Shown: positions 1 to 64,000 of the stretch, in pieces | Numbering within the stretch: the stretch's first letter is position 1 | How the letters are laid out: each line of letters begins with the position of its first letter | From: Candidatus Altimarinota bacterium | GTDB lineage: Bacteria > Patescibacteriota > Gracilibacteria > BD1-5 > UBA6164 | Reading direction: 5' to 3' | NCBI GenBank assembly: GCA_019454605.1 | Contig: JACFNZ010000002.1 | Coordinates: forward strand, 73,998 to 137,997 | DNA length: 64,000 nucleotides | Program-made: the position numbers and the translations under genes | The notes under the pieces: model-generated | Databases searched by the model: none | What the model saw: only the letters and a program-made list of their open reading frames with translations | What the model was told of the DNA's origin: nothing

Positions 1-980
1 AAAATGAATATTTAGAATTTCATAAAACAAGACAAATTGAAAATACTTCAAATATAATTCAAAATAAATCTGCTTTTTCTTTTAAAGATATAGAATATTT
101 ATCTTGAATAACATTAAATTATACTCCAAGTTTGAAATTTTTAGATGAGTTAACTACAAAAATAGACCAAGCAAAAAATAAAGTTTATGTTGAGGTCTAT
201 ATTTTTACTGAAAAAAGACTTAAAAAAGCTTTAAAAGATGCTAAAAAAAGATGACTAGATGTAAAAGTAATTTTAGAAAAAAATGTTTATTTAGCCTGAA
301 ATCTAAATAAAGAAACTTTTAATGAGTTAAAAAATGCTTGAATTGAAGTAGTTTATTCAAATACTGAAAATTATGCTTTAAATCATACAAAAATGATGAT
401 AATTGATGATGAGGTAGTTATTTCAACATGAAATTATTCTTACTCAACCTTTAAATATAATAGAGAATTTTTTATATCTTTAAAAGATGAAAGTTATAAA
501 GATGTTTTTTTGGAAATATTTGAAAATGATTTTAATTGAGAAAAATTTGAAATTTCAAAAAATAATTTAGTTTTGAGTCCTTTTTCCTCAAGAGAAAAGC
601 TTGAGTATTTAATTCAAAATGCCAAAAAATCTATAAAAATATATTCTCATAATTTTTGAGATGAAGATATTAAAAATATTTTAGTAAACCAAAGACAGAA
701 TAATATTTTAATACAAATGATTTTTCCTGATTTAAAAAAAGTTTCCTCAAATAAAGAAATAATTAATGATTTAAAATCAAATAAAATATATATAAAGATC
801 ATAGATAAACCTGAAATTCATGCAAAAACTATTTTAATAGATGATGAATATCTATATATTTGAAGTATAAATTTTTCAAATTATTCAATAGATAAAAATA
901 GAGAAATTTGAATTTTAATAAAAAATCAAGAAATTATTAAAAATTTTTTAGATATATTTAATGATGATTTTTTAAAATAA
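1..980 (+). CDS. Phospholipase D-like protein (5' partial)
   Basis: The frame is open at the left edge and ends at TAA 978-980, giving 325 residues with UGA read as glycine. Two HxKx4D (HKD) motifs are visible, HTKMMIID near residue 130 and HAKTILID near residue 274, each followed by a Gly/Ser-containing strand (ISTGNYSYS and IGSINFSNYS). This is the two-motif layout of the phospholipase D superfamily, which includes cardiolipin synthases, phosphatidyl transferases and PLD-type nucleases. The visible part has no clear membrane segment, so substrate (phospholipid or nucleic acid) cannot be decided. The N-terminus lies outside the window. Family is confident; function is not. Confidence 0.85.
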
Positions 981-994
981 TCAATTTTATTTTT

Positions 995-1022
995 TTGATT
1001 ATTTTAACTTTTATGATATAGT
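995..1022 (+). promoter_or_regulatory. Promoter of the 1053 gene
   Basis: TTGATT (995-1000), 16-base spacer, TATAGT (1017-1022). The first base of the -10 box is 36 bases before the ATG, the same geometry as other promoters in this window. Confidence 0.6.
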
Positions 1023-1052
1023 ATTATATATTAATAATAAATCATAAGTTTT

Positions 1053-3617
1053 ATGAATTTACAAAAAATAACTTTTTTTACATTATTTATAATTATTTGA
1101 TTATTTTTTATATTAAATGTTTCTTTTTTTTGAAAAAGAGAAAATATATCTAATTTTAGTATTCCTGAAATTAAAACGTGAATTAGTTTATTAAATAATG
1201 AAAATAAGCTAGTTGAAACTAAAGATAATAATTTTAATGAGAAAAATATTTATATAGATTATTTAAATGATTTAGATAAGGTTTATTTTTCATCAAAAAA
1301 TTATAAAAAAACTATTTTAGATAATAATATAAATTTTGAACTTTGAAATTGAAGTTATATATTTGATTTATATGATTTATCAAATAATTTTTCTATAAAT
1401 AATAATTATTTTAAAATAACTCCAAAATCTCCTGGTAGTGTTTTAATTGAAGTATCAAACTCAGAAATAAAAATATATTCATTTTCACAAGTTTTAAATA
1501 TTGGCCTACTTTGAAATAACAAGAACCAAACAACTTCTTTAACTATATACCCACATACTTATTTTTCAATTAACCCATCAAGAAATAACTATTTGCAAGA
1601 TGCTGATATTTTAAGAATATCCTCTATATCAAAAATTATTTATATAAAAGATGATTTATTAACAACTTCTTTAGATATAAATAAAGAATTTTTAAATAAA
1701 ATTAATATTTTAAATGATAAAGTAAAATTAGTTAATTATTTTATAAATGATAATTATATAAGTAAAAAAACGGATTTATTTAACTTAGATAATATAGTTA
1801 TTTATAAAAATAAAGATTTATTTTGAATTAAATATATAGAAAAATATTTTTCAATATTTTTAAATAAGGGAAAGAAAGTAGCTTTTTATAAAAAAAATAT
1901 TTTAAATAATATTTCTTTATTTTTTGAGAAAAATAAAGAAATAAATCAATTAGAATTAAGTGATGAAATTATAAAAGATTTTAAAGAATTAAAAAAAATA
2001 GATTTAAATGAATTTAATAATTTTAAAAAAATTTTTTCTTATTATTATTTATCAATTTTAAAAATTAATGATATCAATTTTATTGATAAAGTAATAATTT
2101 TTGCTAAAATAAATGCATCTATTAATGATTTTCAAAATAAAGAAATTGAAAAATCTTATTTTTATCTAAATAAAATATATTTTTTAGTTGATTCAAAAAA
2201 AGAAGAAAAAAGTTTTTTACAAAAAAATATAATAACTTTTTTAAATAGCTTTTTAGCAGAAAATAATATAAAGTTAAAAGAAGATAATATAGATATAAAA
2301 AACTCTAAAGATAATAATTCAAAAATAGAATATTTATTATTTTTTCTAAAAAATATTTTGACTTATGATGTTGATTTTTCAAATAGAGAAAGTATTTGAA
2401 AATTACTTGATACATATAAAATTTATCTTATTACATCAAATAAGATAAAAGAAAATTTAAATTCTCAGACCCAAACAGAAACTTTACTTATAGAATTTAG
2501 TGATATATATACTAATTTTTTAAAAGAAATTAGAGACAACTTATTTAAACAAAATCTAAATGATGATTGATTGCTGGTTTTATCTGATATATTTATTAAT
2601 AGAGATGATTTAGATAAAGTAAAATATATATATGATTTTATAAATAACTTTTATACTAAAAATAAATGATTCTTATCTTCTAAAAACTTATGATACAATT
2701 CAATTTATTTTAGAAATAATAATAACTTTAGAGAATATTATCTAGCATTAAGTAACTATTGAGATTATTCTATACAATATAATAAACTAAAAAGTGATTT
2801 ATTAAATACAAACACTATTTTAGAAACAAACAAAGAAATAATATTATCTAGAGAAAATTTAATTAATTATTTAAAACAATTTAATTGAATTGATTTATCA
2901 AAAATTACATATACTATATCTCCCCAAAAATATTATATAGTTTGAAATTTGATTATTAATAATGATAAATTTTGATTTGAGTTATACCCACAAGAACTTA
3001 ATTTGATAAAAAACATTTATAAAAATAATGAAAAATTATCTTTTTCTTATGAATTAGATAGTATAAAAAATGACTTAAAAATACTTTATGAAGATGCTGA
3101 AGATAAAGATAAACCCAAATATGATTTTAGAAATTTCTTTTTAAATACATTTTATTATAAAAAAGAAGATAATCAAAATAAATATCAAGTGGAACAAGAG
3201 GATATTTGAGAAAGTAAAATAGTTTCTATTTTTAAAAGTAATAAATTATTTTGAATTAATTGAGATTTTAATATTTTGAAATGATACCTAGATATAAAAT
3301 ATAATGATGTCAAAGTTGAATTTTTAAATAATAATTATAATATAAAAATTATAAATTCTATTTTAAATACAAATGTTTTAATTTGAGAAGATAGTAAAAA
3401 TATATTAGCTAAAGTTAGAGCAGATTATGTTTTTAATGATAAAGATCATTACTTTAAAAATATATATATAACTTTTTATGATAGAGATTTATTTAATGCT
3501 TGAAAAGAAGAAAAATTATTTTGATGAAAAGAGTTTAGAATATTTAGAAATATAAATATTCTTGATTTTAAAACAGAATTAAATAAAGAAATTATATCAA
3601 TATATAAAAATAATTAA
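1053..3617 (+). CDS. Uncharacterised membrane-anchored protein (854 aa)
   Basis: One uninterrupted frame under code 25. An N-terminal hydrophobic stretch (about residues 5-26) would act as a signal anchor. The rest is charged and rich in Asn, Lys, Ile and Asp, and should lie outside the membrane. I recognise no catalytic motif or repeat. A strong promoter lies just upstream, and the gene is followed by an 84-residue membrane protein and a FapA-like gene, each with its own promoter. Length and anchor suggest an envelope-associated structural or scaffold protein, but that is inference from topology only. Confidence 0.8.
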
Positions 3618-3620
3618 TTT

Positions 3621-3647
3621 TTGATTTTAAAATTTAATTTATATAAT
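3621..3647 (+). promoter_or_regulatory. Promoter of the 3677 gene
   Basis: TTGATT (3621-3626), 15-base spacer, TATAAT (3642-3647), 35 bases from -10 start to ATG. The spacer is short, so confidence is moderate. Confidence 0.5.
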
Positions 3648-3676
3648 AAAATTGAATTATTTAACTAAAAATCTAT

Positions 3677-3931
3677 ATGAAAAATAAAAATACTTTTGCT
3701 AAAATATCAGCTATAATTGCTTTGATTGCGATATTTTGATCAGTAATTTGAACTTGAGCTTTAGTTTTATTTGAATGACTTCAAGGTAGTGATTGAAATA
3801 CTTCAAATACTGCAAATACACAAGAAATATCAGATGAACAATTAAAAGATATTCTAAAACTTTATACTTGAGCTACTGCTTGAACTTGATCTAAAGATGA
3901 AAATACTTTATCTGGTAGTGAGAATAATTAA
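3677..3931 (+). CDS. Small single-pass membrane protein (84 aa)
   Basis: The frame starts at ATG 3677 and ends at TAA 3929-3931. Residues 8-33 form one hydrophobic segment (ISAIIALIAIFGSVIGTGAL), followed by an acidic tail rich in Thr, Ser, Asn and Gly, probably exported. It is flanked by two independent promoters, so it is likely its own transcription unit between two larger uncharacterised genes. I recognise no family. The coding call rests on the in-frame start, hydrophobic profile and promoter spacing. Confidence 0.65.
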
Positions 3932-3934
3932 TTT

Positions 3935-3963
3935 TTGATTTATTTATTATTTTATGGTATAAT
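3935..3963 (+). promoter_or_regulatory. Promoter of the FapA-like gene
   Basis: TTGATT (3935-3940), 17-base spacer ending in TATGG, TATAAT (3958-3963). The -10 starts 33 bases before ATG 3991. It is one of the best matches in the window. Confidence 0.7.
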
Positions 3964-3990
3964 AATAGTAGTTTATTATAACTTTTAATT

Positions 3991-6072
3991 ATGCCAATAG
4001 AAATATTAAATTGATCCTCAGATTCAAGTGAGAAAAAAGATGATTTAAATGACTTAAAATCAGATACTAAAGATAGTGTTTTAAATATTATAAATAAAAC
4101 TAACTTTATTTCATTTTTAGAAGATTGAATTTATTTAGATATATCAAGGATAAAATCAAGAGATGATTTTATCTCTTTTGTAGGTGATTTTTTTTGAAGA
4201 TGATTTTATTTTAAAGATTTAGATTATAAATTATTTTCTGATATTATTTTTGATATTGAAAAAATAGAAGGTAATAATATTAAATTAGCATCAAGTATAG
4301 AAAAAATAGATGAAAAAAAAGCACAAAAATATCAAAAGCCATTTATATATAATTGACTTCAGTCAGAATATATTTTTTCAAAAATTTATTCTGATATAGA
4401 GGAAGATTGAAAAACTAAAGAAATAGAAGTATTTTTAGATATTGATGAATTTATAGCTCAAATGTGGAATTATTGAATTAGATTTTGACTAAAAATTGAT
4501 GATATTAAAAAAGAAATAAAATTACCTACAAATAAAAAAATACTTATTGCAGATTACATAGAACCGACATTGCCAATAGATGAATCTTTACAAAGTATGC
4601 AATTTTTTTGACAAGATTTATCTTTAGATAAAGACTATAAAAACTATAAAAGATCTTATATAACTTTTCCTAAATTAAGTAAATTATATAAAATAGAACC
4701 AGCTATTTATTGAAAAAATTGATTAAATATTTTATGAGAGTATATAAAACCTACAAAAGAACCTAAAAAAATAGATTTAAACAAAATTATTTGAGAGGGA
4801 GTTGAATTATTAGAACAAGATTGAAATATATATATAATTTCTTCTATAGATTGATTTGTTAGCCCACCTCAATGAAATTATAATTCTAAAAATACTATAG
4901 AAAAAGATAAGAAATTTATAACTTTAAACATAGATGAAATTTTAAATCCTATAAAAGTAACAGAACATATAGAGTTTTGAGAAATAGGACCTAAAACTTG
5001 AAATATCATAACAGAATATAGTGTATTAATTAAAGGGCTTAAAAGTGAGTATATTGTTAGAGCTAAAAATATTTCATCTTATTGAGAAAATTGTTGAAGT
5101 ATGTCTTCCTATAATGATATTAATATAGATTGAAATGTTATTTGAAAAATGGAAAGACAAGAAAATATATTTTCAATGACTGAAGATGGACAAATAATTT
5201 CATTAAATTGAAATATAAAAGTTAATTGAAAAGTTCTTTTCAATAATGTCTTATCTGCAGTGAAATGAAGGATAGATTTATACTCAATAGAAAATTCAAT
5301 AATTTTTTGAAAAGATATAGAAATTGTAAATGCAAGAAGATGTTTTATTTTTGGAGAAAATATTAAAATAACATGACAATTAATAGATAGTATTGTTATT
5401 TCTACTCAAACTATAGATATAGCTTCCACTTCACATAAAGATAGAGAAAACTGTATTTATTTTTTAAGAGGTGAAAATTATGAAAATAAAATAAAAGAAA
5501 TAAATAATATTATATCGGATTTATTAGAAAAATTAGCTGAAAATAAACTAAATATTCAAGAAATAATAAAAGAAAATGAATTATTAATGAAAGATGAAAA
5601 TAATTTTAAAGTATTATCAATAATTAAAAAGAAGAAGTCTAATTTAGATATCTCTCAAGATGAAAATAATTTTTTAAGAAATAATTATCAATTATTTTTA
5701 GATGCCTTTGATTTAATTAAAAATAATAAGATTAAATTAGAATCTTTAAACCAAAGTCAAGAATTAATAATAAAAAAAATAGAAGAGTTAAAAATAAATT
5801 TGGTAAAATATAATGATTTAATAAGTAATAATCAAAATAAATCAAAAAAATCATTAAAGATAAAAATTAATCAATCAAACTTTAAATTAAAATATTTAAT
5901 ACTTCCTTGATTTGTAGATTTTTCTTGATTAAATATGGAAGAATTAAAATCTCTAAATATTTTTAAGGATAATTTAGACATTTTTTTACCAGATAATATT
6001 GAAAAACATTTTGCCTCAGAAGATATATTAGATATAAAGACCTGAACTATTGATTGGGAAGAGGATTTATAA
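3991..6072 (+). CDS. FapA/DUF342-like polymer-forming protein (693 aa)
   Basis: The middle section (about residues 290-480) contains an IDG-containing stretch, a region with EFGEIGPKTGNI, then short glycine-rich strands (NGNIKVNGKV and similar). This resembles the right-handed beta-helix of DUF342 proteins (FapA, polymer-forming cytoskeletal). The C-terminal third (about 490-640) is a Lys/Asn-rich coiled coil, as expected for the family. There is no signal peptide, so it should be cytoplasmic. Members occur in flagellated and non-flagellated bacteria; no flagellar gene is seen here, so a flagellar role should not be assumed. Assignment is from motif impression only. Confidence 0.6.
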
Positions 6073-6144
6073 AAATAAAAAATCTTTTGTATTTTTTTAT
6101 AAAATATGATTTAATTATTTATAATATATTTTAAAGTCATAACT

Positions 6145-6369
6145 ATGATTAAAAAAATTATAAATAAATATTATAACTTCTTTGATAATACACTTTGAGA
6201 TACAACAATAGTTGTTTGATTTATTTGACTTATGATTTTCTTGGTTTGATTTTTATGAAATACAAATGCCTCATTTAAATGAAATATATTAGAATATAAT
6301 AAAAAACAAGAAAATATAATTTCTATAGATGGGGTTAAGTATAAATTACATTTAGAGAAACTTAATTAA
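6145..6369 (+). CDS. Small membrane protein (74 aa)
   Basis: The frame runs from ATG 6145 to TAA 6367-6369. Residues about 20-42 form a hydrophobic segment (TTIVVGFIGLMIFLVGFLG), preceded by a basic, aromatic N-terminus and followed by a short polar tail. The stop directly abuts the stop of the convergent minus-strand DciA-like gene, with no gap between them. No family recognised. Confidence 0.6.
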
Positions 6370-6675
6370 TTATTTTAATTTAATATCTAAATTAATTATT
6401 TTATAGTTTATATTATCTAACTTAGTTTTTATATTTTGAATTAATATATTTTTAATAGTTAGTATTTCAGAATTTAGTATAGGAGAATTTGTTTTTAACA
6501 ATATAATATTTTTATTTAATTTAATAGATATAATTTTTCACTTTATATCTATTTTTTTTATATTTAAAAAATCATTTATTATACTATTATAAATGATAGA
6601 TGATATTATTTTATCTTCTTTATTTGTTTTGTTTAAAGATTTTATAAGTAAATCTTTTATATTATTAAAACTCAT
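6370..6675 (-). CDS. DUF721/DciA-like small protein (101 aa)
   Basis: A basic protein with an N-terminal helix (ILES-type layout: NIKDLLIKSLNK) and a C-terminal alternating pattern (SIKLNKNIILLKTNSPILNSE) that resembles the DUF721/DciA fold, a KH-like domain of DnaB helicase loaders. Sequence similarity is too weak for certainty, and the family-typical Trp is absent. It starts 3 bases after the stop of rsmI on the same strand, so the two form a tight pair. A role in helicase loading is inference from fold resemblance. Confidence 0.45.
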
Positions 6676-6678
6676 TTT

Positions 6679-7338
6679 TTAAAAAATTATTACAAATTCT
6701 CATTTTACTTTATCTTTATTGTTTTCAAAATACTCTAAAATATCTCAAACTTTTCATCTTTTAAATTCTTCAAATTTTTTTGTTAATTCTCTACCTACAA
6801 CTATTTCTAAATCTTTTCAAAAATAAGTTATAAATTCATTTAATGTTTTTATTATTCTATGAACTGATTCATAAATTATAACTGTTTGTTCTTTATTTTG
6901 TAGTTTTTTAAATAAAGTTTGTCTTCATTTTTTTATAGGTAAAAAACCTAAATATAAAAAATGATTTGAAGGCATTCAAGATACTGATAATGCAGTTATA
7001 CAAGCACTTACTCAAGGTATTGGAACTACATTTATATCATTGTTTAAAGCTTCTTTTATCAAAGCATATCAAGGATCTGAAATACCAGGAGTTCAGGCAT
7101 CTGATATTAAAGCTACTTTTTTTCAAGCTTTTAATTCCTCAATTATTTTATCAACTTTTGTTATCTTTGAGTAAGAGTGATATGAAATAAGAGGTTTTTT
7201 TATATTATAATAATTAAGTAAAACAGATGATGTGCGAGTATCTTCACAAGCTATTAAATCAACTTCATTTAGTGTTTTAATAGCTCTAAAAGTGATATCT
7301 TCTAAATTTCAAATAGGAGTTGAAACTATATAAAGCAT
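6679..7338 (-). CDS. rsmI: 16S rRNA cytidine-2'-O-methyltransferase RsmI
   Basis: Methylates the 2'-OH of C1402 of 16S rRNA using S-adenosylmethionine. Hallmarks of the tetrapyrrole-methylase fold are present: TPIGN at residues 7-11, EDTR near residue 32, and the SAM-site segment ISDAGTPGISDPG near residue 80, in which several glycines are UGA codons. At 219 residues it is shorter than typical RsmI (about 280) and appears to lack the C-terminal helical domain. It is the promoter-proximal gene of a two-gene minus-strand unit with the DciA-like gene. Confidence 0.92.
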
Positions 7339-7398
7339 TTTTTTTATTAAAATTAAATTAATTTTATTATAAATCATACTATAAAAAGTCAATTAATT

Positions 7399-7427
7399 TT
7401 GATTTTTTACTAGTTTTATGATATAAT
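7399..7427 (+). promoter_or_regulatory. Promoter of the 1,199-residue protein gene
   Basis: TTGATT (7399-7404), 17-base spacer ending TATGA (extended -10 like), TATAAT (7422-7427). The -10 begins 33 bases before ATG 7455. It lies in the divergent gap next to rsmI. Confidence 0.75.
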
Positions 7428-7454
7428 AAACTAAAATATTTTTAAAAATTATAT

Positions 7455-10400
7455 ATGGTAAATAATTGAAAAGAAAATTTAGAAGAAAATGAAGTTAAAA
7501 AACAAGCTCCAAGTTTTAATTATAAAGAAATTATAAATAGTTTTATAGAAGATAGAACTAAATGAGATTTACTTTATTTTGAAAATAATAATAAATATAT
7601 CAATATTTGGGATGATTTTTTATCTTATTTGAAATATAATTCAGATTTTGATGTTAAAACTATTAAGCAGTTAGAAGATTGAAAAGATTTAAAATATTTA
7701 GTTGAATTAAAAAAGTTATCAATTACTCAAAATATTGAAAATTATTCAATATTTTCTAAAACACTAAAATCTTTTGAATTAGATTATAAGTTTGAAGATA
7801 GTAAATTTGATTTACTTAAAGAAAGATTAAATAAATCAAGTATTAAAAATTTAAAATATTTAATTAATTCACAAGTAGAAAGACAAAGATTTCTATTAAA
7901 AGAAAAAATTTTTAGTGAAGTTGAAATAAATGCAAATCAAAAAACAAATATTGAAAAATTAACTCTAATTTTTCAATGTAATCAAGTATTAATAAATCAA
8001 GTTAAAGATAATCAAGAATTAACTCACTCTATTTTAAAACTTGTAAATATGCAATCTAAAATAGACTTAGAAGATCTAGATAATATTTTAGATGCATTTG
8101 ATGAAAAATGAAAAAAATTAATATTAACATATTTTATTCCTCAAATATCAATAAAAGATGTTAAAGATATTTGATTAATAGATGAAATGGATATAAAAAA
8201 TTATATTAGGGCAGTAGTTGATTATGCTAAAATAGATTTAGGATTATTTGATGAGATTTACAAAAATATAGATATTTCAAAAATATATATTGACAGTTAT
8301 GATTTAATTAATAAAACAAATTTTGTTTGATTATTAGACTCTAAAAATAAACAAATTATATTAGATGAAATAAATAAAACTAAAGATATTTTATCTTGAA
8401 ACGATATAACAAATTACGATGATTTTATTAAAAATGTTAAACAACATAAAGATTTACCAAGTGAAATAAAATCAAATATTGAAAAATTAACTTTATGAAA
8501 CTATTTAGAAATTCAATCACAAAAAAAAGATTTTACTACAAAATACTTTAAAGTTTGAGAAATAAATGATTTAACCAATCAAGCAAATATTGATATATGA
8601 TTTAAATTATACAATGTTACAAGAACAACTTGAATTGCAAAAAATGAAGAAAATTGTTATTCTGAATTTAAAAATTTCAATAGTATGATTGACTTTTTAG
8701 TTTCCATATCAAAAGCAGGATTTACAATAAACTTCTTAACTAAAGATGATCTAGAAGCAAAAGAAATAAATGAAGTTGAAGAAAATGAAATTGAAACAAA
8801 AGAACAATTAAGTATATTTTTAAATGAATATGATGAAAAATGAGCTAATATACCACTAGAAAAAACAGCTTTTACTTTTAAAGATGGAGATGAAGAAATT
8901 GACCTTTCTATTACAAGTATAGTATGAAAAGAAATAACTTTAAATAATGAAGAAAGACTTTCTTTTATGGAGTTTGCTCAAGCTTTTAAAGAAAAAGAAC
9001 CAAAAAGATATTTAAGAGTTGATAATTTAAAAGAATTAATTGATAGTTTAAAACAAAATAATAACGAATTTAAAGATATAGAAGTAGATAAAAATAAAAT
9101 AGTGCCAAAATCAAAAAAGTGAGATGAAGATTTTAATTGAATTGAGTATTTTGTTTGAGAAAAATGAGAAGCTATATATATAGATGAAATATATGACGGA
9201 AGAATTACTTTTATAACTTGAGAATATAAAGAATCAAAAGATTGAAATACATTTAAATGAAAGCAAAAAGCAACTAAATGGTCTTATAATTCTTTTTATT
9301 CATATATTAGAGATAAAAAATTTACTCCTAAATATGATATAGAAGTTAAAGATGAGTTAGAAACTATAAAAAAAGTACATAGAAAAAGACACTTTTTTAC
9401 TGAATTTATGTGAATGATGTCAATTGCAGAAATGACAAAATGATTTAGTTCTATCACAGATACTATTAAACATCACCTTGAAACTTGAAATCAACTAAAA
9501 TCAGCTCAATTTGCAATGAAATTATGAAGATTTTTACCTCAAGATATAAGAGATGAATTGCAATCAACTCTTGAATCAAAAGAGAAAAAAACTATGCAAG
9601 AGCTAAAAGAGTCTCTTCAATGACTTGATTCTGGGCTTATGATAGCAAAAGTAGAAAGAATACTACTTAGTAAATCATCTCACCAATATGAAATAGAAGC
9701 AGCTATGTTTGCTACTATAAAATATGGATGATTATACCCAAAAACTTTACAAAAATATAGATGAAAATATTTATGGTTTTTTGCTTTATGATGAAATGAA
9801 GCAGATATTAAAGAATTAACAAAATCTTTAAAAGAAAATGATCCTGATGTAATGATAACAGAAGAATTACTTATTTGAGTTTTACTAAAAAAACAAGCTT
9901 GAATAGCTTGACATAATTGAATTAAAAGAAGATCTAAAATATACAAAGAATTTTGATGAGACTTAAAAGCTTGAGTTGAAAAAGAAATGTGAGATTGAGA
10001 GAGTGAGGCTTGAACAAAAATGACCCAAAAATGAAGACTTGATTATATTATGTGAGAGTTTAAATGATGAACTTATGCAAATGGTATTTGAGCTATTGAA
10101 AAACTATGGTGAAAATGACCAGATCCAGCATATATTATGAATGCCCCAGCTTTTGTTATCTTAACTTCAGGTGCTTCAGAAAATTTTTCTCAAATATTAA
10201 TCAATAAACTAGTTGTTTATTGATTTACAACTCCTCACACATCTTTTGTTTATTGTAAGTCAAAACAATGAGTAAAAGAATATAATGAATATGTTGAAAA
10301 TGTTATTAAAACAAAATTTAAAGATAATTCTAAAATGCTAGAAGATTTTCTAGCTATAAAAAAATCCCCAAATGATAAAAAAGTAGATAAATCTTATAAT

Positions 10401-11054
10401 TTTTGGATGAAGTATTGAGCAGATTTATACCCAACTTTAAATATGAATGATTGATATGTTGTTGCAAATAAAAATATCCCTTGAAATGAGGCATTAAATA
10501 GTTATTATGAAAAAATTAAACGATATGTTAATAGTGATGATTTTTCTGCAAATTCAGATGATATAGAAGGGTGAACTTATGATCAAGTAAATTCTTGACT
10601 TGCACAAGTTTGAGCATTTTTAAGTAAGATTGAATCAAATGATAGGTGATATATAAATAAAAAAACTAAAAAAATATTAAAAATGCATATTGATTATTTA
10701 AAAGATGCTATGAAAGAAACTGATTTGACACTAGAACAAAAAAAAGAAATATTTTTTGATTTTTATAAAACTATTGAAAGAAAAGTATACTCAAAAATAG
10801 CTCCTTATAGATGAAATAATCCAAATAATTGAAAATGGTTTAAAGATTATGAAATAGCTAAAGTATTAACTGAAAATTGAATAAATATATTTGATTGAGA
10901 TGTAGAAGATAATTATGAATGATATTTAGAAGAAAAATGGAATGAGTTAATGAACAATAATTTTTCTTTATTAAAATCTAAAAAAGATGATTTAGAAGAT
11001 GTAAAAAATAAGTTTCAAAAATGAATTGAAAGTATTTTAGAAGAAATAGTTTAA
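7455..11054 (+). CDS. Giant uncharacterised protein (1,199 aa)
   Basis: A 3.6 kb frame with no stop other than recoded UGA, with its own strong promoter and a perfect 17-bp terminator stem. There is no signal peptide or clear membrane helix, so it should be cytoplasmic. The first 600 residues are acidic, helical and Lys/Asn/Glu-rich. A Gly-rich segment follows at about 550-640 (strands such as EAIYIDEIYDGRITF). The last half is helical with conserved-looking aromatic and Gly positions (GMMSIAEMTKG, KKQAGIAGHNGIKRR, TSGASENF). I recognise no nucleotide-binding or protease motif. It is one of the largest genes here and stands alone. Confidence 0.85.
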
Positions 11055-11088
11055 AAAAATAGAAAGTAAAATTACTTTCTATTTTTTT
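11053..11088. terminator. Bidirectional terminator, 7455 gene / tgt
   Basis: A perfect 17-bp inverted repeat with a 2-base loop, A-rich on the left and T-rich on the right, so it works as an intrinsic terminator in both directions. The tgt stop codon lies inside it (11079-11081). Confidence 0.8.
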
Positions 11089-12254
11089 AATGATAAATCA
11101 TAATTTTTCCAAAAATTATCTCTAAATTCATTGAATCTATTTTCTAAAATAGCTTCTCTTGCATTATTAGCTAGATTTATTAAAAAATATAAATTATGAT
11201 AAGATAAAAGTTGCATTCAAAGCATTTCTTGTTCTTTAATTAAATGCCTTAAATATCACTTTGTATAGTTTTTACACACTTTACAATCACACTCTTCATC
11301 TAATTTTTCTTTAGATAATTTGTATTTTAAATTAGTTATTTTTATATATCATTTATGTGAAAAGGCAAGTCAATGTCTTCAAATACGAGTTGGTAAAACA
11401 CAATCAAACATATCCATCCCTCTATAAATACACTCAATTAGGTCTTCAGGAGTTCAAATTCACATTATATATCTTGGTTTATTTCCTGGTAAATGTGGGT
11501 TTATAACATCAAGTATACGATACATTTCAGGTTTTGCTTCTCAAACAGAAAGTCATCATATAGCAATTCAATAAGTATCAAGAGATGAAATAAATTTAGC
11601 ACTTTCAATTCTTAAATCATCATAAGTAACTCATTGAATGATAGGAAATAAAGCTTGAGGATGTAGTCAAGTTTTTTCTCTTATAATATTATTTTTTTTA
11701 ACTTGTTTTAAACTTCTTACAGCCCATCTATGAGTTCTTTCCATAGCAGATTTTGCATATTTCCAACTTGAAGTTCAAGGAGCACATTCATCAAAAGCCA
11801 TTATTATATCTGCTCATAAATTACTTTGGATATCCATAACATTTTCTGCATTAAAAAAATGCTTTGTTCAGTCAATAAAGCTTCTAAAATGAACTCCATC
11901 TTCTGTAATTTTTACTAAACTTTCTTTATTTTTAAATCAATTTTCTCAAATTTGCCCCAAAGAAAATACTTGAAATCATCAACTATCAGTTAACATAGGT
12001 TTTTTATAATTTGAAAAACCATGGATTCATCAAAAATCTCTTACAATTTCATATCAAGGTCTTAAATATAGGTGATAAGTGTTATTTAAAATAATTTGTG
12101 CTCACATTTCTTCTAAATCTTCATTTGTAATTCACTTTACAGTTGATTTTGTTCAAACAGGCATAAAAACAGGAGTTTTTACGCTTCAGTGTGGAGTTGT
12201 GAAAACTCAAGCTCTTGCTTTATTATCAGTATTATTTAATTTAAATTCAAACAT
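11079..12254 (-). CDS. tgt: tRNA-guanine transglycosylase
   Basis: Exchanges guanine-34 for a queuosine precursor base in GUN-anticodon tRNAs. Visible hallmarks over 391 residues, a typical length: MPVGTKSTVKG near residue 31, DSGGFQVFSLG near residue 90, AFDECAPG, GGLSVGE, and the C-terminal zinc site CDCKVC followed by a histidine. It is the last gene of the minus-strand run radA-rseP-HD-tgt, 4 bases after the HD gene stop. No queuosine biosynthesis gene is visible, so the base or its precursor is probably salvaged. Confidence 0.95.
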
Positions 12255-12258
12255 TTAT

Positions 12259-12846
12259 TTAATTATTAATTTTATTTTCAAGTATTTTTATATTTTCAGA
12301 TTTTATTAAATTTCTTTCATTTATTCAAGTATTTGTATAAAAATTATGTGATTTTAATAGATTTAGTGAATAATGAGACCAGTCAGGGTCTAGTATTTTT
12401 ATTTTTTTTATTAGTTCAAGTTCATGTTTTAATTTTTCTCATTTTTCAAAAAAATCAACTCTTCATAAGTTATCCATATCAGCATCTTTAATTATTTTTT
12501 CAAGTAAGTTTTTAGGTTCAATTTCTAAAGTTGTAGATATAATTAATTCTTCAATTATTTTTATTTTATCTTCAGGGTATAAAATAGATTTTAGATAGTT
12601 TTTAGCAATAGTTGCTCAAATAATTTCATTATTATCATACTGTATAACAAATCATACATCATGAAATAAAGATGCAATATAAAGTAATTCAAGTTCTTCT
12701 TCTGGAAGTCACTCTTTTTTTCATACTTCTAAGCTTCTTTCAGCTACTTCTAAAGCATGTTCATATTGATGATAATAATGGTCTTCCAAAGGTCACATCA
12801 TTTGATTAACATATTTTTTTATTCAAGAGATTATTTTTTCATTCAT
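12259..12846 (-). CDS. HD-domain hydrolase (195 aa)
   Basis: Contains the metal-binding pattern of HD phosphohydrolases: HQYEHALEVAE near residue 26, LFHDVGF near residue 60, and a later aspartate in KDADMDN near residue 118. This size and layout match small HD proteins that act on nucleotides or other phosphomonoesters; the substrate cannot be read from sequence. No signal peptide. It sits between rseP (6-base gap) and tgt (4-base gap), so it is co-transcribed with them. Confidence 0.85.
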
Positions 12847-12852
12847 AATTTT

Positions 12853-14211
12853 TTAATTATTAATAATTTTATTTACATCATTATAAGCTATTAATATACT
12901 TAAAGCAATTAAAAAAATAAAAAAGGATAAGTGTATTAATCACTCAAGTCTAGGTCACATTAATTTCTTTTTAAATATTTTTTCAATTATAGAATTTATT
13001 GTAATAAATAAAAACCTCCCCCCATCAAGTGCAGGTATTGGAAGTAAATTAAATACTCATAAATTTATTGAAATAATTGCTCAAATAATAACTATAAAAA
13101 TAATTCAATTAGAAATAGACTTTGACATAAAATCAACCATTCATATTGGTCAAGAAACTTGATCTAAAGCCTCTTGTCTTTCAGTTGGAGTGTTTGGAGA
13201 AAATATTTTTTGGATCATTATAGATAATCATTTAAAAGTTAGATTTATTTGTCAAATTGTTTCAATAAATCAGTATTTAACAGAATCTATAATTCAAAAT
13301 TTATATTTAAAATCTTTATTTATTTCTTGATTTGGAATTAAATAACTTCAAATTTTTCAAGTCTTATCAGGAGTGATTTTTATTTCAATATTAGAAAATT
13401 CACAATTATTATTTTTTGTTATATCACAATTATTTATAGCTCTTTTTATCTGAAAAACTAGTTCTTTGTCTTTATTTTTTCAAATAATTTCTTTTAACTT
13501 TTCATAATTATTTATGGAAATATCTCCTGATTTTAAAACTAGATCATAATTATTTATTCAAGATTTTTGTGCTATAGAACCTTTTGTTGGTAGTAAATAA
13601 ACTCAAGAATTATTTTTTATAAGTCATATTTCTATTGCTTTTTCTAAACTAGGAATTAATTTTAAATCACTATTTGTTTTTATTTTATCATTTATTCAAA
13701 TAGGACTAACTCAAATTAAAAAAAGTATAGTAAAAATTATAAATGCAAGTAAAAAGTTCATAAATATTCAAGCAAGCATAACTATTGCTTGTTTGTAAGG
13801 AGCTTTTGTTTGTAGTGAATCTTTATCACTATTTTCATTTAATCATTTAAGTATTTCTTGTTTTGTTAAATCATCTATTTTGTTTCAATCTTTATAAAAA
13901 ATATCTTTATTATTTTCTATAAAATTAGCTAAAGTTTCATTATTTAAAAGTTTTTTATCTTTATCATATACATAAAATGTGTTTATATTTTCTCATTTTA
14001 ATCTTACAAAACCTCAAAGTGGAAGCCAATTTAAAGTATACTCAGTTCAATATCTATCAATCCAAAGTTTTTTTGCTTTTGGAGGAATTCAAAGTCAAAA
14101 CTCTAAAACCTTTACTCAAAAAATTCTAGCAGTTTTAAAATGTCCATATTCATGAACTAAAATAATTATTGAAAAAACTATTATTGAGACAACTATTCAA
14201 ATTAAAATCAT
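12853..14211 (-). CDS. rseP: Site-2 (RseP/M50) membrane metalloprotease
   Basis: An intramembrane zinc protease. The first membrane segment contains HEYGH (residues 20-24), whose glycine and flanking residues fit M50 peptidases. A PDZ-like middle region follows, and the C-terminal segment has NLLPIPALDGGRF, supplying the third zinc ligand. It is 452 residues long, within the family range. It probably cleaves membrane-spanning anti-sigma factors or signal-peptide remnants; no partner is visible here. ATG 14211 places the active site at the usual distance from the N-terminus. It lies 42 bases downstream of radA. Confidence 0.92.
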
Positions 14212-14253
14212 ATTTTTTTTGTTATTTTTTGTTATTATATTAAAATTTCTTTT

Positions 14254-15579
14254 TTATTCAAAAGAAGTTATTTTTTCAACTAGATTTTTAATATTTTTTA
14301 TTTTTATGATATCACAATTTTTATCACTTTCAATATCTATTTCTGGAATTATTATATTTTTAAATCATAGCTTTATCGCTTCTTTTACTCTTTTTTCTAA
14401 ATACAAAGAATTTTTTATATTTCAAGTAAGAGATATTTCTCATAAAAAAATAGTATCTCTTGGAATAAATTTATTTAATTTTGATGAAATTATAGAAGCT
14501 CAAATACTTAAATCAATTCAAGGTTCATCAATTTTTAATCATCTAACAATATTTAAATAAACATCATAACTATCTAAATTTACTTTAGAGTATTTTCATA
14601 AAACAGCTAAAATTAAATCAAGTTTTTGATTTGGAATTCATCTACTACTTCTTTTAGGATATCAAAATTTTGTATAAGTTGTAAGAGATTCAACTTCAAT
14701 AACTATTGGTCTATTTCACTCTATAGTAATTGATAAACTTGATCCGATAGTATTTTTTTCATTTTCTTTTGAAATAAACTCAAGCCCGGGGTTTTGTAAA
14801 TCAATTAATCATTTTTGAGTCATTTTAAATAAAGCAATTTCTCAAGTACTTCAAAATCTATTTTTTAAACTTCTTAAAATTCTTATTTCTTCATATCTTT
14901 CTCATTCAAAAAATAAAACAATATCAACTAAATGTTCTAAGGTTTTTGGTCAAGCAAGTCAGCCATCTTTATTTATATGTCAAATAATAACAATGGTAGT
15001 ATTTGTTTTTTTACCAAAATCAACCAACTTTTCAGCAATTTCTTTTACTTGTGATATACTTCAAGCACTTCAAGATGCATTATTTGAAGTAATAACTGAA
15101 ATACTATCAATAATAACTAAGCTTGCTTTAGAGTTTTTTAATGTTTCTAAAATATTTTCTAAATTATTTTCATTTAATATTTTTAAATTATTTCAAATAA
15201 TTTCAAGTCTTTTTGCTCTTGAAATTATTTGATTTTCATTTTCTTCTCAAGATATATAAACTATTTCTTCATTTATTAAATTAGCAAGTTGTAAAGATAG
15301 AGTTGATTTTCAAATTCCAGGTTCTCAAGATAAAAGTATGATACTTCAAGGTGTTATTCATCAAGATAATAAATTATTTAATTCAGTTGATTTAGTAAGT
15401 ATTTTTTCATCATTTTTATTATTTTCTGTCAAAATAGTATTAAGCTCTTTTTTTACTCAAGATAAATTTCATTTTGTTTTTTGTTCTTTAAATTCAATCA
15501 AACTATTCCATTCTTTACAAAAATTACATTGTCAAGTCCATTTTAAACTTTCGTTTCCACAATTATTGCAAATATACAT
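14254..15579 (-). CDS. radA: DNA repair protein RadA
   Basis: A RecA-like branch-migration ATPase in recombinational repair. The order matches the family: zinc ribbon C4-x2-C7...C18-x2-C21, Walker A GEPGIGKST near residue 84, the RadA-specific KNRFG motif near residue 250, and a Lon-like C-terminal domain (IDEPGIDLSIGASIISS). It is 441 residues long; typical RadA is about 450. First gene of the minus-strand run radA-rseP-HD-tgt. Its start is about 75 bases from the divergent promoter of the 15714 gene. Confidence 0.95.
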
Positions 15580-15653
15580 TTATTTATAGTTAAATAATAT
15601 TTTAATTTAAATGATAATATTATTTTATAAAAAGTAAAAAATATTTTTAAAAA

Positions 15654-15682
15654 TTGACTATAAAAAAAATATATGATAGAAT
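15654..15682 (+). promoter_or_regulatory. Promoter of the 783-residue secreted protein
   Basis: TTGACT (15654-15659), 17-base spacer, TAGAAT (15677-15682), 37 bases from -10 start to ATG 15714. The in-frame TTG at 15654 is therefore part of the -35 box, not a start codon. Confidence 0.65.
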
Positions 15683-15713
15683 TTTATTTGATATTATTTT
15701 TAATTTTAAATTT

Positions 15714-18065
15714 ATGAAAAAACTAAAACAAATATTAATATTTTTATTTCTTACTTTAAATATTTTTATGTTTAAAGTAAATGCTGATAACGAAATAATT
15801 TCTCCACAAAATATTTTAATAACAGATGATGAATATTTTTTACAAGATAGTGAAAATCCAGAACTATACTTATGAAAAAAGAAGTTTGCTAATTCAAATT
15901 TAAGTGAAAAAAATTTAGAGGATATAAAAAATTATAATTCAAACTTCTTTGTAGGAGATAGTGATGAATGGATGTATTATAATATAAATTTATCTTGATC
16001 AGTAGTAGATAATTTAAAAATTTTTGATTTTAATTGAAATGAAATGACAGGAGTTTATATTGAATGAAATAATATTAAATTATATTATGATTCTTTTTTT
16101 GATAAAATATTAATAAATGATTGGCAAAGTAAGAGAGTTTTTAAATATTGATCTTGATATGTATTTGAACCTAAAAATATTAAACTAACTTTTAACCAAG
16201 ATTGATCAAACAAAGAGGTAAATTTCTTATTTAAATTTAATATTCCTAAATATGATATATTAAATGAAATTAAGTATAAAAATATAAAATTAAATGATGA
16301 TGATGAAATAAAAATTAATTTCCCAAATTGATTTCTTAGTTGAGTTGCAATAGATTTCCCTTATGGGTGAGATTACGAAGAAACTCGTCAAGATAATTTA
16401 TTTATATTTAATATAGTAGATAAAGATAAATTATGGAATGATATAGATATATTTTTTTATAACGATTATGACTTTTATTTATTATCTTTTGGGTGATATA
16501 ATTATTTTTCAGATAGTTTTTGCGAAGGAAATTCAAAAATTTATCTTGATATTAGTTCTAATTGATATAGCCAAGATTATAATGAATTTAGAAATTCTAA
16601 TAAAATAATTTCTTCTAAATTAAAAATAGAAAAGTTTAATAGTTGATCAAATACATTTGAATTAGTAGATTTACCTTGATGAGGTTTAGATTTTCCACAA
16701 AATACTAAATTAGATTTACTTAATAAATTAGATATTTTAGATAATGGAATTTATAGATTTTCTGTAACAGATACAAAAGATTTATATACTGAACTTTGAT
16801 GTGATAAAAATGAAACTAAAATTGTTTATCCATTAGATAGTAAATGAGAAATATTTGTAAAAGAAAAAAATATTTCCCAATTAGAAGAAGACGAAGTTGA
16901 TTTTGAAAACTTATTTACTCAATATACGCTTTCTTTAAAAGATATAATTTGATATCAAGATTATTATAGCCAATATGATTATAACTATTTTTTAAATACT
17001 GATTTCTTTGATATAACTAAAGATTTTAGTTTTTATGTTAAAACAAATTCTTGAAATATTATTTATAGTTGATGAATAAATTGTTTAAATCCTGAAAATA
17101 TAGATGGAGATTGAAATCAATATTGTTGAATTTGATTGGAAAATAGTTTAATAAGTTATTTTTCACAAACTTGATCTGAAATAGAAAATCTTAATTTTGA
17201 AGCTTATTATGAAGATATTTATTGATATAATGATTTATTTATAGATAAAAGCTTTACAGATAAAATAATTTATTGAATTAGTGAAGAAAAAGATAGCATA
17301 ATATTTATAAATAAATCATTAGATGATGAAGAAAATATATATAATTATAATTTCACATATATCCCTTGACAAGACAATGTGTTAGATATAAATAATAAAC
17401 CATTTATTATAAATGCAAAAACAAATTCTTGAGAAAATATTGAAATAAATGAGTGAGATATTTCTAGTAGTGGAAGTTATTGGTATACAGTTGATTATAA
17501 TTATAATGATAGTTGTGATTGGGAGTGTGATATAAATTTATTTATTAATAAAAATATAGATATTAAAGAAATTAAAATTATATTTAATGATGGTAGAGTA
17601 TTTTTATATAATTTTAATAATTCTATAAATAATAGTGAATCTGGTGTTAAAGAAAAAAAATGAGATAGTTGAGATAATAGTAAAATAAATATACTTTACT
17701 CATCTCTAAATAAACCTTTTGATAATTTACTTTTTGTATCAAAATATAGTTTTAATTATTATGATGATAATAATACAGAAATTCTTAATAATACTGCTGA
17801 AAGAAGCTATCATTATGATATAAATGATATTTTAATTACATGAACTTGAGTAAACAATATAAATAAAAAAAATATATATGTGTGTAAGAAATATTTTACA
17901 AGTGATATTGATGTAAAAAAATATTGTAGCAACTCATTAATTAATAAATATAATATATGAGAAGATTTATATATATATTGATATGATAATTTAGCTAATA
18001 AAGATTATACAAGCCTATCAATAAAAATATTATTTGAATTTTGGAGTATTTATACTGCACAATAA
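15714..18065 (+). CDS. Large secreted protein of unknown function (783 aa)
   Basis: Residues 1-24 form a classic signal peptide (basic MKKLKQ, hydrophobic core, VNA cleavage). The mature part is unusually rich in Asn, Asp, Tyr, Phe and Ser, with repeated beta-strand-like stretches and a few cysteines (SCDWEC, VCKKY...KKYC) that could form disulfides outside the cell. Acidic Asp/Asn clusters may bind calcium. No catalytic motif recognised. The SLH-domain protein follows 60 bases downstream, suggesting a jointly produced surface pair. Extracellular location is confident; function is unknown. Confidence 0.82.
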
Positions 18066-18125
18066 CAGTAGTATTATAATTATTTTTATCAAACACTATA
18101 AATTTAGTTAATTAATTTTTTTAAA

Positions 18126-19505
18126 ATGAATAAAATAAAATATATATTTGTTAATATTATTTTTCTTATAATAAACCCCATATTATTTTCTCAAGCAGAA
18201 TATATAGGAATAGATACTTGAAATATTGAAATGTCATTCACTTGACAAATAACTCCTATATCATGAGTTTGTTGAATTGCAACTATTGCAACAAAAACTG
18301 TACCAACTTGAAATTTATGTAATAGTTGAAATCCAACTATTGTTACATCTTTAACTTGAAGTTTTACTTGGAATTGTAATTGAATCTCTTGATGATCTAA
18401 TATATCTTGTAGTGCCCCAAGACAATATACTATAACATTTGATTCTAATTGATGAACTACTCCAAATCCTGTTAGTAAAGATATTGTTTATAATAATGAT
18501 ATATGAACTTTAGCAACTACATCAAAAACTTGAAGTAGTTTACTATGATGGTATGATGCATTAAGTGGATGAAATAAATTTGAAACAACAACAAAAGTAT
18601 TAAAAGATACTACAATTTATGCAATATGGCAAAATAGTTGACAATCAAGCTCTAATAATTCTTCTAGTTCTAGTTCTTTATGATGAAGTAACTTAATAAA
18701 AGATAATTGTCCTTCTTGAGATTATTCTTGAAGCTATTATGATAAAAAATGTTGAGAAAAAGAAAAAATAAATGAAAATATTCCAAAAAAAGAGGAAGAT
18801 ATAAAAAATATAGAAAATATAAATCATCCAATTACAAAAAATGAAAATAAATTAAAAGAGAATAAAACTATTCCCAAATTTATTACTCCTAAAAAAGAAA
18901 CAAGACAGTGTGAAGAAAATAATTTAGTTAAAGCAAGGCAGTGTGAATTTAAGCCTTCAGATTTAGAGTTTTTAGATATAAGAGATTCAATATTTAAAGA
19001 TTATATAGCTAAATTATGAAAAAATTCTATATTTGAATGATATTATGATACAAAATTATTTAAACCAAAAAATACAATCTCAAGAGCAGAGTATTTAAAA
19101 ATTATTTTAAGAGCATTTTGTATAGATTATGATGATGTGGATACTTCAAAAATTCCATTTAAAGATGTCGATAAAAATAGTTGGGAGGCTAAAGTTATAG
19201 CTAAGGCACTAGAATTAAATGCAATTAATGATAAAAATATTAAATTTCGTCCCCATGATCCTATATCAAGAGTAGAGAGTTTAAAAATAATATTTGATAT
19301 AACTTGAACTACCCCAGAAAATGCATATGTTACTAAATTCGAAGATGTAGATGCCTATGGTTGGGAAATAAAATATATAGAAAAATCATATGATATGTGT
19401 ATAGTTGACTGATATAAAGTTGATTGAAGATTTACATTTAAACCTTATGATAATATGTTAAGAGAAGAAGTGGCTAAAGTTATAGCTAATACATTGAATT
19501 TATAA
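18126..19505 (+). CDS. SLH-domain surface protein with InlB-type repeat (459 aa)
   Basis: Signal peptide at about residues 1-25. Residues about 103-169 match the Listeria-Bacteroides (InlB B / Flg_new) repeat: TFDSNGGTTPNP, then GSSLLGWYD, ending DTTIYAIW. A Ser/Asn linker and a charged Glu/Lys-rich stalk follow. The last 180 residues carry S-layer homology modules (KPKNTISRAEYLKI, RPHDPISRVESLKI, KPYDNMLREEVAKV), which usually bind secondary cell-wall polymer or self-assemble in S-layers. The N-terminal half is rich in UGA-coded glycine and in Cys. Likely a displayed adhesin or stalk, anchored by its SLH end. It ends at a strong terminator. Confidence 0.88.
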
Positions 19506-19507
19506 TA

Positions 19508-19542
19508 ATTAAAAGCCTAATTTTTAAAATTAGGCTTTTAAT
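19508..19542 (+). terminator. Terminator after the SLH gene
   Basis: A perfect 17-bp stem with core AAAAGCCTAA / TTAGGCTTTT and a one-base loop, ending in T-rich sequence 3 bases after the stop codon. Confidence 0.85.
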
Positions 19543-19558
19543 AAAATATTTTTAAAAA

Positions 19559-19586
19559 TTGATTATTTTATATAAAAAAATATAAT
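19559..19586 (+). promoter_or_regulatory. Promoter of der
   Basis: TTGATT (19559-19564), 16-base spacer, TATAAT (19581-19586); -10 start is 37 bases before the ATG of der. Confidence 0.7.
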
Positions 19587-19617
19587 CAAATCAAGATTTA
19601 AAAATTAAAATAATAAA

Positions 19618-20997
19618 ATGCTCCCAAAAGTTACAATAATTTGAAGACCAAATGTATGAAAGTCAAGTTTTTTTAATATGCTTACTTGACATAAAATAGC
19701 AATAGTTGCAGATGAAGCTTGAACAACAAGAGATATACTTGAATTTGAGTATAACGACTATATAAATGATTTAACTTATATAATTGCAGATAGTTGATGA
19801 CTTGATTTTTCATCAAAAGATGATGAAGTTGCTGTTGATATAATAAATAGAACAAAAGATGCTATAAAGGAAAGTGATTTGCTTATTTGGCTTGTTGAAT
19901 ACGATAAATTCACATCTTTAGATCAAGAAATATTAAAAATTTTAAAAGATAAAGGTATTCCTCCTGTTATTGTTGTGGCAAATAAAGCTGATAATGAAAA
20001 TCAAAGACTAGAATCTTTTTCATTACCTGTTGTAAATATGTTTTTAGATTTTATCCCAGTTTCAACTAGTCATAATTATTGATTTGATAAATTAAAAAAG
20101 GCATTAACAGAAAATCTAAAATCAAAATGATTTAATATTTTACAAGAAGAAATAGATGATTCTTTTATTAAAATAGCTTTAATTTGAAGACCAAATGTAT
20201 GAAAATCAAGTTTGATTAATGCAATTGTGTGAAAAAATAGAGTTATGGTAAAAGATATGCCATGAACTACAAGAGATTCAATAGATACAAAATTTTTATA
20301 CAATGATAATAAATTTGTTTTAATTGATACTGCTTGAATTAGAAGATTATCAAAAATTTGAACAAGAAATATTGAAAATTGGTCTGTTATGAGAACAGAA
20401 AGGAGTTTAAAAAGAGCTGATATTGCAGTTGTTGTTGTTGACTGAGTTGATTGAATACATAATCAAGATTTATCTGTTATATCAAGTGCTTTAGATGAAA
20501 AAAAATGACTTATTATTGTAGTAAATAAATGGGATGCTGTTTTAAATAAAGACGGAATTGATAAAGACAAAATTATGTGAAGATATCTAAGATATATAGA
20601 AGATAAATTTGATTTTTTATCTTGGGTTTCTGTTATTTTTACTTCAGCTGTAGAAAAAAAGAGAATTGAAGAAATACTTGATACTGCTTTACTTATAAAT
20701 GAAGAAAGAAAAAATAAAAGAGTTAAAACATCTATTTTTAATTCATTTATAGAACAAGCTGTATTAAAACATCCACCAACATGAAATAGAGTAGCACATA
20801 AACCAAAAATATATTATTGAAGTCAAGTAGATATAAATCCACCAAAGTTTGTTTTAACAGTAAATAATCCAGAACATTTTCATTTTTCTTATAAAAGATA
20901 TCTAGAAAATAGAATTAGAGACAATTTTTGATTTTCTTGAACTCCAATTATTATAGAGTTTAAATGAAGATGAAAAACCAAAGAAATTATTAAATAA
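19618..20997 (+). CDS. der: Ribosome-assembly GTPase Der (EngA)
   Basis: Tandem-GTPase protein needed for 50S subunit assembly. Two G1 motifs GRPNVGKS are visible (residues 9-16 and about 187-194), each with a UGA-coded glycine. G3 is DSGG in the first domain and DTAG in the second; G4 is NKAD and NKWD. The C-terminal KH-like domain ends with PIIIEFKGRGKTKE. At 459 residues it is of normal length. Single-gene unit with its own promoter and terminator. It is a good reference for showing that UGA means glycine here. Confidence 0.97.
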
Positions 20998-21000
20998 TTT

Positions 21001-21035
21001 AAAAAACTTACTTTTTTATAAAAAGTAAGTTTTTT
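21001..21035 (+). terminator. Terminator of der
   Basis: A 16-bp A/T-flanked stem with core AACTTACTT / AAGTAAGTT directly after the stop codon, ending in a T run. Confidence 0.8.
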
Positions 21036-21037
21036 AA

Positions 21038-21066
21038 AAAAAAAGAAAGATAATCTTTCTTTTTTT
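21038..21066 (-). terminator. Terminator of the HU gene
   Basis: A second palindrome (core AAGAAAGAT / ATCTTTCTT) flanked by A and T runs lies 8 bases beyond the HU stop. Two stems back to back separate the convergent der and HU genes. Confidence 0.75.
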
Positions 21067-21073
21067 AAAATAA

Positions 21074-21346
21074 CTATTTAACAGCTTCTTTTAAAGTTTT
21101 TCAAGCTCTGAAAACTGGAGATTTCATAGCAGGAATAGATATTTTAGCTTTAGTTTGAGGATTAACTCCGTTTCTAGCAGCTCTATGAGATACTTTAAAA
21201 GCACCAAATCAAGTAATATTTACTTCTCTTCCAGCTTTTAATTCAGTAGTAATAACTGAAACCATAGTATTTAAAGCTCTACTTACTGCATCTTGAGATA
21301 AACCTGCTTCAGATGCAACAGCTTTTATAAAATCTTGTTTTTTCAT
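21074..21346 (-). CDS. hup: HU-family DNA-binding protein
   Basis: A 90-residue histone-like protein of standard length. It shows the N-terminal dimerisation helices ([17 protein letters not shown]), the conserved GFGAFKV segment, the arm with RNGVNPQT, and the C-terminal VFRAGKTLKEAV. It bends and compacts DNA as a dimer. A single gene with its own promoter on the minus strand. No second nucleoid protein is seen in the window. Confidence 0.96.
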
Positions 21347-21379
21347 AACAAATTAGTTATTAATAAAATAAACATTAAT

Positions 21380-21407
21380 AATATAGCTAGTTTAAAACAA
21401 AATGCAA
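21380..21407 (-). promoter_or_regulatory. Promoter of the HU gene
   Basis: On the minus strand TTGCAT (21407-21402), 16-base spacer, TATATT (21385-21380). The -10 begins 39 bases before the ATG. Confidence 0.5.
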
Positions 21408-21435
21408 ATTTTTTTTTACTTTTTTTGCTATTTTA

Positions 21436-21458
21436 AGCTCTTTTTTAAAAAAGAGGCT
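21436..21458 (-). terminator. Possible terminator of the pilin operon
   Basis: An inverted repeat CTCTTTTTT / AAAAAAGAG starts about 13 bases after the last pilin gene's stop on the minus strand. It is not followed by a clear U run, so the call is weak. Confidence 0.35.
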
Positions 21459-21470
21459 ATCTTTTAGGCT

Positions 21471-22265
21471 TTAATTAGAGAAAATAGAGTATTTTAGTAA
21501 ATTTAAATATTTAGAATTATCAATAGTTACTCTTAAGTTTTGTTTATATCATCATACTTCTCAACTTCAAATTATTAAAGATTTTGCTTTTGTTAAAAAT
21601 TCATTTGGATTTATTGATTTTAGATTATATTTTACTTCATTATTTCAAGTATTGTGTAGTATTAAATAATTTTTTGTAGAGATATTTAAAAAATCACCTA
21701 TATTTTTTTCTTCATAGTTAACTTCTCAATTACTATCTACTGTTTTATAATTTCAATTTTTAGAATTATTTATATTTCAAACTCAAGATATTCAACTATT
21801 TTCTCAGATTATGTTAAAAACTATATCATCATTTAAATTTTCAGATTTTATATTTTTTACAGCTACATAATCTCAATTTGAATTATATGAAAATAATGGA
21901 ATTATATCAAATTCAAGAGGAGCCAAAATTTTATTTTCTATATTTGAAGTTGTAGCATCAAGATCATAAGATATAAATACATCTTTATTAAATTTAAATA
22001 AACTATTATCTCTAAATAATGTTTTTGATAAATTATCTCATCTAACTAGTTTTTCACTATAAGAATAATTATATTTTTTTGCTTTCAATAAAGCAAGTTC
22101 TACTGATCATTCTGCTCGAGAAAATGATTTTAAATAATATTCCATCGCTTTAGTATCTTTATTTTCTCATAAAACAAGCAAAAATACTCATGATGTTAAA
22201 ACTATCATAAATCATACCATAAGAACTGCAAGTATAACAGAATATCAAGATTTATTATTTTTCAT
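21471..22265 (-). CDS. PilX-like minor pilin / pseudopilin (264 aa)
   Basis: The N-terminus MKNNKSG then YSVILAVLMVGFMIVLTSG has the layout of PilX-type pilus proteins: short basic leader, Gly before the cleavage point, then a long hydrophobic helix. The canonical Glu at +5 is missing, as is common in the PilX/GspK group that sits at the pilus tip. The soluble part is Asn/Ser/Lys-rich. Fourth and last gene of the minus-strand pilin operon, 12 bases after its neighbour. The leader glycine is encoded by UGA. Confidence 0.72.
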
Positions 22266-22277
22266 ATATTTTTATTA

Positions 22278-22871
22278 TTAATAATCTTTATATAATCTTT
22301 CAGAAATTGTTGTTTGAAAAATCATTTTATTTTCTTTTATCAAATTACTATTAATTCATTTAGTTTTTGATGGCTCTAATTCAAAATTAATTATAATTTT
22401 TTTTGAATTAGTATTTGAAATATAAAAATTAATATTTTTAAATCAAACCCAACTATTTGATAATTGAGTAATTGAATTTCAGTTATTTACAACTAAAAAA
22501 CATTGTTTATTTATACAATCATTAAAATTTTCTATTCTACTCCAATTATCTCATACTAATTTAGCTAAATAATAACTATTATCTCAAATACATAATTTAT
22601 TTCAAGATAAATAATTTGAAGTAGTTGGTAGTTTACAATCACTATAAATTAAATCATTATTTACTCAAGAACTTCAATTTTTTCTTAAGTCTTCAGCTAA
22701 AGTTTCAACTATATTTTTAGTATTTTCTTGCATAGCTCTAGAAATATCTACTTTATTATTTAAATCAGAAGCTAATTTAAAAATAGTAAAAACAGAGATC
22801 ATTATTATAGATAAAATTGTTATTGAAACAACAAGCTCAATTAATGTAAATCAAAAATTATTTTTTTTCAT
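22278..22871 (-). CDS. PilW-like minor pilin (197 aa)
   Basis: A type III-like prepilin leader, MKKNNFG|FTLIELVVSITILS, with Gly at the cleavage site (a UGA codon), Glu at +5 and a hydrophobic alpha1 helix. The globular part has two Cys-containing loops (SDCKLPT and NDCINKQC) typical of disulfide-stabilised minor pilins. Third gene in the operon, 12 bases after the PilV-like gene. Probably part of the priming complex or tip of a type IV pilus. No prepilin peptidase or assembly ATPase lies in the window. Confidence 0.85.
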
Positions 22872-22883
22872 AAGTAAAATTAA

Positions 22884-23474
22884 TTATTGTCTTAAAAAAT
22901 CTGTTATTATAGAATCAAGTTGAATCTCATGGTATCAATTTTTATACCAAATTACTTTTGTTGTAATTTTTAAAGCATCATCAATTTTTGTATTATTATC
23001 ATAAATATCTTTAAATATAGTATATCTATAAAAATGAGTTTCTTTATTTTGTGATACACAAACATAAGTATATATTAAATTGTTATTTAAACAAAGTTTG
23101 TAATTTTGCATTTTTCAATTTAATTCATTTTTTCATTCTCAAAAATCGTTTATTTTTTCAAAAGTTATATCATTTCAAGTATTATCTAAGTTATTTTCTA
23201 TTTTATAATAAACTCAAGTTAAAATTAAATTATTAAAATCATTTCATGGTAATTTATTCCATTTATATGTATTTTTATAATTATTATCTCTTAAGTTTCT
23301 AATACTTTCAAGAGTTTCTCTTGCTAAATTTGTTGCAATTATTGAATTTTTTGAATATTCATTTAAGCTTAAAGTAGAAGTTATAATTGCATAAACTGAA
23401 ACAAGTCATAGCGAAAATATAAATATTCAAACTAAAACTTCTATTATAGAAAATCAGAAATTATTTTTTTTCAT
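22884..23474 (-). CDS. PilV-like minor pilin (196 aa)
   Basis: Leader MKKNNFG|FSIIEVLVGIFIFSLGLVS matches the PilV profile (FSLIEVLVA-type), with Gly -1 encoded by UGA and Glu at +5. The helix continues with ARETLESIRNLRDNNY, a feature shared by PilV proteins. The C-terminal half is beta-rich. Second in the operon, 7 bases downstream of the GspH-like gene. Confidence 0.87.
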
Positions 23475-23481
23475 GGTTATT

Positions 23482-24024
23482 TTAATAATCAACTACATTT
23501 GTATTTTTAAAGTATTTTAAATCTCTTTTTAATGGATAATATAACGCATTTTTAAAAGATATTTCAAATTTTATTTCATCATCATTTATCTCAACTTTTT
23601 CTCAATTATCAAAGTAATATAAAGTTGGTTTTCAATAAATAGATGAAAAATAAATCATTAAATTATTTTTATCTCAAATTTTATTCAAAGTTACATAATC
23701 TTGTAGTTTTTTTTCTTCTATTAAGTGTTCTAAGTCAAGATTTACTTGTTTATCATAATCAAAAGAATAAAATTTTATTGTGTTATTATCATTTAAATCA
23801 AAATAAATTCAAACAGACTGATTTACTTTATTTTTATCATATCAATTTATAGCCATATTTCTTGCTTTGTGAATATTTTGAGAGACTTCTTTTAAAGATA
23901 ATTTTACTTTTGTGATATTTTGATATAAAGCATAGTTAGCATATACCATAACTGTCATCATTATGAATATAGTTATTGATATAAGTAATTCTATTAATGT
24001 AAATCAAGTGCTATTTTTTTTCAT
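23482..24024 (-). CDS. GspH/FimT-like minor pilin (180 aa)
   Basis: Leader MKKNSTG|FTLIELLISITIF, with UGA-coded Gly at -1 and Glu at +5, followed by MTVMVYANY and a helix containing ISQNIHKARNMAI, the usual FimT/GspH pattern. First gene of a four-gene minor-pilin operon whose order (FimT-, PilV-, PilW-, PilX-like) is the same as in well-studied type IV pilus systems. About 160 bases separate it from the divergent cysS gene; the 24081-24158 repeats lie in that gap. Confidence 0.85.
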
Positions 24025-24080
24025 TTATAAAAAAATTAATTATTTTTTTTATTATAAGTAATTTATTTATTTTTCAAGAT

Positions 24081-24158
24081 TTAATAAAAAACTAAAATTT
24101 TGACTTTAATTAATAAAAAACTAAAATTTTGACTTTAATTAATAAAAAACTAAAATTT
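24081..24158 (+). repeat. 29-bp tandem repeat carrying two promoters
   Basis: A 29-base unit (TTAATAAAAAACTAAAATTT plus TTGACTTTAA, overlapping by one T) is repeated 2.7 times with at most small end differences. Each junction forms TTGACT, 16-base spacer, TAAAAT: -35/-10 at 24100-24105/24122-24127 and again at 24129-24134/24151-24156. The second has its -10 start 37 bases before the cysS ATG. Confidence 0.8.
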
Positions 24159-24187
24159 GAGAGTTAAATATTTATTTTAAAATTATT

Positions 24188-25642
24188 ATGTTAAAAATAT
24201 ACAATACACTTACAAGAGAAAAAGAAAAATTTAAACCATTAGCTTTAGACCAAACTAAAGTTTATTTTTGTGGCCCAACTGTTTATAATTATGCACATAT
24301 TTGAAATTTAAGAACTTTTATTTTTGAAGATTATGTAGTTAGGGGGTTATCTTTTTTAGGTTTTAAGCCTAAAGTTACAATGAATATTACAGATATTGAT
24401 GATAAAACTATTCGTGATAGTATTTTGGCTTGAGAAAAATTAGAGGATTTTACAAAAAAATATACAGAAATATTTTTAAAAGATTTAAAAAAATTAAATA
24501 TAAAAACTCCAGATAATATCACTCCAATTTCATCTATAATTGATGAAATGGTAGAAATGATTAATTGACTTATAAAAAACTGATATGCTTATTTGTGAGA
24601 AGATAATTCAATTTATTATGATATTAAAAAATTTAAAAATTATTGAAAGTTAGCTAATTTGGATTTTAAATGAATGCAAATTTGAAAAAGTGTAGATAAC
24701 GATGAATATACTAAAGAAAATTTAGCTGATTTTGTTTTATGGAAAGCTTATAAAGAAACTGACTGAGATAATTTTTGGGAAGAAAAATTTATTTTTTGAG
24801 ATGAAGAAAAAATCTTAAAATGAAGACCTGGATGGCATATTGAGTGCAGTGCTTGTAATAAAAAACACTTTTGAGGGCAAATTGATTTACATATGTGATG
24901 AATAGACTTAGTTTTTCCTCATCATCAAAATGAAATAGCTCAAAGTGAGGGGTATTTTAAAAAAACTTTTTCAAATTATTGGATGCATGGAGGACATTTA
25001 TTTGTAGATGGTAAAAAGATGTCAAAATCATTAAACAATTTTTATACATTAGCATATTTAGAAGAAAAATATTTTGATATCTCAAAAGATATACTTTATA
25101 GGGCTATAAGGCTTTCTTTTATGATGTCTAAATATAGAGAATCAGTTGATTTTTCATTTGAAAAACTAGAAAGTAATTTTGTTGTTATAAAAAAAATAGA
25201 TAATACTATAAAAAAATTACTTGCATACAAAAAAAATAATAATTTAGAACATAAATTTAGAAGAGAATTAAGAGAAGATTTACAATGAATTATTTGAGAT
25301 TTTGTATCTTCACTTGAAGATGACTTTAATATGCCAGAAGTTTTTTCAGTATTTTTTGAATATATAACTTTTGTAAACTCTTTAGTAGATGAAAATAATT
25401 TATCTATTTGAGAAACAAATAGTTTAATTGAAATGTTTTGAAATTTTAATGAAGTTTTAGCTATTATAGATTTTGATTTAGAGGAAGAGTTTGATGATGA
25501 TATTTTAAATCTATTTAATGAAAGAAATCTTGCAAAAAAAGATAAAAATTTTGATTTAGCTGATAAACTAAGAGATGAATTATTAGAAAAATGATATAAA
25601 ATAGTTGATGATAGAGCTTGAAGCAGATTAGAGAAAAAATAA
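24188..25642 (+). CDS. cysS: Cysteinyl-tRNA synthetase
   Basis: Class I synthetase that charges tRNA-Cys. Features over 484 residues: zinc ligand C28 in [16 protein letters not shown] signature at 37-40, WHIECSA near residue 218, [10 protein letters not shown], and KMSKS at 277-281. The C-terminal end (DRAGSRLEKK) matches the usual finish. It has tandem promoters in the upstream 29-bp repeat, and the Clp-like gene's promoter begins at the base after its stop. Confidence 0.97.
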
Positions 25643-25670
25643 TTGACAAAAATTTAAAAGTAATTATAAA
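25643..25670 (+). promoter_or_regulatory. Promoter of the Clp-like ATPase gene
   Basis: TTGACA (25643-25648), 16-base spacer, TATAAA (25665-25670); a perfect -35 box touching the cysS stop codon. -10 start is 34 bases from the ATG. Confidence 0.75.
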
Positions 25671-25698
25671 TAAATCTTACTTTTTAATTTTTTGTTTT

Positions 25699-27405
25699 AT
25701 GAATGAATTAGCTTTGTTATGAAATAACTTAGAAAGGAGTTTGCTTGAAAATGATTTAAATGATGATAATAAACAAAATTTATCTTATTTTAGAGATAAA
25801 TACAAATCTAAAGTTGCAAATACTTTAGTTATTTCTCAAAGTCACCCATATTTAGAAGAATTAAAAAGTTTTTTTGATAAACATCTTGTATCACAAGAAC
25901 AAGCTAAAAAAGAATTAGCAGATAGTGTATTAGATAGTGTTTTAAAAATATGAGATTATAGATGACCTTTGGGAGTATTTTTTTTCCATGGTCCAACTTG
26001 AGTTTGAAAAACAGAAATAGTTAAAGCATTAGCAGAAAATATGTTTTGAGATCCAAATGCTTTTATAAAAATAAATTGTGAAAATTTCGCAGACAGTTTT
26101 TCAGGAACTAATTTATTTTGATCTCCTAAGTGATATATTTGATATGATGATAAAACACCTTTTACAAATGAAAATATCACAAGATGATATGATAGTGCAA
26201 AAAAGTTATGAAAATTAAATAAAGTTTTATCAAAAATGCCTTGGATAAATATATTATTATTTGATGAAATAGAAAAAGCTCACCCTAAGATAATTCAAAG
26301 TCTACTTTGATTGATAGATGAATGAAAAGCTACGAATTCAAAATGAGAAGTTTTAAATTTTCAAAATTCTATAATTATTTTTACATCAAATGTAGGGCAA
26401 GAAGAAATTTCTAAATCTAAAAACAAAAATCATATTTGATTTAATTCTCCTTCTATAAAAGAAAAAGATGGTGATAAAAATAAAATATTTCTAAATTCAT
26501 TAAAATCTCACTTTAAACCTGAATTTATTTGAAGAATAGATAGATTTATAGAGTTTAATGAATTATCTAAAGATGACTGTAAAAAAATTATAGAAATAGA
26601 ATTAAATAAATTTAATAAATATTTAATTAAATATTTTAATCAATGCTTTATACAAGTTGAACTATCCCCAAATTTAGTAGAGGAAATTTTAGAAAAATGA
26701 TATTCTAAAGAAAAATGAGCAAGAGAACTTGTGAGAAATTATAATAATATAGTTTCAAGATATGTAAATAAATTACTTCATAGTAATGAATTTAATAAAT
26801 ATTTTGATTATAAATGAAAAGTAATTATTTGAGTTGATTTAGATAAAGATAAAAATTTATTTAGTGAAATAATTTTAGAATCTAAATTAAAAAATAGAAA
26901 AAATAAATTATTAACCTTAGAACAAGTAAAAACTTGAATAACTTTAGATAAATTAGAAAATATGTATTGAGTAATGTCTGCATACTTATGACTTGTTTAT
27001 ATGGATTTAGATGGTAATATAGATTTAAAAGATGAAATAGGTGAGTATGTAGAAAAATTAAAAAATCTATGACTTTCTATAAATGATATAGCTTTATTAA
27101 AAAATAGAGTTTTTATTGATAGATTGAATGAAATGGACTATATAAGTGATTTTAGTTGATTTGATATAAATAAAGATGATGATTTATTTTATCCTTATGA
27201 TATAAAAACTATAAAAAAAGTAGTGTATAAAAAGATGTTATTTTTAAATCAAAATTATGATTTATCAAATAGGCAATTTAAAAGTATGTCAACAACACAT
27301 GTATTGAAAATAATTACTGACTTATTAAAAGTTGAAGAATTGTCAAGAGAGCAAATAAATATAATTTTAATTATAATAAGAAAGACAATAGTTGAACATT
27401 TTTAA
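25699..27405 (+). CDS. Single-domain Clp/Hsp100-type AAA+ ATPase (568 aa)
   Basis: The ATPase core resembles the second (D2) module of ClpA/ClpB/ClpC: Walker A GPTGVGKT (98-105), pore-loop-like GSPKGYIGYD near residue 142, Walker B ILLFDEIEKAH near residue 187, sensor TSNVG near residue 231, then FKPEFIGRID and the D2-small-domain motif YSKEKGARELVR. There is no N-terminal substrate domain and no D1 module. Instead, about 95 residues precede the core and some 200 residues of unrecognised helical sequence follow it. No ClpP is visible. It could be an unfoldase with its own adaptor-like tail. Own promoter and terminator. Confidence 0.85.
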
Positions 27406-27442
27406 AAAAAGCTTAATATTTTTAAATATTAAGCTTTTTTTT
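27404..27442 (+). terminator. Terminator of the Clp-like gene
   Basis: An inverted repeat with core AAGCTTAATATTT / AAATATTAAGCTT followed by eight T, starting at the stop codon. Confidence 0.85.
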
Positions 27443-27449
27443 AATAAAC

Positions 27450-27477
27450 TTGCAAAAATCACATACTTATATAAAAT
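27450..27477 (+). promoter_or_regulatory. Promoter of ftsH
   Basis: TTGCAA (27450-27455), 16-base spacer, TAAAAT (27472-27477). The -10 starts 34 bases before the first ATG of ftsH. It would drive ftsH and uvrD. Confidence 0.55.
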
Positions 27478-27505
27478 ATTTTGGCTTATAATTTTATATA
27501 ACTAA

Positions 27506-29449
27506 ATGATGAATAATAAAAAACCAAATAATAAACAAGATAAAAAAGTTACTTTTAATATTAAAAAAAATCTAAAAAATAATATACAAAAACCTTGAAC
27601 CCCAAGTAAAAACAATCCTATGAAAATAGTAATATGGCTTGTTGTTATATCTTTAGCAATAGCTTATATTGCACCTAATTTACTAGTTTCAAAAAACTAT
27701 GTAGATAAAGATATTTCTCTATCAGAATTTAGAAATTCTTATAATGCCTGACTTTATAAAGATATTTTAATAGACTGAAATAAAGCAATTGCTACTTTAA
27801 GTTGAGAATTAATTGATAATTGAGTAAAAAAAACTTTAAGAGATAGAATCATTTTACCACAAAATGATTCTTTAAAGGATTTATGATTACTTGACTTGAC
27901 TTCTTCTTGAAATTTAATTCAAACAAAAGTTGAAGTTAAAGACTTAACATCTCAAAAATTTTGGGAAGAAATGCTTCCAACTATAATACTTTTTATATTA
28001 TTTGTACTCGTTGCATTTTTAATTATTTGAAGAATGTGATGAGTCGCAAACAATGCAATGAGTTTTTGAAAATCAAGAGCAAGACTTTATGATATGGCAA
28101 AAGATAAAGTTTTATTTGCAGATGTGGCTTGAGCAGAAGAAGAAAAAGTTGAATTAACAGAAATAGTTGATTTCTTAAAAAATCCCCAAAAATATAAAGA
28201 TATTTGAGCTAAAATACCTAAATGAGTATTGCTTGTATGACCTCCAGGAACTTGAAAAACTCTTATAGCAAGAGCTGTAGCAGGGGAAAGTGGAGTACCA
28301 TTTTTATCAATTTCTTGAAGCGAGTTTGTTGAAATGTTTGTTTGAGTATGAGCTTCAAGAGTTAGAGATTTATTTGAACAAGCAAAAAAACTATCTCCTT
28401 CAATTATTTTTATTGATGAAATAGATGCTATTTGAAAAAAAAGATGACCTGGACTTTGAGGATGACATGATGAAAGAGAACAAACTCTAAATCAAATATT
28501 AACAGAAATGGATTGATTTGACTGAGATACAAATATTATAATTATGGCTGCTACAAATAGAGCAGATGTGCTTGATAAGGCATTACTTAGACCAGGAAGA
28601 TTTGATAGAAAAGTTACAATTAATTTACCAAATTTAGATGATAGAGAAAAAATTTTAAAAGTTCATTCAAAAAATAAACCTATTGCAAATGATGTTGATT
28701 TTAGAGAAATTGCTTCAAAAACAGTTTGATTTAGTTGAGCAGATTTAGGAAATTTAATAAATGAATCAGCAATTATTACAGCAAGAAAAAATGAAAAAGA
28801 AATTACAAGTGCTATAATAACAGAAAGTTTTGAAAAAATAGTTATGTGACTTACAAAAAAATCACAAGTTATGAATGATGAAGAGAAAAAAATTACAGCA
28901 TATCATGAAGTTTGACATGCTTTAGTTTGAAAATTACTTCCAAATACTGACCCAGTTCATAAAGTTTCAATTATTTCAAGATGATGAGCTTTATGAGTAA
29001 CTTGGTTTTTACCAGAAAGAGATAGATTACTTGTTTCAAAAGCAAAATATTTAGACGAACTTGCAACACTTTATTGATGAAGAGTTGCTGAAGAAGTGTT
29101 TTTTTGAAAAGAAAATATAACAACTTGAGCATCAAATGATATAGAAAAAGCAACTTCAATAGCTCGTGATATGGTTATGAGATATGGAATGTTTGAAGAT
29201 ATTTGAGCTGAAAATTTTGCTTGAGATAGAAGTTCTTGAAATCATTTATGAAGTGAATGAAATTGAAAAATTATTTCTGATAAAACACAAGATTTAATAG
29301 ATGCAAAAGTAAAAGAAGTATTAACTAATGCTTACAATGTAGCAAAAGATTTAATTACAAAAAATAAAGATTTGCATATAAAAATTTCAGAAGATCTACT
29401 TTCAAAAGAAGAAATAAATAAAGAAGAATTTGATAATTATTTTGTTTAA
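27506..29449 (+). CDS. ftsH: ATP-dependent zinc metalloprotease FtsH
   Basis: Membrane-bound AAA+ protease that degrades membrane and regulatory proteins. Order: basic cytosolic N-tail, membrane segments at about 44-60 and 155-175, Walker A GPPGTGKT (245-252), Walker [12 protein letters not shown], second region of homology [20 protein letters not shown], and zinc site HEVGH (467-471). It is 647 residues, typical. Two adjacent ATGs (27506 and 27509) are both possible starts. uvrD follows after 13 bases. Confidence 0.97.
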
Positions 29450-29462
29450 AAAAATATTTTAA

Positions 29463-31646
29463 ATGCAACTAAACCCATCACAAGAACAAGCAAAAAATCA
29501 AATTAATTGACCTATTTTAATACTTGCTTGAGCTTGAAGTTGAAAAACTGCTACTTTAACATCTAGAATTGAATATATGATTTGAACTTGAATAAACCCA
29601 AGTTCAATTTTGGCTGTAACTTTTACAAACAAGGCCTCAAAAGAAATGAAAGAGAGAATTTCAAAAAAATTAAATATACAATACCAAATAAACCAATATA
29701 AAAACCAAAATCTTCCTTTTGTTTGAACATTTCACTCACTTTGAATTTTTATACTAAAAAATCATATTGAAGCAATTGATATGAATAAAAATTTTGTAAT
29801 TTATGATGAGAGTGATAAATTATCAATTATAAAATCCATTATAAAAGATGAGTTATGACTTGATGAGAAAAAATATATACCAAGATCAATAGCATCTTTT
29901 ATTTCAAATGCAAAAAATGCACTTATTTTAGCAAAAGATTATGAAAAATATGTTGATAGTCATATAAAAGAAATAGTAAATAAAGTTTATTTAAGTTATC
30001 AAAATAAACTTTTAGAAAATAATGCACTTGATTTTGATGATATTTTGGTAAAAACTCTAGAAGTTTTAAAAAATGACGAAGTTTTAAATTATTATCAAGA
30101 AAAATGGAAATATTTAATGATAGATGAATACCAAGATACAAATGCTCCACAATATGAAATTGTAAAACTTTTAGCAAGTAAATATAGAAATTTAGCTGTA
30201 GTTTGAGATGATAGTCAATCAATTTATAGTTGGAGATGAGCTGATATGAGAAATATACTAAACTTTAAAAAAGATTATCCTGATGCTCTTGAAATAAAAC
30301 TTGAACAAAATTATAGATCAACTCAAAATATTATAAATGCAGCAAATGAAGTTATATCAAAAAATACTATTTGAATTAAAAAAACTTTATTTACCACTAA
30401 TTCTATTTGAGAAAGTATTACTTATATAGATGCTCCAAGTGATAGAATTGAAAGCCAAACAATTGCAAAAATTATAAAAAAAAGTGCAAATGATTTAAAT
30501 GAAAGTTATGCAAAAAACTTGATTTTATATAGAACAAATTCTCAATCAAGATCTATAGAAGAAGCTTTAATGATGGAGGGGATTCCATATAAAGTTATTT
30601 GATGATTAAAATTTTATGATCGCAAGGAAATTAAAGATTTAATAGCTTATTTAAAAGTAATTCATAATCCAAATGATGTAGTTTCAATAAAAAGAATTAT
30701 AAATACTCCATCAAGAAAGATTTGACCTACAACTTTAAAGAAATTAGATGATTATAGAGATGAATTTTGAGTAACTTATCTGCAAATATTTGAAAATATT
30801 TCAGAAGTTGATGAATTAAATTCTTGAGCACAAAATGCTATAAAAAAATTTTATGAAATATTGCTTGATTTGATGGAAAATTCTAAAATTAAAGAAGTTT
30901 CATCTTTACTTGATTATATTATACAAAAAATTTGATATGATGAATATTTAAAAGACGATACAACTCCAGATGAATATGAAGCAAGACTTGAAAATATAAA
31001 AGAATTACAAAATGTATTGTCAACTTATAATTGACTAGACCCAAGGGAGTCTTTGTCAACTGCACTTGATGAGATACTATTACTTACTGATTTTGATAAA
31101 AAAGAAGAAAATTCTAATAATTATGTGACTTTGATGACAATTCATACTTCAAAATGACTTGAATATGATAGAGTTTTTATCACTTGACTTGAAGAGTGAC
31201 TTTTCCCAAGTTTTAGAAGTATGGAATTAAAAGATTTAGAAGAAGAAAGGAGATTGATGTATGTAGCAATGACTAGAGCTAAAGAGGAATTATATATTTC
31301 AAGAGCTTGAGAGAGATTTCAATTTTGAAATTATGTTACAAATCCTGAATCAAGATTTGTAAAAGAAATTGATACAAAATATATAAAAAATTATGAATTT
31401 GAAATAAAAAACAATTTCTTTACAAATAGTTTTTCTATTAAAGATCATGTAGAAAATCCATTTAGAGTTAAAAAAAGTTTAATAGAAAATGATGTCGATA
31501 ATTTTGAGATTTGAGATAGAGTTTCTCATCCAAAATTTTGATTTTGAAGTATTATTTCAAAATCATGAGATTTAGCAGAGATAAAGTTTCAAACATCAGG
31601 AATTAAAAAAATGAATATAAAAATTGCTCCTGTTAAAAAAATATAA
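29463..31646 (+). CDS. uvrD: UvrD/PcrA-type DNA helicase
   Basis: Superfamily 1A 3'-5' helicase for nucleotide-excision or mismatch repair. Motif [10 protein letters not shown] then GAGSGKT (23-29); Ia [76 protein letters not shown]. The C-terminus has the Tudor-like patch [14 protein letters not shown] that contacts RNA polymerase in PcrA/UvrD. At 727 residues it has the length of a complete enzyme. Probably co-transcribed with ftsH. Confidence 0.95.
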
Positions 31647-31685
31647 TTTTTATATTAATTTTTTCTATATACAATTTTCTTTTTC

Positions 31686-31713
31686 TTGATTTTTAATTTT
31701 TTTTACATATAAA
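31686..31713 (+). promoter_or_regulatory. Promoter of the WG-repeat-like gene
   Basis: TTGATT (31686-31691), 16-base spacer, TATAAA (31708-31713); -10 start lies 35 bases before the ATG. Confidence 0.6.
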
Positions 31714-31742
31714 GATTAATCTTAATTTAATAAAATATTTAA

Positions 31743-32624
31743 ATGAAAAATAATAAAATTTCAAACTCATTAGATTTGAAAAATATTAAAGCTTCTGATA
31801 TATTGGATTTTAGTATAAATAAAGTTGATAAAACCACTCCTAATAACTTAAATAAATTAAAATTTAATAAATTTAACGATCCTTATGAAAAAGTACCTGT
31901 TGAACAAATAATTTGAAATTGATACTACTTTGACACAATATTTAGGGATGATGATAGTTGTGTTTATACTTTAAAAAAAGATGATAATATATTATGAATA
32001 TATGATTTTATATGATCAATTATCACACTTAATTCTTGAGATAAAATATTTTATGCTAAAATATGAAATGAGTGTATGTATATTAATGTAAAAACTTGAA
32101 AATCTATATGATGAGAATTTGAACAAATTTATAGTATACAAAAATGAATTAATAATGACCAAATATTTAGTGCTAAAAAAAATGATAAAGAAATGTATGT
32201 AAGTTTTTTTAAAAAAATTCCTATATGATGAGAATTCGATCAAGTATGGGATATTTATGACATTTCAAATACTTTTAAAGTGTTTTTATGAATTAAAAAT
32301 TGAAAACAAGCATATATAAATTTAGATAATTGAAATTTTATATGATGAGAATTTGATCAAGTATCTTGATTGAAAAAGTATTGAAAAACTATTTGTTTTT
32401 TAGGAAAAAATTGAGAAAATAAAAGATTGATAAATTTACTTACACAAGAAAGTATATGACCATATTTTGATGAATTAATTGAAATTAATAAAGATAAAAA
32501 TTGAAAATATTTTTATATATATAAACTTTGAATTAATCAATGAAAAATTGATTTGAAAACTGGTATAGATATCACAGATACAAAAACTAAAATATTTAAT
32601 ATTTTAAAAACAAAAATTATTTAA
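31743..32624 (+). CDS. WG-repeat-like protein (293 aa)
   Basis: Residues about 115-250 hold several copies of a degenerate unit with a core such as IGGEFDQV followed about 30 residues later by a NGK-type turn (IGGEFEQIYS, IGGEFDQVWD, IGGEFDQVSG, IGPYFDELIE). This resembles WG/KWG beta-repeat proteins, a widespread but poorly understood family. Most repeat glycines are UGA codons, often as UGA-UGA pairs. There is no signal peptide, so it is probably cytoplasmic. Single-gene unit with its own promoter. Confidence 0.6.
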
Positions 32625-32658
32625 AAAAACTAGTAAAGGCTTTTTAACTAGTTTTTTT
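32623..32658. terminator. Shared terminator, WG-repeat gene / tehB-like
   Basis: An inverted repeat AAAAAACTAGT / ACTAGTTTTTT with a 12-base loop. The stop codon of the minus-strand gene (32644-32646) falls inside the loop. Confidence 0.65.
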
Positions 32659-33543
32659 TGCTATAATTGTTGCAAATCTTGAAACTATTTTGTTTCAATT
32701 TTCATCAACTACATGAAATTTTCAATAATAATTATCTGTGTAAACTATTTCCCAATCTTTATAAAAATTTAGGTATTCTTCATAAGTAGGTAAATTAGGA
32801 AATCTTATAGGACATTTATGATCTGGAGCATCTATAGGAGCAATTATTAAGTTATATCATCAAATAATTGTTTTTTCAATCATTGATTTTATGAGTATTT
32901 TTGCTGGAATTTTTTCTAAAAACTGCAAAGCAACTGTTGTAATAATTAAATCATAATTATCTAATACAAAGTTTTTATTTAGATTTGTTTCTTTTGTTAT
33001 AATATTTAAATTGTTTTCTTTTGCTTTATTATTAATAAACTCAAGTCAATTTGTGTTTTTATCCCAAGAATGAACTTCAAATCAAGAATTAGCTAAAAAT
33101 AAACTATTTCTTCCACTTCCAGCTCATAGATCAAGTGCTTTTTTATTTTTTCTATCTTCAATTAAAGAAGCAATATATTCAACTTCATAATGAGTTTTAA
33201 ATCAAGGAATTTTTTCATCAAAATCTTGTTTTAATTTATAAATACTTTCATCCATTTCTTTATAAAATTCTAGCACAAATTCAACATCTCAAATAGGCTC
33301 TACTTTATGCCATTTTTGAGGTAAAGAAACTCACTCTTCTCAAGTATTTATAATTAATTCTCAATCAATATTTCAATTTTCACTATCAAAAGAAGTGTAT
33401 TTTAAAGCTCATTTATAAACTACTATATTTCAATAAACTCAAGCTTTAGTATTGTGTTTATTTGTAAATCAAGCAGGAAGAGTTTGGTTATTCCATAAAG
33501 GATTTTGTTTATATCTATAAAAATTTTTTGGTATTTGGTTCAT
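32644..33543 (-). CDS. tehB: TehB-like SAM methyltransferase with DUF1971 domain (299 aa)
   Basis: Two domains. Residues about 1-95 match the cupin-like DUF1971 domain of long TehB proteins: LPAGFTNKHNTKAG, IVVYKGALKYTSF, LPQKWHKVEPIGDVEFVLEFY. The second half is a class I SAM-dependent methyltransferase with motif I ALDLGAGSGRNS near residue 137. The fused arrangement is known from Haemophilus TehB, linked to tellurite and oxyanion resistance; the physiological substrate in CPR bacteria is unknown. Minus-strand single gene facing the WG-repeat gene. Confidence 0.85.
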
Positions 33544-33678
33544 TTTTTAAAAGTTTAAATATTATTAAATTAATTATATAATATAAAAATATTTTAAAGT
33601 TGCAAAAAAATAATAAAATAGTTTACTTTTTTAAAAAATACTTAAACTAGAACTTAGATGTATTATTAAAATAAAAAA

Positions 33679-35652
33679 GTGAAAAAACTAAAAAACTCTA
33701 AAATAGATAAAAAAAGGCAAAAAATAGTTTGAATTTTTTCTATGTCAAAAAATAGTGATTATTGATTTATTGATGTAGAAGGAGAATTAAAATGATATTT
33801 TGTGCATAAAAAAAATCAAAATCATGCAATATCTTGAGATGAAGTAGAAGCAGAAATAGTAATTTTTAATAATAAAAAAGAAGCAATAATTACAAAAATA
33901 ATAAAAAGAAGTCCTCAGATTTTTATCTGAAAAATAGAGTTTGTAAAGGATTTTGCTTTTGTAGTTATTAATAATCCAGTTATTAAAACAGATGTTTTTA
34001 TCCCACCTAAAAATTTAGCTTTATTTAAAGATAATTTAAAAAATAATTATTTAGTTTGAGTAAAAATTAATTCTTGGAAAAATAAAAGTCCAGACTGAAG
34101 TATAGTGCAAGTTCTTTGAGAGGAAGATAAAGCTTGAAATGATATAAAATCTATTTTAATAGAATGATGATTAAAAGAATATTTTTCAAAAAATGTTTTA
34201 AATGAAGCAGATAATTTATTATTTAATTCCTGAGAAAAAAGGGTTGATTTAACAAAAAAACTTACTTTTACTATTGATTGAAGTGATGCTAAAGATTTAG
34301 ATGATGCTATTTGTGTTGAAAAAATTTCAAGTGATAAATTTAAACTTTTTGTATCGATAGCAGATGTTACAAATTATATAAAAGAAGATAGTTTTTTAGA
34401 TAAAGAAGCATTGAAAAGATGAAATTCAACTTATTTAGTTGATAGAGTAATCCCTATGTTACCAGAAAAATTATCAAATGATTTATGTTCTTTAAATCCA
34501 AATACTAAAAAATTAACTTTAACTTGTGAGATTTTAATAGATGAAAAATGAAATATTTTAGATAAAAAAGTTTATGAAAGTGTGATTGTATCTAAATTTC
34601 GTTTAACTTATGAAGAAGTTGATTTGATTTTAAATTGAATTATAAAAATTTGAGATACACTTACTTTTTGACAAAAATTAGATGAAAATCTCTTATTTAG
34701 TTTAAAAAATGCATTTGATTTACAACAAATTATATCAAAAAATAAAGAAAATACTTGAGTAATAAACTTTGATTTTGAAGAATCAAAAATAATTTTAGAC
34801 TCAAAAAATAATCCTATAAAAATTGAAAAAATAAAAAGATATAATAGTTCAAAAATTATAGAAGAATTTATGATTTTAGCTAATAGTGTAGTTTGAGAGA
34901 TGTTTTCTAAATACCCATTTTTATATAGAATTCACCAAAATCCTGATAGTGATGATATTGATAAACTAAAAAAATCACTTCAAATATTTTGATTTTCTCT
35001 ACCAAATAAAAATATTACTCCTAAGAATATATCTATTTTGCTTAGTGAAATTAAGTGAAATAAAAATGAAAATACCTTACAAAAGCTTATACTACTTTCA
35101 TTAAAAAAAGCTATTTATAGTGATGAAAATATATGACATTTTGGATTAAATCTAGGTTTTTATAGTCATTTTACCTCTCCAATTAGAAGATATAGTGATT
35201 TACAAATTCATAGAATTATAAAAGAAATATTAAATAAAGATTTAAATAAATTAAAAATAAATCATTATAACTCTATTTTAAAACAAGTTGCAAAACAGGT
35301 TTCTAATACAGAAAAAAATTCTCAAAAAATAGAGTATCAAGTAAAAGATTTATTTACTTGTAAGTATTATAAAAATAAAATTTGAAACGAATTTAATTGA
35401 ATTATATCATGAGTTCTAGAAGCAGGGTTTTATGTGAAATTAGATGATTTATCTGAATGATTTGTTGAAAGTTTTACTTTACAAAAAAAGTTTAAAACAA
35501 AAAAAGTTATTTTTAATGAATCTAAACTGTTATTAAAAGTTTGAGATAATAATACTTTTTTTAGATTGTGAGATAATATAAAGGTAAAATTAAGCAAAGT
35601 TGACTTAAAAAGCAGAAAATTATATTTTGACTTTGAGACAAAAAATATATAA
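33679..35652 (+). CDS. rnr: Ribonuclease R
   Basis: Processive 3'-5' exoribonuclease for structured RNA. The 657-residue protein has a basic N-tail, cold-shock domains (KKRQKIVGIFSMSKN...YGFIDV), the RNB catalytic core with [13 protein letters not shown] near residue 202, the conserved [18 protein letters not shown], and a C-terminal S1 domain ([17 protein letters not shown]). GTG 33679 is the first possible start after an in-frame TAA at 33667 and is a likely true GTG start. The permease gene follows after 24 bases. Confidence 0.95.
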
Positions 35653-35676
35653 TTTTTTATATTTTAAATAAAAAAA

Positions 35677-36891
35677 ATGAATACATTTAAAAAAATTTAT
35701 AAATTACTTTTAAATAAAGTTTTATTAAAAAAAATACTAGCTTATATATTATTAATTTTAATAGTATTTTTATTAAAAGATTTCACTTTAGTATTGTTTT
35801 TAACATTTTTATTTTCATATTTATTTTTCAACTTTTGAAATTTTTTAAAAACAAAATTTGATGAATTTATAGCTAAAATATTAAGAAGCAAAAATCAAGT
35901 AAAGTTTTTTAAAAAAATAGTATCTTTATATGCAATAATTATATTTTTATATTTAATTTTTGTTTGAACTGTATTTTTTGCATTATTTGACTTGCTTCCA
36001 AAACTTACTCACGAATTAAAAGAATTGCCTAAATTAGTTCCAGCATTGAAAGAACCAATTTTAATGATTACATCAAAGTTAGAGGAAATTAAAAATATAA
36101 ATTCAGAAATTTGATGATCTATAAATGAAATATTTTCTAAACAAAATATGGATATTGCACTTCAAGTTTTAGATAAAATAAAGACTTTTTGAACTATATT
36201 TGTTAAAATACTTATTTCTCTTATTTTAAGTTATATTTTCATAGTTGATAGAGATGAATTACAAAAATATTTAAAACAAATTAAAAATTCAAATTTTTGA
36301 TTTTTGTATGATGAATATAAAAATATTTTTTGAAAAATCACAAAAACATTTTGACTTGTTTTTAAAGCGCAAAGTATGATAGCACTTGCTAATTGAGCTT
36401 TAACAACTATATGATTATTAATAATTTGACTTATTTTTTGACAAACTTTCCCTTTTTTATATACAATAGCAATAATAGTTTTTATTTGTTGATTTATACC
36501 AGTTTTAGGAACTTTTATATCATCAATACCTATTTTATTAATTTGATATACCACTTATCAAGATATTTCAATTATTTTTGCTGTAGTATCTTTAATTGCC
36601 TTTGTACATGCAATAGAGGCTTATTATTTAAATCCTAAAATAGTAGCTTCTTATACAAAATTACCACTTAGTTTAACTTTTTTGATTTTGATTCTTTCAG
36701 AACATTTTATGTGATTTGCATGACTTGTTATATGAATTAGTAGTTTCTATTTATTACTTGAAATATTAAAAGATACTGATTTAATTATTTCAAAATCAAG
36801 AGATAAATTAAAAAATATTGAAATGCTTGAAGAAAATACAAAAAATAGTTTAAAAAAAGATATAAGACTTTCAAGAAAAATTGATGAATAA
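35677..36891 (+). CDS. AI-2E family (PerM-like) transporter
   Basis: A polytopic membrane protein of 404 residues. Several N-terminal helices come first, then a large amphipathic loop (about 100-165), then a C-terminal helix bundle with the family-typical stretch FGQTFPFLYTIAIIVFI and GFIPVLGTFISSIP, followed by LNPKIVASYTKLPLSLTFL. Members export small molecules or ions; the AI-2 name does not prove signal transport. It is located between rnr and ogt. Confidence 0.87.
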
Positions 36892-36930
36892 AAATCATCA
36901 ATTTTTTATATATTTACTATAAAAAAATAT

Positions 36931-37416
36931 ATGAAATATAGACAATATTTTCAATTTCCTATTTGAAAAATAGAAGCAATTGCAGATGATAAATATTTAC
37001 TTTATTTATGATTTTGTAATGAGGAAAAATTTGTAGAAAAACTTTTTTGAAATGAGTTTATAAATAAATCAAATAATATTTTAGATAATACAAAAAATCA
37101 ATTAAAAGAGTATTTTGAAGGTAAAAGAAAAGTATTTAATATCCCTTTAAAATATGATTGAACTGAGTTTCAAAAAAAAGTTTGGAGAGAACTACAAAAA
37201 ATCCCTTACTGAGAAACTTGATCTTACCAAGATATTGCTAAAAATATTAATTCACCATATGCAGTTAGAGCAGTTGGATGAGCTAATCATATAAATAGGA
37301 TTTCAATAATAATTCCTTGTCACAGAGTTATTTGAAAAAATTGAAAAATAGTTTGATATGGAGGGGGAATTGATAAAAAAATATATTTATTAGAGCTTGA
37401 AAAAGAGAATAAATAA
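36931..37416 (+). CDS. ogt: Methylated-DNA--protein-cysteine methyltransferase
   Basis: Suicide repair protein that moves alkyl groups from O6-alkylguanine to its own cysteine. The acceptor motif IPCHRVIG is at residues 128-135, with C130 the active site. The helix-turn-helix segment IPYGETGSYQDIAKNI and the AVGGANHIN turn precede it. It has 161 residues, the normal length of the one-domain enzyme. It is 39 bases downstream of the permease. Confidence 0.95.
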
Positions 37417-37437
37417 AAAAATATTTTTTAAAATCTT

Positions 37438-37479
37438 TTGACAATAATATATTTTTTAATATTATACCTTGTAATACAA
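37438..37479 (+). promoter_or_regulatory. padR promoter with palindromic operator
   Basis: TTGACA (37438-37443), 16-base spacer, TATTAT (37460-37465), 34 bases from -10 start to ATG. Just downstream lies the palindrome TTGTAATACAA (37469-37479), which covers the likely transcription start and is a good candidate PadR operator for autoregulation. Confidence 0.6.
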
Positions 37480-37493
37480 AGTAATATAAAAAT

Positions 37494-37814
37494 ATGCAAA
37501 ATATAAGTATACAGATGAGAAAGGGAATACTTGAATATATAGTGCTTTGAATTATTGATTCTTGAGAAGTTTATTGAGCTTTGATAATTGAAAGACTAAA
37601 ATCTTGAGATTTGATAGTTGCAGAAGGAACTATTTATCCACTACTTTCTAGATTACAAAAAGATTGACTTATCGATTATAAATGGGTTGAGTCTGACTTG
37701 GGTCATCCAAGGAAGTATTATAATTTAACTCAAGAATGAAAAGATGCACTATGAGTTATGGAAAAAAATTGGCAAGATATAAAATCTTCAGTAAAAAAAA
37801 TTTTAAACAAATAA
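37494..37814 (+). CDS. padR: PadR-family transcriptional regulator
   Basis: A 106-residue winged-helix repressor of the PadR group: MRKGILEYIVLGII, YGALIIERL, AEGTIYPLLSRLQKDGLIDY and the wing HPRKYYNLTQEGKDAL. PadR proteins usually repress an adjacent membrane or stress gene and respond to small ligands. The next gene, 22 bases downstream, codes for a PspC-domain membrane protein, the arrangement expected for a regulator with its target. Confidence 0.93.
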
Positions 37815-37836
37815 TAATTTATATAACTATTTAATT

Positions 37837-39615
37837 ATGAATAATTTAGACACTAAACTATGAGAAAATAAAAAACTCTTAGATGATTATTTACAAAATC
37901 TCCTTGATTTTATAGAAAATAATTCTCAAGATAGAGAGGTTTATGATGATATAAAAGAGATCATTTATGATAAATTATCAAAAATTGATACTATTTCTAA
38001 AGCAGATATCAAAAATATTTTAAAAGAAATATGATCTCCAAAAGATATTTTTGATATTGAAATAGATGATAAAAAAAATTTATCTTGACTTAAATTTTAT
38101 GAAAAATTTCAAAAATCTTGAATTTATAGAGATAATGAAAATGCAATATTTTTGTGATTATCTAAACTAGTAGCTAAAAAACTTGAAATAAATATATTTT
38201 GGGCAAGAATAATTTGGATTGTTTTAATATTTCCATTTGGATTTTGAGTATGACTTTATTTACTTGCTTGAATTATATTGCCTTTAAAAGACAAGGATTA
38301 TAAAAATATATCTATTTGAAAATACCTTTTAAATCAAATCTTTATCTCATTATGAGATCTTTTAAAAAATACTATAAAAATAATTCTATTATTACCTTTA
38401 AATTTCTTTAAACTTATAAAAATACTTTGGAATTTTTTTATAAATAATATTTGGTGAATTATTTCTAAATTTGTTTATATATTATTTGCATTATTTTTTA
38501 TTTGAATTTTAGTTTGATTTATCACAATACTTGCTTTTAAATTTGGACACTTTACACTTGCAAATTATGAAATCCTTGCACTTATGCCACAAACTTTAAT
38601 TTGGTGAATTATTTTTTGAGTTTTATGGAGTTTTATATTTATGATTTTTTCAATAAATAAAATTTTTAGTAAATCAAAAGTGCATATTTGATTATTTTAT
38701 ACATGAATTACAATCGCTTTTGTGTCATTATTTTTAGGAATTACTGGATGAGTTGAATTGTTTGGAAAATATAATTGAGTACAAAATTTGACTATTTCAA
38801 ATAGTTATGATTTAAAAGATTTTGATAAAGATACTTTAAATATAGATATTTTTCCAAATTCAAATTATAATTCACTATTTACAAATATAACTTGAGTAAA
38901 AGTTCTACCATCAAATGATGATAAAATAAAAATAGAAAATAATAAAAAAATATTTATTTCAAATAACGAATTTGATAAAATCAAAAAATATCTTTCACAA
39001 ATTGAGGTAAAATTTCAAAAAAATAATACTCTTTCAATAAATAAAGATTGACTTAGTGGTGCTATAAAAGTTCTTCCTTTTGTTTACACAGAAGATGAAA
39101 TCACACTTTATTTACCAAAAGATTTAAAATACAATATTTTTTGAAGGACTTATTTAATAAATGCACATACTTCTAATAAATATGATTATTTAGAAAACTA
39201 TTCTTGGCAAAATTGTTCAAATAGTGAGATTTATTACTCAGAAAGTGAAGAAAGTTTTGTTTGTGATTTAGATGATTACCAGTTTGTTCAAGCTAAAAAT
39301 AATTATATAATTGATAAATTAATGCAAAACTTTGATAATATTTCAAGTATTACTCACAAAGTGAAACACAAAAGAAACTATTGATCTGAATTTGATTGGA
39401 ATATTGAAGAAACTCAGTTTAAAGCAAATACTTTATATTTTACTATTTCTGATATGTCACTTGAAATTGATGCAAAAGTGGATTATACATTTAATGATGA
39501 AACAAAAGATGTTATTTTTAGTGATTTTGAAGTAAAAGATGTTGAAATAAATGATTATAATTTTGATAAAATATATTATGAAAAATTTGAAGGAATTGAT
39601 GGAAAAATTGAGTAA
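37837..39615 (+). CDS. PspC-domain membrane protein (592 aa)
   Basis: Residues about 1-90 form a charged HAAS-like helical bundle (GSPKDIFD motif) common in proteins controlled by PadR regulators. Residues about 100-155 are a PspC domain (RDNENAIFLGLSKLVAKKL...WARIIWIVLIF). Several more membrane helices (to about 305) follow, then an exported C-terminal half rich in Asp, Asn and Tyr with no recognised motif. PspC proteins sense or counter envelope stress. Linked to padR by position; likely one operon. Confidence 0.8.
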
Positions 39616-39661
39616 ATGGTTTATAAAAAACTTGTTTTTTAAATTTAAATTAATAATTTAT

Positions 39662-39699
39662 TTGCAAAATACTAAATAATCACTATACTAAATATAGTG
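39662..39699 (+). promoter_or_regulatory. Promoter and possible operator of the pirin gene
   Basis: TTGCAA (39662-39667), 16-base spacer, TATACT (39684-39689). The inverted repeat CACTATA-CTAAA-TATAGTG (39681-39699) overlaps the -10 box, so a dimeric repressor bound there would block it. Confidence 0.5.
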
Positions 39700-39718
39700 T
39701 TTATTAATATTAACTAAT

Positions 39719-40408
39719 ATGTCATACCAAATAATAAAAAAAGAAGATAGATTCTTTTCAAGTATGTGAAATATGAGTTCTTATTTTTTGTTTAATTTTG
39801 CAGAGTATTTTGATCCAAATAATGAAAAATTTTGAAATTTAAGAGTTTTTAATGATGATTATTTAGAGCCAAACTCTTGATTTCCACTTCATCCACATAA
39901 ATATTATGAAATACTTACTTTAGTGCTTGAATGAACTATTACTCATAAAGATAGTTTAGGAAATGAAGTTGAGATTAAAGAAAATGAGATACAAGTCACA
40001 AATACTGCAACTTGAATTTTTCACTCAGAATTTAACCACTCAAATAATGATTTAAAACTTTATCAAATATGGTTTGCTCCTGATGAAATGGCAAAAACAC
40101 CAATTTATTATACTTCTAAATATCAAAAAAAAGATTTAGAAAATAAATTATTTGTAATTGCTTCTTGAATAGGTGACTCAAAAAATAAATTATCAAGTAA
40201 AGTAGAGCTTTCAAGATGAGTTTTTGAATGATGAGAACAAATTTGATTTAACTTATGAGAAAATATATTTTTATACATAAGATATTGAAAAATAAAACTT
40301 TCAACTTGAGAAACTTTGATAAATAATGACCAATTAAGAATTATTTGAGATAAAATAGATATAGAATTTTTAGAAAAATCAGATATTGTTGTGATAAAGA
40401 CATTATAA
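39719..40408 (+). CDS. Pirin-like cupin protein (229 aa)
   Basis: N-terminal cupin with the pirin signature: LEPNSGFPLHPHKYYEILTLVLEG, then VTNTATGIFHSEFNHS and QIWF. The putative metal site H-x-H...E...H is present, as in YhhW/pirin proteins with quercetin dioxygenase-like activity. The C-terminal cupin half is shorter and degenerate, typical for the family. Physiological substrate unknown. It is followed by pmbA/tldE and tldD, but its own promoter suggests it leads this three-gene unit. Confidence 0.87.
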
Positions 40409-40467
40409 TCTTTGACTTTTTGTATAATTTTTATAAAATTAATAAGTCTTAAAATTAAAATAAATAA

Positions 40468-41742
40468 ATGGAAAATAAAGAAAAAATACTTAAATTGTTT
40501 GAAAAATATAAAGTAGATTGATTTTTAAATATTTCACAAACTAGCTCAAAAAGTCTTGAATATTCACCATTACATAAAGAAAAAAGTTTTGAAAGTAATG
40601 AAAGTAGTGGAGCATCTTTAACTTTGATTAAAAATAATAAAAAATGAGTTTATAAAATTGACTCATATAGTTTTTCAAAACTTGAAAATGCTTTTTTAAA
40701 TATTTTAGAATTTATAGATTTTTGAGAATTTGATAAAGATATAAAAGTTCCAGAAATATATGATGAAATTACAAAAGATTTTTCAAATATTGATTTAAAT
40801 GATATATCTTTAAAAGATCTTGAAACTGAAGCAGATATTTTTATAAATTATGATTTTGCAAAAAATCTAAAAATTGAATGATTTTCAATTTGAGTATCTG
40901 GAGTAACTAACACTTACATAAATTCTGCTTGAAGTTTTAAAACTCAAATAGATAATTCTTCAAGTCTTTTTATGGAAATTACTTGAGAAAATGCTTGAGT
41001 TTGAGATACTAATTATAAATATATTTCTTCAAAACAAAAGCCAAAAGTTTCTATAAAAGATATAAAAGAAATTGAAAAAGAATTAATTTTTAAATTAAAA
41101 GATTCAAAAACTAAATTAAACCCATGAATTTATGATATTGCTTTAGATAGGGATTTAGTGATAGAATTTTTAGATATAGTTTTTTCTAATATGTCAAATG
41201 AGCAAATAAGACTTTGACTTTCACTTTTTGCAAAAAACAATATTTGAGATAAGATTTTTTGAGATAATTTTACAATAATTAATAATCCAAATTTAGAAAA
41301 TTATACTTGAAATATTTTGTTTGATAAAGAGTGAGTTACTCAAAAAAAGACAATTTTATTTGAAAAATGAGTATTTAAAGCAAAATTTTATGATTATAAA
41401 AATGCTCTAAAAACTTCACTTGATAATTTATGAAACTCTCAAGTTTCAAATATTGAATTTGTTTGAGAGGGGAATAGTGATTATTTAAAATGATGTAAAA
41501 TACTTTTTACAAATTTAATGGCTTTTCATACAGTTGATGAAATGACTTGAAAATTTTCACTTTTATGAGAATGATACCTACTTTCAGACTCTTGAGAAAA
41601 AGTTGATTATATAAAAAACATATCACTTTCAAGTGATATAATTGAACTTTTTTCAAATATAAAATCTATTTGAGATGATTTTAAGAAAGATTGAAACTAT
41701 AAAGTTCCAAGTTTGAGTTTTAGTAATTTAAAAATAGTATAA
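40468..41742 (+). CDS. pmbA: TldE/PmbA, partner subunit of TldD protease
   Basis: A 424-residue PmbA/TldE-type protein, which lacks the zinc motif and pairs with TldD. Recognisable features: the SSGASLTLIKN start region, EADIFINYDFAKNLKIEGFS, DNSSSLFMEITGENAGVG, and near the end FVGEGNSDYLKG and the GKFSLLGEGYLLSDSG stretch. It is one base upstream of tldD (stop TAA 41740-41742, next ATG 41744), so the two are translationally linked, as their heterodimer needs. Confidence 0.9.
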
Positions 41743-41743
41743 T

Positions 41744-43096
41744 ATGCAACTAACAAAACAAGATACTCAAAAATACTTAAATAGTTTTTCTTGAGAATAC
41801 AAAGAATTATTTTTTGAAAAATCAAAAAACTTTTGATTTTCTTTTATAAATTGAATTTGAAAAACTCCTATATTATCAACTTTGGAGTGATTTTCAATAC
41901 TTTCAAGAAGTTGAAATAAAGAGTATTTTAAAGTTTATAATGATTTTTTAGATATTGAAGATAAAATAAATAATTTTAAAAATGAGTTTTTACTAAATAA
42001 TACAAGTGAAAATGCAAAACTAAATTGAGATGATATTTTAAAATTAGAAAATATTGAAGATATAAAATTTGATGTGAAAGATATTTTGGAAAATATAAAA
42101 AAAGTTTATGAAATAATATTAAAAAATGAAAAAATAATTGTTTCAAGTGATATGAGTTTATCACTTTCATGTAAACAATTTATAGTTTGAAATAATTCTT
42201 GAAACTTTGCCAAAGACTCAAATTATTATAATACTTTTTTTATAAAACTTATTTGAGAAAAAAATGGAAATAAAGAAGAAGTGTTTGAAAAAATTACTTG
42301 AGATAATATTTTAGATAAATTAAATTTTGAAAATATCTCAAGTTGTGTAAAAAAACGAGTTAAAACTTTAAAAGATGTGCTTGATTGAGAGGCATCTCCA
42401 AATTGAGAAATGGATGTAATTATTTGAAATGAAGCTGGGGGGACTATTATTCATGAAGCAATTTGACATGGACTTGAAGCTGATTTACAAAATTCTTCTG
42501 TTTACAATTGAAAAATTTGACAAAAAGTAGCACAAGATTTTGTGTCTGTAGTTGATAATCCAAAAACTGTTTGAGAAAGATGATATTATAAATATGATCA
42601 TGAATGAAATACTGCAAAAGAAGTTTATTTGATAGAAAATTGAATTTTAAAAAATTATCTACACACAACTAAAACCTCTAAAAAATTTGAAACTTTAGAA
42701 AATTGACATGCAAGAAGGGAAAACTATAAATACAAAACTTTAGTAAGGATGTGAAATACTTATTTACTGCCTTGAAAAGATAAAAAAGAAGATTTAATTA
42801 AAAAAGTAAAAAATGGTATTTATGTAAGTCGTATGTGATGATGACAAGTAAATACTACAACTTGAGATTTTGTGTTTAAAGTGCAATCAGGGTATTTAAT
42901 AGAAAATTGAAGATTAACAAATGTTATAAGATGAGCAACCCTATCATGAAATTGACCAAAAATGTTAAATGAAATTTATGGTATATGTGATGATTTAGAG
43001 TTTTTTGACTGATGAACTTGTGGTAAATGACAAGCCATGCCTGTTAGTGATGGAACTCCAACAGTTTGGACAAAATTGAAAGTTAGCTCTTTTTAA
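41744..43096 (+). CDS. tldD: TldD metalloprotease subunit
   Basis: Catalytic subunit of the TldD/TldE protease, which trims unfolded or leader peptides and matures some ribosomal peptides (microcin B17 in E. coli). The zinc motif HEAIGH (237-242) sits in GNEAGGTIIHEAIGHGLEAD, with the third ligand expected in the CGKGQAMPVSDGTP segment near the C-terminus. It has 450 residues, the usual length. Many family-invariant glycines are UGA codons, including a run of three (RMGGGQ). Confidence 0.95.
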
Positions 43097-43169
43097 AAAA
43101 AATTGACTTTTTTGTGTTTTTTAATTAAACTTTAAGGTAATTATTTTAATACTTAATTTTTAGATTAAA

Positions 43170-45626
43170 GTGAAAATAAAAAATAAAAAGAGATGTGCTT
43201 TTACATTAGTAGAATTAGTTATAGTAATAACAATACTTTCAATACTTGCTATTATATGATTTATTTCATATTCTAATTATATAAAAACAACTCGTGATTC
43301 AGTTAGGTTGAGTAATATAAATAATATAATTAATTGACTAGAATCATTACTAATAAAAACATCTAAGTATCCTTTACCAGAATGAACTTTATTAACTTGA
43401 ACTATAAATAATAATAATATTTTTTATAAATGAGTTTTCTGAAATGAATTGGCTAGTTTTGTTGGTTTTAATAAAACACCTTTAGATCCTTTATTAAAGA
43501 CTAATTATATATATTCAGTTTCTTATAATAAAAAAGATTTTCAAATATGAACTGATTTTGAAGATGATCAAACTATTTCATACAATTTTATAGATAAAAC
43601 ATATGCTTCAAATTATAAAAAAACATATGTAAAATGACAATACAAATGATACTTGATATATAACTGAAATGACTCTAAAAGATATATAACAAATATTCCA
43701 TCTCTTATTTTATCAAATATCTCAACTTGAGATTTATTATCAGAAAATTCTTACTTTGTTGTTAATAATAATTTAAATACAATTTATTGACAATCGTGAG
43801 ATTTTTTAAAAACAAATGATTTGTTAAAAAATATGTTTGATGACTCAAATATAGAATTACAAAATATAGATATAACTGATTGTAATAATCTTTCAAATAT
43901 TTTTACTACTCAAACTATTAATAAGTTTTGAAAGAAAAATTATAATGTTTTTTTAGAGTTAGAAGAAAAATATAAAAAATGTATAAACACTCCTATTCCT
44001 ATTGAAGGTAATACTAATTTATATACACTAACTGATATTAATAAAATATTTCAAGATTGAGATAATGTTATAACAGATAATTGGGCAATAAATAGTTGTG
44101 ATATAAATAATATAAATATAGATACAGAATTATTTAATTGAACAAAAGATATATCGCAAGCTATTTCTCTGTCTTGAAATACTATTTATAAAATTACTCC
44201 TTGAGATTATACTTTAAATTGAACAACATCTACTACTGCTTGATATATAACTTTTTGAGGAGATTGTATTTGATTTATTTGAGCTTGAACTTGAACTACA
44301 AAATTTATATCAAATTTTACTTGATGATGAGTTCAAACAAATGCTTGAATATTTTGAATTAGATGAGAATCTTGAACTAAAACAAATATAATTGTTTCTT
44401 GAATTACTATAGAAAATTCTAGTTGAGCAACAAATAGATATAACCGTTGAATATATTGAGATGATAAAATTTCAAATATAACACTAAAAGATATAGTTGT
44501 TTATAATTCAGAAAGAGATTGAATTAGATTGGATGATGATGCAAATGATAACTTATTATCAAACATAAAAAGTTATAATAATTTATGATATTGAGTTTGA
44601 ATTACTTATAATTCAAAAAATAACTTACTTAAAAATATAACCACCTACTGAAACTCTTTGTGATGAATAATAGTAGATTATAGTAGTAATAATAATAATT
44701 TAGAAAATATATTATCCTATAATAACACAAATCATGGTCTATATATAGAAACAAATTCAACTTGAAATACTATTTCTTGAGCTAATTTATATTTAAACTC
44801 AAAAAATGGATTATATGTAAATACTAATTCTTCAAATAATACTTTTAAAAATATAAATTCATATTCAAATGCTTTAGATTGAATGTTTTTTGATTGAAAT
44901 AGTAGTAATAATATTATTACAAATTCTAATATTTATAATAATACAATAAGATGAATTTATAATTATTGATCAAATTGAAATTATTTTAATAATATTAATG
45001 TATATAATAATAAATGAACTTCTTCAACAGTTTATTGAGTTGTTAATATTGAGAGGTCATTAAATGTATCAATAAATAATACAAATATTTTTAATAATAA
45101 TATTCACTGAATGTATTTAAATAATTTAGATAACTCAATTATTAATAACTTACATATATTTAGTAATAAAAAATCAACAGCAAATACTTGAAATTGATTT
45201 TATGTAGAAAGTTCATCAACTTGAAATATATTTAATGACATATATATATATAATAATGCTTGAAGTATGGAAAATTATTGAATTAATAATAAATATTATT
45301 GAGTTTTAAAATCATCTTCAAGTTGAAGTTTAATTCCATGAACTGATTGATATTTATGATTTTCAAATTGAGATTTTAATTCATCAGCTATTACTATGGA
45401 TTGTTCTTGGCATTTAAATCCTTCTTGATCTAATTATTATTGATCTACATGTGTAAATAAATCATTTACTTGAGTTTTAGTAGCTCCTGTAACAACACTT
45501 AACTTTTGATCAAATATTTCTAAACAAAAACAACCTGTAAAATGGAACCTTAATACTTCTCAATTTGAATTATATTGAACAGATTGAGTTGATTATAATA
45601 GTTCTAAGTTTATTTGAGAATTTTAA
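43170..45626 (+). CDS. Prepilin-like protein fused to a parallel beta-helix (818 aa)
   Basis: The N-terminus MKIKNKKRCA|FTLVELVIVITILSILA is a class III signal with Glu at +5, but Ala (not Gly) precedes the cleavage point. Residues 30-380 resemble no known pilin globular domain. From about 380 to 720 come many Asn-rich rungs (NSSGATNRYNRGIYGDDK, YNNLGYGVGIT, YSNALDGMFFDG) with the spacing of NosD-type right-handed beta-helices. GTG 43170 is the only start after an in-frame TAG at 43161. It would place a large beta-helix on a pilus-like filament, perhaps binding glycan. A GH114-like gene follows 17 bases later. Confidence 0.85.
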
Positions 45627-45643
45627 TTTTTAATTTATATTTT

Positions 45644-46453
45644 ATGAAAAAAATAAAAATAATAGCTCTAACTATTTTACTTTCTTTATTAACAACAAAT
45701 TTAACTTTTGCAGATTATTGAATATATTATTGAACAAATAAGAATTATGTAAAAAAAACATTTTCAAAATTTGATTTGATGATAATCCAACCGTATAATT
45801 TTAATTTATTTAAAAATTATACTTGAAAAAAGATATGTTACCTAACAGTTTGAGAGTTTGACTGAAGCGAAAATGAACTAAATAATTTAGGTTTAAAAGA
45901 AGCTAAAGTTTGAATAAATAATGAGTGGAATAGTATAATAATGAATATGTCTAATTTAAAATGGCAAAATTATTTACTTAATAAATCAAATGAATTAAAA
46001 ACTATGTGATGTGATTGAATGTTTTTAGACACTATCTGGAATGATTGACAAGAATTATGATGAATAGAAATTGTTAAAAAATTAAGATCAAACTGGAAAA
46101 ATTCAATTATTATTCCAAATAATCCACATAATATAAAAAAAGAAATTTTTGACTATGTAGATTGAGCTATGTTTGAAAATTTCTGGGATTATGGGACAAA
46201 AGCAAAATCTTGAGATTGAGAATGGTATAATGAGTTATCAAATGAATATAAAAAAGAATATGTTGATAAATGAAAACAAGTATATGCATTAAGTTATTGA
46301 AATACTTTTGTTAAAAATTTATTAAGAAAAAAATGGTGACAAGAAGTATTGCAGTTAGCTAATAAATATTGATTTCAATTAATTTTTTCTGATTATAATT
46401 TAACAAAAATTTATTGATATAAAGTTAACAGAAAACTAATTAAATTTAAATAA
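45644..46453 (+). CDS. GH114-like (TM1410-type) secreted glycosidase
   Basis: Signal peptide about 1-23 (cleavage after TFA). The mature protein has the GH114/DUF297 layout: DYGIYYG, LMIIQPYN, KKICYLTVGEFDG near residue 67, WQNYLLNKSNELKTMGCDGMFLDT near residue 116, and MFENFWDYG. The Asp/Glu residues in FLDT and MFEN fit catalytic positions of endo-alpha-1,4-polygalactosaminidase-like enzymes. It is 269 residues. Located 17 bases after the beta-helix gene and before surface polysaccharide genes, so it may trim or degrade galactosamine-type glycans of self or host. Confidence 0.82.
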
Positions 46454-46467
46454 TAAAAAAATATAGG

Positions 46468-46520
46468 GAATAGAAATATAAAAGCATAATTTTAAAAATT
46501 ATGCTTTTATATTTCTATTC
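46468..46520. terminator. Long perfect hairpin between convergent genes
   Basis: A perfect inverted repeat with 26-base arms (core AGAAATATAAAAGCATAATT and complement) and a single-base centre. It includes the last codons and stop of the minus-strand gene at 46507. It can terminate both directions. Confidence 0.7.
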
Positions 46521-47037
46521 AAGAAGTAGAAAGTAGATAATTATTGTTATCTTTATCAGTAATATTTGAATTAATCAAATTTATACTTTCAAGTTTACTA
46601 AAATCTTTTTTATCAAAAACTATTTGAAAAATATCTTCATTTTCTGAAATATTTATAGGGTTTTTAAAGTTTAATATCAATGTATTGTATCAATCATTAT
46701 TTATTAAATCAATTTTTTCTCAACTTTTTAATAATATTTCTTTGTTTTTTATTTCTATATTTTTAGAGTTATAAGCAATAGAAAAAGAAATTGATTTTAC
46801 ATTATTTATACTTTTTGAAGATTTTATATTTACTATATTATCTTTTATTTTTGTGATATATAAATCAGCACTTTCATTTCAAGTTATTTTTGAATTTACA
46901 TTTCCTAAAATAAAGCTTCCAGAGTAGTTATTTGAAAACATAAAGTTTAATCAAATAGCTAAAAATAGGCTAAAAATTACTAAAGATATATTTTTTATTT
47001 TTCTTTCTTTTTTATATTTTTGTATTATGTCTTCCAT
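46507..47037 (-). CDS. Membrane-anchored cohesin-like protein (176 aa)
   Basis: A short charged N-terminus, a membrane segment at about 18-36 (ISLVIFSLFLAIGLNFMF), then an exported beta-rich part. The stretch VKSISFSIAYNSKNIEI...NDGYNTLILNF...EDIFQIVFDKK has the strand rhythm of cohesin-type/carbohydrate-binding beta-sandwiches (V..ISF.I.YNS). The similarity is weak and I cannot confirm it. Its last codons lie in the terminator hairpin. It precedes the flippase gene on the other side by 55 bases. Confidence 0.55.
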
Positions 47038-47092
47038 ATTTTTTTATTATGAAATATTTTAATCATTTTAGTTATATTTTTTATTTATCAAA

Positions 47093-48604
47093 TTATTTTT
47101 TTATTTTTTTTATTTCTTGATAGAAATACTTAAAGTCTCAAATATTTACTAAAAAATAAACTATAAAATAAACTATTCAAACAATAACTAAATAAATTAA
47201 TTCAAGTAATCTATTATTTAATCAGTTTATATGTGGAACTATAAAAATATATAATAAACTTCAAATAAAACTAAATACTAATATGTTTTTAACTAAATAT
47301 TTTATATCAAAATGAGTGAAATATTCCTTTAATTTTATTTCAGATAATACATAAATAAGCAACCATCAAAGTCAAGTTGCAAGAGATGCTCAAGCTACTC
47401 AAATATATTTTATAAGTATATAGTTTAATATACTATTAAATACTATGGCAATTAAAATAATTTTTAATCTTTCTTTTATTTTTCAGTTAGCAGCTAAAAT
47501 ATTAAAATTAATTTGTAATAAAAAATTAAAACTTATAAATAAAACACTGTATTTTAATATTATTCAAGAAATTAGAAATTTATCAGTAAATAATATAACT
47601 GAAACGACTTCTCAAAATACAAATAATAATATTGAAAAAGCTAAAGAAAATGATAAAAAATTTTTTGTAAATATTGATTTTATTAACTTTATTTTTTCAA
47701 AATCTTTTTTTGCTATAAGTTCTGAAAAAACAGGAAATAAAAAGGCAAATATTGGTCAAATTAAAACAAATGGAATTGAAACTATACTTAAATAATTAGT
47801 ATAATATCAAGCATCTTTATTTCAAAGCATATAAATAATCATTTGCATATCTATTTGGCTTAATATAGTAGAGGCTTGAGATCATAAAAAAACAAGTAAT
47901 GCATAAGAAAAAATCTCTTTAAAAATACTTTTATCCCAAAGTATTTTTTCATTTTTTAAATAAGGAAGATAATATTTTTTAAAAAATAAAAAAATAGAAA
48001 TAATTATTCAAAAATAAAGTCACAAAACCCACGAAGCACTATAGTAAAATATATTTCCTAAGTTATTAAAAAACATATAAATAGTAAATCATAGTATAAA
48101 TAACATTCTAAGCAATTCAGTTATTTTTTGATAAAAAGTATCTTGAATACTTTGAAAAAATACATTTATTACATGAAAAAAAGTAGTTCATAAAAAGAAA
48201 AATGAAAATATTTTTATTATATTTGTAGCAATTTCATCATCAAAATAATTTATTGCTAAGAAATTTGCTAGAAAATAAAAAACTAAAAATATAATTCATC
48301 AAGTAATTATTTGTGCAATTAAAGCATATGTGATAATAGTTTTAACTTTATCATATCTTTTTTGAGTTACAAAATCAGGTATAAATTTATTTAAAGATTC
48401 TGCCATTCATAAATCATTGAAAGAGTTTAATAAAACCATCAAACTCATAACTCAATATATAATTCATATCTCTTCAACTGATAAATCATGAGATAAAATT
48501 ATTTTTACTATATATCAAATAGGGGCTACTAAAAAAGAAAATATATATAACCAAATTCATTTTTTAACAAATTTTTCAGCTAAACTATTGTGTTGTTCTA
48601 TCAT
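47093..48604 (-). CDS. Polysaccharide flippase (Wzx/MOP superfamily)
   Basis: About 12-14 hydrophobic segments over 503 residues. Hallmarks of lipid-linked oligosaccharide flippases: MVLLNSFNDLGMAESLNKFIPDFVT near residue 55, the SQASTILSQIDMQMIIYMLG segment near residue 242, and INFNILAANGKIKERLKI near residue 365. Moves an undecaprenyl-linked glycan across the membrane. A MurJ role cannot be excluded, but the pattern is closer to Wzx. It probably works with the O-antigen-ligase-like and glycosyltransferase genes at 50.2-52.7 kb. Confidence 0.87.
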
Positions 48605-48664
48605 TTTATATTTTTTTTAATTTTTTAAAATTGAAATTTATTATATATTTTTTTTAAAAAAAGC

Positions 48665-48693
48665 AAAAGACCTATTTTTTAAATAGGTCTTTT
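48665..48693 (-). terminator. Terminator of the GHKL ATPase gene
   Basis: Stem AAAAGACCTATTT / AAATAGGTCTTTT with a 3-base loop, A/T tails on both sides; it lies about 18 bases after the minus-strand stop at 48711. Confidence 0.75.
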
Positions 48694-48710
48694 TTATTAA
48701 TTTCAAATTA

Positions 48711-49235
48711 TTATTTTGATATAATTTTATTTATTCAAACAGTAAGTCAATTTTTATTGTTATCTTTAAAGTATAGATTGTCAACAAGCTTTGTTATTAT
48801 CAAAAAAAGTCATCTTCATCTTATAGAACTATGATTATCAAATCATTTATTTAATCTATTTATTCTTAATTCTTCCATTTCTTTAGAATTTTTAGATGCT
48901 TTTCAATCTCAAGCATCGCTTACCTCAATACTTATAATAACTTCACTACCAGAAACTTGTGCTTTAAAAAAAAGTTTATTATCACTTTCACTAGAGCTTC
49001 AATATTCAATAGCATTATTATTTAATTCATCAACAATTAATACAAATCTATTTTTCCATAACATTCAAATTTCTAAAAAATCAAAAATTGCAATTAAATA
49101 ATCTCTAATAATTTTTGTTTTTTTAAAGTCTGATTTAAAGGAAAATGTGATTTCAAATAATCAATTATTATAATATTTCGATAGAAAATTATTATCTATA
49201 TTGTTAGCTGAATCTTGAATAACTATTTCTTCCAC
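48711..49235 (-). CDS. RsbW-like GHKL ATPase (174 aa)
   Basis: An ATP-binding histidine-kinase-like fold with N box FVLIVDELNNNAIEYGS near residue 62, G1 box VSDAGDGK near residue 105, and G2 box RGRGLFLITKLVD near residue 140. The size and absence of sensor domains fit anti-sigma/serine-kinase proteins (RsbW/SpoIIAB type), which bind a sigma factor or phosphorylate an antagonist. No antagonist or sigma gene is adjacent. GTG 49235 is the first start after an in-frame stop. It lies opposite rpmG. Confidence 0.8.
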
Positions 49236-49318
49236 TTTAAATAATTAAAAAATAATTAAAAATTTATTTAACTTAATTATAACACTAGATAATAAAAAAA
49301 TCAAATTTAAAAAAAAAT

Positions 49319-49345
49319 TTGATTTTTTAGTTTTTTTTATATAAT
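49319..49345 (+). promoter_or_regulatory. Promoter of rpmG
   Basis: TTGATT (49319-49324), 15-base spacer, TATAAT (49340-49345), 37 bases from -10 start to ATG. The -35 box is part of an A/T palindrome (49295-49328). Confidence 0.55.
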
Positions 49346-49376
49346 AAATGGTGTTTTATTAACATTAAATTAAATT

Positions 49377-49556
49377 ATGGCAAAAGGTAAAAGAACTTAT
49401 GTATGATTTTATTCAGAAGAAACAGGAAATTTAGTTCATGTAACTAATATAAATAAAAAAAACTTCTGACCAGGAGAAAAACTTTCTTTAAGGAAATACA
49501 ATAAAATCACAAAAAAACACGAAGTTTTAAAAATGAAAGAAATTAAAAAAGGATAA
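49377..49556 (+). CDS. rpmG: 50S ribosomal protein bL33
   Basis: A 59-residue basic protein. MAKGKRTYVGFYSEETG, VTNINKKN and KLSLRKYNKITKKHEVLKMKE match bL33, including the characteristic LRKYNK...H near the C-terminus. It contains none of the zinc-binding cysteines (C- form). Translation-gene neighbourhood: efp follows after 71 bases. Confidence 0.9.
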
Positions 49557-49570
49557 TTTTTAAAAATTAA

Positions 49571-49602
49571 AAAAAGGTAGATTTTTCTACTTATTTTTTT
49601 TT
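49571..49602 (+). terminator. Possible terminator of rpmG
   Basis: A short stem GTAG / CTAC with a loop of 6 bases, followed by a long T run. The stem is weak. Confidence 0.4.
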
Positions 49603-49627
49603 ACAATATATTTTAACTACTTTAAAT

Positions 49628-50191
49628 ATGAAAACAGCTTTTGAAGCAAAACCAGGAACAGTTTTGAAAATAGATGATACTCTATTTTTTGTATCTAAAT
49701 GGGAATATCACAGAGCTTGAAGATGAGCTACAACTATAAAAATGAGATTAAAAAATTTATTTAATTGATGAATGACAGATAGAACTTTTAACTGAGAAGA
49801 TAAACTTGATGATGTTATTTTAGATAGAGCAAGATTTGAATATTTATATTGAGCTTGAGGAACATATGCATTTATGAATCAAGCAACTTATGAACAAATA
49901 GAATTAGATGATGAAACTATTTGAGATATGAAATTTTTCTTAATTGAATGAGAAACAGTTGATATACAACAATTTGAATGAAAATTTGTTTGACTTGTAT
50001 TACCAACTAATGTAAAACTTGAAATAGTTGAATGTGAACCAGGAGTAAAATGAAATACTGCTGATTGAAAAATTACAAAAGATGCTGTTACAAATACTTG
50101 ACTTACAATAAAAGTCCCAGGATTTGTTAATCAATGAGATTTTGTAATTGTAAATACTGAAAGTTGAGAATATCAAGAAAGAGCAAAATAA
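49628..50191 (+). CDS. efp: Elongation factor P
   Basis: Rescues ribosomes stalled at polyproline. It has three beta-barrel domains in 187 residues: KOW-like start (FEAKPGTVLKID), the loop HRAGRGAT, EYLYGAGGTYAFMNQATYEQ, and the C-terminal OB domain ending KVPGFVNQGDFVIVNTESGEY. The loop tip is Arg32, where E. coli has the beta-lysylated Lys34 and the EarP group a rhamnosylated Arg. No epmA/B or earP gene is visible, so the arginine may be unmodified. Confidence 0.95.
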
Positions 50192-50222
50192 AAAAATAAA
50201 GTGTTTTACACTTTATTTTTTT
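50190..50222. terminator. Bidirectional terminator, efp / ligase gene
   Basis: Stem AAAAAAATAAAGTG / CACTTTATTTTTTT with a 5-base loop. The stop codon of the minus-strand gene (50206-50208) is inside it. Confidence 0.8.
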
Positions 50223-51519
50223 GTTTTTCAAGAGATATATATCATCAAATTATTATAAATAGTATGTAACTAGTTGCAGATTCTTCAAAAGCATGAGTAA
50301 AGTTTGCCATAAAAAGTAAGGCTAAATAACTTGTAAATATTCCAATACTTAAATAATCTTTTTTTCTTTTTACTATATCAAATAAATTAACTCAAATAAC
50401 TATAATTAATCATAGAAATAAACTAATTCATAAAATTCATTGTTCAAGTAATATTTGAATATACCAATTTTCTGGTAAAAATTTATTAACTCAAGCAGAC
50501 ATTGCTTTATCAGAGCTTGTAGATAGCCAACTTGCAGGTCAGGCAATTCAAAGTCCATATCAAAAAGGATTTACAAAAAACATTTTAACTGATATAACAA
50601 GATTTTCAACTCTTCAAAGTATAGCTTCAGGATGCAAAAATAAATTTCTTTTTATATAAACAAGTAAAACTAGTCATAAAGCCATTAAACTACTAATTGA
50701 GATTAATATTTTTTTTGGAATAGTTTTATTATAAATTATTTTTCTTGATAAATAAATAAAAGTTAATACTCAAAATACAAATCATAACATACTAGTTTTT
50801 GTAAATGAGTAAAATATTGAAGTAATTATCAAAACAGAAACAATTCAAATTATAAAAAATCTATTTAATTTATTTTGTTTTGTATTTTCTAAAATAAATC
50901 ATAAAAATATTAAATAAAATACAACTAAAAATACTCAAAATCTTATAGGATCTCAAAAACTTCATTGAAATCTATTGTGTCATCCTGTTACATTTTGAGA
51001 AAAAGATATACAACTATTTGCCTCATAAGTTGAGGGAGTATTATCAAATCATATTATTTGAGTTGTTGACTCTATATTTCAAGACATATACCAAGGTAAA
51101 AATATCATTAAAATCACTCAAATAGATAAAAAGTTTGATATTAAAATACTTTTAAAATTATTTTTTATTGAAATCAAATAAAGTCATATAATAAATGCAA
51201 ATAGAAAAAATACATCATATTTAAATCAAAGTAAATTAGTTGTTTTTATATTAAAATAAGGGAAAAATATATAAATAAAACTACAAATAACAAAAGCTGT
51301 TGTAAGTCACAATAAATAATTGTTTTTATAAATTTTCTCTAAATTAAATTTATTTGTAAATAGTATTTTTAAAGAAACTATTGCTAAAAGTATAGATATA
51401 ACTATTTCTTTCCAAAATCTTAAAATATCAGTGTCAATTCAAGCTTTACATTTTAAATAAGTTACAAAAATTGCATGAAAAGGTAGTAAAAATATAAATA
51501 ATTGTAATAAATATTTCAT
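50206..51519 (-). CDS. O-antigen ligase/polymerase-like membrane protein (437 aa)
   Basis: A polytopic protein with 10 or more membrane helices and one large loop. The signature of the Wzy/WaaL family is clear: GGHNRFQGSFGDPIRFG near residue 180 (exoplasmic loop with Arg), then NPFGYGLGIAG near residue 313 and PENWYIQILLEQGILG near residue 345. It joins or polymerises lipid-linked glycans on the outer side. The glycosyltransferase gene lies upstream on the same strand with a 17-base gap, which suggests one operon. Confidence 0.87.
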
Positions 51520-51536
51520 TTTTTAAAAGTTATAAA

Positions 51537-52655
51537 TTAAAATCAAACAACTTCTCTAATCTTTTTTTCAAAAATATCTTCATCGTATTTTGATGCAATT
51601 TCTTTTATACTATTTTCATCAAATTTATTTTTTTTAATTTTTTCATCATAAGCCAAAAACTTTTTTATAAAATCTTTTCAGTCAAGTGAGTCAAAAAAAT
51701 CTCAAGTAATTCATTCAACCATAGTTTCTTCAAGTCATCATCATCTATAAGCAAAAACTGGTTTTCAAGCTCAAAAAGCTTCAATTGGAGTTATTCAAAA
51801 ATCTTCTTCTCAAGAAAAAATCAATCAATCACTATTTTTTAGTAAAAAAATAAGTTCTTCATCAGGTATAAATCAAGAGAAATAAATATTTTTGTTTGCA
51901 ATACTTTGTAAATATTCTTTTTGTGCTCAACTTCATACAATTACTAGGTTTTTTTCTGGCATTTTATTGAAATTATTTACAGTCATTTCAATATTTTTAT
52001 ATTTTGCTAAAGTTGAAATAATTATATGATAGTTTTTAAATGGTTTTTTGTATTCTCATAAAATTTCTTTATCAAATCTTTTGGTTTCAACATTTGGATA
52101 AATTACCTCTGCATCTAGTCAGTAATATTTTTTAATTCTTTTTTTAACATTAAGAGAATTTGCTAAAGTTATATTATGTCTTTTTGAAGCAATATAATCC
52201 CAAATTCTAATATTTTTAAATACAGAGTTTAAAATAAGTCATTTTAATCATTTATTCCATCAAATCTCTTTTTTGTATTCATTTGTCCAATCCCATAAAT
52301 AGCGAGTAGGAGAGTGATAATAAACTATAAATTTTGTTTCTGGTTTTGTAATAGCTCCATGAACAAATGCACTATTTAAAGCTATAACTATATCATAACC
52401 TGATAAATCTATTGATTCAATAGCTCTTGACATAAAAAGTAGACAAAGTCTTTGATTTTTTGTTAAATCATATATATTTTGAGTTATTTTTGGTATATCT
52501 TTTATTTTTTCTTTTGGAAATACTTTAGCTACTTTTTTTTCATCATAAATTAAAGTAAATAAATCAGCATTTGGATACATTTTTATAATTTTTTCAAGCA
52601 CTTTTTCAGCTCATCAAAGCTTTACAAGTAAATCATGTAAAATAGCAATTTTCAT
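51537..52655 (-). CDS. Family 4 glycosyltransferase (372 aa)
   Basis: GT-B fold retaining glycosyltransferase. N-terminal MKIAILHDLLVKLGGAEKVLE (donor/acceptor side glycine loop with two UGA codons) and the HGAITKP stretch precede the DEELIFLLKNSDGLIFSGEEDFGITPIEAFGAGKPV motif near residue 270, in which the E-x7-E pair of GT4 is evident. No membrane segment. It likely adds a sugar to a lipid-linked intermediate used by the neighbouring ligase and the flippase. The donor sugar cannot be deduced. Confidence 0.92.
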
Positions 52656-52782
52656 AAATATATTAATTAATTTTTAATTTTATTTAATCTAGTCTTTTTT
52701 TATCTTTTGTAAAGAAAAAATAAATTTTGTATTTTTATATTTTTGATTAAAATCAAGTAAATATATTTTAAATCAAAAAAAG

Positions 52783-53220
52783 ATGATAAAAAAAATATTG
52801 TTAATAATTTCTTTTATTTTCATAACTTTTTCTTTTTGTTATTGAGTTTCTGCTTCTACTTGAAAAACAGAAAATCAAAGAAATGAAGATTGTTCTACCT
52901 CTTGAGATTGTATAGATAAAGAAACTTTTATGATAGATACTTCATTATATTCTCCTTGATGAAATTGATTAAAAAAGTGAGAATCAAAAGACACTATAAA
53001 TTTTGTTTTGTGAACTTTGATCCAAAAACTTATGATAGGTTTATGAATTATTGCTTTACTTATAATGACTATTTGAGCTTGATATATGATTTTGTATCAT
53101 TGAGAAGATGAGTTATTGTCTAAGTGAAAAAATATTTTTATAGCTTGAATTACTTCATTAGTAGTTGCTTTAAGTGCATATTATTTAATAAGTTTAGTTT
53201 GATATTTATTGTATAAATAA
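52783..53220 (+). CDS. T4SS-pilin-like membrane protein 1 (145 aa)
   Basis: Signal peptide-like N-terminus about 1-24, a polar stretch with two Cys (DCSTSGDC), then a first hydrophobic helix (about 84-108), the short basic turn GEDELLSKGKNI, and a second helix. This two-helix hairpin with an acidic-basic turn is the layout of the VirB2/T4SS-pilin-like family that is common in CPR genomes. First of four consecutive paralogous-looking genes. Confidence 0.7.
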
Positions 53221-53227
53221 AATTTTT

Positions 53228-53596
53228 ATGAAAAAAGTGTATTTTTTAATTTGATTTTTAAGTGTTTTAAATTTAAAAGTTTTTGCATCATCTCCAGAAG
53301 TGGTTTGTAATTGATTACCTTGATGTGAATGAGGAGCAACTTGAGAAGCTATAGCATCTTTAAAAGATTGAGATTTTTTTTCTTTTTTATGAAATATTAT
53401 AAGTGAATGAATTAAATATGTAGCTGTACTTGCTGTAATTTCTTTAATAATTTCTTGAATATTTTATTTAATTTCTATGTGAGAGGATGAAAAAGTAAAT
53501 AAAGCAAAAAAAATGATTATTTGGTCTTTAGTTTGAGTTTTACTTTCGACAAGTGCTTGGGCTATAATTAATATGTTAAATAATTTTAGAATATAA
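53228..53596 (+). CDS. T4SS-pilin-like membrane protein 2 (122 aa)
   Basis: Signal peptide about 1-20 (cleavage near VFAS), a Gly/Cys-containing linker (VCNGLPGCEGG), a first helix (GIKYVAVLAVISLIISGIFY), the turn SMGEDEKVNKAKKMIIW and a second helix (SLVGVLLSTSAWAIINML). The turn motif G-E-D-E-x-x-N-K-A-K-x-x-I-x-W is shared with protein 4. Starts 7 bases after the previous stop; same operon. Confidence 0.77.
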
Positions 53597-53607
53597 TTTT
53601 TTAAAAA

Positions 53608-53952
53608 ATGAATAAAATATTTTTATTTTTAATATCTTTTTTTTATACTTTTTTAGCTTCAGCTTCTTTAAAAGATTCTATGATGCCAAATTCAAATACT
53701 ATTTGAGTATCTTCTAATGGAACTTGAGTTATAAATGAAGTTTTAATTTCCTTTAAAGACTTACTTTTTTATTTTTTAGGTTTTATTGCTATTTGAGTTT
53801 TTTTATATTTTTGATTTAAATTAATTACTTCAAGATGAAATGAAGAAGAATTTAAAAAAACTTTAATGTGATTTGTGTATGCTGTTATTTGACTTGCTAT
53901 TATACCACTTGCTTATTGAGCTGTAAAATTAATAGCTTCTTTAAAAATTTAA
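53608..53952 (+). CDS. T4SS-pilin-like membrane protein 3 (114 aa)
   Basis: Signal peptide about 1-19, linker with SMMPNSN, first helix (LLFYFLGFIAIGVFLYFGFKLI), turn TSRGNEEEFKKTLMG, second helix (FVYAVIGLAIIPLAYGAVKLI). The turn keeps the acidic-then-basic character. It starts 11 bases after the previous stop and is followed by the fourth paralogue 11 bases later. Confidence 0.75.
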
Positions 53953-53963
53953 TTATAATAAAG

Positions 53964-54527
53964 ATGAAAAAAATATTTTTAATAACATTACTTTTTTTAA
54001 GTTTTTTAAACATTTCTTATGCTTATGAAACTGTTCAATATCAACCAACTTGAGATGATAATAATTCTCAAACAAATGATGCATGGGAGAGTAACTTTCC
54101 AACAACTGATACACAATCTTCTTGAGACCCAAATAGTCCAGATTTTGTTTGACCACCAGAGCCAAAGCAAGAAGGAGATAACAATAATTCTTGATGTAAT
54201 TATACTGATTGAGATAGTGTAGCAAAACTTTTAGACTGATGTAAACCTAAAAAAGTAGTTTCATCAACTGATATGAAGCTTGAAACTTGATTTAAGAAAA
54301 AAGTTAATTGATTTATTACAAACTTAATGGTTGTTTTATGAATTATAGCAGTTTGAGCTATAGTTTATGCTTGATGATTAATGCAATTTTCAGCTTGAGA
54401 AGATGAACAAATTAATAAAGCAAAAAATATAATAAAATGGACTATTATATGATTTTTACTTTTAATTTCAGCATCTTGAATAGTTTATATTGTAATCAAT
54501 GTAATGTTTTGATTATGATGAGGTTAA
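53964..54527 (+). CDS. T4SS-pilin-like membrane protein 4 (187 aa)
   Basis: Signal peptide about 1-20 (cleavage after AYA), then a long Asn/Gly/Ser/Asp-rich exported linker of about 90 residues with a Pro-rich PPEPKQEG motif and two Cys (SGCNYTDGD, LDGCKPKK). Two helices follow (NLMVVLGIIAVGAIVYAG and a later one) around the turn FSAGEDEQINKAKNIIKW, nearly identical to that of protein 2. The last in the pilin-like series; its 3' end overlaps the metallopeptidase gene. Confidence 0.78.
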
Positions 54528-55492
54528 AATGGTATATTTTTTTAAAATTTCTAAAAGACAATATTTATTATTTACTTTTTTTTGTTTATTTAACTATATT
54601 TACTATCTGAATTTATATATTAAATTATAAATATAATGAACCATATGATGTTTATATAGAAAAAAAAGAAGAAAATATAAAACAATTAGATAATTTATCA
54701 ACTAAAAATATAGAATTAAATTTAAAAAATTCTACTATAGAAGATAATTTAGTAAATATAGATAGTATTTCTAAAAAAGAATTAGAAGATTATCAAAGCT
54801 TTACTAAAGATTTATTAGACAAAATAGAAAAAAAAGAAAAAGAATTATATGATGGAAGTAAGATAAACTTTATATATAATCCTCAAATAATAGAAACAAA
54901 ATTATATAATAATGCATGAGTAAATGCTATTAATGCCTTAATTAATAGTAGTTTATTTAAAGATAAAAAACTAAATTTTGATTTAATTTTAAATTTTCAA
55001 AAAGATGCTGTTAGATGAAAATATAAAAATAAAACTATTAGTTTATATTCATTGGTTGATATAAAAGATAATGAATTACTAGCTGTTTTTATACATGAAT
55101 TAGGACATTATATCGATATAGATTTTTTACAAAAAAAAGTTTTAACTGATTTATCTAATAATTTTTATGATCTATCTTGGCAAAATACATATGAAATAAA
55201 AGCTGGGCTTTCAAAAACTGATTTTGTATCTTGATATGCTTTAACAAATAAATATGAAGACTTTGCTGAAAGTTTTTTATATTATGTTTTATTTAATTCT
55301 GATTTTAGAGAAAAATCATTAAAAAGTGATTTAATTAAACAAAAATATGATTTTTTTTCAAACTATATTTTTAAACAAGATGAATTTAAAAAAACAAACT
55401 TTAGAATAGAGTTTGATTTAAAGGATTATTATTGGGATATAACTAAAATAAATTTTTCTTTAAATAATTTTTTGCACTATTTAAAAAAATAA
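54515..55492 (+). CDS. Membrane-anchored metallopeptidase-like protein (325 aa)
   Basis: Frame set by HELGHYID near residue 194 (zinc motif HExxH, gluzincin-like). Two ATGs (54515, 54518) lie inside the end of the fourth pilin-like gene, an overlap of 10-13 bases that implies translational coupling. The N-terminus has a signal anchor at about 20-38. Residues 45-115 are charged and helical. The downstream EDFAESFLYYVLF may supply the third ligand (E/D). The family cannot be named with confidence. It could process the pilin-like proteins or act on the cell wall. Confidence 0.7.
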
Positions 55493-55733
55493 ATATAATG
55501 CACTTATATTAAATAAAAAATTAAAATCATTTTTTTCAAATATTTGTGAAACTACTAAAGTTATTTAACAATAATTAATTGTAAAATAATATTTAAAGTT
55601 TTTTGATTTATTAATAATAATAGTAAATACTATTAAATTTAAATCATACTTAAATAATTTTTAAGTTTCATAAAAAATTATTTTTTAACACTTATTTAAA
55701 TAATAAGTTATTTTATATTTTTAATAAAAAAAA
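55493..55733. other. Intergenic region before RNase J
   Basis: 241 bases of more than 80% A+T with no coding frame. It contains a TTGATT at 55603-55608 and many TAAATAAT-like words but no -10/-35 pair at the spacing used elsewhere, so any promoter is unclear. Nothing else identified. Confidence 0.4.
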
Positions 55734-57770
55734 ATGACAAAGGATTTCTTTGACGAATTAGATAATGAATTATCTTGAAAAAACGATGCTACTCCTCAAG
55801 TATCTCAATTAAATAATGATATTGTAGAAGAGAAAATAGATTCTCCAAAAGAAGATGTAAAAACTCCTAAAGATACTTTAGAAAAAAAATGAGGATTTAA
55901 AAAATTTGTAAAAAATAATTTTACAAAAAAACAAAACAATAAAAATCTAGAAAATACTGATAATAATCTAGATTTAGAAAATTTAAATGATGAAAATGAT
56001 AATAATCAATTTTTATCTTTAAAACAAACTATGATGAGTAATTTTCCTCAAGTAAAGTTTTATTTGCCAACTTTAAGAGAAGGGTATACTAGATTTATCC
56101 CAGTTTGATGAAATAATGAAACTTGAGCCAAAAATATGGATATGTTTCAATATAAAGATGATATTTTACTTGTGGATTGTTGAATTCAGTTTGCTGAAGA
56201 TTATATGCTTGGAGCTGATTGTTCAATTCCTGATATTTCTTTTTTAATTCCATATAAAAAAAATATTAAATGACTTATAATTACTCATGCACACTTAGAT
56301 CATATTTGAGCTTTAAAACATGTATTACCAGCTCTTGATTATCCAGTAATTTATTGAACTAAATTAACTATTTGAATCATCAAAAAATGACTTGAAGAAA
56401 ATAAAATAGCACATTTACAAAAATTTGTAGAAGTTAATACTGACTCAAAAGATTTAATTTCTATTTGAGATTATTTTAAATGTGAATTTTTTAGAGTAAA
56501 CCACTCAGTTCCTGACTGTATGTGAGCTTATATAACAACTCCAACTTGATTTAAAGCAGTTCATACTTGAGATTTTAAAATTGATTTTGCTCCAGAAATA
56601 GATAAACCAGCTGATTTATCTCGTATTTGAGAATATTGAACAAAATGAGTAACATTATTTTTATCTGACTCAACATGATCTACAAGAAAATGATTTTCAA
56701 CTTCAGAAAAACATATTTGAGATACACTTGAAAGAATTATAGCAAATCATAAAAAATGAAGATTAATTATTACAATATTTTCATCATGGATTTCAAGAGT
56801 TCAACAAATAATTAATGCTTGTGAATCACATGATAAATATGTATTTTTAAGTGGTAGATCAATGGTTGAAAATGTAGCTATTTCAAAAGAGTTATGATAT
56901 ATAAAAGCAAAACCAGGAACTATTAAAAAAATGTCTCCAAAAACTACAGAGTGAATTCCACTTGAAAAACAAGTAATTATAACAACTTGAAGTCAATGAG
57001 AAGAATTTTCAGCTCTATCAAGAATGGCAGAATGAAGACATCCATCAATAGAAATAATGAAATGAGATACAATTATTTTTTCATCATCTGTAGTTCCTTG
57101 AAATGAAAGATCAGTTGTTTGAGTTATAAATAAACTTATAAGACTTTGAGCAAATGTAATTACAAAAGATGATAGGGAAGTGCATACAGGGGGACATGCT
57201 TTCCAAGAAGAACAAAAAATTATGCTAAATTTAGTTAGACCAAAATATTTCCTACCTATTTATTGAGATTTATATTTTAGACATGTTCATAAAGAAACAG
57301 CAATGAGTATATGAATGAAAGAAGAAAATGTATTATTACTTGATAATTGAAATATTATTGATTTTGGTCCTGATGAGAAAGTATTTAAATCAAAAATTAA
57401 AGTACCAATTCAAGATATATTAATTGATTGACATGGTATTTGAACAGCTACAAGTCATGTAATTCAAGCAAGAGAAAAAATGATGAATGCTTGAACTTTA
57501 GTATTACTTTTTAAAGTAGACCAAAAAACAAAAGCTATTTTATGACCATTGAAAGTAGAATCAAGAGGACTTGTTTATTTAGAAGAAGTTAGAATAATCC
57601 ATAAACTTATAATTAAAAAAGCTAAACAAGTTTATGAAAATACTGTAAAAGATATACCTGAAATTGAAGAAAAAGATTTAGTAAAAATCTTAAAATGAGA
57701 TTTAGAAAATTATTTACTTCAAAAAATAGATAGATCTCCAATGGTTATACCAATGATTATCGAAATTTAA
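55734..57770 (+). CDS. rnj: Ribonuclease J
   Basis: Beta-CASP metallo-beta-lactamase RNase with endo- and 5'-exo activity; the main mRNA-decay enzyme in bacteria lacking RNase E. Zinc motif HAHLDH at 185-190, later DSTGSTRKG, SSWISRVQQI, GSQGEE near residue 420, and the HxxGHA-like HTGGHAFQEE near 483. At 678 residues it is about 105 longer than standard RNase J: the extra is an acidic, Asn/Glu/Lys-rich N-terminal extension, likely disordered. Single gene. Confidence 0.95.
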
Positions 57771-57798
57771 AAAAAAGTGATTAAAAATCACTTTTTTT
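57769..57798. terminator. Bidirectional terminator, rnj / yidD
   Basis: Stem AAAAAAGTGATT / AATCACTTTTTT with a short loop. It overlaps the rnj and yidD stop codons. Confidence 0.8.
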
Positions 57799-58032
57799 GT
57801 TAACAGGGTCATATCATCATTTACTCCAAGGCATACATCTGAGTATTCTTAAGAGTCATTTAAAACTTCAAATAAAAAATCATTTTTTCTCAACAGCCTC
57901 TATCATATACTCACTACAAGTTGGAATATGTTTACAATAGGGAGGTTTATTTAATGATTTCACCCATATGCTATGATCTGGAGATAGGTATTTTTGGTAT
58001 AGTTTTACTATATAAATAATTATTTTTTTCAT
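57781..58032 (-). CDS. yidD: Membrane protein insertion efficiency factor YidD
   Basis: 83 residues with the DUF37/YidD signature [21 protein letters not shown] then [18 protein letters not shown]. Works with YidC in membrane protein insertion in other bacteria; often next to rnpA and yidC, but here it stands alone after rplT. An N-terminal amphipathic/hydrophobic helix ([13 protein letters not shown]) targets the membrane. Its last codons lie in the terminator shared with rnj. Confidence 0.93.
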
Positions 58033-58044
58033 TTTTTTAAATTA

Positions 58045-58073
58045 TTAAAAAAAAGGAGAAAAACTCCTTTTAA
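58045..58073 (-). terminator. Terminator of the infC-rpmI-rplT unit
   Basis: Stem TTAAAAGGAG / CTCCTTTTAA (minus-strand reading) directly after the rplT stop, followed by eight T. Confidence 0.8.
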
Positions 58074-58418
58074 TTATTTTACAAATTCTACTATTTTTGA
58101 GAAAACTTTAGGATTTGATATAGCTAAGTTTGATAAAACTTTTCTATTTAATTTTACTGATTTTTTATATAAATCATTTATAAATCTAGAATAAGTAGTT
58201 CCATTTTCTCTTGAAGCTATATTTATTCTTGAATTCCATAATTTTCTAAAATCTCTTTTTTTAGTTTTTCTTCAGATATAAGAATTTAATCAAGCTTTCA
58301 TCCAAGCAGTTTTTGCTCTAGAAAATTGTCTTGAATTAAGTAATCTAAATCATTTTACTTTTTGTAATAAATTTTTGTGTCTTTTTTTAGTCATGACACC
58401 TCTTTTAACTCTAACCAT
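58074..58418 (-). CDS. rplT: 50S ribosomal protein bL20
   Basis: A 114-residue, strongly basic protein. [25 protein letters not shown] and [31 protein letters not shown] are the classic bL20 N-terminus; [10 protein letters not shown] and [21 protein letters not shown] complete it. Last gene in the order infC-rpmI-rplT on the minus strand, conserved across bacteria. About 80 bases separate it from rpmI. An L20-binding control site could lie there but I cannot show it. Confidence 0.96.
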
Positions 58419-58497
58419 ATTTGAATTATAAATTATAAATTATTTACTAAAAACTTTTAAAATTAAATTTTAATTAAAAAAAGTTTTTATAATTTTA

Positions 58498-58692
58498 CTA
58501 AGCAAATGGTAGTTGTTGTCTGATTTTTCTTGATTCAGCTACAGAAACAACCAACCCATATCTATTTCTTCATTTAGCTTTTGAACTTTTATTTGATAAT
58601 AAGTGTTTTTTAAAAGCTTTTGATGTTTTAAATTTACCTTTAGCAGTAACTTTAACTCTTTTTTTTACTCAACTTCTAGTTTTTAAAGTCAT
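58498..58692 (-). CDS. rpmI: 50S ribosomal protein bL35
   Basis: A 64-residue basic protein; MTLKTRSGVKKRVKVTAKGKFK and SKAFKKHLLSNKSSKAKGR match bL35. The C-terminus ends IRQQLPFA, which fits the family's ...LLPY-type end. Middle gene of infC-rpmI-rplT, 20 bases from infC. One of few genes here ending in TAG. Confidence 0.94.
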
Positions 58693-58712
58693 AATAATTA
58701 AATTAAAATATA

Positions 58713-59222
58713 TTATTTAGGGGATAACATAGCGAAAAAATTATTTCAAGATCTCACTATATTTTTATCTATTTTATAAAAATCTTCAAGTGTTTTAATA
58801 AAACTTTCTATTTTACTTTTAGCAATATCTTCATATCGATTTTCTCTACCTCTTAAAAATAATAAAACTTTTAATGGATGTCAATCTTTTGCAAAACCTT
58901 CAGCTTGATTTTTTTTAACCATTAAATCATGGTCTCAAATCTTAAAAGTAATTTTAATTGTTTTTAAATCAGGAGATTTAGATTTTTGTTTATTTTTTTG
59001 TTCTTGTTTTTTTTGTTTGTATTGAAATTTTCAATAATCAAGCATTTTAACTATTACTAAATCTCATTCTCTTCATAATTGCATTAAATCAAGAGCATTT
59101 TCTTTAGCTTTTTGTTTAGCATCAACTAAAGACATTTCTCATAATATCTCTCACTCATCAGTGATTAATTTTATTTTTGAGGCCTTTATTTCATCATTTA
59201 ATGGTCTTTTATTGTCTTTCAT
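58713..59222 (-). CDS. infC: Translation initiation factor IF-3
   Basis: Keeps 30S subunits free of 50S and checks initiator tRNA. 169 residues: N domain LNDEIKASKIKLITDEGEILG, linker rich in Lys and Gln, C domain IKITFKIGDHDLMVKKNQAEGFAKDGHPLKVLLFLRGRE. Begins with ATG, not the rare AUU start seen in many bacteria that autoregulate infC. 10 bases from rpsT, so it may be co-transcribed with it. Confidence 0.96.
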
Positions 59223-59232
59223 TAATTTTTAA

Positions 59233-59544
59233 TTAAGATTTTAAAGAAGATTCAAGTTTTTTTAACATTCAAGCATATTTTGATTTTTTTCTATCTCAAT
59301 TATTTTTGTGAATAATATTTTTCTTAACTAATTTATCAATAACTGATTGTAGTCAAGATGAAGTAGTTTTTCAATCTTTTTTAGTATTAAAAAAAGCTTG
59401 TTTTGCTAATTCTAAATCATTGCTTTTTATAGCTTTTTCAAAAGAAATTCTTGCTTCTCTAAATAACGCTTTAAATCATTCATTTCTAGAATGTTTTTTT
59501 ATGCTTTGTTTTAGTGCTTTCTTTGCAGACTTAATTATAGGCAT
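59233..59544 (-). CDS. rpsT: 30S ribosomal protein bS20
   Basis: A 103-residue, Lys-rich helical protein starting MPIIKSAKKALKQSIKKHSRNEGFK, with later KKDGKTTSSGLQSVIDKLVKKNIIHKNNGDRKKSKY; this matches bS20. It is slightly longer than typical (about 87). It leads the minus-strand unit rpsT-infC-rpmI-rplT, which is not a common order. Confidence 0.92.
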
Positions 59545-59680
59545 ATTTTATAAGTTTTATAAATAATAAAAATAACAAATTGGGGCTAGTTATTTTATAC
59601 TGTTAAATACAATATATGGGCAATAGTATATGAAATATTTTAAAATAGTCAAAGGTTTTTTTAAAAAATATTTTTTAAAT

Positions 59681-60436
59681 TTAAATATCAAAAATTATTT
59701 CTTCAAATTCTCAATCAAATCATCTATCAATTAAATTATAATAAAGCACTTTAGATAAAGTTTGAGATAAAACATGTTCATTTATTAAGCAATTTCTTAA
59801 AAAATCTACCTTATCAAAAGATAATTTATCTATAAAAATTGACATTGTGACTCATCTATTGATTCACTTAAACATAGCTTTTGTTTGTCAAGCTTCTCTT
59901 ATAGGTGGGATAAAAAATATTTTATCTTTTTGACTTTTATAATCACTTCATCTCCATATTAAATTTTCAATATTAACTGAAACTGTAACTAAAGGTATAG
60001 AAAAATCTACCTTAAAACAATTTATATCATCTCTTAAAAATCATAATGAAGTATAATAATTTTCTAAAATTTTTATTTCATCATCTAAAGTAATTCATAT
60101 TATATGGATTTTTTTATTATTTGATATAGCATAATCAAATAAATTTTTAAATATTTCTAGTTCATCTTTTTCACTATAAACATTGCTATACATAGCATAT
60201 TTATCTTTTATATTATTAAGTAATTGACTATTTTCTTTTTTTAATAATAAATCCTTTAAATAAAAAACCTCAATATCTTGACTTTTAAAACTACTATTTA
60301 AATATTTAAATAGTAGTTTATTATCAAATAAAGGAGTAGATTCTATATTTATTATTTTATTTTTTAAAACTTCTTTCATTTTTTTTAAATTAATATTAAA
60401 AAAAGTCTTTTTTAAAGACTTTTTTGTTTTATGCAT
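59681..60436 (-). CDS. Uncharacterised basic protein (251 aa)
   Basis: A highly charged N-terminal 40 residues (KKSLKKTFF, LKKMKEVLKNKI) followed by a mixed alpha/beta region (KKIHIIGITLDDEI, FSIPLVTVSVNIEN) and FIPPIREAGQTKAMFKGINRG. No signal peptide or known motif. Its ATG lies within the last codons of the preceding surface-protein gene (8-base overlap including that stop), showing translational coupling with it. Could serve the surface protein's assembly, but that is only contextual. Confidence 0.65.
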
Positions 60437-61823
60437 TTTTTCTTCTTACATACATTATTCAAGCTCAAGATAATAGTGCAATAATTAATATAGCTATTTC
60501 TTTAGGTCAAGTTTGAACTTTAGTCATATTTTGATTATCTCATTCTACATTACATACATCATCTTTAAATACTGCTTTTATAGTAAAATCACTATATTCA
60601 ACTTTATTTCAAGAAATTATTACTTCATATTTATTGTCTGTAACATTTTCTATCAATGTAAGTCAACTAGATGAAGCATCTTTTTTATATATATTATAGC
60701 TTGTTGCTTTATCTACCTTATCCCAAGAAATTACTGATTTTGTTTTTAATGATATTGATTTTACATTTTTAACTTCAAGTTCTTTTTTAAAATCATCACA
60801 ATTAACTGTTACTGGTTCTTCTTTTTTAACTTCCTCTACTCAAGCTAGATATTCGACTTCTTTAACTTTTATACTTGTAGCTGCTTCTTTTTTAGTTTCT
60901 AATCATAGTTCATTTTTTAGTATAACATCTATATTATATTCTCAAGCAGTTTTAGGTGTAGTTATTTCTCAAGAGTAAGTTCAAGATTTATTTTCAGTTA
61001 AAGTTGACAATACATCATTTACCATAACACTAACTGTTGTTAATCAAGGAGTAGCATCTACAGATACTCATACAACAGATTCACTATTGTATTCGTCACT
61101 TTCTGGATTTAAAGTAATACTTTTAAATACTGGAGTATTAGATTCTACTTTAAAGAAAGTTTCAGATGAAGTTCAAATTACTTTAGAGTCAGCATCAAGT
61201 AATTCAGCAACAATTATATTATCTCATGTTGGGATATCTTTTAGTTCTACTTCATAAACTCATTCTGAGTTACTTATTGTTTCAGTTCAAGTTCCACTAT
61301 TTAGTTTTATTCTAAGTTTATGATTTTTTGAAGTAGTCCCACTTACTTTTACACTATTTTGTCATAAGGTAATTCAATTTTCAGGATAATTTATAGTTAT
61401 ATCTCCAGAAGATTGAGCTGAGGTAGTTCAGTCTGTAACTTCTACTTCAGCATATCAATAAATATCTTCATTATTATAATCATAAACACTTATATCTTGA
61501 GTTCATTTTTGTGTAAATTTTACTCAGTTTTCAAATTTTACAACTCAAGCATCAGATGTTTTAAATTTATAAATTCAACTATCAATAGTACTTGGAAGTT
61601 CTGCTTTTTGGTCGCTATTTGAAAAAATTAAAACTTCTTTATCATAATCTTTTACAACAGCTCAATCTTTATCAACAGCTTTTATTGTAATATCAATTGA
61701 TTCTCAAATTTTTACTTTATTTGGAGATGCTTCTATTTCAAAATGATCTACAACTCAAGCAGCATAAACTGATGAAAATCATAAAGTTAAAAATAAAGAA
61801 ACAATAACTAAAAATTTATTCAT
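60429..61823 (-). CDS. Ig-like/fibronectin-like surface protein with C-terminal anchor (464 aa)
   Basis: Signal peptide about 1-21 (YAAG cleavage), then several beta-sandwich modules: bacterial Ig-like type (IEASPNKVKIGESIDITIKA; NYPENGITLGQNSVKVSGTT; SVVGVSVDATPG), a Lys/Glu linker, and a fibronectin-like module with VISWDKVDKATSYNIYKKD. The C-terminus is a membrane helix (EIAILIIALLSGAG) followed by VRRKN, a basic stop-transfer tail, without an LPXTG motif. Displayed on the surface, perhaps for attachment to the host cell. Confidence 0.83.
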
Positions 61824-61917
61824 ATTTTTGTATTAGTTTTTAAAATATACTTATATTGTAATATAAAATATCATTAAAGGCAAATTATTTTTATTTACTT
61901 TTTTAAAAAACATTGTA

Positions 61918-62967
61918 TTATATATTTATATTATTGTATAATTCTTTATTTATAGTATTTATTGAAGTATATATAACTTGTAAATTTTTTAAATTATTTT
62001 TCAATATATTTAGATGATTTTCATCAAGTTCACTTTGGAAGTCATCTATTAATAATAAAGGAGTTTTAGAAGTTATATGTTTTATATAATCAATTTCAAG
62101 TAATTTTAATTTTAAAATAATACTTTTTAACTCTCATCTTGATGCAAAATTTGATACTTCGATTTCTCAAATAAAAATATTAAAATCATCTATGTGAGGT
62201 CATATGTGAGTTCTTCATAAAATTATATCTCTTTTTAGATTTTTATCTAAATAATTTTTTATACTTTCACCTATGTTCTTAAAATCAACTTTTGAATTAT
62301 ATCTATAATTTAATTTTATATTTTCATTTTTAAAAATATCAGATTCTTTTAATAAATTAGTTTCTAAATAGCTATTTAAAGGAATTATATAGTCATATAT
62401 TTTTTGACAAGATTCTATAAATTTATTGTCCCAAAAAATAATTTCTTCTTCTTTTGATTTTCATTCAAATATATTTTTTAATATTTTATTCCTATTTTTT
62501 AATATAGTATCATATTTTTTTAATTCTAAAAGGTAATCAGGGTATATATTTCATAATATATTATTTATAAAATCTCTTCTTGAACTTGGTCATAGATAAA
62601 ATAAATTCATATCTTTTGGTGAAAAGTAAGAGGTTTTTAATGATTTTTTTAATAATTCTTTTTTTGAGATTTTCTTTCAATTTATAGAGTATGTTTTTTT
62701 TTCTAGTTTTTTGTCGTATGAAAAAGATATTTTATATTCAAAACTAGATTCTATAAAGACTCATTCTATAAATAAAAAGTCAGTATTATCTTTTAATATA
62801 TGGTTATCTTTATATCAAAAAATATTATTTCAAAACAATATTGATATAGCTTGTAATATATTTGTTTTTCAAGCTCAATTAGGTCAAATAATAATATTTT
62901 TCTCTTTAAAAAAAAGCTCTTTTTTATCTATAGAGCGAAAGTTTATTATATTAATTTTTTGTAACAT
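61918..62967 (-). CDS. recF: RecF recombination mediator
   Basis: SMC-like ATPase that helps load RecA at gaps. Walker A GPNGAGKT at residues 28-35, FSPKDMNLFYLGPSSRRDFIN near residue 113, the signature-like SNFASRGELKSIILKLKL near residue 275, and Walker B LLLIDDFQSELD near residue 310. 349 residues. It begins one base after the gatC stop; no dnaA-dnaN context is visible, unlike the classic location. Confidence 0.92.
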
Positions 62968-62968
62968 T

Positions 62969-63259
62969 TTATTTCATTATATCATTTACAGCAATTTGAT
63001 TTGCAATAATTTTTTGAGGAGAACAATTTAGTAAATCTTTAGATGCAATATTTGATGATACATAATCATCTCTTAAAGTATTATTATTTTTTGATATTAT
63101 ATTTATAGTTGGATTTATATCTTTAGTATCAACTTCATTTAACAAATCAACATATTTTAATAAAGAATTTATTGATTTTAATAATTTTTCTTCATTTTTT
63201 GGATTTAATTTATTTAAATTTTTAGTCAATTTATTAATTTGCTCTTGTGTTATAGACAT
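62969..63259 (-). CDS. gatC: GatC-like subunit of the Asp/Glu-tRNA amidotransferase
   Basis: A 96-residue protein. N-terminal ITQEQINKLTKNLNKLNPKNEE, then LLKYVDLLNEVDTKDINPT, TLRDDYV and LLNCSPQKI reproduce the GatC order (helix, DT.-.V.PT, R-D, and LL.-.AP). It is needed for making Gln-tRNA or Asn-tRNA by transamidation. GatA and GatB are not adjacent. One base separates it from recF on the same strand. Confidence 0.65.
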   Translation of the reverse strand: MSITQEQINKLTKNLNKLNPKNEEKLLKSINSLLKYVDLLNEVDTKDINPTINIISKNNNTLRDDYVSSNIASKDLLNCSPQKIIANQIAVNDIMK

Positions 63260-63321
63260 TTTTAAATATATTATGTTTTAAATTTTATATAAATATAATA
63301 TTTATTATTTAAAAATCAAGT

Positions 63322-63639
63322 ATGGATTATAAAAAAGATATAAAAAATTTATTTTTAAATGACACACTTTTATTAAATTATAGGTATAATTCTTCTAGAG
63401 ATATATTTATATTTATGAGTTTTTTATTTTTTTTAAATTATTTTTTAGTTTGAGCTAATTTTTATGATATTTTATTAATAAAAACTTTGCCTTTAACTTA
63501 TGTTTGATTTGTTTTTTCATTATTATCATTTTTATATTTTTTTATATTAAATATTTTCCCTAAAAATAAATTAATTAAATTAGTTGCTTTTATAGTTAAT
63601 TTATTATTATTTATAGTATTTTTATTACCTTTAATTTAA
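63322..63639 (+). CDS. Small multi-pass membrane protein (105 aa)
   Basis: Three hydrophobic segments (about 26-45, 55-77 and 87-104) separated by short basic loops, with no known motif. It is directly followed by a lipoprotein gene 6 bases later, which suggests one operon. The coding call rests on the clean frame, hydrophobic pattern and spacing. Function unknown. Confidence 0.65.
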
Positions 63640-63645
63640 AAACCC

Positions 63646-64000
63646 ATGAAAAAAAGTTTTTTATTGCTTATAGTAATGTTTTTTTTAACTTCTTGTTTTT
63701 GATCAAGTGATACTACTTCAAAAATAGAATGACTTACTTTATATAATTGAAATTGATTTGATATAAATACTCCAAGTAATTGGAATATAATTGAAAAAAA
63801 TTCTAATATATTACCAAATCCTAAAGATTCAACTATAGAGTTAGCTGTATCATCAGATGAATTAAAGTATTGATTTGCAAATAATATGTTAATTCTATCA
63901 CAAAATTTAGATAAAATAGTTTCATCAACAGATTTTTCTATATTAAATAATATTTGATCTTCAAAAGAGTATAAAGAATATCAAAAATTAGAATCAAAAG
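63646..64000 (+). CDS. Lipoprotein (3' partial)
   Basis: The N-terminus MKKSFLLLIVMFFLTSC is a textbook lipoprotein signal with lipobox LTSC; the cysteine at residue 17 would carry the lipid. The exported part visible (GLTLYNGNGFDINTPSNWNI...) has the character of PsbP-like or other small beta-sandwich lipoproteins (a 'F-D-I-x-x-P-x-x-W' strand). The gene runs off the window at about 118 codons. Function unknown. Confidence 0.75.

What the first reader, a model, noticed from the sequence alone, without database searches (positions are those of the whole stretch)
52783..55492. Four pilin-like paralogues plus a coupled metallopeptidase: a possible secretion or pilus system
Four consecutive small exported proteins share one architecture: signal peptide, polar linker of varying length, two helices around an acidic-basic turn (GEDE..NKAK..I.W in at least two). 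This resembles VirB2/T4SS-pilin-like proteins. The fifth gene starts inside the fourth and encodes a membrane-anchored HELGH protein. Variation of the linker (up to about 90 residues in copy 4) suggests different exposed heads on a shared scaffold. CPR cells attach to hosts, and a system of this kind would fit; that last step is inference.
Basis: partly seen in the sequence, partly recalled or inferred. Interest (0 to 1): 0.72.

Follow-up and report, generated by a model that had tools for sequence, protein, structure and literature searches.

The report
Four-pilin secretion array with coupled metallopeptidase
In this tiny, probably host-dependent bacterium, four different pilus-type proteins of a type IV secretion system are made together with a surface protein-cutting enzyme, in a gene order kept across a whole bacterial order; the pilins belong to a known kind, while the enzyme partnership appears undescribed and its job is untested.

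Summary
Read with code 25 (TGA=Gly), 52783-55492 holds four exported two-helix proteins (P1-P4) and a membrane-anchored HELGH peptidase (P5) that overlaps P4 by 13 nt. P2, P3 and P4 pass Pfam's cut-off for T4SS_pilin (PF18895); P1 falls short but is homologous by profile comparison. The pilin reading is therefore supported.

Each of P1-P4 forms its own clade in 38 of 38 loci, in fixed order. P5 is in 57 of 60 relatives and next to the pilins in 49. No VirB4/VirD4 lies nearby, but VirB4, VirD4, PrgI and other pilins are scattered elsewhere in the genome, as published for Gracilibacteria. P5 is a probably active zinc peptidase whose predicted fold is nearest the M34/Pro-Pro-endopeptidase group.

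Best explanation: a hetero-oligomeric VirB2-like pilus array of the patescibacterial T4SS, co-expressed with a tethered peptidase that trims surface proteins. The substrate is unknown, and Pro-Pro motifs are not enriched in the pilins. The 'different heads' idea is weak here: the P4 extension is a predicted-disordered linker missing in most relatives. Multi-gene pilin arrays are published; four fixed orthologues plus a peptidase look like a new variant.

The parts
52783..53220 (+). P1: T4SS-pilin-like protein, position 1 (signal peptide, acidic linker, two-helix hairpin)
   Evidence: Table 25 ORF; PF18895 20.8 bits, below cut-off 26.6; P1-P2 profile probability 98.3%; own clade in 38/38 loci
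53228..53596 (+). P2: T4SS pilin, position 2; Cys pair C.GLPGC in most relatives
   Evidence: PF18895 29.3 bits, over cut-off; 24/24 orthologues match at E<=1e-3; Cys counts
53608..53952 (+). P3: T4SS pilin, position 3 (GNPEEFKK-type loop, no Cys pair)
   Evidence: PF18895 28.9 bits, over cut-off; 24/24 orthologues
53964..54527 (+). P4: T4SS pilin, position 4; about 55-residue predicted-disordered linker before a conserved Cys pair (C78, C93)
   Evidence: PF18895 35.3 bits and NCBIfam NF045849 42.8 bits, both over cut-off; 24/24 orthologues; helices 106-142 and 147-183 with disordered linker
54515..55492 (+). P5: membrane-anchored extracytoplasmic zinc metallopeptidase (N-terminal TM, helical stalk, catalytic domain about 115-325)
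   Evidence: Peptidase_Mx 26.3 bits, just under cut-off 27; Mx/Mx1/ATLF hits in the family; AlphaFold pLDDT 89.5; fold matches
55094..55108 (+). HELGH zinc motif of P5 (H194, E195, H198)
   Evidence: H194, E195 and H198 invariant in 47/47 aligned members
55235..55270 (+). YALTNKYEDFAE segment of P5: Y241 and E248 (likely catalytic Tyr and third zinc ligand), E252
   Evidence: Y241, E248 and E252 invariant in 47/47 members; roles inferred from M34/PPEP enzymes

Best explanation
P1-P4 are four non-interchangeable VirB2-like subunits of the Patescibacteria-type type IV secretion system. After signal-peptide removal each sits in the membrane as a helical hairpin, with its charged loop in the cytoplasm and both ends outside (inferred from sequence). 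The dispersed VirB4/PrgI machinery then extracts and stacks them, probably as one hetero-oligomeric pilus or surface extension (inferred). P5 is made from the same operon. It is tethered to the membrane with its zinc-peptidase domain held outside on a helical stalk, and most likely trims or releases surface proteins, such as pilin ectodomains or partner adhesins, to mature the structure or detach it (inferred, substrate unknown). Shown by computation: homology, fixed order, conservation, an intact catalytic site, co-presence of VirB4/VirD4/PrgI. Not shown: assembly, a pilus, the substrate, a host-contact role.
For: PF18895 over cut-off in P2-P4; Mbov_0395 pilin-like model over cut-off in P4. 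Profile homology P1-P2, P2-P4, P3-P4 at 98.3, 99.4 and 97.4%. Four clades, each holding 38/38 orthologues (support 0.67-0.94); order P1-P2-P3-P4-P5 with gaps of about 6-9 nt. Loop is rich in K/R while the C-tail is not and the ectodomain is acidic. VirB4-like ATPase in 59/60 relatives and PrgI in 56/60; own VirB4 over cut-off (347.7 vs 325 bits); own VirD4 and PrgI over Pfam cut-offs. P5 in 57/60, beside the P3 pilin in 49; catalytic residues invariant; [quoted passage not shown] A six-pilin array is essential for epibiotic growth in Southlakia (PMC10633639, PMC12857230).
Against: P1 is below the PF18895 cut-off. No T4SS ATPase lies near the array. The pilin model has low overall confidence (pLDDT 68) and its fold search gave only generic hairpins. 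The array stays intact but unlinked from the peptidase in at least three genomes, and one genome (G044) keeps the array with no peptidase detected, so P5 is not strictly needed for the array. In most code-11 relatives the peptidase stands away from pilins. Pro-Pro motifs are at chance level in pilin ectodomains (16 seen, 17 expected).
Confidence: 0.55

Rival explanations
1. P1-P4 are T4SS pilins, but P5 is functionally separate: a general surface or housekeeping peptidase that shares the operon by inherited gene order.
For: P5 stands away from pilins in most code-11 relatives, is unlinked in four of 57 genomes, and the array occurs without a detected P5 in G044. The downstream RNase J gene is also a stable neighbour, so linkage alone may be plain synteny.
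Against: P4-P5 spacing is operon-like (median 6 nt), and linkage holds in 49 of 57 genomes across three families while flanking genes change.
Confidence: 0.3
2. The four proteins form a membrane channel or translocon part in the T4SS rather than an extended pilus.
For: VirB2-like pilins can act without an extracellular pilus (PMC12857230); most pilins here have short ectodomains; the same genome fuses three pilin units into single polypeptides next to VirD4, kept in 35/36 relatives, which suggests pilin units can serve as fixed membrane parts.
Against: The cited literature favours pilus formation for pilin arrays; no direct evidence either way.
Confidence: 0.3
3. The array is a variable adhesive coat: paralogues with different exposed heads on a common scaffold, expanded for host specificity.
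For: Ectodomain length varies: up to 533 residues before the core in P1 and 331 in P2 of one relative; a code-11 relative fuses a pilin unit to PKD domains; one P1 orthologue carries a peptidoglycan-binding match.
Against: The number and order of paralogues are fixed and each is an old orthologous group, unlike a variable repertoire; in this window the P4 extension is predicted disordered.
Confidence: 0.15
4. The peptidase is a released effector acting on host-cell proteins, with the pilins as its delivery device.
For: Nearest folds include a secreted toxin peptidase as well as PPEPs; 9 of 47 family members match the ATLF Pfam model.
Against: P5 has an N-terminal membrane anchor and stalk in nearly all relatives; a shared fold shows no function.
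Confidence: 0.08

Closest known systems
VirB2-like pilin arrays of Patescibacteria (PMC12102498), e.g. the essential six-pilin array of Southlakia epibionticum (PMC10633639)
   Same: Several divergent PF18895-type pilins in tandem; MPF_FATA-like VirB4, PrgI and TrsD-like parts in the genome; the paper also reports these scattered in Gracilibacteria
   Different: Exactly four fixed orthologous positions, far from VirB4, followed by a metallopeptidase; no peptidase partner for such an array outside the virB4 cluster was described in the papers read
Pro-Pro endopeptidases (PPEP-1/Zmp1, MEROPS M34)
   Same: Predicted catalytic fold (Z about 9, rmsd 2.8-3 A over about 136 residues), HExxH plus Tyr and Glu seven residues apart (PPEP spacing from own knowledge), outside the membrane, encoded beside surface proteins
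   Different: P5 is membrane-tethered on a stalk; PPEP-1 is secreted. Pro-Pro cleavage is not supported by the neighbouring pilins; no sequence match to any PDB chain
Conjugative pilins VirB2/TrbC/TraA
   Same: Signal peptide, two hydrophobic helices, charged loop, ends outside
   Different: PF04956 not over cut-off in any of the four; structural match not established

Membership tests
T4SS pilin (PF18895) | Sequence match over Pfam's curated cut-off | tested here: met
   P2 29.3, P3 28.9, P4 35.3 bits against 26.6; P1 20.8, not over cut-off. All 24 orthologues of P2, P3, P4 match at E<=1e-3, 7/24 of P1
T4SS pilin (PF18895) | Signal peptide and two TM helices around a charged loop | tested here: met
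   Hydropathy and charge pattern; helices 106-142 and 147-183 in P4. The signal peptide is judged from sequence, not by a dedicated predictor
VirB2/TrbC pilin (PF04956) | Match over Pfam cut-off | tested here: not met
   P1 17.9 and P4 10.4 bits against 27.9; P2 and P3 not listed
VirB2-type conjugative pilin | Fold of solved conjugative pili | tested here: inconclusive
   Fold search of the P4 model gave only generic helical hairpins
Patescibacterial type IV secretion system | VirB4 ATPase and VirB3/PrgI in the same genome | tested here: met
   VirB4-like NF045971 347.7 bits over 325; PrgI 45.8 bits over 27; both outside the window, not adjacent to the array
Patescibacterial type IV secretion system | Assembly of P1-P4 by that VirB4 into a secretion apparatus or pilus | not testable with these tools
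   Needs experiment
Zinc metallopeptidase, clan MA | HExxH plus third zinc ligand, invariant across the family | tested here: met
   H194, E195, H198, Y241, E248, E252 invariant in 47/47
M34 / Pro-Pro endopeptidase | Catalytic-domain fold | tested here: inconclusive
   Best matches are lethal-factor and PPEP chains, Z about 9-10.7, one Foldseek hit at E<=0.001; unrelated metallopeptidases score about 7-8, and no sequence match
M34 / Pro-Pro endopeptidase | Pro-Pro cleavage of a neighbouring surface protein | tested here: inconclusive
   Pro-Pro at chance level in pilin ectodomains: 16 seen, 17.2 expected; activity itself not testable

The most novel reading that the evidence does not exclude
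An order-wide, dedicated surface peptidase that processes or sheds a four-component T4SS pilus, giving host-dependent Gracilibacteria a built-in attach-and-release or pilus-maturation switch. No T4SS pilin array with such a peptidase was described in the papers found.
Probability: 0.25. Interest if true: 0.72.

Novelty: new variant of a known kind. Interest (0 to 1): 0.5.

Why it matters
T4SS pilin arrays are essential for epibiotic growth in the one patescibacterium tested, yet how they are built, and why several different pilins are needed, is unknown. An order-wide array with four old, fixed subunits argues for a defined hetero-oligomer, not variation for its own sake. A co-expressed surface peptidase supplies a concrete, testable candidate for how the structure is matured or released.

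Tried and rejected
TrbC (PF04956) and TrbL_3 (PF19590) searches in the own genome found nothing; the TrbL_3 search also rang in no control genome, so it says nothing about absence. Fold search of the P4 pilin model was uninformative: no conjugative-pilus chain was listed among generic hairpins. The PPEP-like hypothesis that P5 cuts Pro-Pro bonds in the pilin linkers was tested and not supported. PDB sequence search with the P5 profile gave no hit at E<=0.01. A naive ORF picker missed some pilins in relatives and was replaced by profile searches. My code 11/25 assignment by ORF density is uncertain for GC-rich loci such as L088, L091, L103, L105.

Full report
WHAT IS THERE. The window uses TGA as glycine: ORF density in the window is 0.04 under table 11 and 0.91 under table 25, at about 21% GC. 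P1-P4 are exported proteins of 145, 122, 114 and 187 aa; each has a hydrophobic N-terminus, a polar stretch and two C-terminal hydrophobic helices around a charged loop. P5 (325 aa) starts 13 nt inside P4 and has an N-terminal membrane helix, a helical stalk and a HELGH domain. A divergent glycosyltransferase-like gene precedes the operon and an RNase J-like gene follows it (names from general knowledge of the sequences); no T4SS ATPase lies next to it.

ARE THE FOUR PROTEINS PILINS? P2, P3 and P4 exceed the Pfam cut-off for T4SS_pilin (PF18895) and P4 also exceeds the NCBIfam cut-off for the Mbov_0395 pilin-like conjugal transfer family; P1 is below cut-off. Profile comparisons link P1-P2 (98.3%), P2-P4 (99.4%) and P3-P4 (97.4%). 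In 24-member orthologue sets, PF18895 matches all members of P2, P3 and P4 and 7 of P1. Across 38 loci the loop carries 2.4-4.5 K/R on average and the C-tail under one, with an acidic ectodomain, which fits a cytoplasmic loop and both ends outside. That topology matches published conjugative pilins, whose charged loop faces the lumen (PMC12037004); the placement here is inference. PF04956 (VirB2/TrbC) was not met. The AlphaFold model of P4 shows a helical hairpin with a disordered linker, but has low overall confidence and no informative fold match.

CONSERVATION. P5 is found in 57 of 60 relatives, almost always single copy. Comparing those coordinates by eye with the P3 pilin hits, the two lie within about 3 kb in 49; they are unlinked in four (G014, G022, G030, G033), separated by contig ends in three and undetermined in one. 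In G014, G022 and G030 the array is intact elsewhere in the order P1-P4; in G033 it is rearranged; G044 keeps a four-pilin array with no peptidase detected. Among 77 named loci, mostly labelled Candidatus Gracilibacteria, 38 loci including the window have four pilins upstream of P5 (33 scored P1-P2-P3-P4, five scored P2-P2-P3-P4), with median gaps of 6-9 nt. A tree of the pilin cores puts the 38 proteins of each position in one clade (support 0.85, 0.94, 0.94, 0.67). The four subunits are thus old and not interchangeable. In most code-11 relatives (labelled Peregrinibacteria, Peribacteria and others) the peptidase stands without pilins beside it. In a spread of 96 phylum genomes, the peptidase profile hits 4 of 7 genomes of the own class (own included) and one genome outside it, marginally, while pilin hits outside the order are weak.

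THE PEPTIDASE. H194, E195, H198, Y241, E248 and E252 are invariant in 47 of 47 members, so the family looks catalytically intact. Pfam links it to Peptidase_Mx and Mx1, and 9 of 47 members to ATLF. The AlphaFold model is good (mean pLDDT 89.5). The best structural matches are the M34-type catalytic domain of lethal factor (Z about 10-10.7) and PPEP-1/PPEP-3 (Z about 8.4-9.1, rmsd 2.8-3.2 A, 136-141 residues); other metallopeptidases follow at 7-8, so the link is suggestive, not proof, and no PDB chain matched by sequence. PPEP-1 cuts an adhesin encoded next to it and releases it from the surface (PMC6447587). In one genome where the array has moved away, the peptidase instead sits beside two large surface proteins with SLH, LTD and weak PKD matches. 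These points favour a surface-protein substrate. Pro-Pro motifs are not enriched in the pilins, so a PPEP-like specificity is not supported.

THE REST OF THE MACHINE. The same genome carries a VirB4-like ATPase (C6), PrgI with a VirB4 N-terminal-like protein and one pilin (C3), VirD4 with pilin fusions (C3) and single pilins (C6, C7). VirB4-like and PrgI proteins occur in 59 and 56 of 60 relatives. Scattered T4SS genes in Gracilibacteria, and arrays of 2-11 VirB2-like pilins across Patescibacteria, are published (PMC12102498); an array of six is essential in Southlakia (PMC10633639, PMC12857230).

HEADS. The idea of different exposed heads has limited support. In this window the P4 extension is predicted disordered and is missing from P4 in most relatives. 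Large extensions exist in a few relatives: P1 with 533 and P2 with 331 residues before the core in L096, no Pfam family found in the extensions; one P1 orthologue with a peptidoglycan-binding match; and a pilin unit fused to PKD domains in a code-11 relative.

VERDICT. The pilin claim stands, as a member of a known kind. The fixed four-subunit order with a coupled peptidase is, as far as the searched papers show, undescribed; the library holds open-licence papers only. How the peptidase acts is inference.

Noticed in passing
L038:7016-12240 (own genome C3, minus strand): A VirD4-like gene is followed by two proteins (306 and 301 aa) that each fuse three PF18895 pilin units behind one signal peptide, then a single 177-aa pilin. 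The 301-aa fusion is found in 35 of 36 relatives searched.
   Followed up: partly
L039:8652-10565 and L043:4633-6124: VirB4 looks split: the ATPase part (637 aa) is on contig C6, while a VirB4 N-terminal-like protein sits with PrgI and a pilin on C3.
   Followed up: partly
L096:3805-6938: In one relative P1 is 615 aa and P2 419 aa, with large N-terminal extensions that match no Pfam family.
   Followed up: partly
L112:1453-5672 and L113:554-6062: Code-11 relatives encode a pilin unit in proteins of about 900-1230 aa, with PKD repeats in the 1228-aa copy and in a neighbouring 735-aa protein, a few kb from the peptidase gene on the other strand.
   Followed up: partly
L069:1424-7743: Where the pilins have moved away, the peptidase gene follows two large exported proteins (1083 and 955 aa) with SLH, lamin-tail and weak PKD matches.
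   Followed up: partly
L142:6683-11881: A genome without a detected peptidase encodes a 1732-aa protein with a pilin unit near residue 70.
   Followed up: no
window 60429-61823 (-): A 464-aa exported protein with a C-terminal hydrophobic segment followed by RRK, looking like a surface-anchored protein near ribosomal genes.
   Followed up: no
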